DNA of 45,012 bases. Origin: an uncultured Verrucomicrobia subdivision 3 bacterium (lineage in GTDB: Bacteria; Verrucomicrobiota; Verrucomicrobiia; Limisphaerales; UBA11358). Every line of letters begins with the position of its first letter. Positions within the stretch are counted from its first letter, which is position 1. Positions 1 through 45,012 of this stretch are shown here, piece after piece. Location: positions 1 through 45,012 of the forward strand of contig CAISEZ010000148.1 of NCBI GenBank assembly GCA_903884535.1, written 5' to 3'. Position numbers and translations under genes: made by a program. The notes beneath the pieces are model-generated. The model ran no database searches and was not told the DNA's origin. It worked only from the letters and a program-made list of their open reading frames with translations.

Positions 1-15
1 AAGAATCAGCGTGAG

Positions 16-64
16 CAAGGTTCCGGTTCCAGTCGGGCTACGCCCGCCTTCCACCGGAACCTTG
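16..64. repeat. Perfect 12-bp inverted repeat with inner hairpin
   Basis: CAAGGTTCCGGT at 16-27 is the exact reverse complement of 53-64. Inside it is a second short stem, CGGGC at 34-38 with GCCCG at 42-46. It lies beyond the broken end of the polymerase fragment at 120-497. It could be a dispersed palindromic repeat or a transcription terminator; there is no clear T-run, so repeat is preferred. Confidence 0.6.
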
Positions 65-119
65 AGTGGCAGCAAAACAACAAACTGAAACCACCGGAAA
101 CTGTCTCATCACAAGTGGT

Positions 120-497
120 CTAATGAACGGGGTCCAAGCAATCCGACTCCGCTTCGTAAAGGTAAACACGAGGCTCTATCACCACGGTTTCTGGAGTGAA
201 ATACTTTTTGGCTTCCATCATGGGCATGCCCTTCTCGATGCCCAATGCCCTTGCCTGTGGCGTGGCGGTGGATACCACTTTGCGTTTACGAAGCCTGCCA
301 ATAACCACGGGCTTGCCGACCAAGGAGGGGTTTTCATTCAACTCCACCGAGGCGAAGAACGCGTTCATGTCAATCAAGAGAACCACGCGGAACGGTTTAG
401 CAACGGTTCCTTCAGTCTCGCCCGTTTCCTGTCCCATAAAATCAAATGGGCTGTTTACTGCTTCGCTGACTTCTTTTTGCCATTTTTCTTCGCCCAC
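120..497 (-). pseudogene. Truncated Y-family DNA polymerase (DinB/ImuB-like), N-terminal fragment
   Basis: Residues 37-118 match the start of the palm/fingers region of Y-family translesion polymerases: the IDMNAFFASVE catalytic motif carrying the first metal-binding Asp, then GKPVVIG, VVSTATPQAR, LGIEKGMPMMEAKK and a YEAESD segment. These polymerases usually run to 350-420 residues; here the frame ends after 125, six residues past YEAESD, so the second catalytic carboxylates, thumb and little-finger domains are missing. DNA beyond the break shows no continuation and contains the 16-64 palindrome. Its start region overlaps the small basic ORF (455-769) in another frame. I call it a remnant left by a rearrangement; activity is very unlikely. 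Confidence 0.75.
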
Positions 498-769
498 CTA
501 GCTGTTTGGAGTTCGGACATTTTCTTTCGTCTCTCTTTAGACCAGGGTTTTCTCTTCTTTTTCCCATCCGCAGGCGCGTCGGCCTCGACTTTGGGAGTTT
601 TCGCTTTCTCAGTTTTTGGTGCGGAGGAAACATCATCCGCGCAGATGGCTTCGATTTGACGTTTTAGAGCAAGCACCTTTTCCAGGGCCGCAACCGACAG
701 TTGATCAATGGATTTCATCGGTTGGTCATCGGCGGTCGAAAGTGAACACTTAAGCTCATTTTTCTTCAT
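455..769 (-). CDS. Small lysine-rich protein of unknown function
   Basis: A 104-residue protein with a possible short helix (MKSIDQLSVAALEKVLALK, residues 18-36), an acidic/alanine linker and a very basic C-terminus ending in RWAKKNGKKKSAKQ. The tail suggests nucleic-acid binding, but no named family is recognised. The end overlaps the start of the polymerase fragment, an arrangement that fits a two-gene unit read on the minus strand. A second possible start is Met18 (position 718). Neither start has a convincing ribosome-binding site. That it is expressed is inferred only from composition and context. Confidence 0.5.
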   Translation of the reverse strand: MKKNELKCSLSTADDQPMKSIDQLSVAALEKVLALKRQIEAICADDVSSAPKTEKAKTPKVEADAPADGKKKRKPWSKERRKKMSELQTARWAKKNGKKKSAKQ

Positions 770-805
770 GTTCAGTGTCTCGCTTCTGACATTCCCCTTG
801 CAGGC

Positions 806-834
806 TTGACCGAATCAGACACCTCTGGCATCTT
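806..834 (+). promoter_or_regulatory. Possible promoter of tRNA-Thr
   Basis: TTGACC at 806-811 is a good -35 match. A 17-bp spacer leads to CATCTT at 829-834, a weak -10. The tRNA starts 11 bases further on. The spacing is right but the -10 is poor. Confidence 0.3.
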
Positions 835-845
835 TTGACTTGGAC

Positions 846-921
846 GCCAATTTAGCTCAGTTGGTAGAGCAGGTCATTCGTAATGATCAGGTCGTCGGTT
901 CAAGTCCGACAATTGGCTCCA
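846..921 (+). tRNA. tRNA-Thr (anticodon CGT)
   Basis: The complete cloverleaf can be drawn by hand. The acceptor stem is GCCAATT (846-852) with AATTGGC (911-917). The D stem is GCTC/GAGC (855-858, 867-870). The anticodon stem is GGTCA/TGATC (872-876, 884-888) with loop TTCGTAA, anticodon CGT at 879-881. The T arm is GTCGG-TTCAAGT-CCGAC (894-910). The discriminator is T918 and CCA is encoded (919-921). A run of eight T follows directly, suitable for termination. It reads ACG (Thr) codons. A broken tRNA of the same anticodon lies 200 bases away on the other strand. Confidence 0.95.
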
Positions 922-1252
922 TTTTTTTTATTTTCAATTTCCCATTTCCCGTCCAAAACGCAGTATTTTTGACCCCCGATTTGACCCCCAAAAGTTCAAA
1001 AATGACCCCGCAATATCCGACCAAGCCGCCTAAAATAGAACCCCCAAAAGCGATAAAAAGCCTTTAAATACAATGCTTACATGCTGATGCGGGAAGGAAG
1101 TCTGAAATCATGTGCATTAAGGGGATTTGAATTACGAAACCGTTGCTCTACCACTGAGCTACGCTGGCGAAAAGCGTCTGCCAATTTGCCAGCCCCGCGC
1201 AAAGCCGTCAAGGTGGAACCCGCCGGGCCGCGAGCAAGTCACCGATTGCGGA
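922..1252. other. Gap between tRNA-Thr and purC
   Basis: No coding gene is supported here. The stretch holds a T-run after the tRNA (922-930), two copies of TTTGACCCCC around 966-986, an AT-rich piece near 1030-1080, and the broken tRNA at 1121-1168 on the minus strand. Frames across it are short and lack codon bias. Together with the truncated polymerase it looks like the scar of an integration or deletion near a tRNA. Confidence 0.5.
1121..1168 (-). pseudogene. Broken tRNA-Thr (CGT) remnant
   Basis: Read on the minus strand from 1168, the sequence has a normal tRNA 5' half: GCCAGCG acceptor strand, TA, GCTC/GAGC D stem, ACGGT and the loop TTCGTAA with anticodon CGT. It then jumps straight to TTCAAATCCCC, which looks like a T loop and 3' T stem. 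The 3' side of the anticodon stem, the variable loop and the 5' T stem are missing, and no 3' acceptor strand complements GCCAGCG. An internal deletion plus loss of the 3' end explains this. It cannot fold as a working tRNA. Confidence 0.75.
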
Positions 1253-2140
1253 TTACAATTTGCGCCCCGTCAGCTTTTCATACGCCTCCAAATACTTGGC
1301 GCTGGTTTTGGCGACGACGTCGTCCGGCAGTTGCGGGCCGGGCGGGGTTTTGTCCCACGTCAGCGTTTCGAGATAGTCGCGAACGAATTGTTTGTCGAAG
1401 CTCGGCTGGCCGCGGCCGGGCGCGTATTGGTCGGCGGGCCAGAAGCGCGAGGAATCGGGCGTCAACACTTCATCAATCAAAATCAGTTTGCCCTCGAACA
1501 GGCCGAACTCGAATTTTGTGTCGGCGATGATAATGCCGCGCTGGCGGGCATAATTGCGTCCGGCTTTGTAAATCATCAGGCTCAGGTCGCGCGCCTGCGT
1601 GGCGAGTTCGGTGCCGGTAATTTTGCAGGCTTCTTCGAAGGAAATGTTTTCGTCGTGGCCGGCCTCGGCTTTGGTTGAGGGCGTGAAAATTGGCTCGGGC
1701 AGTTCGGCGGATTCGGTCAGGCCGGCGGGCAGCTTGATGCCGCAGACGGTCTGCGATTTTTTGTATTCCTTCCAGCCGCTGCCGGAAAGATAACCGCGCA
1801 CGATGCACTCGATGGCGAGCGGCTTGGCCTTTTTCACGATCATCGAGCGGCCCACCAGCTTATCCACAAATGGCTGCAAGTTTTTCGGCAACGGATCATT
1901 TGCGCCAGCGAGCAGATGATTCGGCACGAGCGTGGAAAATTTCTCGAACCAGAAATGGGAAATCTGCGTGAGCACCTCGCCCTTGCGCGGGATGCCGTTG
2001 GGCATGATGACGTCGAAGGCGGAAATCCGGTCGCTGGCGACGAGCAAAAAACGGTCGCCGAGGTCGAAGACTTCGCGGACTTTGCCGGAGCGGACTTTTT
2101 GGATGCCGAGCAGATCGAGTTGTAAAATGGGTGCGTTCAT
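1253..2140 (-). CDS. purC: Phosphoribosylaminoimidazole-succinocarboxamide synthase
   Basis: SAICAR synthase joins CAIR and aspartate with ATP hydrolysis in purine biosynthesis, in the cytoplasm. The protein has the family opening VRSGKVREVFDLGD (residues 16-29), the signature LLVASDRISAFD (33-44), the PNGIPRKGEVLTQIS segment and, towards the C-terminus, IIADTKFEFG followed by LIDEVLTPDSSRFWP, which carries nucleotide- and metal-binding acidic residues. At 295 residues it is of the longer type rather than the roughly 237-residue E. coli form. It stands alone here; no other pur gene is in the window. The start gives the normal N-terminus MNAPILQLDLLGI. Confidence 0.96.
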   Translation of the reverse strand: MNAPILQLDLLGIQKVRSGKVREVFDLGDRFLLVASDRISAFDVIMPNGIPRKGEVLTQISHFWFEKFSTLVPNHLLAGANDPLPKNLQPFVDKLVGRSMIVKKAKPLAIECIVRGYLSGSGWKEYKKSQTVCGIKLPAGLTESAELPEPIFTPSTKAEAGHDENISFEEACKITGTELATQARDLSLMIYKAGRNYARQRGIIIADTKFEFGLFEGKLILIDEVLTPDSSRFWPADQYAPGRGQPSFDKQFVRDYLETLTWDKTPPGPQLPDDVVAKTSAKYLEAYEKLTGRKL

Positions 2141-2160
2141 TTTGAAAAGTATGAAAAGTT

Positions 2161-2289
2161 TTCGACAGAATTAACAGAATTTTTCAGAATGAAAAATTCG
2201 CCGCTGCTGCCGGTCACAAGACGGCTCGCGGGGACGCTCGCCCCACCGAATCTGTTTTGTAAATTCGGTTGATTCTGTTGAAAAATTCT
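2161..2289. repeat. Intergenic palindromic repeat
   Basis: The gap between purC and the DUF6941 gene carries AGAATTTTTCA (2177-2187) whose reverse complement is at 2279-2289, plus several looser AACAGAATT-like repeats. Between the arms, 2222-2246 holds a GC-rich hairpin (GGGG-acgctcg-CCCC). This AT-rich-arm/GC-rich-core layout looks like a dispersed non-coding repeat. The right arm reaches the stop codon of the neighbouring gene. Confidence 0.5.
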
Positions 2290-2692
2290 AGGCCGGTTGC
2301 GGGGGCTGCTGTTTGACCAGCAGCGGGATGCCCTGCTGCGATTCGTTGTCGAGGCGGATGTCCACGGAATACAGCCCGGCCTCGGCGAATTTCAACTGCT
2401 GAAAATTCACGATGAAATTGCGCGTGAGAAAATGCGCGTCGTCCGGCAGCGCCACCGGCACCGGCAGGTCAATGCCCTGCATAATGGGCCGGCCATCGGC
2501 ATTGATGAAATTCACGCCGAGTTTGCGGTCGCCCTCGTCTCCGGGCATGAAGGTCACGCGCAGCGCGACGGCGCACTGCGGATGCACGGCGGGCAGTTGC
2601 GGCGCGTAAATCGTGTCGAACGCGCCGAGCAGGTTTAATTTGCCGTTGTCGTCCGTCGCCGCGTCGCACAGCACCGCCACTTGAATGTTCAT
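2288..2692 (-). CDS. DUF6941 family protein
   Basis: A 134-residue protein that opens MNIQVAVLCDAATDDNGKLN followed by LLGAFDTIYAPQLPAVHP. The pattern cytosolic CD-a-x-D-GK-x-N-x-x-G-x-FD-x-i-x-A-x-x-P-AVHP is what I remember for the DUF6941 family, a small predicted beta-rich family common in Verrucomicrobia and Planctomycetes. Function is unknown. The inner ATG at 2692 is chosen over an upstream one at 2743 because the first 17 extra residues do not resemble the family. No signal peptide or membrane segment is seen. It runs divergently from the DUF2167 gene. Confidence 0.65.
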   Translation of the reverse strand: MNIQVAVLCDAATDDNGKLNLLGAFDTIYAPQLPAVHPQCAVALRVTFMPGDEGDRKLGVNFINADGRPIMQGIDLPVPVALPDDAHFLTRNFIVNFQQLKFAEAGLYSVDIRLDNESQQGIPLLVKQQPPQPA

Positions 2693-2887
2693 GCGGAAAT
2701 AAAGACAGGAAATCGGCGTCTTGGCACGAAATACTTTTGGCAAAAACTCCAGATTGAAATTTGCGGCGAGCTGGTCGGGACGATTGCCGCGCGGGAATTG
2801 ACAAAGTTTGCCCGCTTCAGCAGGATGGACGCGGCATCGGGAGATTCATTGGCTTTTCAGAAGCCGGGCCACCAACATCACCTCACT

Positions 2888-3805
2888 ATGAAATTAAAAC
2901 TCATTGTCCTGCTGTTCGCCGGATTCCTGACCGCGACCGGCTTGGTTGGCGCGCAAGATGACACCAACGAAATCGCGCGCCTCAAGCAGGCCGTCCAACT
3001 CGTCAAAAATTTAAAGTATCAAACCGGCGAGATTGATTTGCGCGGCGGCCTCGCGAAGTTGTCCGTGCCGAAGGAATTTAAATATCTCGGCCCGGACGAC
3101 GCCGAGACGGTGCTGGTGAAGTTGTGGGGCAATCCGCCTTCCGACAACAAGCCGCTCGGCCTGTTGATGCCGGCGGGCGTGACGCCTTTGAGCAGCAATT
3201 GCTGGGTCGTGACGATTGACTACAGCGAGGACGGCTATGTGAAGGACAACGACGCGAGCAAAATTAATTACGACGATTTGCTCAAGAAAATGCAGGCGGG
3301 CATTGCGGAAAACAACAAGGAACGGCAGGCGCATGGTTATCCGGCCATCAACCTCGTTGGCTGGGCCGCGCCGCCGCGCTACGATGCCGCCGCGCACAAA
3401 CTTTACTGGGCGAAACAGCTCAAGTTCGAGGGCGAGAAGCAGGACACGCTGAATTACAGCATTCGCATGTTGGGCCGGAAAGGCGTGCTGGAACTGAACG
3501 CCATCGCGGGGATTGACCAGCTCGGCGAAATTGACCGGCAGACGCCGCAAATCCTCGGCATGGTGGATTTCAAGGAGGGCAGCCGCTACGCCGACTTCGA
3601 TCCGAAGGTGGACAAGGTGGCGACTTACGGCATCGCCGCGCTGGTGGCGGGCGGGGTTTTGGCGGGCGCGGCGAAACTGGGATTTTTCAAACTGCTCTGG
3701 GTCGGCCTCATCGCCGCGAAAAAATTTGTCATCATCGGCGTTCTGGCCGTGGTGGCGTTCTTCAAGAAAATGTTCAAGCGCGACGGCGGTTCTCCCACCG
3801 CTTGA
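2888..3805 (+). CDS. DUF2167 domain membrane protein
   Basis: A 305-residue protein. Residues 1-22 form a signal peptide (MKLKLIVLLFAGFLTATGLVGA), followed by a large soluble DUF2167-type region with GEIDLRGGLAKLSVPKEFKYL, then WGNPP and LLMPAG, and a YSEDGYVKDND segment. Two hydrophobic stretches near the C-terminus (about 240-285) are followed by a basic tail, so it is probably anchored in the inner membrane with its bulk outside. The family's function is unknown. The start at 2888 is picked because it gives the signal peptide directly. Its TGA ends one base before the stop codon of the convergent HIT gene. Confidence 0.8.
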   Translation: MKLKLIVLLFAGFLTATGLVGAQDDTNEIARLKQAVQLVKNLKYQTGEIDLRGGLAKLSVPKEFKYLGPDDAETVLVKLWGNPPSDNKPLGLLMPAGVTPLSSNCWVVTIDYSEDGYVKDNDASKINYDDLLKKMQAGIAENNKERQAHGYPAINLVGWAAPPRYDAAAHKLYWAKQLKFEGEKQDTLNYSIRMLGRKGVLELNAIAGIDQLGEIDRQTPQILGMVDFKEGSRYADFDPKVDKVATYGIAALVAGGVLAGAAKLGFFKLLWVGLIAAKKFVIIGVLAVVAFFKKMFKRDGGSPTA

Positions 3806-4147
3806 TCAACCCGGCGGCCAGCCCAGATGGCGGCCGCCGAGAATGTGGCAGTGCAAGTGCGGCACAGTTTCGCCGCCGTCCGCGCCGTTGTTGATAACGA
3901 GCCGGTAGCCGTTTTTTTTCAATCCCAGCTTGTCCGCGACTTCTGCGGCTTTAAGGAGCAAATGTCCAAGCAATGGTTCGTCGGTCGCCGCCGCCTCGGC
4001 AATGCGGGCCACGGGCTTCTTCGGGAAAATTAATAGGTGTGTCGGCGCTTGCGGATTGATGTCGCGGATGGCGAGAACGAGATCGTCCTCATAAACAATC
4101 GCCGCCGGGATTTCGCGCGCGACAATTTTTTCGAAAAGGGTTTTCAT
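3806..4147 (-). CDS. HIT (histidine triad) family nucleotide hydrolase
   Basis: A 113-residue HinT-type protein. It has TLFEKIVAREIPAAIVYEDD at the start, an AIRDINPQAPTHLLIFPKK strand-turn in the middle, and the catalytic histidine triad HLHCHIL at residues 97-103. Members hydrolyse purine nucleoside phosphoramidates or AMP-lysine type substrates; the precise substrate is not shown by sequence. Length is typical. The gene converges with DUF2167 with no gap between the stop codons. Upstream, its ATG is only two bases from a heptad-repeat element (4150-4243), so the native leader has been replaced or is very short. Confidence 0.93.
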   Translation of the reverse strand: MKTLFEKIVAREIPAAIVYEDDLVLAIRDINPQAPTHLLIFPKKPVARIAEAAATDEPLLGHLLLKAAEVADKLGLKKNGYRLVINNGADGGETVPHLHCHILGGRHLGWPPG

Positions 4148-4149
4148 GG

Positions 4150-4243
4150 AGTTTTTAATTTTGAATTCTAAATTTTTAGTTCAAAAGACAAACGCGGGCG
4201 CGAATTCCTTCAACTTAAAACTAAAAATTCAAAATTAAAAACT
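4150..4243. repeat. Seven-base-period inverted-arm element (AT-rich type)
   Basis: The left arm is five exact heptads from 4150 to 4184: AGTTTTT, AATTTTG, AATTCTA, AATTTTT, AGTTCAA. The right arm is five heptads from 4209 to 4243: TTCAACT, TAAAACT, AAAAATT, CAAAATT, AAAAACT. The arms are inverted relative to each other (A-R-T-T-N-N-N against N-N-N-A-A-Y-T) and separated by 24 bases that include GC-rich CGCGGGCGCG. The last heptad contains the stop codon of the upstream gene. It has the same design as the elements at 11398, 19162, 21150 and 23201. Confidence 0.75.
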
Positions 4244-4796
4244 ACTCCACGACGAGCGCGCAATGCGCCTGCTCGGTTTCGGCGGTGAGGCATTGGCGGA
4301 GGTAGGCCACGATCTGGGTCTGCAATTCTTCGCACCGGTCGCTCCAGCGCCGAGCCCCGGCCAGTTGTTTCACGCAGCCGCGAAGCCCGCGGAAGCGGAC
4401 GACGCGTGGCGCGAGCCGAAGTTGTGTGCGGAGTTCTTTGCGCAGCCGCGGATAAAAAAACAGTTCATGGCTGCCGGCAGCCTCGTTAGCCAGTTGCCGG
4501 AGATCGGCATCAATGATGCCCGCATCGAGGTTTTTAGCCTCGCCGGTGCAGATGGTGAGGCCGAGATGCCGCAAGACTTTTTCCAGCGCGACGGAAAATT
4601 CGCCGACGGTGACGGTCTCGCGCGCCAGTTCGTTTTTGAAATAATGAAATACGCTCGCAGCGGCGTGCCGGAGCACGTCGGGTTCCAGCCAATGGCTGTC
4701 ACCGATGACCTCCACGGAAATCATTTCGGCGGAGCAGGGCACGCTTTCGCCGGTGGCGAGTTGGAACAGCAGGCAGTCGGTGTGCAAAGCAATCAT
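4242..4796 (-). CDS. Conserved-looking hypothetical protein downstream of nrdR
   Basis: A 184-residue soluble protein with no family that I recognise. It opens MIALHTDCLLFQLATGESVP, has a middle helical region (HAAASVFHYFKNEL, ALEKVLRHLGL) and an Arg-rich stretch near 115-150. No signal peptide or membrane segment is visible. The gene overlaps nrdR by four bases (ATGA), so the two are translationally coupled and probably co-regulated. That suggests, but does not show, a role linked to nucleotide metabolism. The stop codon lies within the last heptad of the repeat element at 4150-4243, so its original C-terminus may have been changed by that insertion. Confidence 0.7.
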   Translation of the reverse strand: MIALHTDCLLFQLATGESVPCSAEMISVEVIGDSHWLEPDVLRHAAASVFHYFKNELARETVTVGEFSVALEKVLRHLGLTICTGEAKNLDAGIIDADLRQLANEAAGSHELFFYPRLRKELRTQLRLAPRVVRFRGLRGCVKQLAGARRWSDRCEELQTQIVAYLRQCLTAETEQAHCALVVE

Positions 4797-5248
4797 TGCA
4801 TGGCCTCCAGTTTTTTGACTTCCGAAACAAAGTCGGTGGCTTCCTGAAACCGGCGATACACGCTGGCGAAACGGACGTAAGCGACCTCGTCAATGTCGCG
4901 CAAACCGTCCATCACCATTTTGCCGATGAATTCGCCGGGCACCTCGGTTTCAAATTTGCCGGTGACGGTGGCGACGATATGGTCCACCAAATCTTCCATG
5001 GCTTGCGGCGAGACGGGCCGTTTCTGACAGGCTTTGCGAATGCCGGAAATCAGTTTTTCGCGGGAGAATTCCTCGTGCCGGCCATCGCGCTTCAAGACCA
5101 TCAAACCTTCGTGTTCGAGCTCTTCGTAAGTGGTGAAACGGTGCCCGCACCCGGCACATTCGCGGCGACGCCGGATGGTCGCTCCCTCACGCGAGGCGCG
5201 CGAATCAATGACCTTATCATCCTGACAACCGCACTTGGGGCAACGCAT
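4793..5248 (-). CDS. nrdR: Transcriptional repressor NrdR
   Basis: NrdR senses ATP/dATP and represses ribonucleotide reductase genes by binding NrdR boxes. The protein of 151 residues has the zinc ribbon with Cys3, Cys6, Cys31 and Cys34 (MRCPKCG and CAGCGHRFTTYE) and then an ATP-cone from about residue 49 (VLKRDGRHEEFSREKLISGI). It ends in the usual DIDEVAYVRFASVYRRF segment. The start at 5248 is chosen since it places MRCPKCG at the N-terminus as in nearly all family members; an upstream ATG at 5305 adds 19 atypical residues. No ribonucleotide reductase gene is present in the window. Confidence 0.96.
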   Translation of the reverse strand: MRCPKCGCQDDKVIDSRASREGATIRRRRECAGCGHRFTTYEELEHEGLMVLKRDGRHEEFSREKLISGIRKACQKRPVSPQAMEDLVDHIVATVTGKFETEVPGEFIGKMVMDGLRDIDEVAYVRFASVYRRFQEATDFVSEVKKLEAMQ

Positions 5249-5369
5249 AAAGCCACAGCTAATGGTGGCTGCACGTTTGTAGCACACAATGTTTTGTGGT
5301 GTCAAGGCAAGTGCGCAGATTTTGAATGCTTGGCTTGAAATAGCTCCAATTGCTCAGGCCAGTGCCGCG

Positions 5370-7430
5370 TCACACGCCCGGTCCAGCCGAAGCGGCCGCC
5401 GCCAGTTCTTCCACGCGGAGCGCGTCCACGAACGGCGGCATGGCGCAATCCAGCGCATCGGCGATGGCGCGGAGCAGTTCAGCCTCGCGTTCGGTCACCT
5501 GGCCGTCGGCGGCCACGGTTTTGCCGCAGGCGAGCAGCAGATTGCGCTGAATGCCGGGCGGACATTTGCTAAGGCGGTTCAGCGCGGCGTCCACTTTGTT
5601 CAAATCCCAATCGGTGCGCGGGATAAATTCAATCGGCGCGCCGGGCGCATCCAGAAATTCCTCGCCTTTGGCGAACGCCGCCCGCGCGCCCGGCTCATTT
5701 TCCTGGCCGACATGGGCGAGCGCGGACAGCAGCAGCGCGCATTCGGGCAGGACGTCCAACACGCGGCTGTAGCGCGGCTGGCTCAAATCCGCGCCAGCTT
5801 GGCTGGCCCGCCATTGGCGGGCGACCATTTTCATCAGCGCAAATTCAAACAAGTCAATCGCACCGTCGCTCTCGATGAGCAGTTGTTGCAACTGGCTGAA
5901 TGCGGCGTATTCAGGCGGCCGGCACCGGCGCAATGCGGGCACGGCATATTCGGCGAGCGCGAGTTTGTAATTATCGCCCAAGGCTTGGATTTGCGGGGCG
6001 AGCGTGGCGGTTCGCGCAAATAAATCGGCGGGCAGGTTGGCGCGGAGCAGGGCCATTTGCTTCGCCCGCATTTCATCTTCGCTACTCAAGAGCAGCGCAT
6101 AAATCACCGCGTTTGCACCGGCGGTTTCGCGCAGGGCTTGTTGCACTTCCGGCGGCAGGCCGAAACGCATCAGGGCCGTTTGTTTGATGTGCGCCGCGGT
6201 GACGCTGCCGAACTCCGTGGCGAGGGCTTCGGGGATAATTTTTTGCTGGAGCGAAATAGTCCGGGCCAGATTCAACTCGTAAGCCTGATCGCGCTCGTAT
6301 TGATTTGGCGCGAGGGTTTTCACTTTCGGAAACTGGCCGTCGAACGCGGGGTCAATCGCGACAATCCGCCGGGGCAGCGGCGGGTGCGTGGAAAAAATGG
6401 CGAACCAGGATTCGTCCGTGGCGTTGGCGAAATAAAGGTGGCTGGCGATTTCCGCGTTGGGCGTGTCGAGCCGGCCCTGTTTGCCAAGACCACCGATTTT
6501 TTTCAGCGCGCCGCCGATGCCATCGGGATTGCGCGTGAACTGCACCGCCGCCGCGTCGGCGAGCCATTCGCGCTGGCGGCAGATGGCGCTTTTAATCAAC
6601 CGCACAAACGGCAGGCCGATGGAACCGATGAGGACAAAAACAAAACCGAGCGGCGCGGTGGGCAGAAAATAGGATTCGTTCGTTTCAATGAGCAGGGATT
6701 CGCCGAGCGTGAGCGCCTCACCCGTGTCATAAATCAACATCCGGCCGAGAATTGTCGGCCAAAACAGGCCGTGCGCCAGCGCCATCAATTTCATGTTGAA
6801 CCGCGTGTCGCCGTTCAAAATGTGGCTGAACTCGTGGGCGATGACACCTTGCAGTTCGTCGCGCGTCAGCAGCAGCAGGCAGGCGCGCGTGACGCCGATG
6901 GCCACGTCGTCGCGCGTGTGTCCGGCGGCGAAGGAATTGATGCCGCGCTCGTTTTCCAGCAGATAAATTTCCGGCACGGGCGCGCCGGACGCCACGGCCA
7001 TTTCCTCGACGACATTTATCAGTCGCCGTTCGTCGGCATCGGTGGTGTTGGCGGCGATGCGCCGGCCGCCGAGCAGTTCCGCCACCACCGCGCCGCCGGC
7101 GGACAGCACGCGGAATTTGTAGAGGCAGCCCAGCACGATGGACGTCAACGTGGCGAGCGTGATCCAACAAAAAAGATTTGGATTCCACAGCAGCTCCCAA
7201 AATGAAAACGGCTGGTCGGTTTTTTGCCAGCGCAGCGAATACGGAAAATCGTTGAAATAACTGAACAGATTGTGCGAATGAAAAATCGGTTTCAGCACCA
7301 CCTGGATCAGCGTGCCGAGAATCAAATAAGTGAGGCCGACGACCGCGATCAACGCCAAGCCGAACAGCCAGACCAACAACCGGGTCTGTTTCTGCGCGCG
7401 AGCTTCGCGGTCAAAAAAGTCCATGGACAT
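5370..7430 (-). CDS. M48 family zinc metalloprotease, membrane-bound
   Basis: A 686-residue protein with two N-terminal membrane segments (about residues 18-45 and 84-103) and a further pair after the catalytic motif, as in HtpX-like proteases. The zinc site is HEFSH at 199-203. RQREWLADAAAVQFTRNPDG further on carries the third ligand (E-x-x-A-D motif). FSTHPPLPRRI is the family's substrate-side HPP motif. The C-terminal 300 residues are long for HtpX and look like a soluble alpha-helical domain ending in a TerB-like acidic region (VAADGQVTEREAELLRAIADAL). It probably takes part in membrane protein quality control; the substrate is unknown. Confidence 0.9.
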   Translation of the reverse strand: MSMDFFDREARAQKQTRLLVWLFGLALIAVVGLTYLILGTLIQVVLKPIFHSHNLFSYFNDFPYSLRWQKTDQPFSFWELLWNPNLFCWITLATLTSIVLGCLYKFRVLSAGGAVVAELLGGRRIAANTTDADERRLINVVEEMAVASGAPVPEIYLLENERGINSFAAGHTRDDVAIGVTRACLLLLTRDELQGVIAHEFSHILNGDTRFNMKLMALAHGLFWPTILGRMLIYDTGEALTLGESLLIETNESYFLPTAPLGFVFVLIGSIGLPFVRLIKSAICRQREWLADAAAVQFTRNPDGIGGALKKIGGLGKQGRLDTPNAEIASHLYFANATDESWFAIFSTHPPLPRRIVAIDPAFDGQFPKVKTLAPNQYERDQAYELNLARTISLQQKIIPEALATEFGSVTAAHIKQTALMRFGLPPEVQQALRETAGANAVIYALLLSSEDEMRAKQMALLRANLPADLFARTATLAPQIQALGDNYKLALAEYAVPALRRCRPPEYAAFSQLQQLLIESDGAIDLFEFALMKMVARQWRASQAGADLSQPRYSRVLDVLPECALLLSALAHVGQENEPGARAAFAKGEEFLDAPGAPIEFIPRTDWDLNKVDAALNRLSKCPPGIQRNLLLACGKTVAADGQVTEREAELLRAIADALDCAMPPFVDALRVEELAAAASAGPGV

Positions 7431-7470
7431 TGAGTGATGACCGGCGTGTGAAACGCTTCAGCGGCCCGGC

Positions 7471-9246
7471 TCAGGCCTTGTTCTCAAACAAGCTGGGCGC
7501 GATCTGGTGGGCAAATTCCACGCAGCGCGCGTAAATTTCCGACGGCGATTCGCATTGCAGCGCGAAGGCCGCGAGCGCTTGTGCTTCGGCCATTTTCACG
7601 CGCCGGATCATGTATTTCACTTCAGGAATCACCGGCGGCGCGGCGCTGATTTCGTCCACGCCCAACCCGATGAGCAACGGCACCAGCACAGGGTCGCCGC
7701 CGATCTCGCCGCAGACGCCGGTCCAGATGCCGTGCGCGTGCGACGCGTCCACGGTCAGCTTGATCAGGCGGATGATGGACGGATGCGTCGGCTCGTAAAG
7801 GTGCGACACTTTTTCATTCGTGCGGTCGGCGGCCAGCGTGTATTGGATCAAATCGTTCGAGCCGATGCTGAAAAATTTTGCCTTCTTCGCGAGCGCATCC
7901 GCGATGAGCGCGGCGGACGGAATCTCGATCATCACGCCGACTTCCAGATTTTCGTCGAACGGAATTTTCTCCGCGCGCAATTCCGCTTTGCATTGCTCGA
8001 CGAGCGCATTGGCCTGATTTAATTCATCGAGGCCGGAGATCATCGGATACATCATCTTCACGTTACCCTCGGCGCTGGCGCGGAGGATGGCGCGGAGCTG
8101 CGTGCGAAACAACTGCGGCTGCGCGAGGCAAAAACGGATCGCGCGCCAGCCAAGAAACGGATTCATCTCCTGCGCGAGCTGCAAATTGGAAACGAATTTA
8201 TCGCCGCCCAGATCCAGCGTGCGGATGATGACCGGATGATTTTTCATCGCCACCGCGACGGCGCGGTAAGCTTCGTATTGCGCCATCTCGTCCGGCGGAC
8301 TTTCGCGGTTAATGAATAAAAATTCCGTGCGGAACAAGCCGACGCCTTCCGCGCCGTGGGCGATGACGGATTCCACATCGTGCTGATCCTCGATGTTGGC
8401 TGAAAGATGGATCGGCTTGCCGTCCAGCGTGACGGCGGGCTGCCAGAGAATTTCCCGGAGTTTTTCGTCGAGCGACGCCTTGTTTTTTTCGAGCTGGCCG
8501 TATTCGAACAGCGTCGAGTCGGTCGGGTTGACGACGATGGTGCCGTTATAACCGTCGAGCAGCGCGTAGTCGCCAGTCTCCAATTCTTCGGCAGCGTTCT
8601 GCAAGCCGACGATGGCGGGAATGTCCAGCGACCGCGCCATGATGGCGGTGTGCGAGGTCTTGCCGCCAATGTCGGTGGCGAAGCCGAGGACAAATTTCTT
8701 GTCGAGCTGCGCCGTGGTGGACGGGCTTAAATCATGGCTGACCAGGATGCACGGCTCGGTGAGGCGGCTTAAGTTCAGCGCATCTTTGACCTCGAGCAGA
8801 TTGTCGAGCACGCGGCCGGTGAGATCGCGCATGTCGCCGGCGCGTTCGCGGAGATATTCGTCATCCACTTGTTCCAGCGCGGCGACGTAGCGATCCGCGA
8901 CGGTGTGAAACGCGAAGTCCGCGTTGGTCTTCTGCTCGCGGATCATCCGGATGACCTCTTCGATCAGCACGCGATCTTCGAGCATCAACAAGTGCGCGTC
9001 AAAAATATCACCCTCGGCCGCGCTCATGTTGGTGACAACGCGCCGCTGGATTTCCTTGACCTGCTGGCCGGTCTTGACGAGCACCTGCTCGAAGCGTTTG
9101 ATCTCCACCGCGATTTCCGCGTCGGACAATTCGCGGCGAGCGATGAGGTGGCGCGCGCGGTGCAGGACAAGAATCTTCCCGCGACAAACGCCGGACGAAA
9201 CGGCGATGCCGCGAAACACCTTTTCACCCTTGGTTTGCGCAGACAT
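7471..9246 (-). CDS. ptsI: Phosphoenolpyruvate-protein phosphotransferase (PTS enzyme I)
   Basis: Enzyme I takes phosphate from PEP and passes it to HPr. The protein of 591 residues has the N-terminal helical HPr-binding region (about 30-150), the phosphohistidine motif GGKTSHTAIMARS with His199, and the C-terminal PEP-binding barrel with GVGLFRTEFLF, LDLGGDK and GSNDLIQYTLAADR. The start at 9246 gives MSAQTKGEKVFRGIAVSSG, the normal beginning; an upstream in-frame start adds 14 unrelated residues. No HPr or EII gene is nearby, so a regulatory or orphan role is possible. A terminator of the upstream efp gene lies between the two. Confidence 0.95.
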   Translation of the reverse strand: MSAQTKGEKVFRGIAVSSGVCRGKILVLHRARHLIARRELSDAEIAVEIKRFEQVLVKTGQQVKEIQRRVVTNMSAAEGDIFDAHLLMLEDRVLIEEVIRMIREQKTNADFAFHTVADRYVAALEQVDDEYLRERAGDMRDLTGRVLDNLLEVKDALNLSRLTEPCILVSHDLSPSTTAQLDKKFVLGFATDIGGKTSHTAIMARSLDIPAIVGLQNAAEELETGDYALLDGYNGTIVVNPTDSTLFEYGQLEKNKASLDEKLREILWQPAVTLDGKPIHLSANIEDQHDVESVIAHGAEGVGLFRTEFLFINRESPPDEMAQYEAYRAVAVAMKNHPVIIRTLDLGGDKFVSNLQLAQEMNPFLGWRAIRFCLAQPQLFRTQLRAILRASAEGNVKMMYPMISGLDELNQANALVEQCKAELRAEKIPFDENLEVGVMIEIPSAALIADALAKKAKFFSIGSNDLIQYTLAADRTNEKVSHLYEPTHPSIIRLIKLTVDASHAHGIWTGVCGEIGGDPVLVPLLIGLGVDEISAAPPVIPEVKYMIRRVKMAEAQALAAFALQCESPSEIYARCVEFAHQIAPSLFENKA

Positions 9247-9318
9247 ACGAGTCACGGAAAGAAATAGACGAATGCCGCGCCGTTGCAAAGCATTTCCACG
9301 GTAAAATCAAAAATAAAA

Positions 9319-9341
9319 AAAGCCCGCACGCGGCGGGCTTT
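9319..9341 (-). terminator. Rho-independent terminator after efp
   Basis: AAAGCCCGC (9319-9327) pairs perfectly with GCGGGCTTT (9333-9341) across a five-base loop. On the minus strand it is followed by TTTTTTTATTTTTG. It lies 32 bases past the efp stop codon. Confidence 0.9.
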
Positions 9342-9373
9342 GGGAAATTTCAAAATTGAAATTGAAATCTAAC

Positions 9374-9931
9374 TCAGGCGCGTTCCATGTATTTGCCGTC
9401 GCGCGTGTCCACCTTGATCTTTTCGCCGGTCTTGATGAACAGCGGCGCCTGCATCTGGATGCCGGTCTCAACGGTGATGGTCTTCTGCACGTTGTTGGAG
9501 GAATCGCCGCGGATGCCTTCAGGCGCATCGGTCACGGTCAGAATCACGCTAGAAGGCAGTTCAATCGAAACCGCCTTGTCTTCCACGAAGGTCACGGTCA
9601 CCAAACCGTTTTCCACGAGATAATCTTTCGTGTCGGCGACGAGTTCCGGCGCGAGCGTGACGGTTTCGTAATTTTCCGGGTCGGTGAAAACGTAGTCCTG
9701 ACCGTCCTTGTAGCTGTATTCCATCTTCTTGGCCATCATCGGCACCGGCTCGATTTTCTCGGTCGAGCTGAAACGCACGTCGGAGGTTTTGCCGGTGCGG
9801 ATGCTGCGGAGCGAGGCCTGCACGAACGCGCGCAGGTTGCCAGGCGTGCGGTGCTGGAAGCTGAGGACGACGGAAATATCGCCGTTGTAATTGATCGCCA
9901 TGCCGCGGCGGAGGTCACTTGCTGTTGCCAT
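9374..9931 (-). CDS. efp: Elongation factor P with an Asn tip
   Basis: EF-P relieves ribosome stalling at polyproline stretches. The 185-residue length and three-domain plan are normal: a KOW-like N-terminal domain, the middle OB domain, and a C-terminal OB domain ending in PLFIKTGEKIKVDTRDG (compare PLFVQIGEVIKVDTRSG of E. coli). The domain I tip reads TPGNLRAF, so Asn32 stands where E. coli has the modified Lys34 (PGKGQAF) and EarP-type proteins have Arg. Neither lysylation nor rhamnosylation could occur at that residue. The gene appears monocistronic, with its own terminator. Confidence 0.95.
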   Translation of the reverse strand: MATASDLRRGMAINYNGDISVVLSFQHRTPGNLRAFVQASLRSIRTGKTSDVRFSSTEKIEPVPMMAKKMEYSYKDGQDYVFTDPENYETVTLAPELVADTKDYLVENGLVTVTFVEDKAVSIELPSSVILTVTDAPEGIRGDSSNNVQKTITVETGIQMQAPLFIKTGEKIKVDTRDGKYMERA

Positions 9932-10023
9932 AAAAAATGATCGCGTTGTTTATTGTTGAAACGAGCCTGCAATTTTAGCCGAAGAAAAGGCGAAGGCAAG
10001 AACGGTTTTATGGCGCTGGCGGA

Positions 10024-10091
10024 GTAGCAGCGGACGTGAGTCCGCTCATTCTAAATCCGGAAAGTTTGAGCCGGCTCACGCCGGCTGCTAC
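10024..10091. repeat. REP-like compound palindrome
   Basis: An outer inverted repeat GTAGCAGC (10024-10031) / GCTGCTAC (10084-10091) encloses two hairpins: AGCGGAC-gtga-GTCCGCT (10029-10046) and AGCCGGC-tcac-GCCGGCT (10069-10086). The tetraloops gtga and tcac are complementary to each other. It sits between efp and the end of tyrS. It is probably one copy of a dispersed repeat family; it may also act as a terminator for tyrS on the minus strand. Confidence 0.75.
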
Positions 10092-10095
10092 GAGA

Positions 10096-11373
10096 TTATT
10101 TCGCCGTGACAACGACGTAATTCTTTTTGCCTTTGCGCAGCAGAACGTGTTTGCCGAAGAGCAGATCGCCAGCCGTCACGACCCGCGTGGCGCTGGCTTC
10201 GCGGACGTTGTTGAGGTTCACGCCGCCGCCTTCGATGTCCTTTCGCGCCTGGCCTTTGGACGGACACAAACCGGCATGGACCAAAAAATCCACGAGCGCG
10301 ATGCCCGCGCCGTCGAGCCTGGCCTTATCAATTTCCTTCGTCGGCACTTCTCCGATGATTTCATTAAATATCCATTCAGGAATATCTTTAAGCTCGCCTC
10401 CGAAAAGAATGTCACTCGCTCGAATCACTCCCTGGGTTGCTTCTTCACCGTGAATCATGACCGTAACCTCTAAAGCCAGCCTATATTGTGGCTCGCGTGC
10501 GTTAGGATTTTGCAAATGCTTCTTTTCCAGCGACTCGATTTCTTCCTTCGCCAAAAATGTAAAATATTTCAGGTAACGGATGACGTCGGCGTCGGCGGTG
10601 TTGATCCAAAACTGGTAGAACTTGTAAACGCTCGTCCGTTTCGGATCGAGCCAGATGGCGCCGGCGGCGGTCTTGCCGAACTTCGAGCCGTCGGTGTTCG
10701 TGATCAGCGGCAGTGTCAGGCCGAAAACTTGCCGGCCAAGTTTCTTGCGCGTTAGCTCAATGCCGGCGGTGATATTGCCCCACTGGTCGCTGCCGCCGAT
10801 CTGTAGTTCGCAATTCTGCTCGCGGCACAAAACCATGAAATCAAACGCCTGCAGCAGCATGTAGCTGAATTCGGTATAGCTGATGCCGACTTCGCGGTCT
10901 TCCATCCGGGCGCGGACGGATTCTTTGGCGACCATCTGGTTGACGGAAAAATGTTTTCCGATGTCGCGCAGAAATTCGAGAAACGTGATGCCCGCCGTCC
11001 AACTGGCGTTGTCCACCAGCCGCGCCGGATTCTGTTTGGTTTCAAAATCGAGCAGCTTCGCGAGCTGCACTTTCACGCTGGCGATGTTATGGTCGAGAAT
11101 TTCCTTCGTCAGCAATTGCCGCTCGGCGGTCTTGCCGCTCGGATCGCCGATGCTGCCGGTCGCGCCGCCCGCGACGGCGATGGGATGATGGCCGGCATCT
11201 TGAAACCGGCGCAGCGCGAGCAGCGGCACGAGATTGCCGACGTGCAAACTGTCGGCGGTCGGGTCGAAGCCGCAGTAAAGCGTGACCGGCGCGGCAATTT
11301 TTTTGGTCAGTTCCGCCGTGTCGGTGCAATCGGCGACGAGGCCGCGCCATTGTAATTCTTCAAGGATGCTCAC
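10096..11373 (-). CDS. tyrS: Tyrosyl-tRNA synthetase
   Basis: Charges tRNA-Tyr. The protein of 425 residues shows the class I motifs HVGN at 44-47 (HIGH equivalent) and KFGKT at 230-234 (KMSKS equivalent). Other typical parts are YCGFDPTADSLH (33-44), GGATGSIGDPSGK (68-80), and the tyrosine-binding QIGGSDQWGNI (190-200). The C-terminus has an S4 RNA-binding domain (ALVDFLVHAGLCPSKGQAR). The KFGKT form is common in bacterial TyrRS. It is a single gene on the minus strand, divergent from murJ. Confidence 0.97.
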   Translation of the reverse strand: MSILEELQWRGLVADCTDTAELTKKIAAPVTLYCGFDPTADSLHVGNLVPLLALRRFQDAGHHPIAVAGGATGSIGDPSGKTAERQLLTKEILDHNIASVKVQLAKLLDFETKQNPARLVDNASWTAGITFLEFLRDIGKHFSVNQMVAKESVRARMEDREVGISYTEFSYMLLQAFDFMVLCREQNCELQIGGSDQWGNITAGIELTRKKLGRQVFGLTLPLITNTDGSKFGKTAAGAIWLDPKRTSVYKFYQFWINTADADVIRYLKYFTFLAKEEIESLEKKHLQNPNAREPQYRLALEVTVMIHGEEATQGVIRASDILFGGELKDIPEWIFNEIIGEVPTKEIDKARLDGAGIALVDFLVHAGLCPSKGQARKDIEGGGVNLNNVREASATRVVTAGDLLFGKHVLLRKGKKNYVVVTAK

Positions 11374-11397
11374 GCGGGCAGATTAAATCGGCGGCGG

Positions 11398-11460
11398 CCA
11401 AATGCCAATTTCCAATTGCCGTCAAACTTTGGACTTTGGACTTGGAGCTTTGGACTTTAA
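11398..11460. repeat. Seven-base-period element upstream of murJ
   Basis: Nine consecutive heptads with no break: CCAAATG, CCAATTT, CCAATTG, CCGTCAA (11398-11425), then ACTTTGG, ACTTTGG, ACTTGGA, GCTTTGG, ACTTTAA (11426-11460). The strand sense flips at the middle (CCAA to TTGG), giving two inverted arms with no spacer. It occupies nearly all of the tyrS-murJ divergent gap, so both genes' leaders must lie in or against it. Confidence 0.75.
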
Positions 11461-11469
11461 TCTTCGCCG

Positions 11470-13032
11470 GTGTCAAAAATGTTGAAAGCCTCCGGCGCGA
11501 TGGCCGCCGCCACGCTCACCAGCCGCGTGCTCGGCATGGTGCGCGAGATGGTCTATTACCATTTCATGGGCATCGGCTGGGTCAACGACGCGTTTCAATA
11601 TGCCTTCACCATTCCCAACCTGTTTCGGCGGCTGCTGGGCGAAGGCGCGTTGACGGCGGCGTTCATCCCGATTTTCAAGGAGAAGGAAAAAAGACACGGC
11701 GAAGCGGAGATGTGGCGCGCGGCCAATGCGGTGATTTCCGGTTTGATCATCGCCGCGAGTGTCGTCATCGCCGTCGTGATGATTGGCATTTCCGTCGCGC
11801 TGGCCGCGCATCATTTCAGCGAGAGTCGCGAGCTCACGCTGCGGCTGCTGCGCGTGATGTTTCCTTACATGCTGCTCGTCTGCATTGCGGCCGCGATGAT
11901 GGGCATGCTCAATGCGCGCGGCCATTTTTTCATCCCCGCGATGGGCGCGACGATGCTCAACGTCGTGATGATTGCATCCGTCTATTTTCTCGCGCCGCAC
12001 ATGGGCACTACGTTGGCGGAACAGGTGTTCGCGCTGGCCATCGGCGTGCTGGCGGCGGGCGTGGCGCAAGCGGCTTTCCAAGTGCCGACGCTTTGGCGCG
12101 ACGGCTTCCGCTATCGCTGGGTTTCGCCATGGAACAATGAAACGGTGCAACGCGTCGTGCGCCAGATGATTCCCGGCACCCTCGGCGTGGCGGCGTTTCA
12201 GATCAACGTCGCGTTGGTGCAAGGCGTGGGTTTGTTTGTTGGCGCGGGCATCGTCTCCTCCTTCAACGGCGCGGTGCGGTTAATGGAACTGCCGCAGGGC
12301 ATGTTCGGCATATCACTCGCCACCTATTTGCTGCCGACGCTTTCCGGGCTGGCGTCGGATAAAAATTATCCCGAATTCCGCGCCACGCTCCGCCACGGGC
12401 TGGCCTCGCTGATTTTTTTGAATCTCATCGCATCCATTTTATTGGTCGTGCTGGCCGAGCCGATTGTGCGTCTCCTTTTCGAGCACGGCGACAAGTTCAC
12501 CGCCGTCTCGACCCAACGAGTATCATTTGCGCTGATGTGTCTTGCGCCGGGGCTCGCGGCGTTTTCCACCGTCAACATTCTGGCCCGCGCCTTCTACGCG
12601 CTTGGCGACACGAAGACGCCGATGAAAATCAGCATCGTTTGCCTCGCAATCAATTTCACCGCTGCCTGCATCCTAATGGTGCCGCTGCGCGAAGGCGGGC
12701 CCGGCATCGCCAACACTTTCACCTCGCTGATTAATGTGAGTCTGCTCGTGTTTGCGCTGCGGAAAAAATTGAAGACGCTGGAGATGGCGGCGTTGCGCGA
12801 CACGCTGCGGCCGTTGGTGCTGAACGCGATTCTAGCGGGCATCATCGCGTGGTGCGGCTGGAATTATTGGGAGCGCACGTTTGGTCATGCCACCCTCGCG
12901 CTGAAACTAGGCGCGGTGTTTGTGCCGGCGGGAATCGCCGGCGGGATATACTGGCTGACCGCACTGGCGTGTCACATACCGGCGGCGAAGGAAATGACCG
13001 CGTTCGTGTTGGCGAAATTCATAAAACGGTAG
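11470..13032 (+). CDS. murJ: Lipid II flippase MurJ (MviN family)
   Basis: MurJ moves lipid II across the inner membrane for peptidoglycan synthesis. The 520-residue protein has the family start (MLKASGAMAAATLTSRVLGMVRE), PNLFRRLLGEGALTAAFIPIF at about 50-70, and 13-14 hydrophobic helices. The conserved ALGDTKTPM and FNGAVRLMELPQGMFGISLAT stretches are present. The GTG at 11470 (giving MSKMLK) or the ATG at 11479 could be the start; the first matches the family better. No ribosome-binding site is evident, since the leader is made of heptad repeats up to 9 bases before the start. Its stop codon falls inside a REP-like repeat. Confidence 0.95.
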   Translation: MSKMLKASGAMAAATLTSRVLGMVREMVYYHFMGIGWVNDAFQYAFTIPNLFRRLLGEGALTAAFIPIFKEKEKRHGEAEMWRAANAVISGLIIAASVVIAVVMIGISVALAAHHFSESRELTLRLLRVMFPYMLLVCIAAAMMGMLNARGHFFIPAMGATMLNVVMIASVYFLAPHMGTTLAEQVFALAIGVLAAGVAQAAFQVPTLWRDGFRYRWVSPWNNETVQRVVRQMIPGTLGVAAFQINVALVQGVGLFVGAGIVSSFNGAVRLMELPQGMFGISLATYLLPTLSGLASDKNYPEFRATLRHGLASLIFLNLIASILLVVLAEPIVRLLFEHGDKFTAVSTQRVSFALMCLAPGLAAFSTVNILARAFYALGDTKTPMKISIVCLAINFTAACILMVPLREGGPGIANTFTSLINVSLLVFALRKKLKTLEMAALRDTLRPLVLNAILAGIIAWCGWNYWERTFGHATLALKLGAVFVPAGIAGGIYWLTALACHIPAAKEMTAFVLAKFIKR

Positions 13033-13078
13033 GGACGACCTGCGGGTTGTCCAAGGCTGCGCGGCAGCGCAGCCCTAC
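13029..13078. repeat. REP-like three-way-junction palindrome
   Basis: The outer arms GTAGGG (13029-13034) and CCCTAC (13073-13078) enclose two hairpins: GGACGACC-tgcg-GGTTGTCC (13033-13052) and GGCTGCGC-ggca-GCGCAGCC (13055-13074). The left arm includes the murJ stop codon. It lies between convergent murJ and ispE and could stop transcription from both sides, though no T-run is seen. Its design is like that of the repeat at 10024-10091. Confidence 0.75.
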
Positions 13079-13083
13079 CAGAT

Positions 13084-13956
13084 CTAAATTTTCACCGCCG
13101 CCGTCCAGCCATTGGGCCCGAACTGGGATTTGAATTGCTCCACGAGCGTTTCCGCCGCCGCCAGATTTTCGGCGATGGCAAACGTCGTCGAGCCGCTGCC
13201 CGACATCAGTGCGGCCAACGCGCCCTGTTCGCGCAAAAATTCCTGATAGAGTGACAGCATGGGAAACTTTTCTAGCGCCGGCGCCTCCAGCGAATTATAG
13301 AAGTCATCGGCGGCGGCGCGCAAATCTTCGGTTTGAAGTTTGGCAATGAGTTTTTGCGCGCGGCCTTTTTCACCGTTCAGCGCGGCGGGAAAGCGCGCGA
13401 GGTTTTGATACGCCCAAGGCGTGGCGATGCCGAAGCCCGGGTGGATCAGAAAAAACGCCTTGCCGCGTAGCGCGGGAAAATTTTCCAGCGTCGCCACTTT
13501 TTCGCCGCGGCCCACGGCTAACGCCGGTTTGCCGTATAAAAAAAACGGAATGTCCGAGCCGAGCGAGGCGGCGAGCTCATCCAGCTTTGCCAAGGTCAGC
13601 GGCTGGCCGAATAGTTCGTTGAGCGCGAGCAGCGTAGTGGCGGCGTTGCCGCTGCCGCCGCCGAGACCGGCCGCGAGCGGGATCTTTTTCTCCAGATGAA
13701 TTTTTACGCCGTCAGAAATTTCCGCCGCCGCTAAAAATTTCGTGGCCGCGCGGAAAACCAGATTGCGCGCGTCCGTTGGCAACGAAGTATCGCTGCAGGA
13801 AAGTTGAATGGAATTGCCGGCGCGTTCAAACGCCAGTTCGTCGCAGAAATTCACCGGCTGCATGACGGTTTCCAGTTCGTGAAATCCATCGGCGCGCTTG
13901 CCGAGGATGTTCAGGATGAGGTTGACCTTGCAGGGCGATGATTTTTCGAGGCGCAT
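13084..13956 (-). CDS. ispE: 4-diphosphocytidyl-2-C-methyl-D-erythritol kinase
   Basis: A GHMP kinase of the MEP isoprenoid pathway; it phosphorylates CDP-ME at the 2-hydroxyl. In 290 residues it shows SSPCKVNLILNILGKRADGFHELETV at the start (lysine and substrate loop), the ATP-binding glycine loop PLAAGLGGGSGNAATTL (about 93-109), GSDIPFFLYG, and ALMSGSGSTTFAI (third GHMP motif). The start at 13956 gives MRLEKSSPCKVN; the upstream ATG adds nine residues that overlap a terminator hairpin. It is separated from the TIGR04073 gene upstream by that terminator. Confidence 0.95.
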   Translation of the reverse strand: MRLEKSSPCKVNLILNILGKRADGFHELETVMQPVNFCDELAFERAGNSIQLSCSDTSLPTDARNLVFRAATKFLAAAEISDGVKIHLEKKIPLAAGLGGGSGNAATTLLALNELFGQPLTLAKLDELAASLGSDIPFFLYGKPALAVGRGEKVATLENFPALRGKAFFLIHPGFGIATPWAYQNLARFPAALNGEKGRAQKLIAKLQTEDLRAAADDFYNSLEAPALEKFPMLSLYQEFLREQGALAALMSGSGSTTFAIAENLAAAETLVEQFKSQFGPNGWTAAVKI

Positions 13957-13969
13957 GTTCGGGAAATAA

Positions 13970-13999
13970 AAACGCGCCAACAAAGCTGCTGGCGCGTTT
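13970..13999 (-). terminator. Rho-independent terminator after the TIGR04073 gene
   Basis: AAACGCGCCA (13970-13979) pairs with TGGCGCGTTT (13990-13999) over a ten-base loop. On the minus strand it is followed by TTTATTTCCC. It lies 20 bases past the stop of the upstream gene and just before ispE. Confidence 0.85.
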
Positions 14000-14018
14000 C
14001 GCTAAAAAAGTTTCACGA

Positions 14019-14453
14019 TCAGTTGTCGAAAATCTTGAACCGGCTGCCGGGCACCAGCGGCGCGACGTCACCGCCGCTGAAACCTGTGTAGGTGTCGGTG
14101 TCAAACAACGCGTCGGAATACAGACCGGGCTTGTAGCTTTCCGGGCCGACGGGGTCGGGGGCAAAACTCTTGGTGCAAATCGGCGCGTAGCTGGGAATCG
14201 GGAACGTCACGGTTTCGTAGATGCCCAGACCGGCGCGTTGCAGCGAGCGGTCGAATCCGTGGATGGCACCGTAGTAGCCGTAGCCGGGGCTTTCCAGGAC
14301 GGAGTTTTGCTCCACGCTCTGGCGCATTTCGCCCCAACGCACGAGTTCCATGGTGTTGCTCAAGCCGCGGCCCAGTTTTTGTTCGGGACCGGTGCAGCCT
14401 GACGCAATTAACGCGGTCAACACGGCGGCCAGGGGAAAAATGATTTTGCGCAT
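14019..14453 (-). CDS. Exosortase-associated lipoprotein, TIGR04073 family
   Basis: A 144-residue protein with a lipoprotein signal: MRKIIFPLAAVLTALIASGC, lipobox ASGC with Cys20. The mature part reads LGRGLSNTMELVRWGEMR, then a Gly/Tyr-rich GYGYYGAIHGF and RAGLGIYETVTFPIPSY. This GRG-x-x-N-x-x-E-x-R-x-GE and R-x-G-x-G-x-YE pattern matches my memory of TIGR04073, a family seen in Verrucomicrobia and other phyla with exosortase/PEP-CTERM systems. The function is unknown. It follows tatC on the same strand with a 64-base gap and ends in its own terminator. The assignment is from memory, not a search. Confidence 0.75.
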   Translation of the reverse strand: MRKIIFPLAAVLTALIASGCTGPEQKLGRGLSNTMELVRWGEMRQSVEQNSVLESPGYGYYGAIHGFDRSLQRAGLGIYETVTFPIPSYAPICTKSFAPDPVGPESYKPGLYSDALFDTDTYTGFSGGDVAPLVPGSRFKIFDN

Positions 14454-14517
14454 ACGATGTTCAGATTGGTGTTTTGAATTTACGCCGTTTCATCCGGTTG
14501 TAAAGCCGTTTTAGCCG

Positions 14518-15606
14518 TCATCCGTGGAAATGTTGGCGAATGACCGGCTCGCCGAATTTCCAGCCGGCCCACAGCGCGCTCGCAATCAGCAACACGATGG
14601 CGAGCACCAGCCACAGCCGGCGCCGCGCTTTGGCTCGGTCCGGCTGATCCCAATACCACGCGATCCAGACCGTCAGCTCGTAAAGAAATTGCAGCGGGAT
14701 GAACATCAGGATTTGCGTCACGACTTCCGGCGTGGTCAGCACCGCGCCGAGAATCAAGTTGATGACGATCATGTAGCGCCGCGCGTTTGCCAGCGTGCGG
14801 TAGCTCAGGACGCCGATTTTCACCAGCGTCAAAATCACGACGGGCAGCTCGAAGCCCAAGCCCATGCCGAGCAGGAAGCGGCACACGAAGCTGATGTATT
14901 CCTCCGCCCGCCATTGCGCCGCGCCCAGTCCGAGCCAGTTGGAATATTTTTGCGACGCCGCCAGCGCCACCGGCATCAGGACAAAGTAGCAAAACGAAAC
15001 ACCGGTCAAAAACAACCCGCCGCCAATGAACAGCGCGCGGAAAACATGCTTCTGCTCGTTCAGTTTCAGCGCGGGAAAAACGAACGAAATGATGAAGTAA
15101 AAAATAAACGGTGCCGACAGCACCAGTCCGCCGTAAAACGCCAGTTGGATGGCCACGAAAAATCCGCCCGCCGGACTCAGGTTCACCAGATCAATCTGCA
15201 TCCGCTGCGCCTCGTCCGCCGCTGTTGCGTTCGGATCCACCCGCCAGCCGAGAATCTGATTCGTGCCGAGCGTGAGCGGTTCAACCGTGACGGCCACAAA
15301 CCGGTTCGTGCCGAGGTTCAGGGATTTTTCCTGCGCGTCAGAAAGTTGGAAATGACCGAGCTGGTTGGTGCCGAAGCTGACGGTGACGACCTGATTGGTG
15401 CCCGGATAACTGACCGTCGCCTGCGTCAGCGGCCATTTGACGATGGCCATGACATAATTCGCGCCGATCAGGCATACGAGCATCGCGAGCGCCAGCGACA
15501 CGCTGATTTTGACGAGCACCCAGCGGAAATCTTCCAGATGCTCCAGAAAAGATTTCACCGGGCCGCCGTCATCCTCGGATGGCGGTTCTGAAGAAAAATC
15601 GGCCAT
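14518..15606 (-). CDS. tatC: Sec-independent translocase TatC with enlarged periplasmic loop
   Basis: TatC is the signal-peptide receptor of the twin-arginine pathway. The six-helix core is clear: HLEDFRWVL before helix 1 (E. coli HLIELRKRL), helix 2 with FFVAIQLAFYGGLVLSAPF, FPALKLNEQKHV, then FGVSFE-like LGMGLGFELPVVI and LGAVLTTPEVVTQ. At 362 residues it is about 100 longer than E. coli TatC. The excess is mostly in the first periplasmic loop (about 62-128), which carries four GTN motifs (PGTNQ, FGTNQ, LGTNR, LGTNQ). It follows tatA by 29 bases. Confidence 0.95.
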   Translation of the reverse strand: MADFSSEPPSEDDGGPVKSFLEHLEDFRWVLVKISVSLALAMLVCLIGANYVMAIVKWPLTQATVSYPGTNQVVTVSFGTNQLGHFQLSDAQEKSLNLGTNRFVAVTVEPLTLGTNQILGWRVDPNATAADEAQRMQIDLVNLSPAGGFFVAIQLAFYGGLVLSAPFIFYFIISFVFPALKLNEQKHVFRALFIGGGLFLTGVSFCYFVLMPVALAASQKYSNWLGLGAAQWRAEEYISFVCRFLLGMGLGFELPVVILTLVKIGVLSYRTLANARRYMIVINLILGAVLTTPEVVTQILMFIPLQFLYELTVWIAWYWDQPDRAKARRRLWLVLAIVLLIASALWAGWKFGEPVIRQHFHG

Positions 15607-15635
15607 GAAAAACGGCGGCGGAGACGATCAGACCG

Positions 15636-15914
15636 TCAGATCACCTTGGTTTCCGGCGTGTGGGCCGGTGCCTGGGCGGTGGTGTTGGCCGGCGGCGTTT
15701 TCTGGGCGGGCGCAATGGTCGTCGAGTTGGCGGTGTCGGCGTTTTGGATTTCGTCCGTCACTTCCTTGGTGGCTTTCTTGAATTCCTTGATGCCGCTGCC
15801 CAGACCCTTGGCCAGCTCGGGAATTTTTTTGGCACCGAACAAAATCAACACCACGGCGAGAATCAGAACGACTTCCATTCCGCCGAGTCCAAAAGCTGCA
15901 AGCATCGGGTTCAT
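15636..15914 (-). CDS. tatA: Twin-arginine translocase subunit TatA/TatE
   Basis: A 92-residue protein with one N-terminal membrane helix ([20 protein letters not shown], about 11-30), the conserved FG before the hinge, [20 protein letters not shown] amphipathic helix and a Pro/Thr/Ala-rich tail. This is the TatA plan, forming the translocation pore with TatC. It lies directly upstream of tatC on the same strand. One TatA-type gene and no TatB are present, the two-component arrangement found in many bacteria. A terminator closes the upstream tol-pal operon, so tatAC likely has its own promoter. Confidence 0.95.
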
Positions 15915-15973
15915 ATAATTAATTCAACTGAATTTAGCCTACGCCCGGTTCCCGTTTTAGTAAAGCGACAAAA

Positions 15974-15997
15974 AAGGCCGCGTTCGCACGCGGCCTT
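15974..15997 (-). terminator. Rho-independent terminator after pal
   Basis: AAGGCCGCG (15974-15982) pairs with CGCGGCCTT (15989-15997) over a six-base loop, followed on the minus strand by TTTTTTGTCGC. It ends the tol-pal operon. Confidence 0.9.
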
Positions 15998-16021
15998 GAA
16001 GATTAAATAACGTTTGTCAGC

Positions 16022-16651
16022 TTAAACGCCGGCTTTCGGATGGAGCAGGATGAAATCGCCACGGCGGTTTTTCGCCCAGGCAGCTTCGTCATGGCCGGGG
16101 TCGGCCGGCTTGTCCTTGCCGTAGCTGATGGTGCGGATGCGTTCCGGGCTGACGTTCACTTTGGCCAGGGCTTCGCGGAGCGCCAGCGCGCGGCGTTCGC
16201 CGAGCGAGCGGTTGTATTCTTCCGTGCCGCGTTCGTCGCAGTTGCCTTCGATGAGCAGCTTGGTGTTCACATCGGAAACCAGCGCCTGCGCGACGCTGGC
16301 GATGTTGGCCTGCTCGCTGTTCTGCACGGTCGCGCTGTCAAATTTGAAATGCACCGTGTAGGCCGCCAGCGCCGCCGGGTCTTTGATCATGCCTTCAAAT
16401 TCACCCAAGCCCGCCGTGTCGCCGCCGCCGGTTTTGGTCGTCAAGCCGGTGCCGGTTGAACCAGGGCCAGTGTCGCCGCCAAACGTGCCAGCGGGCGGCA
16501 ACGTGCCGGCGCCGTTGTTAATGTCACCGATTTGCGCCGCCCGTTGTCCAGGCAGCGGCGTGACTTTGGTAATGCCTTTTTTGCAGCCGGTGGTGGCCAT
16601 GACGCCGGCCAGCACGAGCACCAGCGGAAAAACTAATTTGTTCATTTTCAT
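16022..16651 (-). CDS. pal: Peptidoglycan-associated lipoprotein Pal
   Basis: Outer-membrane lipoprotein that binds peptidoglycan and the Tol complex. The 209-residue protein opens with a signal peptide and lipobox (VMATTGC, about residues 17-23), a Gly/Thr/Pro-rich linker to about 80, then the OmpA-like domain: VHFKFDSATVQ, IEGNCDERGTEEYNRSLGERRA and RIRTISYGKDKP. In the canonical G-H-x-D-x-R-G motif the His is Asn here (GNCDERGT), as in many Pal proteins. The start at 16651 gives the signal peptide; longer in-frame starts overlap tolB. It is last in the operon, 52 bases after tolB. Confidence 0.95.
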   Translation of the reverse strand: MKMNKLVFPLVLVLAGVMATTGCKKGITKVTPLPGQRAAQIGDINNGAGTLPPAGTFGGDTGPGSTGTGLTTKTGGGDTAGLGEFEGMIKDPAALAAYTVHFKFDSATVQNSEQANIASVAQALVSDVNTKLLIEGNCDERGTEEYNRSLGERRALALREALAKVNVSPERIRTISYGKDKPADPGHDEAAWAKNRRGDFILLHPKAGV

Positions 16652-16703
16652 AATTTCGATTGTGTTAAAAGTTACGGTTAAAATTGTGTGACGACCTGGA
16701 AAA

Positions 16704-17888
16704 TCATTTCGCCCAAGCAGGCTGGGAATTACTTCCGTTCGCTCGAACACAATCCTTGTATTGTTTGGTGAAGACGTCAAGCACAGATAACACTTGACGA
16801 TGCCCGATTTCATGGTTGAAAACCAGCGTCCGCGAGTTCGGCGCCCACGACGGATTCTGCCCTGCCACCAAGACCGCCGGCGCCAGACTGCCGTCCACCG
16901 GCATCACACAGATGTCGAAATCGCCCGCCTGCCGCGTGAACGCGATCCACTTGCCGTCCGGCGACCAGTCCGGCTCCGTCGGGTTCGCCGCGCCGGCGGT
17001 GTTCAGCGTTTTGATCGGCCCGCCGCTCGCGGAAACTTTGGCGAGACGCCGGCGCTCGGCGATTTTCGTGGCGAAACAAATCCATTGTCCGTCCGGCGAC
17101 CAGCACGGCGACGAATCTTCCAGCCCGGTGGTCAGGCGTTTCAAATTCGTGCCGTCCGCGTTGCAGACCCAGACGTTCGGGCTGCCGCTCTTGCTCAAAA
17201 TCATCGCCACCTTCGAACCGTCCGGCGACACCGCCGCGCTCGTGTTCAAGCCGGAATAACCGGCGATCACGCGCCGCTGGCCGCTCGACAGGCTGTGGTA
17301 AAAAATATCCGGATTGCCGCGCGCGTAGCTGGTGTAATAAACCGCCAGCTTGCCCGGCACCCACGCCGGCTTGGCCACAATCGTATTATCCGTCGTCACG
17401 GCCTGCGCGTTGTGCGCGTCAAAATCCGCGACGTAGATTTCGCCGCTGCCGCCGGCCGACTGCGCCTTGAACGCGATCTTCGTCTGGCCGATGCCGGGCT
17501 TGTTTAAAATCGTCTGCACGATGTCATCCGCAAACGCGTGCGCCTGCCGCCGCATGCTCGCGCCGTTGTAGCTGCGCGACAGCACGACCTTCTTGGCAAA
17601 TTTATCCGTGACGCGGCCGGTCACGTCGCCCGCGCTGCTGCCGCTAATCTGGTATTGCGCGGCATCCGGCGCGACGAAGCTGAAGCCTTGAACGTAAAGG
17701 TCAAATTTCAAAACCTCCGCCGCTTCGCCGGTGAAACCGTCGAGCGAAACCGGAATGGGTTTCGTCTGGCCGAGCACATTGATCTGCTCATTCATCGAAA
17801 GCGAATTTTGGCTCTGCGCAAAAAGAGGCGTGGCTGTAATTATTAAACTTGTAAGAAATAAGTTAGTCATTTTTGGGAATATGTTCAT
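16704..17888 (-). CDS. tolB: Tol-Pal system beta-propeller protein TolB
   Basis: Periplasmic protein that binds Pal and links it to the inner-membrane Tol complex. In 394 residues: signal peptide (MTNLFLTSLIITATPLFAQ after a short lead), the N-terminal alpha/beta domain with a Y-Q-I-S-G-S motif (about 80-85), and a six-blade propeller with repeated SPDG-x-W/K motifs (AVSPDGSKVAMI, SPDGQWICFATK, SPDGKWIAFTRQ). The start overlaps tolA by four bases (ATGA); the later Met7 would also give a good signal peptide. Confidence 0.93.
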   Translation of the reverse strand: MNIFPKMTNLFLTSLIITATPLFAQSQNSLSMNEQINVLGQTKPIPVSLDGFTGEAAEVLKFDLYVQGFSFVAPDAAQYQISGSSAGDVTGRVTDKFAKKVVLSRSYNGASMRRQAHAFADDIVQTILNKPGIGQTKIAFKAQSAGGSGEIYVADFDAHNAQAVTTDNTIVAKPAWVPGKLAVYYTSYARGNPDIFYHSLSSGQRRVIAGYSGLNTSAAVSPDGSKVAMILSKSGSPNVWVCNADGTNLKRLTTGLEDSSPCWSPDGQWICFATKIAERRRLAKVSASGGPIKTLNTAGAANPTEPDWSPDGKWIAFTRQAGDFDICVMPVDGSLAPAVLVAGQNPSWAPNSRTLVFNHEIGHRQVLSVLDVFTKQYKDCVRANGSNSQPAWAK

Positions 17889-18745
17889 AACATGCTGGTT
17901 CTGGTGGCGTTAAAATCAATATTGTAAGTGCGCTGACGGTCTTTCGAATCGTCGGGAAATTCACCAATAAAGCTGACGCGATCAAGCATGCGCTGAACCG
18001 CGTTGTCCACGCTGGCGTCACCCGAAGAATTCACGATATGCGATGAAATCACGTTCCCATCTCTGGAAATCGTAACGGAAAATCTAATCACAGCTTCGGC
18101 GGAGGCCATGTTATCCGGCGGCATCCAAGCGTGATGATAAACGCTGACAACTGCCGCTCCATAATTTGCGTAAGCCGCACTGCTGTTGCCGGGCATATTA
18201 ATTTCTGTTGCCGTCGAGGAGCTTTCCTTGATTGAAGAAAGTGCTTTTCTAAACGCTCTTGCTTGTTGATCGCGCAACCATTTTTGCTCCTTGGCGTCCG
18301 CCTCCGCGTCGCTGTTGTCCGTGTTTTTCACCACTTTGTGGACCACTTTTTTTAGATCCACTTCGATTTTGTGCGGCTTTGGCTTGGTCGGCTTTTCCAC
18401 CGGCATCGAATCATCCGGCGGCGACTTGACCGGTTCGGGTGTGAAAATTTCTTTCACTTTTTCCACGAAGGTCGGCGGCGTGACCGGCAGTTTTGGCGGC
18501 TCCGGCGTTGGCGGCGGTGTGACGATTGGTTTTGGCGTCGGCGGCGCGGGCGGTGCCGGCTGCGCGTTTTTGACGCCGCTGTTGAACGCCGCGTCAATCA
18601 GGTTGGCCGGAATCACATCCAAAACTTGCGTGTCATCGGGCTTCGGTTTCGCCGCGAAGAAACCGGGGCCGACCAGCAAAATCACCACCAGCAGCAGGTG
18701 CATGCCCGCCGTGACGATGAGACATTTTTTTTGCAGCCGGTTCAT
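17885..18745 (-). CDS. tolA: TolA/TonB-like energy transducer
   Basis: Connects the TolQR motor to outer-membrane partners. The 286-residue protein has one membrane helix near the N-terminus (MHLLLVVILLVGPGFFA, about 15-31), a Pro-rich spacer with repeated PAPPAPP and TPPPTPEPPK, a charged helical stretch (AEADAKEQKWLRDQQARAF), and a C-terminal TonB/TolA domain with VIRFSVTISRDGNVISSHIVNSSGDASVD. Its place between tolR and tolB decides TolA over TonB. It overlaps tolR and tolB by four bases each. Shorter than E. coli TolA (421 aa), mainly in the helical domain. Confidence 0.88.
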   Translation of the reverse strand: MNRLQKKCLIVTAGMHLLLVVILLVGPGFFAAKPKPDDTQVLDVIPANLIDAAFNSGVKNAQPAPPAPPTPKPIVTPPPTPEPPKLPVTPPTFVEKVKEIFTPEPVKSPPDDSMPVEKPTKPKPHKIEVDLKKVVHKVVKNTDNSDAEADAKEQKWLRDQQARAFRKALSSIKESSSTATEINMPGNSSAAYANYGAAVVSVYHHAWMPPDNMASAEAVIRFSVTISRDGNVISSHIVNSSGDASVDNAVQRMLDRVSFIGEFPDDSKDRQRTYNIDFNATRTSML

Positions 18746-19158
18746 CGGGTCGTCGGATCGGTGCGCAGCGAATACCGCGTGATGCCGTTTTTCTGGCAGC
18801 CATCAATGATCTGCGCCACCAAATCGTAACGGCACTCCTTGTCCGCGCGGATATAGACGACGGTGTTTTGATTCGCGCGAAATTCCTGCGCGAGCTGCGT
18901 GATGAGTTTCGTCAGGCTCATCTTTTGTTTGTCGAGCGCGTAAATCCCGGTGTTGGAAATCTCCACGGTGCGGATGTCAGATTTATCCAGTTTCTTCTCG
19001 GTCTGCCCGCCGTGCGGTAATTTCAAATCAATGCTCTTTTCCAGCAGCGGCGTGGTGATGACGAAGATGATGAGCAGCACGAACGCAAGGTCGAGCAGCG
19101 GCGTGATGTTGATGTCACTCAACGTCACCAGCGAATTGCGTTGTGAAAACCGTCTCAC
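18742..19158 (-). CDS. tolR: ExbD/TolR family proton-channel subunit
   Basis: A 138-residue ExbD/TolR protein. It has the family start SDINITPLLDLAFVLLIIFVITTPLL (residues 14-39) with the channel aspartate in PLLDLAFVLL, followed by a periplasmic domain ending in YIRADKECRYDLVAQIIDGC. It forms the motor with TolQ. The start is GTG at 19158, overlapping the stop of the four-helix-bundle gene (GTGA). That inserted gene now separates tolR from tolQ, so tolR translation probably depends on coupling to the inserted gene. Confidence 0.93.
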   Translation of the reverse strand: MRRFSQRNSLVTLSDINITPLLDLAFVLLIIFVITTPLLEKSIDLKLPHGGQTEKKLDKSDIRTVEISNTGIYALDKQKMSLTKLITQLAQEFRANQNTVVYIRADKECRYDLVAQIIDGCQKNGITRYSLRTDPTTR

Positions 19159-19598
19159 GTTGGTTGCAAGTTGCTGGTTGAAGGTTGCAAGTTGGCCACC
19201 GCGCGCCCCGGTTTTTTCATGCGTGAATTTGGCGCGTAACCCTCCAGATAGCGGATGAAGGTGGAAAGTTTTTTGGACAGCGACACGGACAAATCACGCA
19301 GGGAATTGAATTCGGTTTCACCAAGATATTTTTGGTCCACGGCGACGCAAAGCTGCGAGCGCACTTCGCCGTTTGAACCCTTGGCGATGTTTAGAAACTG
19401 CACAAATTCTTTCCGCGTGCCGCGCTCAAATCCCTCGGCGATGTTGGACATCGTCGAAACCGCCGCACGGCGAATCTGATCGCGCAAACCAAAGTCCTGA
19501 TTGAAGACCCGCGCTTTTGAAGCAGAATACACAGCATTCACCATCTGCCGGGCGTCCTGCCAGACATGCAAATCTTCAAATTGTTTTACCGTGGCCAT
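19155..19598 (-). CDS. Four-helix-bundle protein (23S rRNA IVS-type), inserted between tolQ and tolR
   Basis: A 147-residue protein of the S23/IVS family (TIGR02436-like): FEDLHVWQDARQMVNAVY at the start, FGLRDQIRRAAVSTMSNIAEGFERGT (the family hallmark), FLNIAKGSNGEVRSQL, and a final helix KKLSTFIRYLEGY. Relatives occur in rRNA intervening sequences, and the accessory Avd proteins of diversity-generating retroelements share the fold; no molecular role is shown here. The last residues (NLQPSTSNLQPT) are coded by heptad repeats. Such arms flank the gene on both sides (19162-19196, 19605-19632). The stop overlaps the tolR GTG, so expression is tied to the tol operon. It interrupts an otherwise compact tolQ-tolR pair. 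Confidence 0.9.
   Translation of the reverse strand: MATVKQFEDLHVWQDARQMVNAVYSASKARVFNQDFGLRDQIRRAAVSTMSNIAEGFERGTRKEFVQFLNIAKGSNGEVRSQLCVAVDQKYLGETEFNSLRDLSVSLSKKLSTFIRYLEGYAPNSRMKKPGRAVANLQPSTSNLQPT
19162..19196. repeat. Heptad arm at the 3' end of the four-helix-bundle gene
   Basis: Five exact heptads on the plus strand: GGTTGCA, AGTTGCT, GGTTGAA, GGTTGCA, AGTTGGC. They code the last residues of the four-helix-bundle protein in the opposite strand and end four bases before the tolR start. They are inverted relative to the arm at 19605-19632. Confidence 0.8.
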
Positions 19599-19604
19599 TT
19601 TTTG

Positions 19605-19632
19605 AACCTGCAACTTTCAACCTGTAACCTGC
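19605..19632. repeat. Heptad arm between tolQ and the four-helix-bundle gene
   Basis: Four exact heptads: AACCTGC, AACTTTC, AACCTGT, AACCTGC. Their reverse complement is GCAGGTT-type, the same unit as the 19162 arm and as the elements inside the two TPR genes. The arm fills the gap from six bases after the tolQ stop to six bases before the inserted gene's ATG, so that gene's leader is made of repeat. Confidence 0.8.
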
Positions 19633-19638
19633 AACGAT

Positions 19639-20364
19639 TTATTCCTCCGCGAGAAATTCCGTTTCCATTTTCGACACCAGCTCCTGCGCGAAATTGTCCA
19701 GCTCGACGGTGAATGCGCGCAGATTGTGCACGAGCCAGTTGTAGCCGAACATCGACGGGATCGCCACGAGCAGACCGGCGACGGTCGTTATCAGCGCGGC
19801 GGAAACGCCCGGCGCCATCGCGGCCATCGTGGCCGAGCCTTGCTGCGCGATGCCGGCGAACGTGCTCATCACGCCCCACACCGTGCCCAGCAATCCCATG
19901 AACGGCGCGCCGCTGACCGCGATGGCCAGCAGAATCAAGCCGGATTCCAGTTTGAGCGATTCTTTGGCAACGACGTTTTCGATGGCGCGTTTGATGTGCT
20001 CCATGTTTTTTAGACTGATGTGCTGCTTGGCGCGTTCACCGGTCGGCCCGCGCAGGCGCGCATCGAGTTGCACGCAGCCCGCCTGATAAACCACGTAGAG
20101 CGGGCAGCCCTGCACGTCAATCTTGCGGTCAAACAATTCGAGCACGACTTTTTGCGACGTGAATTCCTGGCCGAACAGCGAATTCAATTTCCGCGCGCGG
20201 CGCATCTGGATGGCTTTGGACATCATCACAAACCACGCCGCGATGGAAAAGACAAAGAGCAGCGCGATGATGGCTTTGGCTTCCACCGTCGCTCTGTCCC
20301 AAATGTAAATGAGTTCGGCTTGATTCGTCGCCGCTCCCATGAGAGTAAAAGGTAACCCGCTCAT
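19639..20364 (-). CDS. tolQ: MotA/TolQ/ExbB family proton-channel protein
   Basis: A 241-residue inner-membrane motor subunit. Helix 1 is about residues 33-52 (ALLFVFSIAAWFVMMSKAIQ); helices 2 and 3 are in the conserved LILLAIAVSGAPFMGLLGTVWGVMSTFAGI and ALITTVAGLLVAIPSMFGYNW, with the G-x-x-GT-V-x-G signature. It precedes tolR, tolA, tolB and pal, which fixes TolQ over ExbB. It is the first gene of the operon. The four-helix-bundle gene and its repeat arms follow its stop. Confidence 0.93.
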   Translation of the reverse strand: MSGLPFTLMGAATNQAELIYIWDRATVEAKAIIALLFVFSIAAWFVMMSKAIQMRRARKLNSLFGQEFTSQKVVLELFDRKIDVQGCPLYVVYQAGCVQLDARLRGPTGERAKQHISLKNMEHIKRAIENVVAKESLKLESGLILLAIAVSGAPFMGLLGTVWGVMSTFAGIAQQGSATMAAMAPGVSAALITTVAGLLVAIPSMFGYNWLVHNLRAFTVELDNFAQELVSKMETEFLAEE

Positions 20365-20535
20365 AAATATAAAAAACTTGGTGGTGAGGAACCGATTTTA
20401 GGCCAAGTAACGGCTTCCGAGCATTCGTCCGTCGGCCGGAATTATCAGCGGAAGCGAAGGAAATTGCAAAAACTTTTTGCAGCAAAGATGAATCGCCCTT
20501 TGCCCCGCCGGCAAAATCGCTTACAAATCTCGGCG

Positions 20536-22545
20536 ATGTCACGTCCGCGCCTCATCGCCCTGCTGCTCGCGCTCGCCACGCTGGTGGTCTTTGTGCCCGT
20601 TGGTTCACATTCATTTGTGAGCTACGACGACACGGATTACGTGACCGAAAATCCGTTTGTCAAAAACGGGCTGACCTCGACCGACCTCGGCTGGGCGTTT
20701 ACCACGTTTCACGCCGGCAATTGGCATCCGGTCACGTGGATCTCGCACATGCTCGACTGCCAGCTGTTCGGCCCGAACGCCGGCGCGCAGCATTTTGTCA
20801 GCGTCCTCTGGCACGCGGCGAATGCGGCGCTGCTGTTCGCGCTTTTGCTCCGGCTGACCCAAAAAATCTGGCCCAGCGCATTCGTCGCCGCGTTGTTCGC
20901 CTGGCATCCGCTGCATGTGGAATCCGTGGCTTGGATCGCCGAACGCAAGGATGTGCTGAGCACGTTTTTTGCGCTGCTCACATTTTTATGCTACGCGAAA
21001 TTTGCCGAGGCAGTTCGTGTCAAAAGCCCAAAGGCCAAAGTGTTTTTCGCGTGGAGCTTGTTGGCCTTTGCGCTCGGCCTGATGGCCAAGCCGATGCTCG
21101 TCACGCTACCGTTTGTTTTGCTGCTGCTTGATTTTTGGCCGCTGAATCGGGTTGCAAGTTGCAGGTTGCAGGTTGCAGGTTCCGCGAAAAGCAACTTGCA
21201 ACCTTCAACTTGCAACCTTCAACTCCGGGAAAAATGGCCGTTTTTTTTGCTGGCCGCAATTTCCTGCGTCGTCACGTTTCTCGCGCAGCGACAGGGCGAA
21301 GCCATCGCCTCGCTGGCAAGCGTGCCGCTGCTTTACCGCCTGGAAAACACGCCGGTCGCCGCGGCGGAATATCTGCTGAAATTTTTCTGGCCGGTGGACC
21401 TCTGCGCGATTTATCCGATGCATCCGATTCCCGTTTGGCAGGTGGCCGCGTCCGTCGCGGCGCTGCTGGCGATTTCTGTTGCCGCATGGCGTGGGCGCGC
21501 GACCAAACCGTATTTGATCGTCGGCTGGCTGTGGTTTCTCGGCACGCTGGTGCCGGTCATCGGCCTGGTGCAAGTCGGCGGACAGGCCCTCGCCGACCGC
21601 TACACTTATATTCCGTCCATCGGATTTTTCATCGCCGCCGTTTTTCTGCTCAACGATTTTTCCGCGCGGCTGCAGCCGCCGAAAATGGTCGCCGCCGGTT
21701 TTGCCGCCGTGATGTTGACCGGCTGCATTCTGGCGACGGAAAATCAACTGACGTTTTGGCGCGACAGTGAAACTCTTTTCCGCCGCGCCGTCGCCGTGAC
21801 GCAAAACAACGACATCGCGCTGGTGAATCTCGGTGTTGCACTGGACGTGCAAAACCGGTTTGACGAGGCGCTGGAAGTTTATCGGCAGGCGGAAAAATTG
21901 AAATCCACGCGGCCCCAACTGCACAACAATCTCGGCAACATTCTCGACAAACTCGGCCGCCACGACGAATCGCTCGCCGAATACCGCGAGGCGATCCGGT
22001 TGCGGCCCGGCGACGCGGTTTTGCATGATTCTGCCGGCAGCGAACTCGCCGCGCTCGGCCAGTTTGACGCGGCGATGAAAGAATTTGCCGAGGCCGAACA
22101 GCTCGATCCGCATGATGCCCAGCCGCACGCGGAGATAGCCAAGGCGTTTTTCCTGCAAGGCCGCGATGCCGAGGCGGTGGCGGAATTGCACACCGCAGTG
22201 CAAATGGAGCCGGACAATTTTCAGATCCTGGCCACCGCCGCGCATTTTCTCGCCGCGAATGAAAATGCCGCCGCGCGCGATGGACAGGCGGCGCTCACCC
22301 TGGCCGCCAAGGCCAACGTGCTGACCGGTGGCCATCAGCCGCGGGTGTTTGACGTGCTCGGCATGGCGTGCGCCGAGACCGGCGATTTCGCCAACGCGGC
22401 GGCTTGCGCCGAAAACGCGCTCCTGCTTGCCATCCATGCGCGTTTGCCCCTGACCAATCAAATGGCGCAGCGGCTGGAGCTTTACAAAATTCACCAGCCC
22501 TGGCGCGAAACGTTCCGCGCCACGAATGCGCCGGCGAAAAATTAA
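20536..22545 (+). CDS. Multi-pass GT-C-like membrane protein with TPR repeats (copy 1)
   Basis: A 669-residue protein, the first of two tandem paralogues. The N-terminal two thirds is a polytopic region like eukaryotic TMTC/bacterial GT-C O-glycosyltransferases: an early SYDDTDYVTENP loop with the Asp pair typical of GT-C enzymes, GNWHPVTWISHMLD, and FAWHPLHVESVAWIAERKDVLST. From about residue 415 come at least five TPR units (LVNLGVALDVQNRFDEALE, HNNLGNILDKLGRHDESLAEYREAI). Probably glycosylates or handles envelope proteins or polymers; the substrate is unknown. A heptad element at 21150-21225 is translated in frame (RVASCRLQVAG, NLQPSTCNLQL), and a decayed one at 21019-21039. The inner ATG 20536 gives the shared MSRPRL start. 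Confidence 0.8.
   Translation: MSRPRLIALLLALATLVVFVPVGSHSFVSYDDTDYVTENPFVKNGLTSTDLGWAFTTFHAGNWHPVTWISHMLDCQLFGPNAGAQHFVSVLWHAANAALLFALLLRLTQKIWPSAFVAALFAWHPLHVESVAWIAERKDVLSTFFALLTFLCYAKFAEAVRVKSPKAKVFFAWSLLAFALGLMAKPMLVTLPFVLLLLDFWPLNRVASCRLQVAGSAKSNLQPSTCNLQLREKWPFFLLAAISCVVTFLAQRQGEAIASLASVPLLYRLENTPVAAAEYLLKFFWPVDLCAIYPMHPIPVWQVAASVAALLAISVAAWRGRATKPYLIVGWLWFLGTLVPVIGLVQVGGQALADRYTYIPSIGFFIAAVFLLNDFSARLQPPKMVAAGFAAVMLTGCILATENQLTFWRDSETLFRRAVAVTQNNDIALVNLGVALDVQNRFDEALEVYRQAEKLKSTRPQLHNNLGNILDKLGRHDESLAEYREAIRLRPGDAVLHDSAGSELAALGQFDAAMKEFAEAEQLDPHDAQPHAEIAKAFFLQGRDAEAVAELHTAVQMEPDNFQILATAAHFLAANENAAARDGQAALTLAAKANVLTGGHQPRVFDVLGMACAETGDFANAAACAENALLLAIHARLPLTNQMAQRLELYKIHQPWRETFRATNAPAKN
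21150..21225. repeat. In-frame heptad inverted-arm element inside TPR gene 1
   Basis: Left arm: GGTTGCA, AGTTGCA, GGTTGCA, GGTTGCA (21150-21177). Spacer with TTCCGCG. Right arm: GCAACTT, GCAACCT, TCAACTT, GCAACCT, TCAACTC (21191-21225). The arms could form a long hairpin. It stays open in the reading frame and comes directly after the residues LDFWPLNR, between two membrane segments. Confidence 0.85.
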
Positions 22546-22586
22546 ATCCGCTTTGCCCGGCCCGCAAAATCGCTTAAAAGAAACGC

Positions 22587-24614
22587 ATGTCGCGCCCGCG
22601 CCTGCTCGCCTTGTTGCTTGCCTTGATCACGTTCGCCGCCTTTCTGCCGGCGACGCGCTTCGCGTTCATCAACTACGACGACAACGATTATGTGACCGCC
22701 AATCCGCCAGTGCAGGCGGGGCTTTCGTGGAGCGGCGTGAAATGGGCATTCACCACCCGGCACGCGAACAACTGGCATCCGCTCACCTGGCTTTCGCACA
22801 TGGCCGACTGCACGCTGTTCGGGCTGAATCCCGGCGGGCATCATCTGGTGAACGTGCTGTTTCACACGGCGAACACGGTGCTGCTGTTCGTGCTGGTGCT
22901 GCGGCTGACGGGTGCGCTGTGGCCGGCGGTGTTCGTGGCCGCGCTGTTCGGCTGGCATCCACTGCACGTGGAATCCGTCGCGTGGATTGCGGAGCGCAAG
23001 GATGTGTTGAGCACATTTTTTGCGCTGCTCACGCTGTTGAGCTATGCAAAATATGTCGAGGCGTCCAAAGTCCAAAGTCCAAAGTCCAAAGTTTTTTTTG
23101 CGGGCAGTCTGCTGGCTTTCGCGCTCGGCTTGCTGGCCAAGCCGATGCTCGTCACGCTGCCGTTCGTGCTACTGTTGCTGGATTATTGGCCGCTGAATCG
23201 GGTTGCAGGTTGCAGGTTGCAGGTTGCAAGTTGCGCCACGCCGAACCTTCAACCTTCAACCTTCAACCTTCAACTTTTAACCGAGAAATGGCCATTCTTC
23301 CTGCTCACCGCGCTTTCCTGCGCGCTCACTTTTCTGGCGCAATCGCAAGTGGTGCACGGCAGTTCGGCGGTGATGTCGCTCGGCGTCGTTCCGCTGCACT
23401 ACCGGTTGAAAAATGTTCCGGTGGCTTACGCCGAATATTTATCGAAGCTGGCGTGGCCGGCCAAACTCGCGGTGTTTTATCCGCTCGCCGACATCATCCC
23501 GCCGGTTCGCGTCGCCGTGGCCGTAGCGCTGCTGCTTCTGATTTCTGCGGTGGTTGTGCGCTGGTGGCGGACGCGGCCGTATCTGCCCGTCGGCTGGTTG
23601 TGGTTTCTGGGCACGCTTGTGCCGGTCATCGGCCTGGTGCAAGTCGGCGGCGCGGCGCTGGCCGACCGTTACAGCTACCTGCCGTCTATCGGCATTTTCC
23701 TCATCGTCGCTTTTGCCGCACGTGATGCGCTTCAGCGCTTTCCGTCGGCAATAAAATTTTTCGCCGCCGCCGGAATTTTAATTCTAGCCGGCAGCCTGTG
23801 CGCCATGGAAAAACAACTCGCCGGCTGGCAAAGCAGTGAGACGCTGTTCCGGCACGCGCTCGCCGTGACCACGGACAACGATGTCGCCCGCACCGATCTG
23901 GCCATTGCGTTGCAAGACCAGGGCCGCTGGCCGGCGGCGCTCACGAATTTTCAAGCCGCCGTCCGGCTCGCGCCCGAACGCCCCATGCTGCACAACAATC
24001 TGGGCAATCTTCTCGACCGGCTCGGCCGCCACGCCGAGGCGCTTGCCGAATACCGCGAAGCCGTCCGCCGGCTGCCCGGCGAAGCCGCAGGTCACCTCGG
24101 CGCGGGCAATGAACTCATCGCGCTGGGAAAAACGGACGACGCGCTGACGGAATTTTCCGCCGCCGTCCGATTGGACGCCACGCTCGCCGCGCCGCACGCC
24201 GGCATCGCGAAAATATTTTTCCTGCAAGGTCGCGACGCCGAGGCCGTGGAACAACTCCGCGCCGCGCTGAACCTTGAGCCGGACAATCTGCAAATCCTCG
24301 CCGCCGCCGCACATTATCTCGCCGCGAATGAAAATGTCGCCGCACGCGACGGCCGGTTGGCGCTCGCGCTCGCCGCCAAGGCGAACGCGCTGGCCGGCGG
24401 GAACCAGCCGCTTTATTTCGACGTGCTCGGCATGGCGCTGGCCGAGACCGGCGATTTCACCAATGCGCAAACCTGCGCCCAAAACGCGCTCATTCTAGCC
24501 AATGCCGCGCAGATGAAAAACACCGGTGAAATCCAGCAACGGCTGGAGCTTTACAAAAATCGCCAGCCGTGGCGGGAATCGTTCCGTGCTCCGAACGCGC
24601 CGGCGAAAAATTAA
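22587..24614 (+). CDS. Multi-pass GT-C-like membrane protein with TPR repeats (copy 2)
   Basis: A 675-residue paralogue of the upstream gene, homologous from MSRPRLLALLLALI to the shared ending RLELYK--QPWRESFRAPNAPAKN. It has the same NYDDNDYVTANP loop, NNWHPLTWLSHMAD, FGWHPLHVESVAWIAERKDVLST, about ten membrane helices and a C-terminal TPR array (RPMLHNNLGNLLDRLGRHAEALAEYREAV). The duplication includes about 40 bases of upstream DNA (CTTTGCCC...GCAAAATCGCTTA before both starts). Heptad elements are translated at 23063-23090 (SKVQSPKSKV) and 23201-23278. Its end overlaps the convergent bioD by four bases. The same function as copy 1 with another substrate is plausible. Confidence 0.8.
   Translation: MSRPRLLALLLALITFAAFLPATRFAFINYDDNDYVTANPPVQAGLSWSGVKWAFTTRHANNWHPLTWLSHMADCTLFGLNPGGHHLVNVLFHTANTVLLFVLVLRLTGALWPAVFVAALFGWHPLHVESVAWIAERKDVLSTFFALLTLLSYAKYVEASKVQSPKSKVFFAGSLLAFALGLLAKPMLVTLPFVLLLLDYWPLNRVAGCRLQVASCATPNLQPSTFNLQLLTEKWPFFLLTALSCALTFLAQSQVVHGSSAVMSLGVVPLHYRLKNVPVAYAEYLSKLAWPAKLAVFYPLADIIPPVRVAVAVALLLLISAVVVRWWRTRPYLPVGWLWFLGTLVPVIGLVQVGGAALADRYSYLPSIGIFLIVAFAARDALQRFPSAIKFFAAAGILILAGSLCAMEKQLAGWQSSETLFRHALAVTTDNDVARTDLAIALQDQGRWPAALTNFQAAVRLAPERPMLHNNLGNLLDRLGRHAEALAEYREAVRRLPGEAAGHLGAGNELIALGKTDDALTEFSAAVRLDATLAAPHAGIAKIFFLQGRDAEAVEQLRAALNLEPDNLQILAAAAHYLAANENVAARDGRLALALAAKANALAGGNQPLYFDVLGMALAETGDFTNAQTCAQNALILANAAQMKNTGEIQQRLELYKNRQPWRESFRAPNAPAKN
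23063..23090. repeat. GTCCAAA heptad array inside TPR gene 2
   Basis: Four exact tandem copies of GTCCAAA, followed by a run of T. It encodes KVQSPKSKV in the TPR protein. The matching place in copy 1 (21019-21039) has the decayed heptads GTCAAAA, GCCCAAA, GGCCAAA. The same unit in the other strand sense (TTTGGAC) is in the element before murJ. Confidence 0.8.
23201..23278. repeat. In-frame heptad inverted-arm element inside TPR gene 2
   Basis: Left arm: GGTTGCA four times, AGTTGCG (23201-23235). Spacer CCACGCCG. Right arm: AACCTTC four times, AACTTTT (23244-23278). It sits at the same codon position as the element in copy 1, directly after LDYWPLNR, and is translated in frame. Confidence 0.85.
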
Positions 24615-25285
24615 ATTGCGACCAGCGCGGCGAGCGCTTTACGCACGCGCGGATTCTTCAAAACGGTCGCTGGTTCGAAATTTTTGCCAAGCCACGGCAG
24701 CGTAAAAATGTTCTCCACCAGAAAAAATTGGGCCAGCAGTTTTTCGTTGGTCGCCGTCGCCGCGTCCGGTTTCGGCGGCGACATCAAAACCACTTTGGCC
24801 CGGGCGCGCAGATTTTTCGGCAGGGCTGCAAGCGTCAGCAGCAGGTGATTCGCCGCGCCCAGCTTGTTGGCCGCGACGATGATTGGTGTGGCGCGCAATG
24901 CCACGATCAAATCACGCGAATCAAAATCCTCGCCGAGCGGACTCAGCAGGCCGCCCGCGCCTTCGACCAGCAATACGTCGGATTTTTTCCGCGTCGCACG
25001 GATGTGCGCCACGACGTGCGCCAGCCGCACCGATTTCTTTTCCAATTGCGCAGCGAGCGCTGGCGCAATGGCGGCGCGGAAAGGCCACGGATTAATTTCA
25101 TCCAGCGTGAGCGTGCCGTTCATCGCCGCAAAAATGATCCGCGCGTCGTTGCGGCCGCCGGAGCAAATGGGTTTCAGCGCCGTCGCGTGGATGCCGTGCG
25201 CCCGCAAAAACCGCGTAAGCAGCGCGGTCAAAACCGTTTTGCCGACGCCGGTGTCCGTGCCGGTGATGAAAAGCGTTTGCGCCAT
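24611..25285 (-). CDS. bioD: ATP-dependent dethiobiotin synthetase
   Basis: Closes the ureido ring of dethiobiotin from DAPA, CO2 and ATP. The 224-residue protein has the P-loop ITGTDTGVGKT (residues 7-17), ALKPICSG with the substrate Lys, and VEGAGGLLSPLGED (Mg/ATP site), then IIVAANKLGAANHLLLTL. Length is normal for BioD. It is alone here, without bioA, bioF or bioB. Its stop overlaps the end of the convergent TPR gene. Confidence 0.95.
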   Translation of the reverse strand: MAQTLFITGTDTGVGKTVLTALLTRFLRAHGIHATALKPICSGGRNDARIIFAAMNGTLTLDEINPWPFRAAIAPALAAQLEKKSVRLAHVVAHIRATRKKSDVLLVEGAGGLLSPLGEDFDSRDLIVALRATPIIVAANKLGAANHLLLTLAALPKNLRARAKVVLMSPPKPDAATATNEKLLAQFFLVENIFTLPWLGKNFEPATVLKNPRVRKALAALVAI

Positions 25286-25331
25286 TTTTGAATATCAAAG
25301 CGGAAACAAGAGCAGCGCGCCATCAAAACCG

Positions 25332-25361
25332 TTGACGCAAACGGCGCGGGTCAGCTATGCT
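25332..25361 (+). promoter_or_regulatory. Sigma-70-type promoter of trigger factor
   Basis: TTGACG at 25332-25337 and TATGCT at 25356-25361 are separated by 18 bp. This is a strong match for a housekeeping promoter. The ATG inside the -10 box (25357) is thus unlikely to be a start codon, which supports the GTG start at 25390. Confidence 0.65.
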
Positions 25362-25389
25362 GCGCGGCTCGTTAACCGAGAATTTTATT

Positions 25390-26700
25390 GTGAATATTAC
25401 CGTTGAAAATCTGGCCCCGTGCAAAAAACTAGTGCGGGTGGAAGTGGACGCGAAGTCCGTGGACGAAATTTTTGATGCCATCACGAAGGACTATCAGAAA
25501 CAGGCGGCGCTGCCTGGTTTCCGTCCCGGCAAGGCGCCGCGCGCCATGGTCGTGAAAAAATACGACGCGGAAATCACGGAGGAAGCCAAGCGCAAGCTCA
25601 TCGGCGAGAATTACCGCAAGGCGCTCGAGGAGAAAAAAATCCAGGCCGTCAGCCAGCCCGACATCGAGGAAATCCAGTTCGGCCGCGGCCAGGTTTTGCA
25701 GTTCGCGGCGACGATCGAGACCGCGCCGGAATTTGCGCTGCCGGATTATACCAAGCTGCCCGCCACGCGCGAAGCGAAGACCGTGACGGACGCCGACGTG
25801 GACCACGCGCTGGATTTGCTGCGCGGCCAGCAGGCGAAATTTGACACCGTGGCGCGCGAGGCGAAGGCCGGCGACGTGGCCGTGGTGAATTACACCGGCA
25901 CGGTGGACGGCAAGGCCATCACCGAACTTGCGCCGACGGCGAAGGGTTTGACGGAGCAGAAAAATTTCTGGGTGGAACTGACGCCGGGTTCGTTCATTCC
26001 CGGTTTTGGCGACCAGCTCATCGGCACCAAGGCTCGCGACAAACGCACGGTGAATGTTGATTTCCCCGCCGATTTTGTGACGAAAGAACTCGTCGGCAAA
26101 AAAGGCGTTTACGAAGTCGAGGTTGTCGAGGTGAAGGAAAAAGTGCTGCCGGCGGTGGACGAGGCGTTCGCCAAGAGCTTCGGCGCGGAAGATTTGGAGA
26201 AATTGAAGGCCGGCGTCCGCACGGATCTGGAAAACGAATTGAAACATTCGCAGACGAAGTCGGTGCGCGGCCAGATTGTGAAAGGCCTGCTCGGTCGTGT
26301 GAATTTCGACCTGCCGGAATCGGCGGTCGCCAATGAAACGCGTAACGTGGTCTATGATCTCGTGCGCGAAAACACCAAGCGCGGCGTGGGTCGCGATTTG
26401 ATCGAGTCGCAGAAGGACGAGATTTATTCAATTGCCGCGCAAAACGCGAAGGAACGCGTGAAGCTGGCATTCCTGGTGCAGCGCATTGCGGAGCAGGAAA
26501 AGATTTCGGTGACGCAGGAAGAGGCGCTGCAACGTGCCCAGCAAATGGCGGCGATGTATCAGATTCCGCTCGAGAAGTTCATCCAGGATTTGCAGAAGCG
26601 GAATGGCGTGAATGAGATTTTTGAGCAGTTGCTGCACGAAAAAGTTTTTGCGCTGCTCGAAACGACTGCTATCGTCACGGAAACCGCTCCGGCGAAGTAA
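25390..26700 (+). CDS. tig: Trigger factor, ribosome-associated chaperone and prolyl isomerase
   Basis: Binds the ribosome exit tunnel and assists nascent chains. The 436-residue protein has the N-terminal ribosome-binding domain with GFRPGKAPRAMV (family GFRxGKxP motif, about residues 44-55), an FKBP-type domain (about 150-235, with GDVAVVNYTGTVDGK and FIPGFGDQLIG), and a long C-terminal helical arm. An upstream in-frame ATG at 25357 lies within a -10 box, so GTG 25390 (MNITVENLAPCK) is preferred. The usual neighbours clpP and clpX are not in the window. Confidence 0.95.
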   Translation: MNITVENLAPCKKLVRVEVDAKSVDEIFDAITKDYQKQAALPGFRPGKAPRAMVVKKYDAEITEEAKRKLIGENYRKALEEKKIQAVSQPDIEEIQFGRGQVLQFAATIETAPEFALPDYTKLPATREAKTVTDADVDHALDLLRGQQAKFDTVAREAKAGDVAVVNYTGTVDGKAITELAPTAKGLTEQKNFWVELTPGSFIPGFGDQLIGTKARDKRTVNVDFPADFVTKELVGKKGVYEVEVVEVKEKVLPAVDEAFAKSFGAEDLEKLKAGVRTDLENELKHSQTKSVRGQIVKGLLGRVNFDLPESAVANETRNVVYDLVRENTKRGVGRDLIESQKDEIYSIAAQNAKERVKLAFLVQRIAEQEKISVTQEEALQRAQQMAAMYQIPLEKFIQDLQKRNGVNEIFEQLLHEKVFALLETTAIVTETAPAK

Positions 26701-26743
26701 CTAACTGGTTACCTTGCGCGGTCGGGCGGCGTCTGGCTCGTTT

Positions 26744-28288
26744 ATGAAACGCATTGGCATCAGTCTGTTTTTTTCCGCCTCGCTGGCGGCGGCGGTGGCG
26801 CAGACCAACGCAACGCCGCGCGCGTTGTCGCTGGACGACTGTATCCAATCGGCGCTCGCGCACAATTTCGACCTGCAAATTCAGCGCTACGACCCGCAGC
26901 TTTCGCTTTACGGTTTGTATGCGGACTACAGCGGCTACGACCCCACGTTTAATTTGTCCGGCGAACACAAGTGGAACTCCGGGGCGATCTCATCGAACGG
27001 TTACACGAACACGACACTGATCGGAACCAACGCGGTTTCCAACTTTGTCTTATTTCCGCGCAATTCGTCCGATCAAAACCTCCTCAACACGGATTTGGGC
27101 GGGTCGCTGCCGTGGGGTTTGAATTACGATTTTGTTGCGAACCTGACGCAGAGTTACGGCCCGAGTTATTCTGGGACGACCAACCTGCTGGCCAGCGCGA
27201 ACAAAAACACGGACGGCTCGGTGGAGGTGGATTTGACGCAGCATCTGCTGAAGAATTTTTGGATTGATTCGACCCGGTTGACCATTCAGGTGGACAAAAA
27301 CCGGTTGAAATATGCGGGTCAAACCTTGCGCCAGCATTTCATCAACACCATTACCGAAGTCGAGAACGCTTACTATGAGCTGATTTACGCGCAGGAAAGT
27401 GTCAAGGTCCAACAGGAAGCACTCACGCTCGCGCAAACACAACTCGATCAGGACAAGCAGCGGGTGCAGGTCGGCAGTCTGGCGCCGCTGGATGTGCAGC
27501 AGGATGAAGCGCAGGTGGCGCAGAGTCAGGCCAGTTTGATCGCCGCCCAAAGCAAACTCAACTCCAGCCAGAACGCATTGAAAAATCTAATCACCGACAA
27601 GTATACGGAATGGCACGATGTGGACATCCAGCCGACGGCCACCCTGGCGGCGCCGGTGGTGATGTTTGATTTGCAGGATAGTTGGAACAAGGGCCTGACG
27701 ATCCGCCCGGATTTGTTGCAGGCACGGCTGGATGTGGAGAAACAGGGGATTAATTTGAAGTTCGAGCGCAACCAGCTTTTCCCCTCGCTGGACGTGGTGG
27801 GTTCTTACGGCTATGGCGGCGCGAACCGTGATTACAGCGGCACCTTTGACCAGATCAACACCGGCGACCAGCCTTATTATACTTTCGGCGCCAAACTTTC
27901 CATGCCGCTCGGCAACGTGTCCGCGCGCAACGGTTACAAGGCCGGCAAGGTGACCGAAAAACAACTCCTGCTCACGTTGAAGCAACTGGAGCAAACGGTC
28001 ATGGTGAACATTGACAATGCCGTGAAACTGGCGCAATCGGATTATCAAAGCGTGGAAGCTTCGCGACAGGCGCGCACTTACGCTGAAGCCGCGCTGAATG
28101 CCGAGCAGAAAAAATACGCCGTCGGCAAGAGCACGACGTTCACCGTTTTGCAGTTGCAGAACACCTTGACCAGCGATCGTGCCGCGGAAATTCGCGCGCT
28201 GGCCAACTACAATGAGGATCTGGCCAATCTTTCGCAGCAGGAAGGCAGCACGCTGGAACGCCACAAGATTGACGTGCAGGCGAAGTGA
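26744..28288 (+). CDS. TolC-family outer-membrane efflux protein
   Basis: A 514-residue outer-membrane channel-type protein. A signal peptide spans residues 1-19 (MKRIGISLFFSASLAAAVA). LSLDDCIQSALAHNFDLQIQ is the typical OEP opening. Two coiled-coil OEP repeats follow, with ITEVENAYYELIYAQESVKV and QDEAQVAQSQASLIAAQSKL in the first and VNIDNAVKLAQSDYQSVEAS in the second. Residues 70-140 hold an extra Asn/Ser/Gly-rich segment that is uncommon. No periplasmic adaptor or pump gene is adjacent, so the partner is unknown. The start at 26744 gives the signal peptide. Confidence 0.88.
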   Translation: MKRIGISLFFSASLAAAVAQTNATPRALSLDDCIQSALAHNFDLQIQRYDPQLSLYGLYADYSGYDPTFNLSGEHKWNSGAISSNGYTNTTLIGTNAVSNFVLFPRNSSDQNLLNTDLGGSLPWGLNYDFVANLTQSYGPSYSGTTNLLASANKNTDGSVEVDLTQHLLKNFWIDSTRLTIQVDKNRLKYAGQTLRQHFINTITEVENAYYELIYAQESVKVQQEALTLAQTQLDQDKQRVQVGSLAPLDVQQDEAQVAQSQASLIAAQSKLNSSQNALKNLITDKYTEWHDVDIQPTATLAAPVVMFDLQDSWNKGLTIRPDLLQARLDVEKQGINLKFERNQLFPSLDVVGSYGYGGANRDYSGTFDQINTGDQPYYTFGAKLSMPLGNVSARNGYKAGKVTEKQLLLTLKQLEQTVMVNIDNAVKLAQSDYQSVEASRQARTYAEAALNAEQKKYAVGKSTTFTVLQLQNTLTSDRAAEIRALANYNEDLANLSQQEGSTLERHKIDVQAK

Positions 28289-28296
28289 GCGTTGGG

Positions 28297-28324
28297 GAAA
28301 GCTCCAAGCACCAAGCTTCAACAT
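28297..28324. repeat. Heptad arm (CCAAGC type), left border of the island
   Basis: Four heptads: GAAAGCT, CCAAGCA, CCAAGCT, TCAACAT. The reverse-sense partner is at 31536-31556 (AGTTTGG, ATGGTGG, TGCTTGG). Both lie just outside the inverted repeats 28341-28364 and 31478-31502. Confidence 0.5.
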
Positions 28325-28340
28325 CCGGAGAAGCTCGAAT

Positions 28341-28364
28341 AAAATGAATTCAAGCTGGATAAAA
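28341..28364 (+). repeat. Left inverted repeat of the island
   Basis: The 24-base sequence matches the reverse complement of 31478-31502 with two mismatches and one gap. It stands 50 bases past the stop of the TolC-like gene. Confidence 0.6.
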
Positions 28365-28477
28365 TACTAGGGATCCCTTTATGAAATTTGCGCTGGCAAA
28401 GCAATTGTAGGAGCAGTTCCCGTGGGTAAATCTGGTGGATCAATTCCGACGAATGGTTCACCAGCCGCATGGCCGCC

Positions 28478-29404
28478 TCACGCACTCATGCCATGAAACT
28501 CTCGATGCTGTGAGAAATAATCCGCCTTGGGCCGAAGGGAAACGCCGCTGGCAAATTGCAGCAGCCGGCCCGCATACGGCTGGAGCCGCAAGCCTTCCGG
28601 CCCGTTTTCCGTGAACCGTTGTGGTGCCAGCACCACCCGGCCGTCACCGCGCACCGACCACAAACCCTCATCAAACATCCAGTGCGCGTTTTTGCAGAGC
28701 GCCAGCCCGTTTTCAATGTCATCATTTTGCGATTCCGCAAACGGTTCAATGTGCGCTGCGTCCACGATCGCCGCGCCATCCGCGGTCAGACAGCACAGCC
28801 CCGTCAGCGCGCAGGTGAATTTATAGCGCGACACCACTTGCACCGCGAACCGCGCGCTTCGGCCTTTCTTGCGTGCCGCTTCCTCCGCCTCCTTGTTCAG
28901 TGCGGCGATGCGTGGCTCGGTTCTGTCCGCCCCGTCCACACACAAGCCGAGGCTCACCAGCAATGCCACCCGCTCGCGCGGTTCGAAATAGCGTGACACC
29001 AGCAGCAGGCGGGCCTTCAAACGGAAGGCCGCATCTGCCAGCAGATCGAAAAACTCCTCGTGAAGCTCGCAAACAAAGCAGGTTCCCGGCGATTGTGCCG
29101 TGGTCATTTCCAGGGTGAAAGCCTGCCAGAATCCTTGCGTGCGCAGGTAGAAGAAGGGCATCCGCATGTCCAGCCGCGTCGGCCAGCGCTCGGATACCAG
29201 CGCGCCGTAAGATTTGAAGCGCAACACCAGCCCGGCGATCCGCATAAAAGTCCGGCCAGTCAATTCGCCCGCCTCCGCCATGTCGAGCAGGCAGAGCAAT
29301 AGCAGCGGCTTATGCGGTGCCTTGCCGCGACACTTCCCGCTGCCCGTCGCCGCGTTCAGTTTCGTCAGCTTGCCCAGCCACTTTTTTGCCAGCTCGTTTT
29401 TCAT
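28478..29404 (-). CDS. HNH endonuclease, putative restriction-type nuclease
   Basis: A 308-residue protein. The C-terminal HNH module is clear: YKFTCALTGL, DAAHIEPF with His218, NGLALCKNAHWMFDEG with Asn232 and His241. The N-terminal half has a KAPHKPLLLLCLLDMAEAG segment (29-47) that I associate with modification-sensing domains of COG3440-type predicted restriction nucleases. A Cys-rich spot (TCFVCEL) occurs at 108-114. It may act as a type IV-like nuclease against modified DNA; that is inference. The gene lies in the island with an HTH gene and fic. Confidence 0.8.
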   Translation of the reverse strand: MKNELAKKWLGKLTKLNAATGSGKCRGKAPHKPLLLLCLLDMAEAGELTGRTFMRIAGLVLRFKSYGALVSERWPTRLDMRMPFFYLRTQGFWQAFTLEMTTAQSPGTCFVCELHEEFFDLLADAAFRLKARLLLVSRYFEPRERVALLVSLGLCVDGADRTEPRIAALNKEAEEAARKKGRSARFAVQVVSRYKFTCALTGLCCLTADGAAIVDAAHIEPFAESQNDDIENGLALCKNAHWMFDEGLWSVRGDGRVVLAPQRFTENGPEGLRLQPYAGRLLQFASGVSLRPKADYFSQHREFHGMSA

Positions 29405-29478
29405 GGCGCGTCAAAAATACACATTCATCCACCACTCGCCCAGTAAATGCTTTTCGTTGAAGGCGTCTGCACTTACCT

Positions 29479-29874
29479 TTACCCGTAGTAACGGCTGACG
29501 CGGGTAGTTTGGGCCAGATGACTTTGCACCTCACTCCACCGGAAACAAACCGAGCGCCCGATTTTGTAATAAGGCAGCAGGCCGCGATTCATCCAGTTGT
29601 CCACGGTCCGCAAGGTTTTGCCCAAACGTTGTGCCACGTCGGCCTTGGTGATGAATCCTTCCTCGGCAGTTGTCGGCCTTGATCCCATCGTCATCGGCAA
29701 TGCCGAACTCATTCCGTTTGGAAAATGCCCCACCGCTTTGGCCCCGTCGGGCAGTTTGCCGACCATGATTTCTGCGACGGCTTGATCCACGCGGGTGCAG
29801 ACAATTCGCGTCATGGTCGTAGCGAGTTCAGCCAGCGCCTTTTGAAGTTGTTCAGATTCAGGAGTGTTATTCAT
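29479..29874 (-). CDS. Helix-turn-helix DNA-binding protein (excisionase/AlpA-like)
   Basis: A 131-residue protein. An N-terminal helix pair (SEQLQKALAELATTMTRI) is followed by a linker and a C-terminal HTH_17-type winged helix: FITKADVAQRLGKTLRTVDNWMNRGL then PYYKIGRSVCFRWSEVQSHL. This is the architecture of excisionase-like and MerR-related regulators. It might regulate the island or assist recombination. The ATG at 29874 is chosen over an upstream in-frame start that adds 12 residues with poor content. It is 74 bases upstream of the HNH gene. Two hairpins with identical loops are in its leader region (30011-30077). Confidence 0.75.
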   Translation of the reverse strand: MNNTPESEQLQKALAELATTMTRIVCTRVDQAVAEIMVGKLPDGAKAVGHFPNGMSSALPMTMGSRPTTAEEGFITKADVAQRLGKTLRTVDNWMNRGLLPYYKIGRSVCFRWSEVQSHLAQTTRVSRYYG

Positions 29875-30010
29875 GGCGGCAAAAAAAACGCCCACAGATC
29901 CTTCTGGCAAGCTTTTTTGCTATTCGTCGTCCGCCAATGCTGCCTCACCGGAAGCAATGTCCCCAGCGCTCGTGACATGACCTAAACCCCAAATTTGATA
30001 AGCTGAATTC

Positions 30011-30077
30011 GTTGGGAGTAGTGACCCAACCAAAAAATAAAGTTTTATGGAATGAGGCTGGAGTAGTGTTCAGCCTC
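30011..30077. other. Two adjacent hairpins sharing the loop AGTAGTG
   Basis: Hairpin 1: GTTGGG (30011-30016), loop AGTAGTGA, CCCAAC (30025-30030). Hairpin 2: GAGGCTG (30054-30060), loop GAGTAGTGTT, CAGCCTC (30071-30077). The stems differ completely yet both loops contain AGTAGTG (30017-30023, 30062-30068). They lie between the HTH gene and fic. Hairpin 2 is followed by TTTTC on the plus strand and may double as a terminator; the shared loop suggests a protein- or RNA-binding signal instead. Confidence 0.5.
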
Positions 30078-30080
30078 TTT

Positions 30081-31184
30081 TCATTTTTCCAGGGCGAGCG
30101 TGTAGCTGGTGCTGCGTCCGCCCGCCTCGTCCTTGGTCAGGATGTTTCGTCCCAGCAGGTCGCTGATATCACGCAGCGCGCTGTCTTGTGAGCACTTCGT
30201 CAGCTTCGCCCATTTGGAGCTGGTCAGCTTGCCTTCAAACCCGTCGAGCAGCCGATTGATGACCTTGCGCTGCCGCTCATTGAACGACTCGCCTGCGTGC
30301 GCCTTCCAGAAACCAGCCTTGATAAGAACCGATTCCAAAGTCTGCTCGGATGCCGCGATGGCACGTTTCAGACAATTCAAAAACCACTCCAGCCATTTCG
30401 TGATGTCGAGGCTGCCTTTCTGGCAATGTTCCAGCACGTTGTAATAGGCGCTGCGCTCATGCTGGATTTGCGCCGACAGGCTGTAAAACCGCTGCGCCGT
30501 TCTTTCCGAACGCGCCAGCATCAGGTCGGCAATCGCCCGCGCGATACGGCCGTTGCCATCTTCAAAGGGATGGATGGTGACAAACCAGAAATGCGCCAGC
30601 GCCGCCTTGATCACCGGATCACGGTCAGACGAAGCATTGCACCACTTGATGAAGCGGGACATTTCCTTTTGCAGCCGGTCAGATTCAGGCGCTTCGTAAT
30701 GAACTTTCTCCCGGCCAATCGGTCCGGAGACAACCTGCATTGCTCCGCTCTGTTTCCTCCGCCATGCGCCGACCGTGATGCGGCGCATTCCGCTCCTTCC
30801 GGTCGGGAATAGCGCGGCGTGCCAGCCATAAAACCGTTCTTCTGTTAACGGTTCAGCATATTTTCGCGTGGCATCCAGCATCACTTCCACGATACCTTCC
30901 ACGTTGCGGTCTATGGGCGGCAGCGCGCCAATATCCATCCCCATCCGTCGTGCCAGGGATGAACGCACTTGTTGCACATCCAGTTTTTCGCCCTCGATCT
31001 CGCTGGTCTTGACCACGTCCTGCGTAAGCGTTTGCAACGTGGCTTCTTCGCGCAAGGGAAAGCCAAGCGCTTCCATCCGGCCCAGCAGACGACCCTGCCA
31101 ATGGCGCACGTCGGCCAGCAGGCCGGCCAGCGCCGCCTCATTCCATCGGAACTCCGGCCATTCCTTGCGTTCGTGGATATACAT
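30081..31184 (-). CDS. Fic family protein with N-terminal DUF4172 domain
   Basis: A 367-residue Fic enzyme, predicted to transfer AMP or another nucleotide moiety to target protein hydroxyls. The start MYIHERKEWPEFRWN is typical of DUF4172. The inhibitory helix motif TSEIEG (60-65, S/T-x-x-x-E-G) precedes the Fic core, so it is self-inhibited (class II). The catalytic motif is HPFEDGNGR (205-213), complete. The C-terminal 100 residues contain a winged-helix part (LTSSKWAKLTKCSQDSALRDISDLL). This suggests autoregulation by DNA binding. The start at 31184 is the first with family sequence. Confidence 0.9.
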   Translation of the reverse strand: MYIHERKEWPEFRWNEAALAGLLADVRHWQGRLLGRMEALGFPLREEATLQTLTQDVVKTSEIEGEKLDVQQVRSSLARRMGMDIGALPPIDRNVEGIVEVMLDATRKYAEPLTEERFYGWHAALFPTGRSGMRRITVGAWRRKQSGAMQVVSGPIGREKVHYEAPESDRLQKEMSRFIKWCNASSDRDPVIKAALAHFWFVTIHPFEDGNGRIARAIADLMLARSERTAQRFYSLSAQIQHERSAYYNVLEHCQKGSLDITKWLEWFLNCLKRAIAASEQTLESVLIKAGFWKAHAGESFNERQRKVINRLLDGFEGKLTSSKWAKLTKCSQDSALRDISDLLGRNILTKDEAGGRSTSYTLALEK

Positions 31185-31573
31185 ATAAACTCCGCAATGT
31201 GTGCGGCGAATATACACCTGATTCGCCGCAGCTCGCAAGGTTAAACACCGCAGAATACGCGGTGGATAAACCCTCAATTCACCGCCCTGGAAGCCGCCGG
31301 AAACTTCACCGCATCCCGCCACTGCGCCACCTCATCCACGCGCTCCCGCTGGTTATGCGTTCAGTGCCTCTTGGATCGTTTTGACCGGCAGGAAATGGGT
31401 TCTGACTATTAACACGAGGCCGGCTGTTCACTAGGATTTAGCCATGCCGCGGCAACTGTAAAGCAACGGTCACCCAGTTTTACTCCGGCTTAAATTCATT
31501 TTGCTTCATGGGTTCAAGCTTCACTTGTGCAACCAAGTTTGGATGGTGGTGCTTGGTTTTTTTAGATAATGCC
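31185..31573. other. Gap between fic and the CPBP gene, with island border
   Basis: This stretch holds the fic leader, a short open frame on the minus strand (31274-31360, THNQRERVDEVAQWRD then KFPAASRAVN and a stop) that looks like the tail of a lost gene, the right inverted repeat at 31478-31502, and heptads at 31536-31556. I see no complete gene. The tail-like frame lacks any upstream continuation because a stop precedes it. Confidence 0.4.
31478..31502 (-). repeat. Right inverted repeat of the island
   Basis: The 25-base TTTTACTCCGGC..AAATTCATTTT is the near reverse complement of the left repeat at 28341-28364. Heptads AGTTTGG, ATGGTGG, TGCTTGG (31536-31556) follow outside. Confidence 0.6.
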
Positions 31574-32308
31574 TCACCAGAAATTCCACGCGCCCTTCCA
31601 CACCACCCAGACGCCCAGCAGAAAATTCGTGACGGCGTGCGCCGTCATCGCATCGCCCAGGCGGTTTTTGCGGAGCACCAGCCACTGAAACGCCGCGCCA
31701 CACAAAATCCCCGCCAGCCATTCGTTGTGGGAAAAGCCGAACACCGCCGCCGTCGCCAGGAACGGGATCGGCAAAAATTTATTCAACGGCACGGATTGAA
31801 AATCCGGCTTGGCGATATAGCGGTATAAAAACGAGCGGTAAAAAATCTCCTCCAGCGGCGGCACGATAAAAGTGGAGCCGAGAATCCGCACGATCACGAA
31901 CAGCCACGCCAGCGCGGAGCCGGCGCCGAAGGCTGCGTTGGGATTCCATGGAATGACCGGCTTTGCCTCCGAACACAGAAAGCCAAGGCCGATTTTCTTA
32001 AAAAACGGGAAAATATAATTCTGAAATAGCTCGTTGGAATGAGGATAATAATGGTCAATGCCGACCCACACGGCAAACACGCCGATGCCGACGAGGACGG
32101 CTTCCCAACTAAAGGCCCAGCGCATTTCGGCGACGAGCGGATAAATCTCAATGATGAGCCACAAGCCGACGAGCGTTTTGGCGAGGTAAAACCAGTAAGC
32201 CGAGGCCGGCCCGAATTTCCCCTGCGCAGCGGTGAGCAGCACAAAAAAAACAAACGGGACAACGCGCGCTACCAAAGGGGAAGCGGAAAGAATTTTCCGA
32301 AGGCGCAT
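31574..32308 (-). CDS. CPBP/CAAX-type intramembrane metalloprotease (exosortase-associated subtype)
   Basis: A 244-residue membrane protein with about seven helices. It has the CPBP motifs: EEIFYR (EE-x-x-x-R, from about residue 157), FGFSHNEWLAG (F-x-x-x-H) and HAVTNFL (H-x-x-x-N). The arrangement resembles the TIGR03008 CAAX protease-related proteins that accompany exosortase/PEP-CTERM loci; no exosortase is present in the window. It lies four bases after the GspB-like gene, so it belongs to a three-gene unit with the ATPase. Substrate unknown. Confidence 0.85.
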   Translation of the reverse strand: MRLRKILSASPLVARVVPFVFFVLLTAAQGKFGPASAYWFYLAKTLVGLWLIIEIYPLVAEMRWAFSWEAVLVGIGVFAVWVGIDHYYPHSNELFQNYIFPFFKKIGLGFLCSEAKPVIPWNPNAAFGAGSALAWLFVIVRILGSTFIVPPLEEIFYRSFLYRYIAKPDFQSVPLNKFLPIPFLATAAVFGFSHNEWLAGILCGAAFQWLVLRKNRLGDAMTAHAVTNFLLGVWVVWKGAWNFW

Positions 32309-32312
32309 GGTG

Positions 32313-32795
32313 TCAGTTGCTCATGCCGAGCTTCACGGTTTTGCCGTCGGCATCAATCAGCGTCACGGTGTATTTCGAAATTTCCTTCACGCGATACTGT
32401 TTGAAGTGGTCGCCGGGCCGGACGGTTTTGCCGTCCACAATCGCGCTAGGCATGGTGGGCGAATAAAAAATCCCCTGCAACACCGGCGCGTCCACCGGAT
32501 TCACCGGGGCGGGCGGCTCGGGGTGCGGCGTGACAACGGGCACCGGCACGACCGTCACCTCCGGCGTGCCCGCCGGGGTCGGCGTAGTCATGATGTTGCG
32601 AACGGCGTTATGCGCCACCGACCAACCGATGAAAAAAATCGCCGCGAAAATCAGGATGATGATCACTGACGGCATCAGCCACGCCGGCACCGAGGACGGT
32701 TCCTCGGCCACTGGCCGCAGCGGCGGCAACGCGTTGGGCGTGTTGCGCGGCGGGGCCTGCTTGGCGCGTTTCAGGGCGTCGTTGATCAAGCTCAT
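32313..32795 (-). CDS. GspB/ExeB-like secretion accessory protein
   Basis: A 160-residue protein starting with MSLINDALKRAKQ, a hallmark of GspB/ExeB. A membrane helix follows (PSVIIILIFAAIFFIGWSVA, about 42-61), then a Pro/Val-rich linker and a small periplasmic domain (LQGIFYSPTMPSAIVDGKTV and VKEISKYTVTLIDADGKTVK) resembling the C-domain of GspB. It overlaps the ATPase gene by four bases. ExeAB pairs help assemble the type II secretin in the cell wall, but no gsp genes are in the window. Confidence 0.85.
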   Translation of the reverse strand: MSLINDALKRAKQAPPRNTPNALPPLRPVAEEPSSVPAWLMPSVIIILIFAAIFFIGWSVAHNAVRNIMTTPTPAGTPEVTVVPVPVVTPHPEPPAPVNPVDAPVLQGIFYSPTMPSAIVDGKTVRPGDHFKQYRVKEISKYTVTLIDADGKTVKLGMSN

Positions 32796-33607
32796 GCGTG
32801 AATATTTCCTTCGAGTTCGCGGATGGCGCGGCCGACCATCCGATAATTAACCCGATAACTGCGTTCCACAAAACCGGCCAGCAGCGCCTTGTCGCACACG
32901 GCGTTAACCAGCCGCGGCACGCCCTGGCTGTAACCGAACACCCGCCAGACCGCCGGCCCGGTGAATGCCGGTGCGCCGTTCGATCCCGCCAGCGCCAGCC
33001 GGTGCTGAATATATTGGCCCACCTCCACCCGCGTCAACGCATTCAAATGATACCGCACCGTGATGCGCTGGCGCAGCTGCTTCAGCCGCGGGCTGTTCAG
33101 CCGCTCGCGCAATTCCGGCTGGCCCATCAAAACAATTTGCAACAATTTCCGGTCGTCCGTTTCAATGTTGGAAATTAGCCGCACCTGTTCCAGCAAATCC
33201 TCCGTGAGATTTTGCGCCTCGTCCACGATCAACACCGTTTCCTTGCCGGCCAAAGTCTGCTTCAGCAAAAAATCGCTGATCGTCGCCATCGTTTCCAGCC
33301 GGTCCATGCCCTTCACGTCCAAACCGAATTCGGTGGCGATGGCCTTCATCAATTCATTCGCGCTCAGCACCGGATTCAAAATCAGCGCCGTGGAAAAATG
33401 GCCGTCGAGATGTTCGAGCAGCGCGCGGCACAGCGTCGTCTTGCCCGCGCCGACCTCGCCAGTGAGCTGAACGAAACCCTTCCGCTCGCGAATGCCGTAA
33501 AGCAGGTGGTTGAACGCCTCGCGATGCTTGGTGCTGTGGAAAAGAAAGCGCGGGTTCGGCGTGATGTCGAACGGCGACAGCTTCAATCCATAAAACTCCA
33601 GATACAC
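32792..33607 (-). CDS. ExeA/GspA-like AAA ATPase
   Basis: A 271-residue ATPase. It opens MYLEFYGLKLSPFDITPNPRFLF, as in ExeA and the XrtA-locus secretion ATPases. Walker A is TGEVGAGKTTL (about 48-58) and Walker B LIVDEAQNL (about 124-132). A sensor segment LRQRITVRYHL follows. It lacks the C-terminal peptidoglycan-binding domain of full ExeA, so it is the short type. It heads a unit with gspB-like and CPBP genes. The unit probably helps build an envelope secretion or sorting complex. Confidence 0.88.
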   Translation of the reverse strand: MYLEFYGLKLSPFDITPNPRFLFHSTKHREAFNHLLYGIRERKGFVQLTGEVGAGKTTLCRALLEHLDGHFSTALILNPVLSANELMKAIATEFGLDVKGMDRLETMATISDFLLKQTLAGKETVLIVDEAQNLTEDLLEQVRLISNIETDDRKLLQIVLMGQPELRERLNSPRLKQLRQRITVRYHLNALTRVEVGQYIQHRLALAGSNGAPAFTGPAVWRVFGYSQGVPRLVNAVCDKALLAGFVERSYRVNYRMVGRAIRELEGNIHA

Positions 33608-33652
33608 ACGCGGTGTTTAGCAAAAAAAGGTGGGCGCCGCAAAGAAAAGGTT

Positions 33653-34792
33653 TTATTCCGCCGGTGGCCGGGAGGCGCAAATCTTCCGGGCCGCGGTCAC
33701 CAGCGCTGTCGCTTCCGCCGGCGTGCCGATGGTGATGCGCAAAAATTCCCGCACCGTCGGCGTGCTGAACCAGCGCACCAGGATTTTTTGGTCGCGCAGC
33801 TTTTGCAGCCACGCTTCCGCCGGAAATGCCGGCGGCCGGGCGAGGATGAAATTCGTCTGGCTTGGCAGCACGCGGAAGCCCAGCGCCGTTAATTCGCGCG
33901 AAAGTTTTTCGCGCGTCGCGATGATTTTTTGGAAATTCGCGCGGTAGTATTTCAGGTCGTCCAATGTCGCGACGGCGGCGATCTGGCCAAGGCCGTTCAC
34001 GTTGTAGCTGTCGCGGATTTTGTCCAGCGCCGCGATGAGATCGGCATGGCCGACGAAATAACCGACGCGCTGGAAGCACAGCGAATACGCCTTGGAAAAC
34101 GTTCGCGCCACGAGGACATGCGGATATTTCAAGGCCAGTGCCAGCGCGTTTTCCTCCGCAAAATCCACGTAAGCCTCGTCCAAAATCACCACGCCTTTCT
34201 GCGCGCGGCACAGCGTTTCCAGTTCCGCCGTGGCGTAGCCGCGACCGCTCGGCGCGTTCGGCGTTGTCACGAACGTCAGCGCCGCCTGAAAATCCCAGGC
34301 CCGGCTGCGTTTCAATTCCGCGACGTGAGGCAGGGTGAAATCCGGATTCAGCGCCACCACATTTTTCAGCGCGCCATGGATGTCCGCCAGCACCGGATAC
34401 AGCGAATAGCTCGGCGTAAAATACTGCACCGTCGCCCGCTTCAGGCTGCTGGCGCCGCGTTTCGGTTCCACAAACGCGCGAGTCGCCAGCGCCAGCACTT
34501 CATCCGAGCCGTTGCCGACGAGGATGTTTTCCGGCCGACAACCGTGCAGCGTCGCCAGTTGTTCGCGCAGCGCCTGCGCCGTGGGATTCGGATACAGCCG
34601 CAGCCGGCCGTCCACCGACGCCTGGACCGCCGCCAGCACTTTCGGCGACGGCGGATACGGATTCTCGTTCGTGTTGAGCTTGATCAAGCCTTTGATCTGC
34701 GGCTGCTCGCCCGGGACATACGCGTGCAATTCGCCGAGGTGCGGGCGGATCAGCGAAAGCGGCTTGTGATTGGTGGCTGGTCGTTTGGACAT
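33653..34792 (-). CDS. hisC: Histidinol-phosphate aminotransferase
   Basis: PLP enzyme of histidine synthesis, converting imidazole-acetol phosphate to histidinol phosphate. The 379-residue protein has NTNENPYPPSP (40-50), GNGSDEVL (93-100), FVTTPNAPSGR (174-184), DEAYVDF (205-211) and the Schiff-base Lys234 in FSKAYSL with QRVGY after it. The C-terminal arginine in REFLRITIG binds substrate carboxylate or phosphate. No other his gene is near. It ends 45 bases before the ExeA-like gene on the same strand and may be transcribed with it. Confidence 0.93.
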   Translation of the reverse strand: MSKRPATNHKPLSLIRPHLGELHAYVPGEQPQIKGLIKLNTNENPYPPSPKVLAAVQASVDGRLRLYPNPTAQALREQLATLHGCRPENILVGNGSDEVLALATRAFVEPKRGASSLKRATVQYFTPSYSLYPVLADIHGALKNVVALNPDFTLPHVAELKRSRAWDFQAALTFVTTPNAPSGRGYATAELETLCRAQKGVVILDEAYVDFAEENALALALKYPHVLVARTFSKAYSLCFQRVGYFVGHADLIAALDKIRDSYNVNGLGQIAAVATLDDLKYYRANFQKIIATREKLSRELTALGFRVLPSQTNFILARPPAFPAEAWLQKLRDQKILVRWFSTPTVREFLRITIGTPAEATALVTAARKICASRPPAE

Positions 34793-34997
34793 TGGATAAT
34801 TTCAAATGAAAATCCGCTGAAAGTCCAGCGCGCGTGCAACGGCCCGACTGCCACCGGTAAAACCGCAACCGGCTTTGGCCGCCGGGAGAACGTTGGACAA
34901 ACCCAAGAAATCAAAATAAGGTTTGGAACATGAAGCAGGTTAGGCAGCAAACTCAATCACCGATGATGCTTTAGACGGCATTGACAAGTTTGGTTAT

Positions 34998-35453
34998 ATG
35001 CGCACGTTTTTCATCGTCTGTGGAATTGTTTCAAGCCTTGTAGTCGGCTTGTTTATTTTCGTGCGGATCGCTGTTGAGAAGGACTTGCAAGGTAGCAAGC
35101 CTTACATTACCTACACGAGATTAATTTGCGTTGCATCAGATTGTGACAAATATAAGACGCAGTATGGTGTATGGCCAAACTCTCTGGAACAGTTGCGTTC
35201 ATTCCGACCTGAATTGATTGACTGGGCTAAAGATGCGTGGGGGCAAGGTGATGATGTATGGGGACGTTATGTTGTGCTGATTCCGTATGATAGTTCCCTT
35301 GGTTATGGCCGGATTATTAGTTATGGACGCGATGGTAAACCTGGAGGCATCTGTGCTGATCGCGACTGTGAAGTTCGATTCCCAACTCAAGCCAATTCCG
35401 ATTGGAACAAGCAACAGGGAGCGGGATTGCCACGACCACATTTTCGACCGTGA
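34998..35453 (+). CDS. Single-pass protein with pseudopilin (GspG)-like C-terminal domain
   Basis: A 151-residue protein. One N-terminal membrane helix (about 4-24) is followed by a C-terminal part with TQYGVWPNSLEQL, then KDAWGQGDDVWGRYVV and IISYGRDGKPGG. This W-P-x-x-L / D-x-WG / Y-x-SYG-x-DG pattern is that of type II secretion GspG C-domains and of many orphan Verrucomicrobia and Planctomycetes proteins. No prepilin cleavage motif (GFTLIE) is seen, so it is probably a membrane-anchored relative. It is less GC-rich than its neighbours. It follows hisC on the other strand. Confidence 0.65.
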   Translation: MRTFFIVCGIVSSLVVGLFIFVRIAVEKDLQGSKPYITYTRLICVASDCDKYKTQYGVWPNSLEQLRSFRPELIDWAKDAWGQGDDVWGRYVVLIPYDSSLGYGRIISYGRDGKPGGICADRDCEVRFPTQANSDWNKQQGAGLPRPHFRP

Positions 35454-35507
35454 CATTACATTTTACTGCGCCGCCAATTCAAGATTAGCCTGCCAATTCC
35501 CTGCGCA

Positions 35508-35589
35508 CTCGACACCGCGTCCACGGCTGGTTAGCTTTTAAGCATGAATTTTCTCGTCAACGGCGGCGCGGGCTTCATCGGCTCGCACG
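35508..35589 (+). repeat. 82-bp direct repeat, copy 1 (dead start of the epimerase gene)
   Basis: The 82 bases match 36091-36172 at 78 positions. They contain an upstream part (CTCGACACCGCGT.., GGCTGGTTAGCTTTTA) and the first 15 codons of an epimerase-like frame starting at 35544. Here the Rossmann motif reads NFLVNGGAGFIGSH (Thr to Asn), and the frame departs after GSHA. It is a truncated relic or target duplication. Confidence 0.85.
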
Positions 35590-35616
35590 CGGCGAAACTT
35601 CAAAATAATTTGCGTC

Positions 35617-35850
35617 ATGCCCACGATTTTTGAAAAGGACGGCTTCCGGTTTTTCTTTTACAGCAACGACCACCGCCCGATTCATGTCCACGTCCGCCAC
35701 GGCGGCGGCGAAGCGGTTTTCAACGTGGAGCATGAAGTGGAACTGCGCGAATCGCAGGGCCTCAAGCTCCGCGAATTGTCCCGGGCCGAAAAACTTGCGG
35801 AGGAAAATAAAAAGCTGATAATTGAGAAGTGGCATGAACATATTGACTGA
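35617..35850 (+). CDS. DUF4160 protein, possible toxin-antitoxin partner
   Basis: A 77-residue protein: MPTIFEKDGFRFFFYSNDH, then RPIHVHVRHGGGEAVFNVE and an E/K-rich helical end. The F-x-F-Y-S-N-D and H-V-H-V motifs are those of DUF4160. Such genes are often next to DUF2442 genes, and the pair is predicted to be a toxin-antitoxin-like module; which one is the toxin is not settled from sequence. The next gene overlaps by 17 bases. The pair lies between two copies of the epimerase start. Confidence 0.85.
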   Translation: MPTIFEKDGFRFFFYSNDHRPIHVHVRHGGGEAVFNVEHEVELRESQGLKLRELSRAEKLAEENKKLIIEKWHEHID

Positions 35851-36088
35851 CATCGCCGTGGCCGCCGTGCATGTGAACGGGCAAATCATTGTCCGCATGG
35901 AAAGCGGCGCGGAAATCCGTTTTCCCGTCGCGGCCAATCCCCGGCTCGCGCGCGGCACCCCGCCGCAGTTGAACCACATCGAGATTTCTCCGTTCGGTCT
36001 GCATTGGCCGGACTTGGACGAAGACTTGTCGTTTCGCGGTCTGCTGGAAGGCAACCACGGGCAGTTCCAGAAAAAGGCCAAAGTCTGA
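35834..36088 (+). CDS. DUF2442 protein, partner of DUF4160
   Basis: An 84-residue protein: MNILTDIAVAAVHVNG, VRMESGAEIRFPVAANPRL and the DUF2442 hallmark WPDLDEDLSFRGLLEG. The ATG at 35834 is preferred because it lies within the end of the DUF4160 gene, giving tight coupling, and matches the family length. The stop is two bases before the second copy of the 82-bp repeat, so the cassette fits closely between the copies. Confidence 0.85.
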   Translation: MNILTDIAVAAVHVNGQIIVRMESGAEIRFPVAANPRLARGTPPQLNHIEISPFGLHWPDLDEDLSFRGLLEGNHGQFQKKAKV

Positions 36089-36090
36089 CG

Positions 36091-36172
36091 CTCGACACCG
36101 CGTCTGCGGCTGGTTAGCTTTTAACCATGAATTTTCTCGTCACCGGCGGCGCGGGCTTCATCGGCTCGCACG
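36091..36172 (+). repeat. 82-bp direct repeat, copy 2 (intact start of the epimerase gene)
   Basis: Matches 35508-35589 with four differences. It covers the leader and the first codons of the complete epimerase gene at 36127, including the normal NFLVTGGAGFIGSHV. Confidence 0.85.
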
Positions 36173-37080
36173 TCTGCGAACGCCTCCTCCGCGACGGCCA
36201 CCGCGTCTGGGCGTTCGATGACTTGAACGATTTCTACGATCCGCAATGCAAGCGCGCCAACCTCCGCGAAATCCAGGCGCTCGCCAAACCGTTTGAATTT
36301 GTCCACGGCGATCTCATCGATGCCGCCGCGCTGGCCGGACTTTTTTCGGCCGTGAAATTTGACCAGGTCATCCACCTCGCCGCCCGCGCCGGCGTGCGGC
36401 CGAGTCTGGAGCAGCCGGCGCTTTACCAGCGCGTGAATGTCGAAGGCACGGTCAACGTCCTCGAAGCCGCGCGCAAAACCGGCGTGAAAAAAATCACCAT
36501 CGCGTCGTCGTCGTCGGTTTATGGCGTGAATGCCAAGGTGCCGTTCAGCGAGAGCGATCCGATTTTTTCCGCCGTGTCGCCCTACGCCGCCAGCAAGCTC
36601 GCGTGCGAGGCGCTCGGCCACACGTGGCACCACATTTACAAAATGGACGTGGCGATGCTGCGGTTCTTCACGGTTTACGGCCCGCGCCAGCGGCCGGATC
36701 TGGCGATCCACAAATTCACCGCGCTGATTGATGCCGGCCAGCCGATTCCGGTTTTCGGCGACGGCAGCACGGCGCGCGATCACACGCATATTTCGGATAT
36801 TCTCGAAGGAATTATTGCCTGCACGCAGCGCGAATTTGGCTTCGAGATTTTCAACCTCGGCGAATCGCAGACGGTGAAATTGAGCGGGCTGATTTCGCTC
36901 ATCGAAAATGCGCTCGGCAAAAAAGCCGTGATTGACCGGCAACCGCTCCAGCTCGGCGATGTGCCGATCACGTTCGCCGATGTTTCCAAGGCGCGGCGGA
37001 TGCTGGGCTACCAGCCGCAGGTGAAGGTGGAAAAAGGCATTCCGCTTTTTGTTGATTGGTTTCGCAAAAACCGGCAGTAA
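36127..37080 (+). CDS. NAD-dependent epimerase/dehydratase (UDP-glucuronate 4-epimerase-like)
   Basis: A 317-residue extended SDR. The NAD-binding motif is TGGAGFIGSH (6-15), HLAARAGVRPSLE carries the substrate loop, SSSSVYG precedes the active site, and the catalytic YAASK (about 154-158) is complete. FFTVYGPRQRPDLA is the motif of UDP-glucuronate 4-epimerases. It makes a nucleotide sugar for surface polysaccharide, with the exact substrate uncertain. Its first 46 bases and leader are duplicated upstream, with the DUF4160/DUF2442 pair between the copies. The gene is nevertheless intact. Confidence 0.92.
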   Translation: MNFLVTGGAGFIGSHVCERLLRDGHRVWAFDDLNDFYDPQCKRANLREIQALAKPFEFVHGDLIDAAALAGLFSAVKFDQVIHLAARAGVRPSLEQPALYQRVNVEGTVNVLEAARKTGVKKITIASSSSVYGVNAKVPFSESDPIFSAVSPYAASKLACEALGHTWHHIYKMDVAMLRFFTVYGPRQRPDLAIHKFTALIDAGQPIPVFGDGSTARDHTHISDILEGIIACTQREFGFEIFNLGESQTVKLSGLISLIENALGKKAVIDRQPLQLGDVPITFADVSKARRMLGYQPQVKVEKGIPLFVDWFRKNRQ

Positions 37081-37100
37081 TAAGGCAATCGCAAGGCAAC

Positions 37101-37682
37101 ATGAGCAATCAAAAATTCACCCGTCCACCGCTGGCCGAGGCTTTGGCCGCCTGGCAAAAATGTCTCGCCGACCATGCGCTGCCGCCGGAAACGCTGTGGA
37201 TCTTCGCTGAAAATTTGTGCATCGAACATTCGCGCGCCGTGCCCGGCAGTTTTCGCATCGGCTTCCAGACGCGGTTCACGCCGCCGCCGGACGACGCGAT
37301 TGAAACGGCCTATGACCACTTCAGCGATTCGGATGAGCGGGTGGTTTTTTACCGGCTCGGTTCGGTCGGCAAAAAATCCGTCTGCATTTTATTGTGCGAC
37401 GCGTGGTTCGAGGAAAAAAACGCGCGCGACGGTTTTGCGCGGATTGACGACTGGCGGCTTTCGTTTTATCCCGGCCACGCCGGCGACATCGAGGAGATCG
37501 CCGACTTGAGCCGCTGGCTGCACCGCGTCAAGCGCGACCGCGCGTTTCACGATTTCGATTTCAGCATGTCGCTGGAAACCATCGAGGAACTTCGCGAACA
37601 TGGTCGCACGCTGCTGCCTTACGAGCGGTTCGCGCAAAAAATGCTGCACCGGCTCCGGCGCGTTTTGGGCAACCCGGAATAA
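37101..37682 (+). CDS. Hypothetical soluble protein
   Basis: A 193-residue protein that I do not recognise. No signal or membrane segment is seen. It has FAENLCIEHSRAVPGSFRIG and FTPPPDDAIETAYDHFSDSDE in the first half, then VVFYRLGSVGKKSVCILLCDAWFEE, and a basic helical end. Codon usage matches the neighbourhood. It starts 20 bases after the epimerase and probably shares its transcript. The ATG at 37101 is chosen because an upstream in-frame start overlaps the epimerase's end. Confidence 0.65.
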   Translation: MSNQKFTRPPLAEALAAWQKCLADHALPPETLWIFAENLCIEHSRAVPGSFRIGFQTRFTPPPDDAIETAYDHFSDSDERVVFYRLGSVGKKSVCILLCDAWFEEKNARDGFARIDDWRLSFYPGHAGDIEEIADLSRWLHRVKRDRAFHDFDFSMSLETIEELREHGRTLLPYERFAQKMLHRLRRVLGNPE

Positions 37683-37685
37683 TTT

Positions 37686-38474
37686 TTATTTTCCGACCGC
37701 GCCAAAAACCTGCTTCATCAAATCGGTCGTGCGCGCCACCGGATTTTGGCGGATGCTTTTTTCTTCGTCGGCGACCATCTTGAATAGTCCGTCGAGCGCG
37801 TGGTTCGTCACATACGCGTCCACGTCGAGCGCGTCGGCGCCGAGATAATTATTCGCCAGCCCGCCCAGCGTGCCGCCAAATCCGCTGCCACCGCCGTTCA
37901 CCTTGGCCAGCATTTTCTTGTAGGCGCTGGTCACACCAGTGTTCGTCGTGGCTTTTTGGACGATTGGCAGGAAGCGCGCATATAAATTCGTCTGCGTGGT
38001 GCGGCGGAAAAATTGCGTGGCCGCGTCGTCCGGGCCGGTCAAAACGGCCTTGGCATCGTCAATGGACATTTGCTTCACGGCATCGCCGAAAACGCTCGCG
38101 GCTTCCGGCACGGCTTGCTCGGCGGCGTGATTCATGGTGGCAATAAAATCGTCCACCAGCTTGCCTTGGCCGAGCGCCCGCAGCGTTTTTTCCGCCGACT
38201 GCAATTTTTCCGGCACGGGAATCTTCACGGCGACGTTGGTGAGAAAACCGCCGTCATGGCCAAGTGAGGCGACGGCGTGTTGCAGGCCGTTGCCGAGCGC
38301 GTCCTTCAAACCGCCGGCCATCTGCGTTTGCGACAGCGCGGCCAGCCCGGTGGACGCGGTGCTGTTGGTGGAACTTTTGGTGAGGCCCAGCGCATCGAGC
38401 CAGCCGGCGTGCGCGGCACCGGTGGCAACAATGAAACTGAGCGCGAGCAGGATTTTTTTCATGGTGGTATTCAT
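37686..38474 (-). CDS. DUF4197 family protein
   Basis: A 262-residue exported protein with a signal peptide (MKKILLALSFIVATGAAHA after a four-residue lead). The body matches DUF4197: LKDALGNGLQHAVASLGHDGGFL, VKIPVPEKLQSAEKTLRALGQG, and IDDAKAVLTGPDDAATQFFRRTT, with LDGLFKMVADEEKSIRQNPVARTT at the end. The function is unknown. Its ATG overlaps the mlaD stop (ATGA, 38471-38474), so it is coupled to the Mla genes and may act in the same lipid-transport context. Confidence 0.88.
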   Translation of the reverse strand: MNTTMKKILLALSFIVATGAAHAGWLDALGLTKSSTNSTASTGLAALSQTQMAGGLKDALGNGLQHAVASLGHDGGFLTNVAVKIPVPEKLQSAEKTLRALGQGKLVDDFIATMNHAAEQAVPEAASVFGDAVKQMSIDDAKAVLTGPDDAATQFFRRTTQTNLYARFLPIVQKATTNTGVTSAYKKMLAKVNGGGSGFGGTLGGLANNYLGADALDVDAYVTNHALDGLFKMVADEEKSIRQNPVARTTDLMKQVFGAVGK

Positions 38475-39745
38475 TTTATTTTTTTGGCGGGCGAATTGGT
38501 CGCCGGTGTTTTGAACGCCGACCGCAGGAACCAATGCCGTTTCAGGCCCTGCACCAAATCGTCGGAGTCTGTCACCGTTTTGGAAATGCCCCAAAGCAGA
38601 TTGGAATTGGACTGCACCTGGACATTCAAATTGCTGGTGATGCCGGCGAGGTTATCAAGCGTTTTGCCGATGTCCACCGTGAGCGTATTCAAATTAGTGT
38701 CCGTGTCCGCGAGCAGCGTGTTCAAATTCGTAAGCGCACCTTGAATTTGAAAATTGCCATTGGTGCCCAGCGCCCACGTTGCCGCGCCGCCCGGCTCGCG
38801 CAGTTGGCCGCTGATGGCGGCGAAGTTGGTGACGAGCGGCTGCGCGGCCACGATCGTTGTGTTCAGATTGGAAGTGGCGATTGCGGCATTACCCAGCGTC
38901 AGGTTGGCGTTGTCCAGCACGGCGGAAATTTTATTCGTCAGCGCCAGGATTCCTGGCAACGCGCCTTGCACCTGCGCAATCATCCCCTGCAACTGATCCG
39001 CGATCGGTGGCGTCTCCACCGAGCGCAGAAATGCGGTTTCGTCGCCTGGCTTGAAAATTTTGTAATGATGGTAGCTCTCGTCCCACGACGCCACGACGCG
39101 CCGCCGGTCTTTTTCTTGATTGTTGTAGGCGTAGATGGCCGCCGGTTTTAGCGCGGTGATGATTTGCAGGTTGGCTTCCGTCAAGGTGGCGTAGGCATGC
39201 AAAACCAGATTTGAGTTTTCGCCAAAAACATCCTGCGAGAGCTGCCAATGATCGGGTTCGGCGGCGACGTCATGCGCGAGTTCATCCAGATTGGTGAACA
39301 GCGTCACCGGCTGCGTGACGACCAGCGCGTAGCCGTTGGTCGCCCGCGTGACTTCCAGTTGCCGTTGATTGAGAAAGCCGGCCGCGTTCACTTTTACAAA
39401 CGAACCGCCGGTCCAAAGATAGCGGAAATACGGCTCCACGATTTCAAACTGGACCTTGACGTTGTTTTTTTCATACGGCTTCTGCGGGTCAACACTGGTG
39501 ATGCTGCCGACGGCAAAGCCCATCATCACCACCGGGTCGCCGATGTTCAAACCGGAGGAACTTTCGACGTAGGTGAAGAACGGTGCCTTGATCTTGAGCC
39601 AGCCTTTGCGCTCGGCCGTGTGATAAATGTAATAGCCGAAACCGAACAACAGCAGCGCCGTCGCCACAAACACGAACCAGCCCACGGCGCGCTCCATCCG
39701 GCTCAGGCGCGTGCGCAGTTGCGGGGTCAAATCTTGCAGTGCCAT
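38471..39745 (-). CDS. MlaD/MCE-domain lipid-transport protein
   Basis: A 424-residue inner-membrane protein with one N-terminal helix (about 21-42) and an MCE domain (GLNIGDPVVMMGFAVGSITSVD and VKVQFEIVEPYFRY). A long C-terminal helical part, rich in Asn and Thr (TNLNTLLADTDTNLNTLTVD), forms the needle-like section seen in larger MCE proteins. It receives phospholipids from the MlaE/MlaF transporter coded upstream. The gene starts five bases after the ABC gene and overlaps DUF4197. Longer than E. coli MlaD (183 aa), nearer PqiB/Mce types. Confidence 0.85.
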   Translation of the reverse strand: MALQDLTPQLRTRLSRMERAVGWFVFVATALLLFGFGYYIYHTAERKGWLKIKAPFFTYVESSSGLNIGDPVVMMGFAVGSITSVDPQKPYEKNNVKVQFEIVEPYFRYLWTGGSFVKVNAAGFLNQRQLEVTRATNGYALVVTQPVTLFTNLDELAHDVAAEPDHWQLSQDVFGENSNLVLHAYATLTEANLQIITALKPAAIYAYNNQEKDRRRVVASWDESYHHYKIFKPGDETAFLRSVETPPIADQLQGMIAQVQGALPGILALTNKISAVLDNANLTLGNAAIATSNLNTTIVAAQPLVTNFAAISGQLREPGGAATWALGTNGNFQIQGALTNLNTLLADTDTNLNTLTVDIGKTLDNLAGITSNLNVQVQSNSNLLWGISKTVTDSDDLVQGLKRHWFLRSAFKTPATNSPAKKIK

Positions 39746-39750
39746 GGTTA

Positions 39751-40536
39751 TTAGATTGTCGTCTCAATGGGGACGGCCAGCAATTCTTTTACAACCGGAT
39801 GATCGCACCGTTCCACTTCATTCCAGCCACCGAGCGGGAGCAGTTTTTTCTCGTGCAGCAGCGCGAACTGTCGCCGCGCATTTTGCCAGGGGCGCAAATC
39901 ATCGGCGGTCACCACCAGCGTCATCGGCTGACCGCCGAGCTGGTCGTGGCCGCGGCAAAGCTGGTCGAGAAACCGCAGACACCATTGCCCGTGTCGCGCG
40001 CCGAGGCCGGCCAGCGGATTGTCGAGCAATAGGATTTCCGGCTGCAAAATCAGGGCGCGGGCGAGCGCGGCGCGCTGCCGCCAGTTGGCGGCGACGTTCG
40101 CCGGCGTCACATCGGCGAGCGGCGTGAGTTCCAGCAGTTCCAGCAGATTTGCCACCGATCGCGCTGCCTCCGCGCCGGTCAGGTTATTTTTGTAGCGCAA
40201 TGGCAGCGCGACATTTTCCGCGATGGTCAACTGGTTGAACAATTGTCCGCCTTGAAATACAAACCCAACGCGCAACCTCTCGGCCAGTTCAGCTTCGCCG
40301 AAATTTTCCGTGTCGTTGCCAAACAGTTTTAGGCTGCCGGCAGCGGGCGACATCAGCCCGGCGGCGAGCATCAGCAGATCGCTCTTTCCGGAAAATTCCT
40401 GGCCGGCGACGACCCAGAATTCGCCGGCGGCCACCGACCAGTTCACCCCTTCGACCACGGTGAACGTAGCATCGCGCATCGCCGCGACCGTCACGTCGCG
40501 CATTTCGAGGATCGGAATGTTTTGGTTTTCGCTCAT
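39751..40536 (-). CDS. MlaF-like ABC ATPase with degenerate catalytic motifs
   Basis: A 261-residue ABC-type nucleotide-binding protein next to mlaD. The fold is clear: Walker A region GQEFSGKSD (45-53), Q-loop FVFQGG (Gln95), signature-like VAANWRQR (148-155), Walker B ILLLDN (168-173) and the switch region LVVTADD. But consensus residues are missing. The third Walker A glycine is Phe48, LSGGQ is VAANW, the catalytic Glu is Asn173, and the switch His is Ala211. So ATP hydrolysis should be weak or absent if the protein uses a usual mechanism. It may bind ATP as a structural subunit, or pair with another ATPase. Confidence 0.85.
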   Translation of the reverse strand: MSENQNIPILEMRDVTVAAMRDATFTVVEGVNWSVAAGEFWVVAGQEFSGKSDLLMLAAGLMSPAAGSLKLFGNDTENFGEAELAERLRVGFVFQGGQLFNQLTIAENVALPLRYKNNLTGAEAARSVANLLELLELTPLADVTPANVAANWRQRAALARALILQPEILLLDNPLAGLGARHGQWCLRFLDQLCRGHDQLGGQPMTLVVTADDLRPWQNARRQFALLHEKKLLPLGGWNEVERCDHPVVKELLAVPIETTI

Positions 40537-40637
40537 GTCATGAGGCTTGGCTTTGGTGATAATAGATATTTCCCATTCATAAATAATTCAGTTGCATCCT
40601 AGGGTCTTTGATAAATTGGCACTCCTTGTGGGAGTCG

Positions 40638-41123
40638 TTAATAACAAAATCCAAAGTAATAAACCACCTCAGTAAAAATAATAAAAGCTGTGATTATCCA
40701 GAAAATTGAGCGCTTGTTTCTGAATGGATTGAAATCTTCATTGATTGATACATTCTGCAGCTTTCTTGAAATGTAGATTAAATTCATTATCCAAGCGACG
40801 AGCCAAAAGCCGAGAAAACCAATCATTGCAATGCCGCGATTATTACGGATGAGTTCATTGTTATTTGCATGAAACTCAAAATCAAAGGCACAATAAATTA
40901 AGACCAAACCCGCAGGTGCTGGAAACGGAAACCACCCCAAAATTAAAATCGTCGGGCTAAAAAAGAAGGCGATTGGCAATGTGTTCAAAGCCGCACAAAC
41001 AGCACATCCAAATGAGTAGGCGACTTTTGGTGGATAGCGTCTATAAAAAATTCTGACGGGTAGTAACAATCCCAAACAAATAACAATCCATGCCAAAATC
41101 AGTTTTATTAGAATTGTTGGCAT
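40638..41123 (-). CDS. Hypothetical four-helix membrane protein within the mla cluster
   Basis: A 161-residue protein with about four membrane helices (residues 5-24, 34-55, 58-80, 98-117) and a last one near 140-160. No family is recognised. Its DNA is clearly less GC-rich than the flanking mlaE and mlaF, and it splits the pair, which suggests a late insertion. A small hairpin (ACTCC/GGAGT, 40621-40635) follows its stop. It may be a phage-, island- or orphan-type gene. Confidence 0.55.
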   Translation of the reverse strand: MPTILIKLILAWIVICLGLLLPVRIFYRRYPPKVAYSFGCAVCAALNTLPIAFFFSPTILILGWFPFPAPAGLVLIYCAFDFEFHANNNELIRNNRGIAMIGFLGFWLVAWIMNLIYISRKLQNVSINEDFNPFRNKRSIFWIITAFIIFTEVVYYFGFCY

Positions 41124-41165
41124 TTAAGAGTTTTGGCGGAAGTTTAAAATAGGTGATTATTAAAA

Positions 41166-42026
41166 TCAACTTATGAGGTAAAGCACGATGAACAGCGCGT
41201 CAATCAGCACGCACACGATGACGCCCTGTGTGACCGCGCGCACCGCCACGCGCGAAACGTCTTCCAGCCGCAGCGGCTGCGCGAGGCCGTGATAACATGT
41301 CACAATCGCGATGAAAAATCCGAAGGAAATGGTTTTCAGCGCCAGCAGCGCAAAATCCAGCCAGCCCAACGACTCGACGATCTGTTTGAAATAGTCGCCC
41401 GGCGTGAGCGCCACGTCCTGCAAAAACGCAAACAGATAGCCGCTCACCAGCGCGCCGATGATCAAATAAACCGTCAGCGAAAAAATGCCCAGCGCCATGC
41501 CGATCACGCGCGGCACGATGAGATAATGCACCGGGTCAATGCCCAGCGCTTCGAGCGCCTCGACTTCGCCCAGCGCGCGGGCCGTGCCGAGTTCGATGAC
41601 ATGCGCCGTGCCGACGCGCGCCAGCACCAGCAGCGCCGCGAGCAGCGGGCCGAGTTCGCGCACCACCACGATGACCATCGTCGAACCGAGATAGCTGATC
41701 GCGCCGACTTTGGCCAAAGCGGACACGGTTTGCCCCACGACGAGAAAGCCCAAACCCAGCGCCACGAAGAAAAACATCGGCAGCAGCGCCACGCCGGCGC
41801 GGGCGATTTCCTGCCGGATGCGCGGCTGGATGACGTTTTTTGCCACGTCATTTTTTTTGAGGATTACGCCGAGCGTAATGAGCGCGAATGCGCCGAGACC
41901 TTGGATCGTCAGCAAAAAGAGAAATAATTTCCGGCCAAGAAAATCGGTGTAGGATTTGGGCAGCGGCGCGCGCCGGAACACCGGTGTGTTCGTCAGCACA
42001 AACGCCTTGGCCAGATTTCCGCGCAC
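41166..42026 (-). CDS. MlaE-family lipid ABC transporter permease
   Basis: A 286-residue inner-membrane permease. It has about five helices and the MlaE signature region: VVRELGPLLAALLVLARVGTA, then ELGTARALGEVEALEALGIDP, then VPRVIGMALGIFSLTVYLIIG and ALKTISFGFFIAIVTCYHGL. It moves phospholipids between the membranes with MlaD and MlaF. It probably starts the mla unit, with GTG at 42026. The ABC gene lies beyond an inserted ORF 40638-41123, an unusual order that interrupts the operon. Confidence 0.92.
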   Translation of the reverse strand: MRGNLAKAFVLTNTPVFRRAPLPKSYTDFLGRKLFLFLLTIQGLGAFALITLGVILKKNDVAKNVIQPRIRQEIARAGVALLPMFFFVALGLGFLVVGQTVSALAKVGAISYLGSTMVIVVVRELGPLLAALLVLARVGTAHVIELGTARALGEVEALEALGIDPVHYLIVPRVIGMALGIFSLTVYLIIGALVSGYLFAFLQDVALTPGDYFKQIVESLGWLDFALLALKTISFGFFIAIVTCYHGLAQPLRLEDVSRVAVRAVTQGVIVCVLIDALFIVLYLIS

Positions 42027-42100
42027 GCTGACAGTTTAGCACAGATTCATTTGGTCAAAAAAGTTTTTCCTTCCCGGCCAGCGCACGGCACAATTGCGGC

Positions 42101-44686
42101 GTGACGCACGCCGAAGCCAAAAACCGCCACGCGCAGCTTGCCGCCGAGATTCGCCGGCATGACCACGTCTATTACGTCGAGGGCCAACAGCTCATCTCAG
42201 ACCGCGAATACGACCAGCTTTTTCAGGAACTGCAAACGCTGGAGAAAAAATTTCCCGATCTCGTCACGCCCGAATCGCCCACCCAGCGCGTCGGCGGTGC
42301 ACCGAGCGAAAAATTTACCCGCGTCAAACATCTCGTGCCGATGTTGTCGCTAGACAAGGTCGAAGCCAGCGATTTGCCGACCAAAGACGAGGTGCCGGAC
42401 CGCGCCCAGCGCAACCGTTTGCAGGACGAAAAAACGCTGGGAGAATTACGCGCGTTTGACACGACCATCCGCAAACATCTTGGCTGCGACCAGGTGCAAT
42501 ACATCATCGAGCCGAAAGTGGATGGCGTTTCCATCAGCGTTCACTACCGCCACGGCAAGCTTTCGCTCGGCGTCACGCGCGGCGACGGCACGGAAGGTGA
42601 CGACATCACGGCCAATCTCAAAACCGTCCGCGGCATCCCGCTGGAATTGATTTCCAAAAATCCGCCCGCACTGCTCGAAGTGCGCGGCGAGGCTTACATT
42701 GCCATCAAAGATTTCGACGCGCTTAACACCAAATTTGCCGCGGCCGGCGAAAAACCTTTTCCCAACGCCCGCAACGCCACCGCCGGCACGCTCAAGCAGC
42801 TTGATCCCAAGCTGGTCGCGCAGCGACCGATTCGCGCGGTGTTTTATGCCATCGGCGCGGTGGACGGCATTGAGTTTAAGACGCATTCCGAAATGCTCGA
42901 AACGCTCGCCAAGCTCGGTCTGCCCACGCAAAAACTCTGGTGGGTTTGCGATGGCATCGAGGCGGTGCTGAATATTTATCGCGAGAAAGTTGTCGCTGGC
43001 TACGACGAGGAAAAAGATTTGCGCCGGCAGTTGCCTTACGAAATTGACGGCATCGTGCTCAAGGTGAACACGCGCGCGGATTGGGAAAAAATTCCCGGCC
43101 GCAGCCGCGCTCCCGGTTACGCGATTGTCCACAAACCCGTGCCGTGGATCACGCCGGCGGAAACAGTGCTCAAGGCCATCACCGTGCAGGTCGGGCGCAC
43201 GGGCGTGCTCACGCCGGTGGCGGAGCTGGAGCCGGTGTTTGTGCAAGGCTCGACGGTGGCGCGCGCCACGCTGCACAACGAGGACGAGATCCGTCGCAAA
43301 GACATCCGCATCGGCGACACCGTGGTCGTCCGCAAGGCCGGCATGGTCATTCCGGAAATTTTTGAGGTGGTGAAAACGAAGCGCCCGCCCGATGCGACGG
43401 AATTTGATTTGTTTCAACACGTCGGCGGCAAATGCCCCGCGTGCGGCGGGCCGATTGCGAAGGAAAAAATGTCCGGTGGCGAGACCGATGAAGTCGCGTG
43501 GCGCTGCCAGAACATCGCGGGCTGTCCGGCGCAACTCACGCGGCGCGTGGAATATTTTGCGCAACGCAAGGCACTCGACCTCGAATCGCTCGGCGGCATC
43601 GTGGCGGAAAAACTCGTCGAGCGTGGACTCGTGAAAGAGCCGCTCGATTTGTTCGACCTGAAACTGGATGTGCTCGGCAAACTGAATCTTGGCACGGACG
43701 ACGAGCCGCGCATTTTCGGCGAGAAGAATGCCACAAAAATTCTCGAAGCGCTCCAGCGCGCCAAGACCGCGCCGCTGTCGCGGTGGATTCAAGCCCTTGG
43801 AATTTCAAATGTTGGTGAAACGACTGCGTTTTACATCGGTAAGTGCCATCTGGATTTCCAAGACGTTGCGAATTCAAACCTTCTCAAATTGGTCTGTGAC
43901 GAAGGCAAATTAAGAAACAAAGATTTAGCAGGTGATTTAGGCGAAGAGAACGCTGACGAAACACTAATTGCACGCAGGAAGTCTGTATGGGTGTTAATTC
44001 GCCAAGAAATTGATCGCCGGTCAGAGTTTTCAGAACCGTTCCGACTCGAAGTCGAAAGAGAACGACTGCGCATAAATTATGAAATTGAATCACTTTCGAA
44101 AACAAAGTCTGAACTAGAGATAGAAGCTAATCTCCATAAGGAACACCAAAAGCAGAAGTCAAGTGGCCACCGTCAAAGATTGCCAGATGAGTTGCAAAAG
44201 AAACGCGCTAAAGTCAAAGGGCGGCTTTCGACTCTCGAAGAAGGATTGCATAAGGCTGGGATGCCGGATGAACTTGGGCCTGTCGTCGCCGATAGTATTT
44301 TGAATTTTTTTGGATCCAAAACAGGTGAAAATATTTTATCGCGGTTGAACGAATTAAAAATATGGCCGCAAGGGGGATTGGCTCATTCAAAAAAGCAAAG
44401 CACCGGAGAATTGGCAGGGAAAATTATCGTTCTTACCGGCACACTTCCAACTTTGTCCCGCGACGAAGCTGCGGCCATCATACGTGATGCCGGCGGCAAT
44501 GTGACTAGCTCGGTCAGCAAGAACACCAATTTTCTGCTCGCCGGAGAAGAAGCCGGCTCAAAACTCGACAAAGCCAAGGAACTTGGCGTAAAAGTCATTT
44601 CTGAAGCGGAGTTTTTGAAACTTGTTGGGTCCAGCAAGAAAGGGGATAAAGCAACCGAGAAGACCAACCAATCGGAATTGTTCTAA
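42101..44686 (+). CDS. ligA: NAD-dependent DNA ligase LigA, enlarged
   Basis: Joins nicks using NAD+. The protein of 861 residues (usual about 670) has the Ia domain, the adenylation motif IEPKVDG (Lys139), NATAGTLKQLD, VHKPVPWITP, an OB-fold region (about 350-430), a four-Cys zinc finger (CPACGG..CQNIAGCPAQL, about 445-480), helix-hairpin-helix segments and a C-terminal BRCT domain (GKIIVLTGTLP..). Excess sequence lies near 88-115 and in an insertion between ISNVGETTA (567) and LGPVVADSILNFF (725), which is highly charged and coiled-coil-like. DNA from about 43.8 kb on is visibly less GC-rich, suggesting a recombined 3' part. Start GTG. Confidence 0.93.
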   Translation: MTHAEAKNRHAQLAAEIRRHDHVYYVEGQQLISDREYDQLFQELQTLEKKFPDLVTPESPTQRVGGAPSEKFTRVKHLVPMLSLDKVEASDLPTKDEVPDRAQRNRLQDEKTLGELRAFDTTIRKHLGCDQVQYIIEPKVDGVSISVHYRHGKLSLGVTRGDGTEGDDITANLKTVRGIPLELISKNPPALLEVRGEAYIAIKDFDALNTKFAAAGEKPFPNARNATAGTLKQLDPKLVAQRPIRAVFYAIGAVDGIEFKTHSEMLETLAKLGLPTQKLWWVCDGIEAVLNIYREKVVAGYDEEKDLRRQLPYEIDGIVLKVNTRADWEKIPGRSRAPGYAIVHKPVPWITPAETVLKAITVQVGRTGVLTPVAELEPVFVQGSTVARATLHNEDEIRRKDIRIGDTVVVRKAGMVIPEIFEVVKTKRPPDATEFDLFQHVGGKCPACGGPIAKEKMSGGETDEVAWRCQNIAGCPAQLTRRVEYFAQRKALDLESLGGIVAEKLVERGLVKEPLDLFDLKLDVLGKLNLGTDDEPRIFGEKNATKILEALQRAKTAPLSRWIQALGISNVGETTAFYIGKCHLDFQDVANSNLLKLVCDEGKLRNKDLAGDLGEENADETLIARRKSVWVLIRQEIDRRSEFSEPFRLEVERERLRINYEIESLSKTKSELEIEANLHKEHQKQKSSGHRQRLPDELQKKRAKVKGRLSTLEEGLHKAGMPDELGPVVADSILNFFGSKTGENILSRLNELKIWPQGGLAHSKKQSTGELAGKIIVLTGTLPTLSRDEAAAIIRDAGGNVTSSVSKNTNFLLAGEEAGSKLDKAKELGVKVISEAEFLKLVGSSKKGDKATEKTNQSELF

Positions 44687-45012
44687 ATGGCAGACAACGA
44701 AAAAATTGATTATGTCCTGAAGCCTGTCAAACCGGCTCGAAAGGCCAATACCAAGAATTTGCAGCGCACAGATCTTTCACTCTGCGATGCTCCGGCTCCA
44801 GAAATTACTTTTGAGGGTCGTTCGTTTTGTCTGACTGGTGTGTTTGAGTTTTCTGGCGGCGATCGCAACCAGTGCGAAGAAGCTGTCCGTGCTCGTGGCG
44901 GCGTTTGTTGGCAACATTCCAATCACGACTTGGATTATCTTGTCATCGGAACTTTCGTTGAGGGATCATGGGCACACGAAGGTTATGGGCGGAAAATAGA
45001 GAAAACACTGGA
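44687..45012 (+). CDS. BRCT-domain protein, partial at the window end
   Basis: An ATG directly abuts the ligA stop codon (taaATG, 44684-44689) and stays open to the last base, at least 108 codons. The product begins MADNEKIDYVLKPVKPARKA, then the BRCT core ITFEGRSFCLTGVFEFSGGD, CEEAVRARGGVCWQ and DLDYLVIGTF. The G-x-x-F-x-LTG-x-F start and the central RGG are typical of BRCT. It must be co-translated or co-transcribed with ligA, so it probably acts in DNA repair. Base composition matches the ligA 3' part rather than its 5' part. The C-terminus is outside the window. Confidence 0.8.
   Translation, partial: MADNEKIDYVLKPVKPARKANTKNLQRTDLSLCDAPAPEITFEGRSFCLTGVFEFSGGDRNQCEEAVRARGGVCWQHSNHDLDYLVIGTFVEGSWAHEGYGRKIEKTL

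Follow-up and report, generated by a model that had tools for sequence, protein, structure and literature searches.

PF05635 four-helix-bundle genes stand as a unit between matching inverted arms of heptad repeats, with empty sites in relatives, a preferred placement at operon junctions and, in three of four heptad families, enrichment of cognate arrays in the genomes that carry them. We propose that the copy between tolQ and tolR in the 45,012-nt stretch of DNA analysed here (the window) belongs to a widespread class of small elements that are, or once were, mobile, and to this explanation in full we give a probability of about 0.57. Each unit would be a PF05635 gene between inverted tandem-heptad arms, mostly AG(T/G)NNNN when read from the outside in; gene and arms would travel jointly and would mostly insert directly behind an operon gene's stop codon, near the next start, so that the neighbours would be left intact by placement between stop and start. 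Gene-less hairpins of like heptad would be dispersed dependants or remnants. What could so small a protein contribute? We infer that it acts on heptad hairpins and takes part in copying or moving them: it would recognise them, probably in DNA form, and would copy or insert them jointly with a nuclease or polymerase of the host, and the 7-nt step would reflect the spacing of the protein on the repeat. The pattern suggests a little-noticed class of tiny mobile elements across many kinds of bacteria, mostly with different repeat letters.

The element between tolQ and tolR

17885..18745, minus strand: TonB/TolA-like gene, after the tolR-like gene in minus-strand order (ORF list, profile matches)
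18742..19158, minus strand: tolR-like gene, downstream neighbour (profile matches)
19155..19598, minus strand: four-helix-bundle gene (23S_rRNA_IVP / S23p family), 147 aa (profile matches)
19163..19193, plus strand: 3' heptad arm, inverted copy, 31 nt; encodes the C-terminus and stops just short of tolR
19605..19635, minus strand: 5' heptad arm, GTTGCAG GTTACAG GTTGAAA GTTGCAG GTT, 31 nt; starts 3 nt past the tolQ stop
19639..20364, minus strand: tolQ-like gene, upstream neighbour (profile matches)
21150..21223, plus strand: gene-less heptad hairpin, in frame within the TPR gene 20464-22545
23202..23281, plus strand: gene-less heptad hairpin, in frame within the TPR gene 22587-24614, a related protein carrying it at the corresponding position
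4150..4243, no strand assigned: other period-7 hairpin, AT-rich unit, autocorrelation 0.64, 35-nt arms, 24-nt loop

The gene at 19155-19598 (-) is a four-helix-bundle protein of PF05635/TIGR02436, with profile scores of 118 bits to PF05635 (E 2.5e-34) and 113 bits to TIGR02436, and it lies wedged between tolQ and tolR as the initial annotation had described. The minus-strand order is tolQ-like, four-helix-bundle gene, tolR-like and TonB/TolA-like, the best NCBIfam matches of the two immediate neighbours being tolQ and tolR, both below the equivalog cut-offs. PF05635 is the only profile match of the flanked gene, with no match to a Y1 tyrosine transposase; solved relatives of its protein are 2gsc and 2rld, and we know of no activity for the family. 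An anti-phage defence gene was rejected as a candidate because no family in the PADLOC models matched, and Rfam gave no match at 18700-24700 of the window.

Inverted heptad arms flank the gene and gene-less versions occur within both TPR genes, and here, too, the initial annotation holds. It had also noted that the last residues are encoded by the arm and that the stop overlaps the tolR start: the C-terminus, ending in NLQPSTSNLQPT, indeed lies within the right arm, and the TGA of the four-helix gene overlaps the tolR GTG as GTGA. Only the leader repeat was misplaced, at six bases past the tolQ stop instead of 3 nt. The two gene-less hairpins share the heptad of the gene's arms, and both reading frames run through them; 14-mers resembling GTTGCAGGTTGCAG (up to 3 mismatches) number 22 in the window, where 100 shuffles average 5.45 and reach at most 13. 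These hairpins occupy matching places in two related TPR membrane proteins, so that the repeat either predates their duplication or marks a target spot. A further strong hairpin, at 2156-2287 of the window, has weak periodicity at 9.

We read the tolQ-tolR junction in 30 genomes, one junction each, out of 36 searched in the genus. Twenty are empty (at most 19 nt between the genes, one pair overlapping), four contain the four-helix gene, and six contain gene-less inverted-repeat hairpins in gaps of 88-121 nt, four of these with a period of about 11 (by eye), one with period 8 and one a heptad. Because the junctions differ in this way, the four-helix gene at tolQ-tolR is an insertion, as the idea of a cassette inserted in an operon had anticipated; all four gene copies have heptad arms, where a gene present there across a wide clade without heptads would have spoken against that idea. 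Hairpins of differing type at one short junction point to several events. On a tolQ+tolR tree, presence of the gene takes at least 4 changes and presence of any insert at least 8, scattered over the tree, and a filled and an empty genome adjoin at support 98/90. For the gene itself, one old insertion with repeated loss would fit as well as repeated gain, because the three other junction copies are 74-87% identical to the window's, their tolQ 81-84%, and the closest protein outside the junction, within the analysed set, is 54% identical.

The gene-less junction hairpins in L052, L055, L058 and L066 are inverted hairpins of CACAGATAAA-like units with the period of about 11 and form a second hairpin-repeat type. 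At two filled sites, L045 and L294, the start codon of the downstream gene is GTG in place of the ATG of empty relatives; at the other filled tolQ-tolR sites, L057, L064 and L069, it is still ATG.

As judged from substitution rates, the PF05635 protein is under purifying selection: dN/dS is 0.06-0.09 among three of the four tolQ-tolR gene copies and 0.05-0.13 in 13 of 15 selected PF05635 pairs, the other two being saturated and dS being high in several.

Arms and placement of PF05635 genes across bacteria

The window's genome has seven PF05635 matches, one below the cut-off. The arms found there are GTTGAGA-like on C138 (a 33-nt perfect inverted repeat), GTTCAGG on C100, GTTGCAG on C148 and TCCAAAG on C72, with two others on C77; the weak match on C150 is without arms. 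This last protein (G000:C150:11771-11986, L015), longer and weakly matching, may belong to another subfamily. The family is present in at least 33 of 36 genus genomes and at least 66 of 96 phylum genomes, and the best 80 of at least 588 loci in a sample of named genomes carry titles from many bacterial phyla and two archaea.

For a broader view we assembled 226 PF05635-like ORFs, each with no less than 150 nt of flanking sequence (7 from the window's own genome, 65 from the genus, 73 from the phylum and 81 from named genomes). They were kept from 237 ORF matches after removal of 8 with short flanks and 3 duplicates, matches below 25 bits having been excluded earlier, and a few share a locus or may be fragments of one gene (e.g. 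two in L130). Inverted arms (score of at least 14) flank 167 of the 226, and 7 of 1101 displaced windows taken from these loci reach that score; the other 59 ORFs have no arms at this threshold. For named genomes (77 of 80 loci, three being out for short flanks) the counts are 58 of 77 against 0 of 388 displaced, and mismatched upstream and downstream pairs give 2.6%. An armless subfamily was considered and rejected because armed genes form no cluster on the protein tree (49 changes, against a shuffled mean of 51.9 and minimum of 42).

The best period among the 167 armed elements is 7 in 134, 8 in 21 and 9 in one, with none in 11, and arm autocorrelation averages 0.69 at lag 7 and at most 0.33 at the other lags from 5 to 12. 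Heptads bordering other four-helix-bundle genes, which the initial annotation had predicted, are thus found as period-7 arms at 134 of the 226 ORFs. After phase fitting, the first two unit positions are A (0.79) and G (0.90), followed by T (0.45) or G (0.28), the remaining four being freer; random 30-mers fitted in the same way yield no AG anchor. The arm-unit reading took in 59 of 65 loci, six without the motif being left out, and comparisons of unit similarity between element pairs include some units whose phase was wrongly chosen. The heptad is thus not limited to the GGTTGCA type: the AG and the period are shared, and the letters vary, with 114 distinct heptad units among the 134 period-7 elements. 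The two arms of one element agree at 88% over their aligned part, a selected quantity, and matching heptad by heptad exceeds the permuted mean in 80 of 94 elements (29 of 94 at p <=0.05), a partly circular result as the arm limits were set by alignment. On the protein tree, period 7 versus 8 takes 14 changes, compared with a shuffled mean of 20.0 and a minimum of 17 in 300 shuffles; the period would thus pass down in part along with the protein, as expected if the protein sets the step.

The left arm starts at a median of 3.5 nt past the upstream stop, and within 15 nt in 76 of 124 cases, as located by a crude ORF finder whose right-side figures, inflated by frames already open at the slice edge, were set aside. 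A frame of at least 300 nt ends near the left arm edge in 121 of the 167 elements, against 45 of 693 random positions, and the right arm edge lies near the start codon of a 300-nt frame (-20 to +25 nt) in 118 of 167, a figure without a control. TAG is the upstream stop in 43 of the 121 and in 78 of 555 ORFs used as controls (odds ratio 3.4, p 2e-7), which suggests that the first AG of the element often completes the upstream stop codon. Placement after stop codons, and likewise purifying selection on the protein, would also suit a host regulatory hairpin, that is, a selected, non-selfish intercistronic element whose protein would bind the arms and so repress its own operon. We regard this as very improbable, given that two thirds of the tolQ-tolR junctions (20 of 30) have no insert of any kind and that family matches range from 0 to 14 per genome within one genus, among the matches listed.

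Could the element instead act at the level of RNA? As an mRNA counterpart of rRNA intervening sequences, its arms would pair in the transcript, RNase III would cut the stem, and the gene would be excised from the operon message. The arms of the window gene do pair in a predicted RNA fold of 521 nt (the z of -3.06 is that of all 521 nt), both neighbours share the element's direction in 104 of 154 cases by the crude ORF finder, and rRNA intervening sequences hold the same gene family, the one in Coxiella having complementary sequences at its borders and being a substrate of RNase III, as passages of PMC4990558 describe. Arm mismatches, however, comprise 141 G-U against 198 A-C (per element, 37 against 66 with 64 ties), which is the opposite of what selection for pairing in the transcript would leave. 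With A-C rather than G-U in excess, selection for RNA stem pairing is therefore unsupported and a DNA form more likely; an RNA-level element would also leave copies at new sites and dispersed cognate arrays unexplained, and we consider it unlikely. On the gene strand, the excess of A-C over G-U mismatches across the 167 arm pairs looks as if pairing counted on the other strand.

Gene and arms also occur jointly at a further site. In G075, a 602-bp element (L294:5947-6548) lies between two genes, and at the corresponding site L293 of G135, which has the same genus code, the junction reads TGA-C-ATG and the element is absent. The L294 protein and the L117 protein of G135 share 92% identity, their arms share an AGAACGG unit, and their flanks score low (24 and 10); G075 also has a counterpart of L117, L118, 2.3 kb away. 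With two genomes compared, the difference between L294 and L293 would fit either acquisition by G075 or loss from G135. Close proteins with like units also occupy other differing sites, L224/L082 and L240/L243 (after rotation), and some proteins about 72% identical have different units (L213/L119). By eye, no target-site duplication was visible at L294/L293 or at tolQ-tolR, where the flanks have diverged.

Dispersed arrays of cognate heptads

Arrays of a given heptad are enriched in genomes that have a PF05635 gene so armed in three of four heptad families, with imperfect specificity. Triple heptad arrays were counted per genome in the 36 genus genomes at up to 2 mismatches, and genomes with a fetched PF05635 gene bearing the heptad beside it were tested for high rank in these counts, the cognate gene sets being defined by the search pattern itself applied to 73 gene loci, which come from 28 of the genomes. 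The counts include overlapping matches and the gene's own arms (14 of 32 in G030), the statistics ignore relatedness, and a backward control pattern gives matches for GTTGMAR and AGTCCAA. For GTTGMAR, the six gene-bearing genomes rank 1, 2, 3, 5, 13 and 15 (mean 47.8 versus 9.3; p 0.0005); for AGTCCRC, four genomes take ranks 1-4 (19.0 versus 0.3; p 0.00001); for AGTKAYG, four rank 1, 3, 6 and 9 (27.2 versus 4.3; p 0.0012); and for AGTCCAA a single genome ranks 3 (p 0.083). The p values for GTTGMAR, AGTCCRC, AGTKAYG and AGTCCAA are 0.004, 0.00006, 0.007 and 0.048 at 4 mismatches, and 3.4e-5, 1.7e-5, 0.0016 and 0.057 with hand-picked gene sets (without G022 and G023, and without G012 for AGTKAYG).

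Among 12 cross-family tests at 2 mismatches the lowest p values are 0.049 and 0.053, with the other ten from 0.08 to 1; at 4 mismatches four of the 12 give p < 0.03, in part because AGTCCAA resembles AGTCCRC. G022 and G023 have a GTTGMAR-armed gene yet only 12 and 11 arrays, and G018 has 47 GTTGMAR arrays and G035 35 AGTKAYG arrays with no gene so armed among those fetched. Random stretches gave 3 period-7 hairpins in 800 kb of family-bearing genomes (all in G001) versus 0 in 800 kb of genomes without the family, too few for comparison. The flanks of the pooled loci, 953 kb in all, yielded 47 passing hairpins, and the 15 that are strongly periodic (>=0.7) all have period 7, two of them (L253 and L104) probably being one stretch. 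L301 and L343 have period-8 hairpins with CGCTAA-containing units, one of them in a genome without PF05635 matches.

The enrichment is compatible with either direction of cause between gene and arrays. In one alternative the protein is a passenger: heptad hairpins would be made and spread by other means, such as slippage or a Y1 transposase acting in trans, and PF05635 genes would ride in their loops and adopt the local heptad. The window's genome has one Y1_Tnp gene, the only one found (G000:C130:15075-15416), which leaves room for mobilisation in trans. Gene-less hairpins occur, two of them within the window's TPR genes, and 20 fetched array sites comprise 9 inverted hairpins of the queried unit, 3 sites with only another heptad inverted repeat and 8 without any inverted partner. 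Against a passenger stand the recurrence of one protein family in such arms across many phyla, the purifying selection on that protein and the partial tracking of its tree by the period, and we hold this reading to be improbable, if somewhat less so than excision from RNA. The mobile element that we favour retains the initial suggestion that the protein is the mobile partner of the heptads insofar as gene and arms occur together at unrelated sites and cognate arrays are enriched; the active part in mobility would be the protein's putative role.

Comparison with known systems

PF05635 is named after rRNA intervening sequences, yet the sampled genes lie mostly in heptad hairpins between or beside protein genes. 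Short rRNA intervening sequences are not known to carry the ORF; those with an S23p ORF share the protein family with the window element, whose inverted arms recall the complementary sequences that border such inserts in passages of PMC4990558. The same passages describe a family member from Xanthomonas as a homopentamer, and parts of PMC11270868 place the family in CPR bacteria as well, within inserts of their 16S and 23S genes. Unlike these, the window element lies between the protein genes tolQ and tolR, outside 16S and 23S genes, and its kind has heptad-array arms whose letters differ per element, plus dispersed cognate arrays. An rRNA habitat was rejected for L001-L292 by a coarse test, three rRNA strings being absent from those loci. 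The family also resembles Avd of diversity-generating retroelements, and homology is suggested in the relevant part of PMC10053308; a retroelement with a local reverse transcriptase was rejected because the window's genome (93.6% complete) has no PF00078 match.

Rickettsia palindromic elements sit in frame within protein genes. Compared by description, these elements, which a passage of PMC2635572 names, are palindromic inserts in protein genes like the TPR hairpins, and differ from them in that the hairpins here are heptad arrays. A CRISPR survey lists the 23S rRNA IVP in a figure legend (PMC10910872, from that legend), and our search of the open-access literature found no paper that ties PF05635 to heptad arms.

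Heptad arrays themselves have been described separately in other bacteria. In the Nostoc trnL intron, heptad repeats build the P6b stem, with a Class II unit of NNTGAGT and a Class I unit of TDNGATT (PMC4476775, in part), and sections of PMC4679880 describe TAACTGA heptamers of Beggiatoaceae; a term search of the latter text found no four-helix-bundle or intervening-sequence gene named. AGTNNNN accommodates both Class II, in the reading AGTNNTG, and TAACTGA, which gives AGTTATC when reversed; Class I does not fit AG. More tentatively, PF05635 proteins might define near-universal minimal mobile elements, each a small protein, without known active site, plus two arms re-created in concert; the arm letters would be nearly free while the AG anchor and a 7-nt, sometimes 8-nt, step set by the protein are kept. 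The rRNA intervening sequences, Nostoc intron heptads and TAACTGA arrays would then be habitats, and insertion would target junctions between a stop and a start, with the AG of an upstream TAG often coming from the element. We think this extension possible and rather less probable than its narrower form, which may itself unite the separately described arrays. How would such an element keep its 7-nt step and matching arms while the letters change?

A close precedent is the REP/RAYT system, or REPtron, in which flanking inverted repeats, co-evolution and the abundance of cognate repeats tie RAYTs to REPs, as set out in parts of PMC2817692. Here, similarly, the gene lies between inverted repeats, at the 167 armed ORFs, and cognate repeats are abundant where the gene is present, in the three heptad families at 2 mismatches, with the same imperfect specificity. 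The differences are that PF05635 is no Y1 tyrosine transposase and that its repeats are tandem heptads. An unrelated protein would thus share, in part, the three marks of RAYTs, and PF05635, a family of unknown function, would gain a place in a mobile element.
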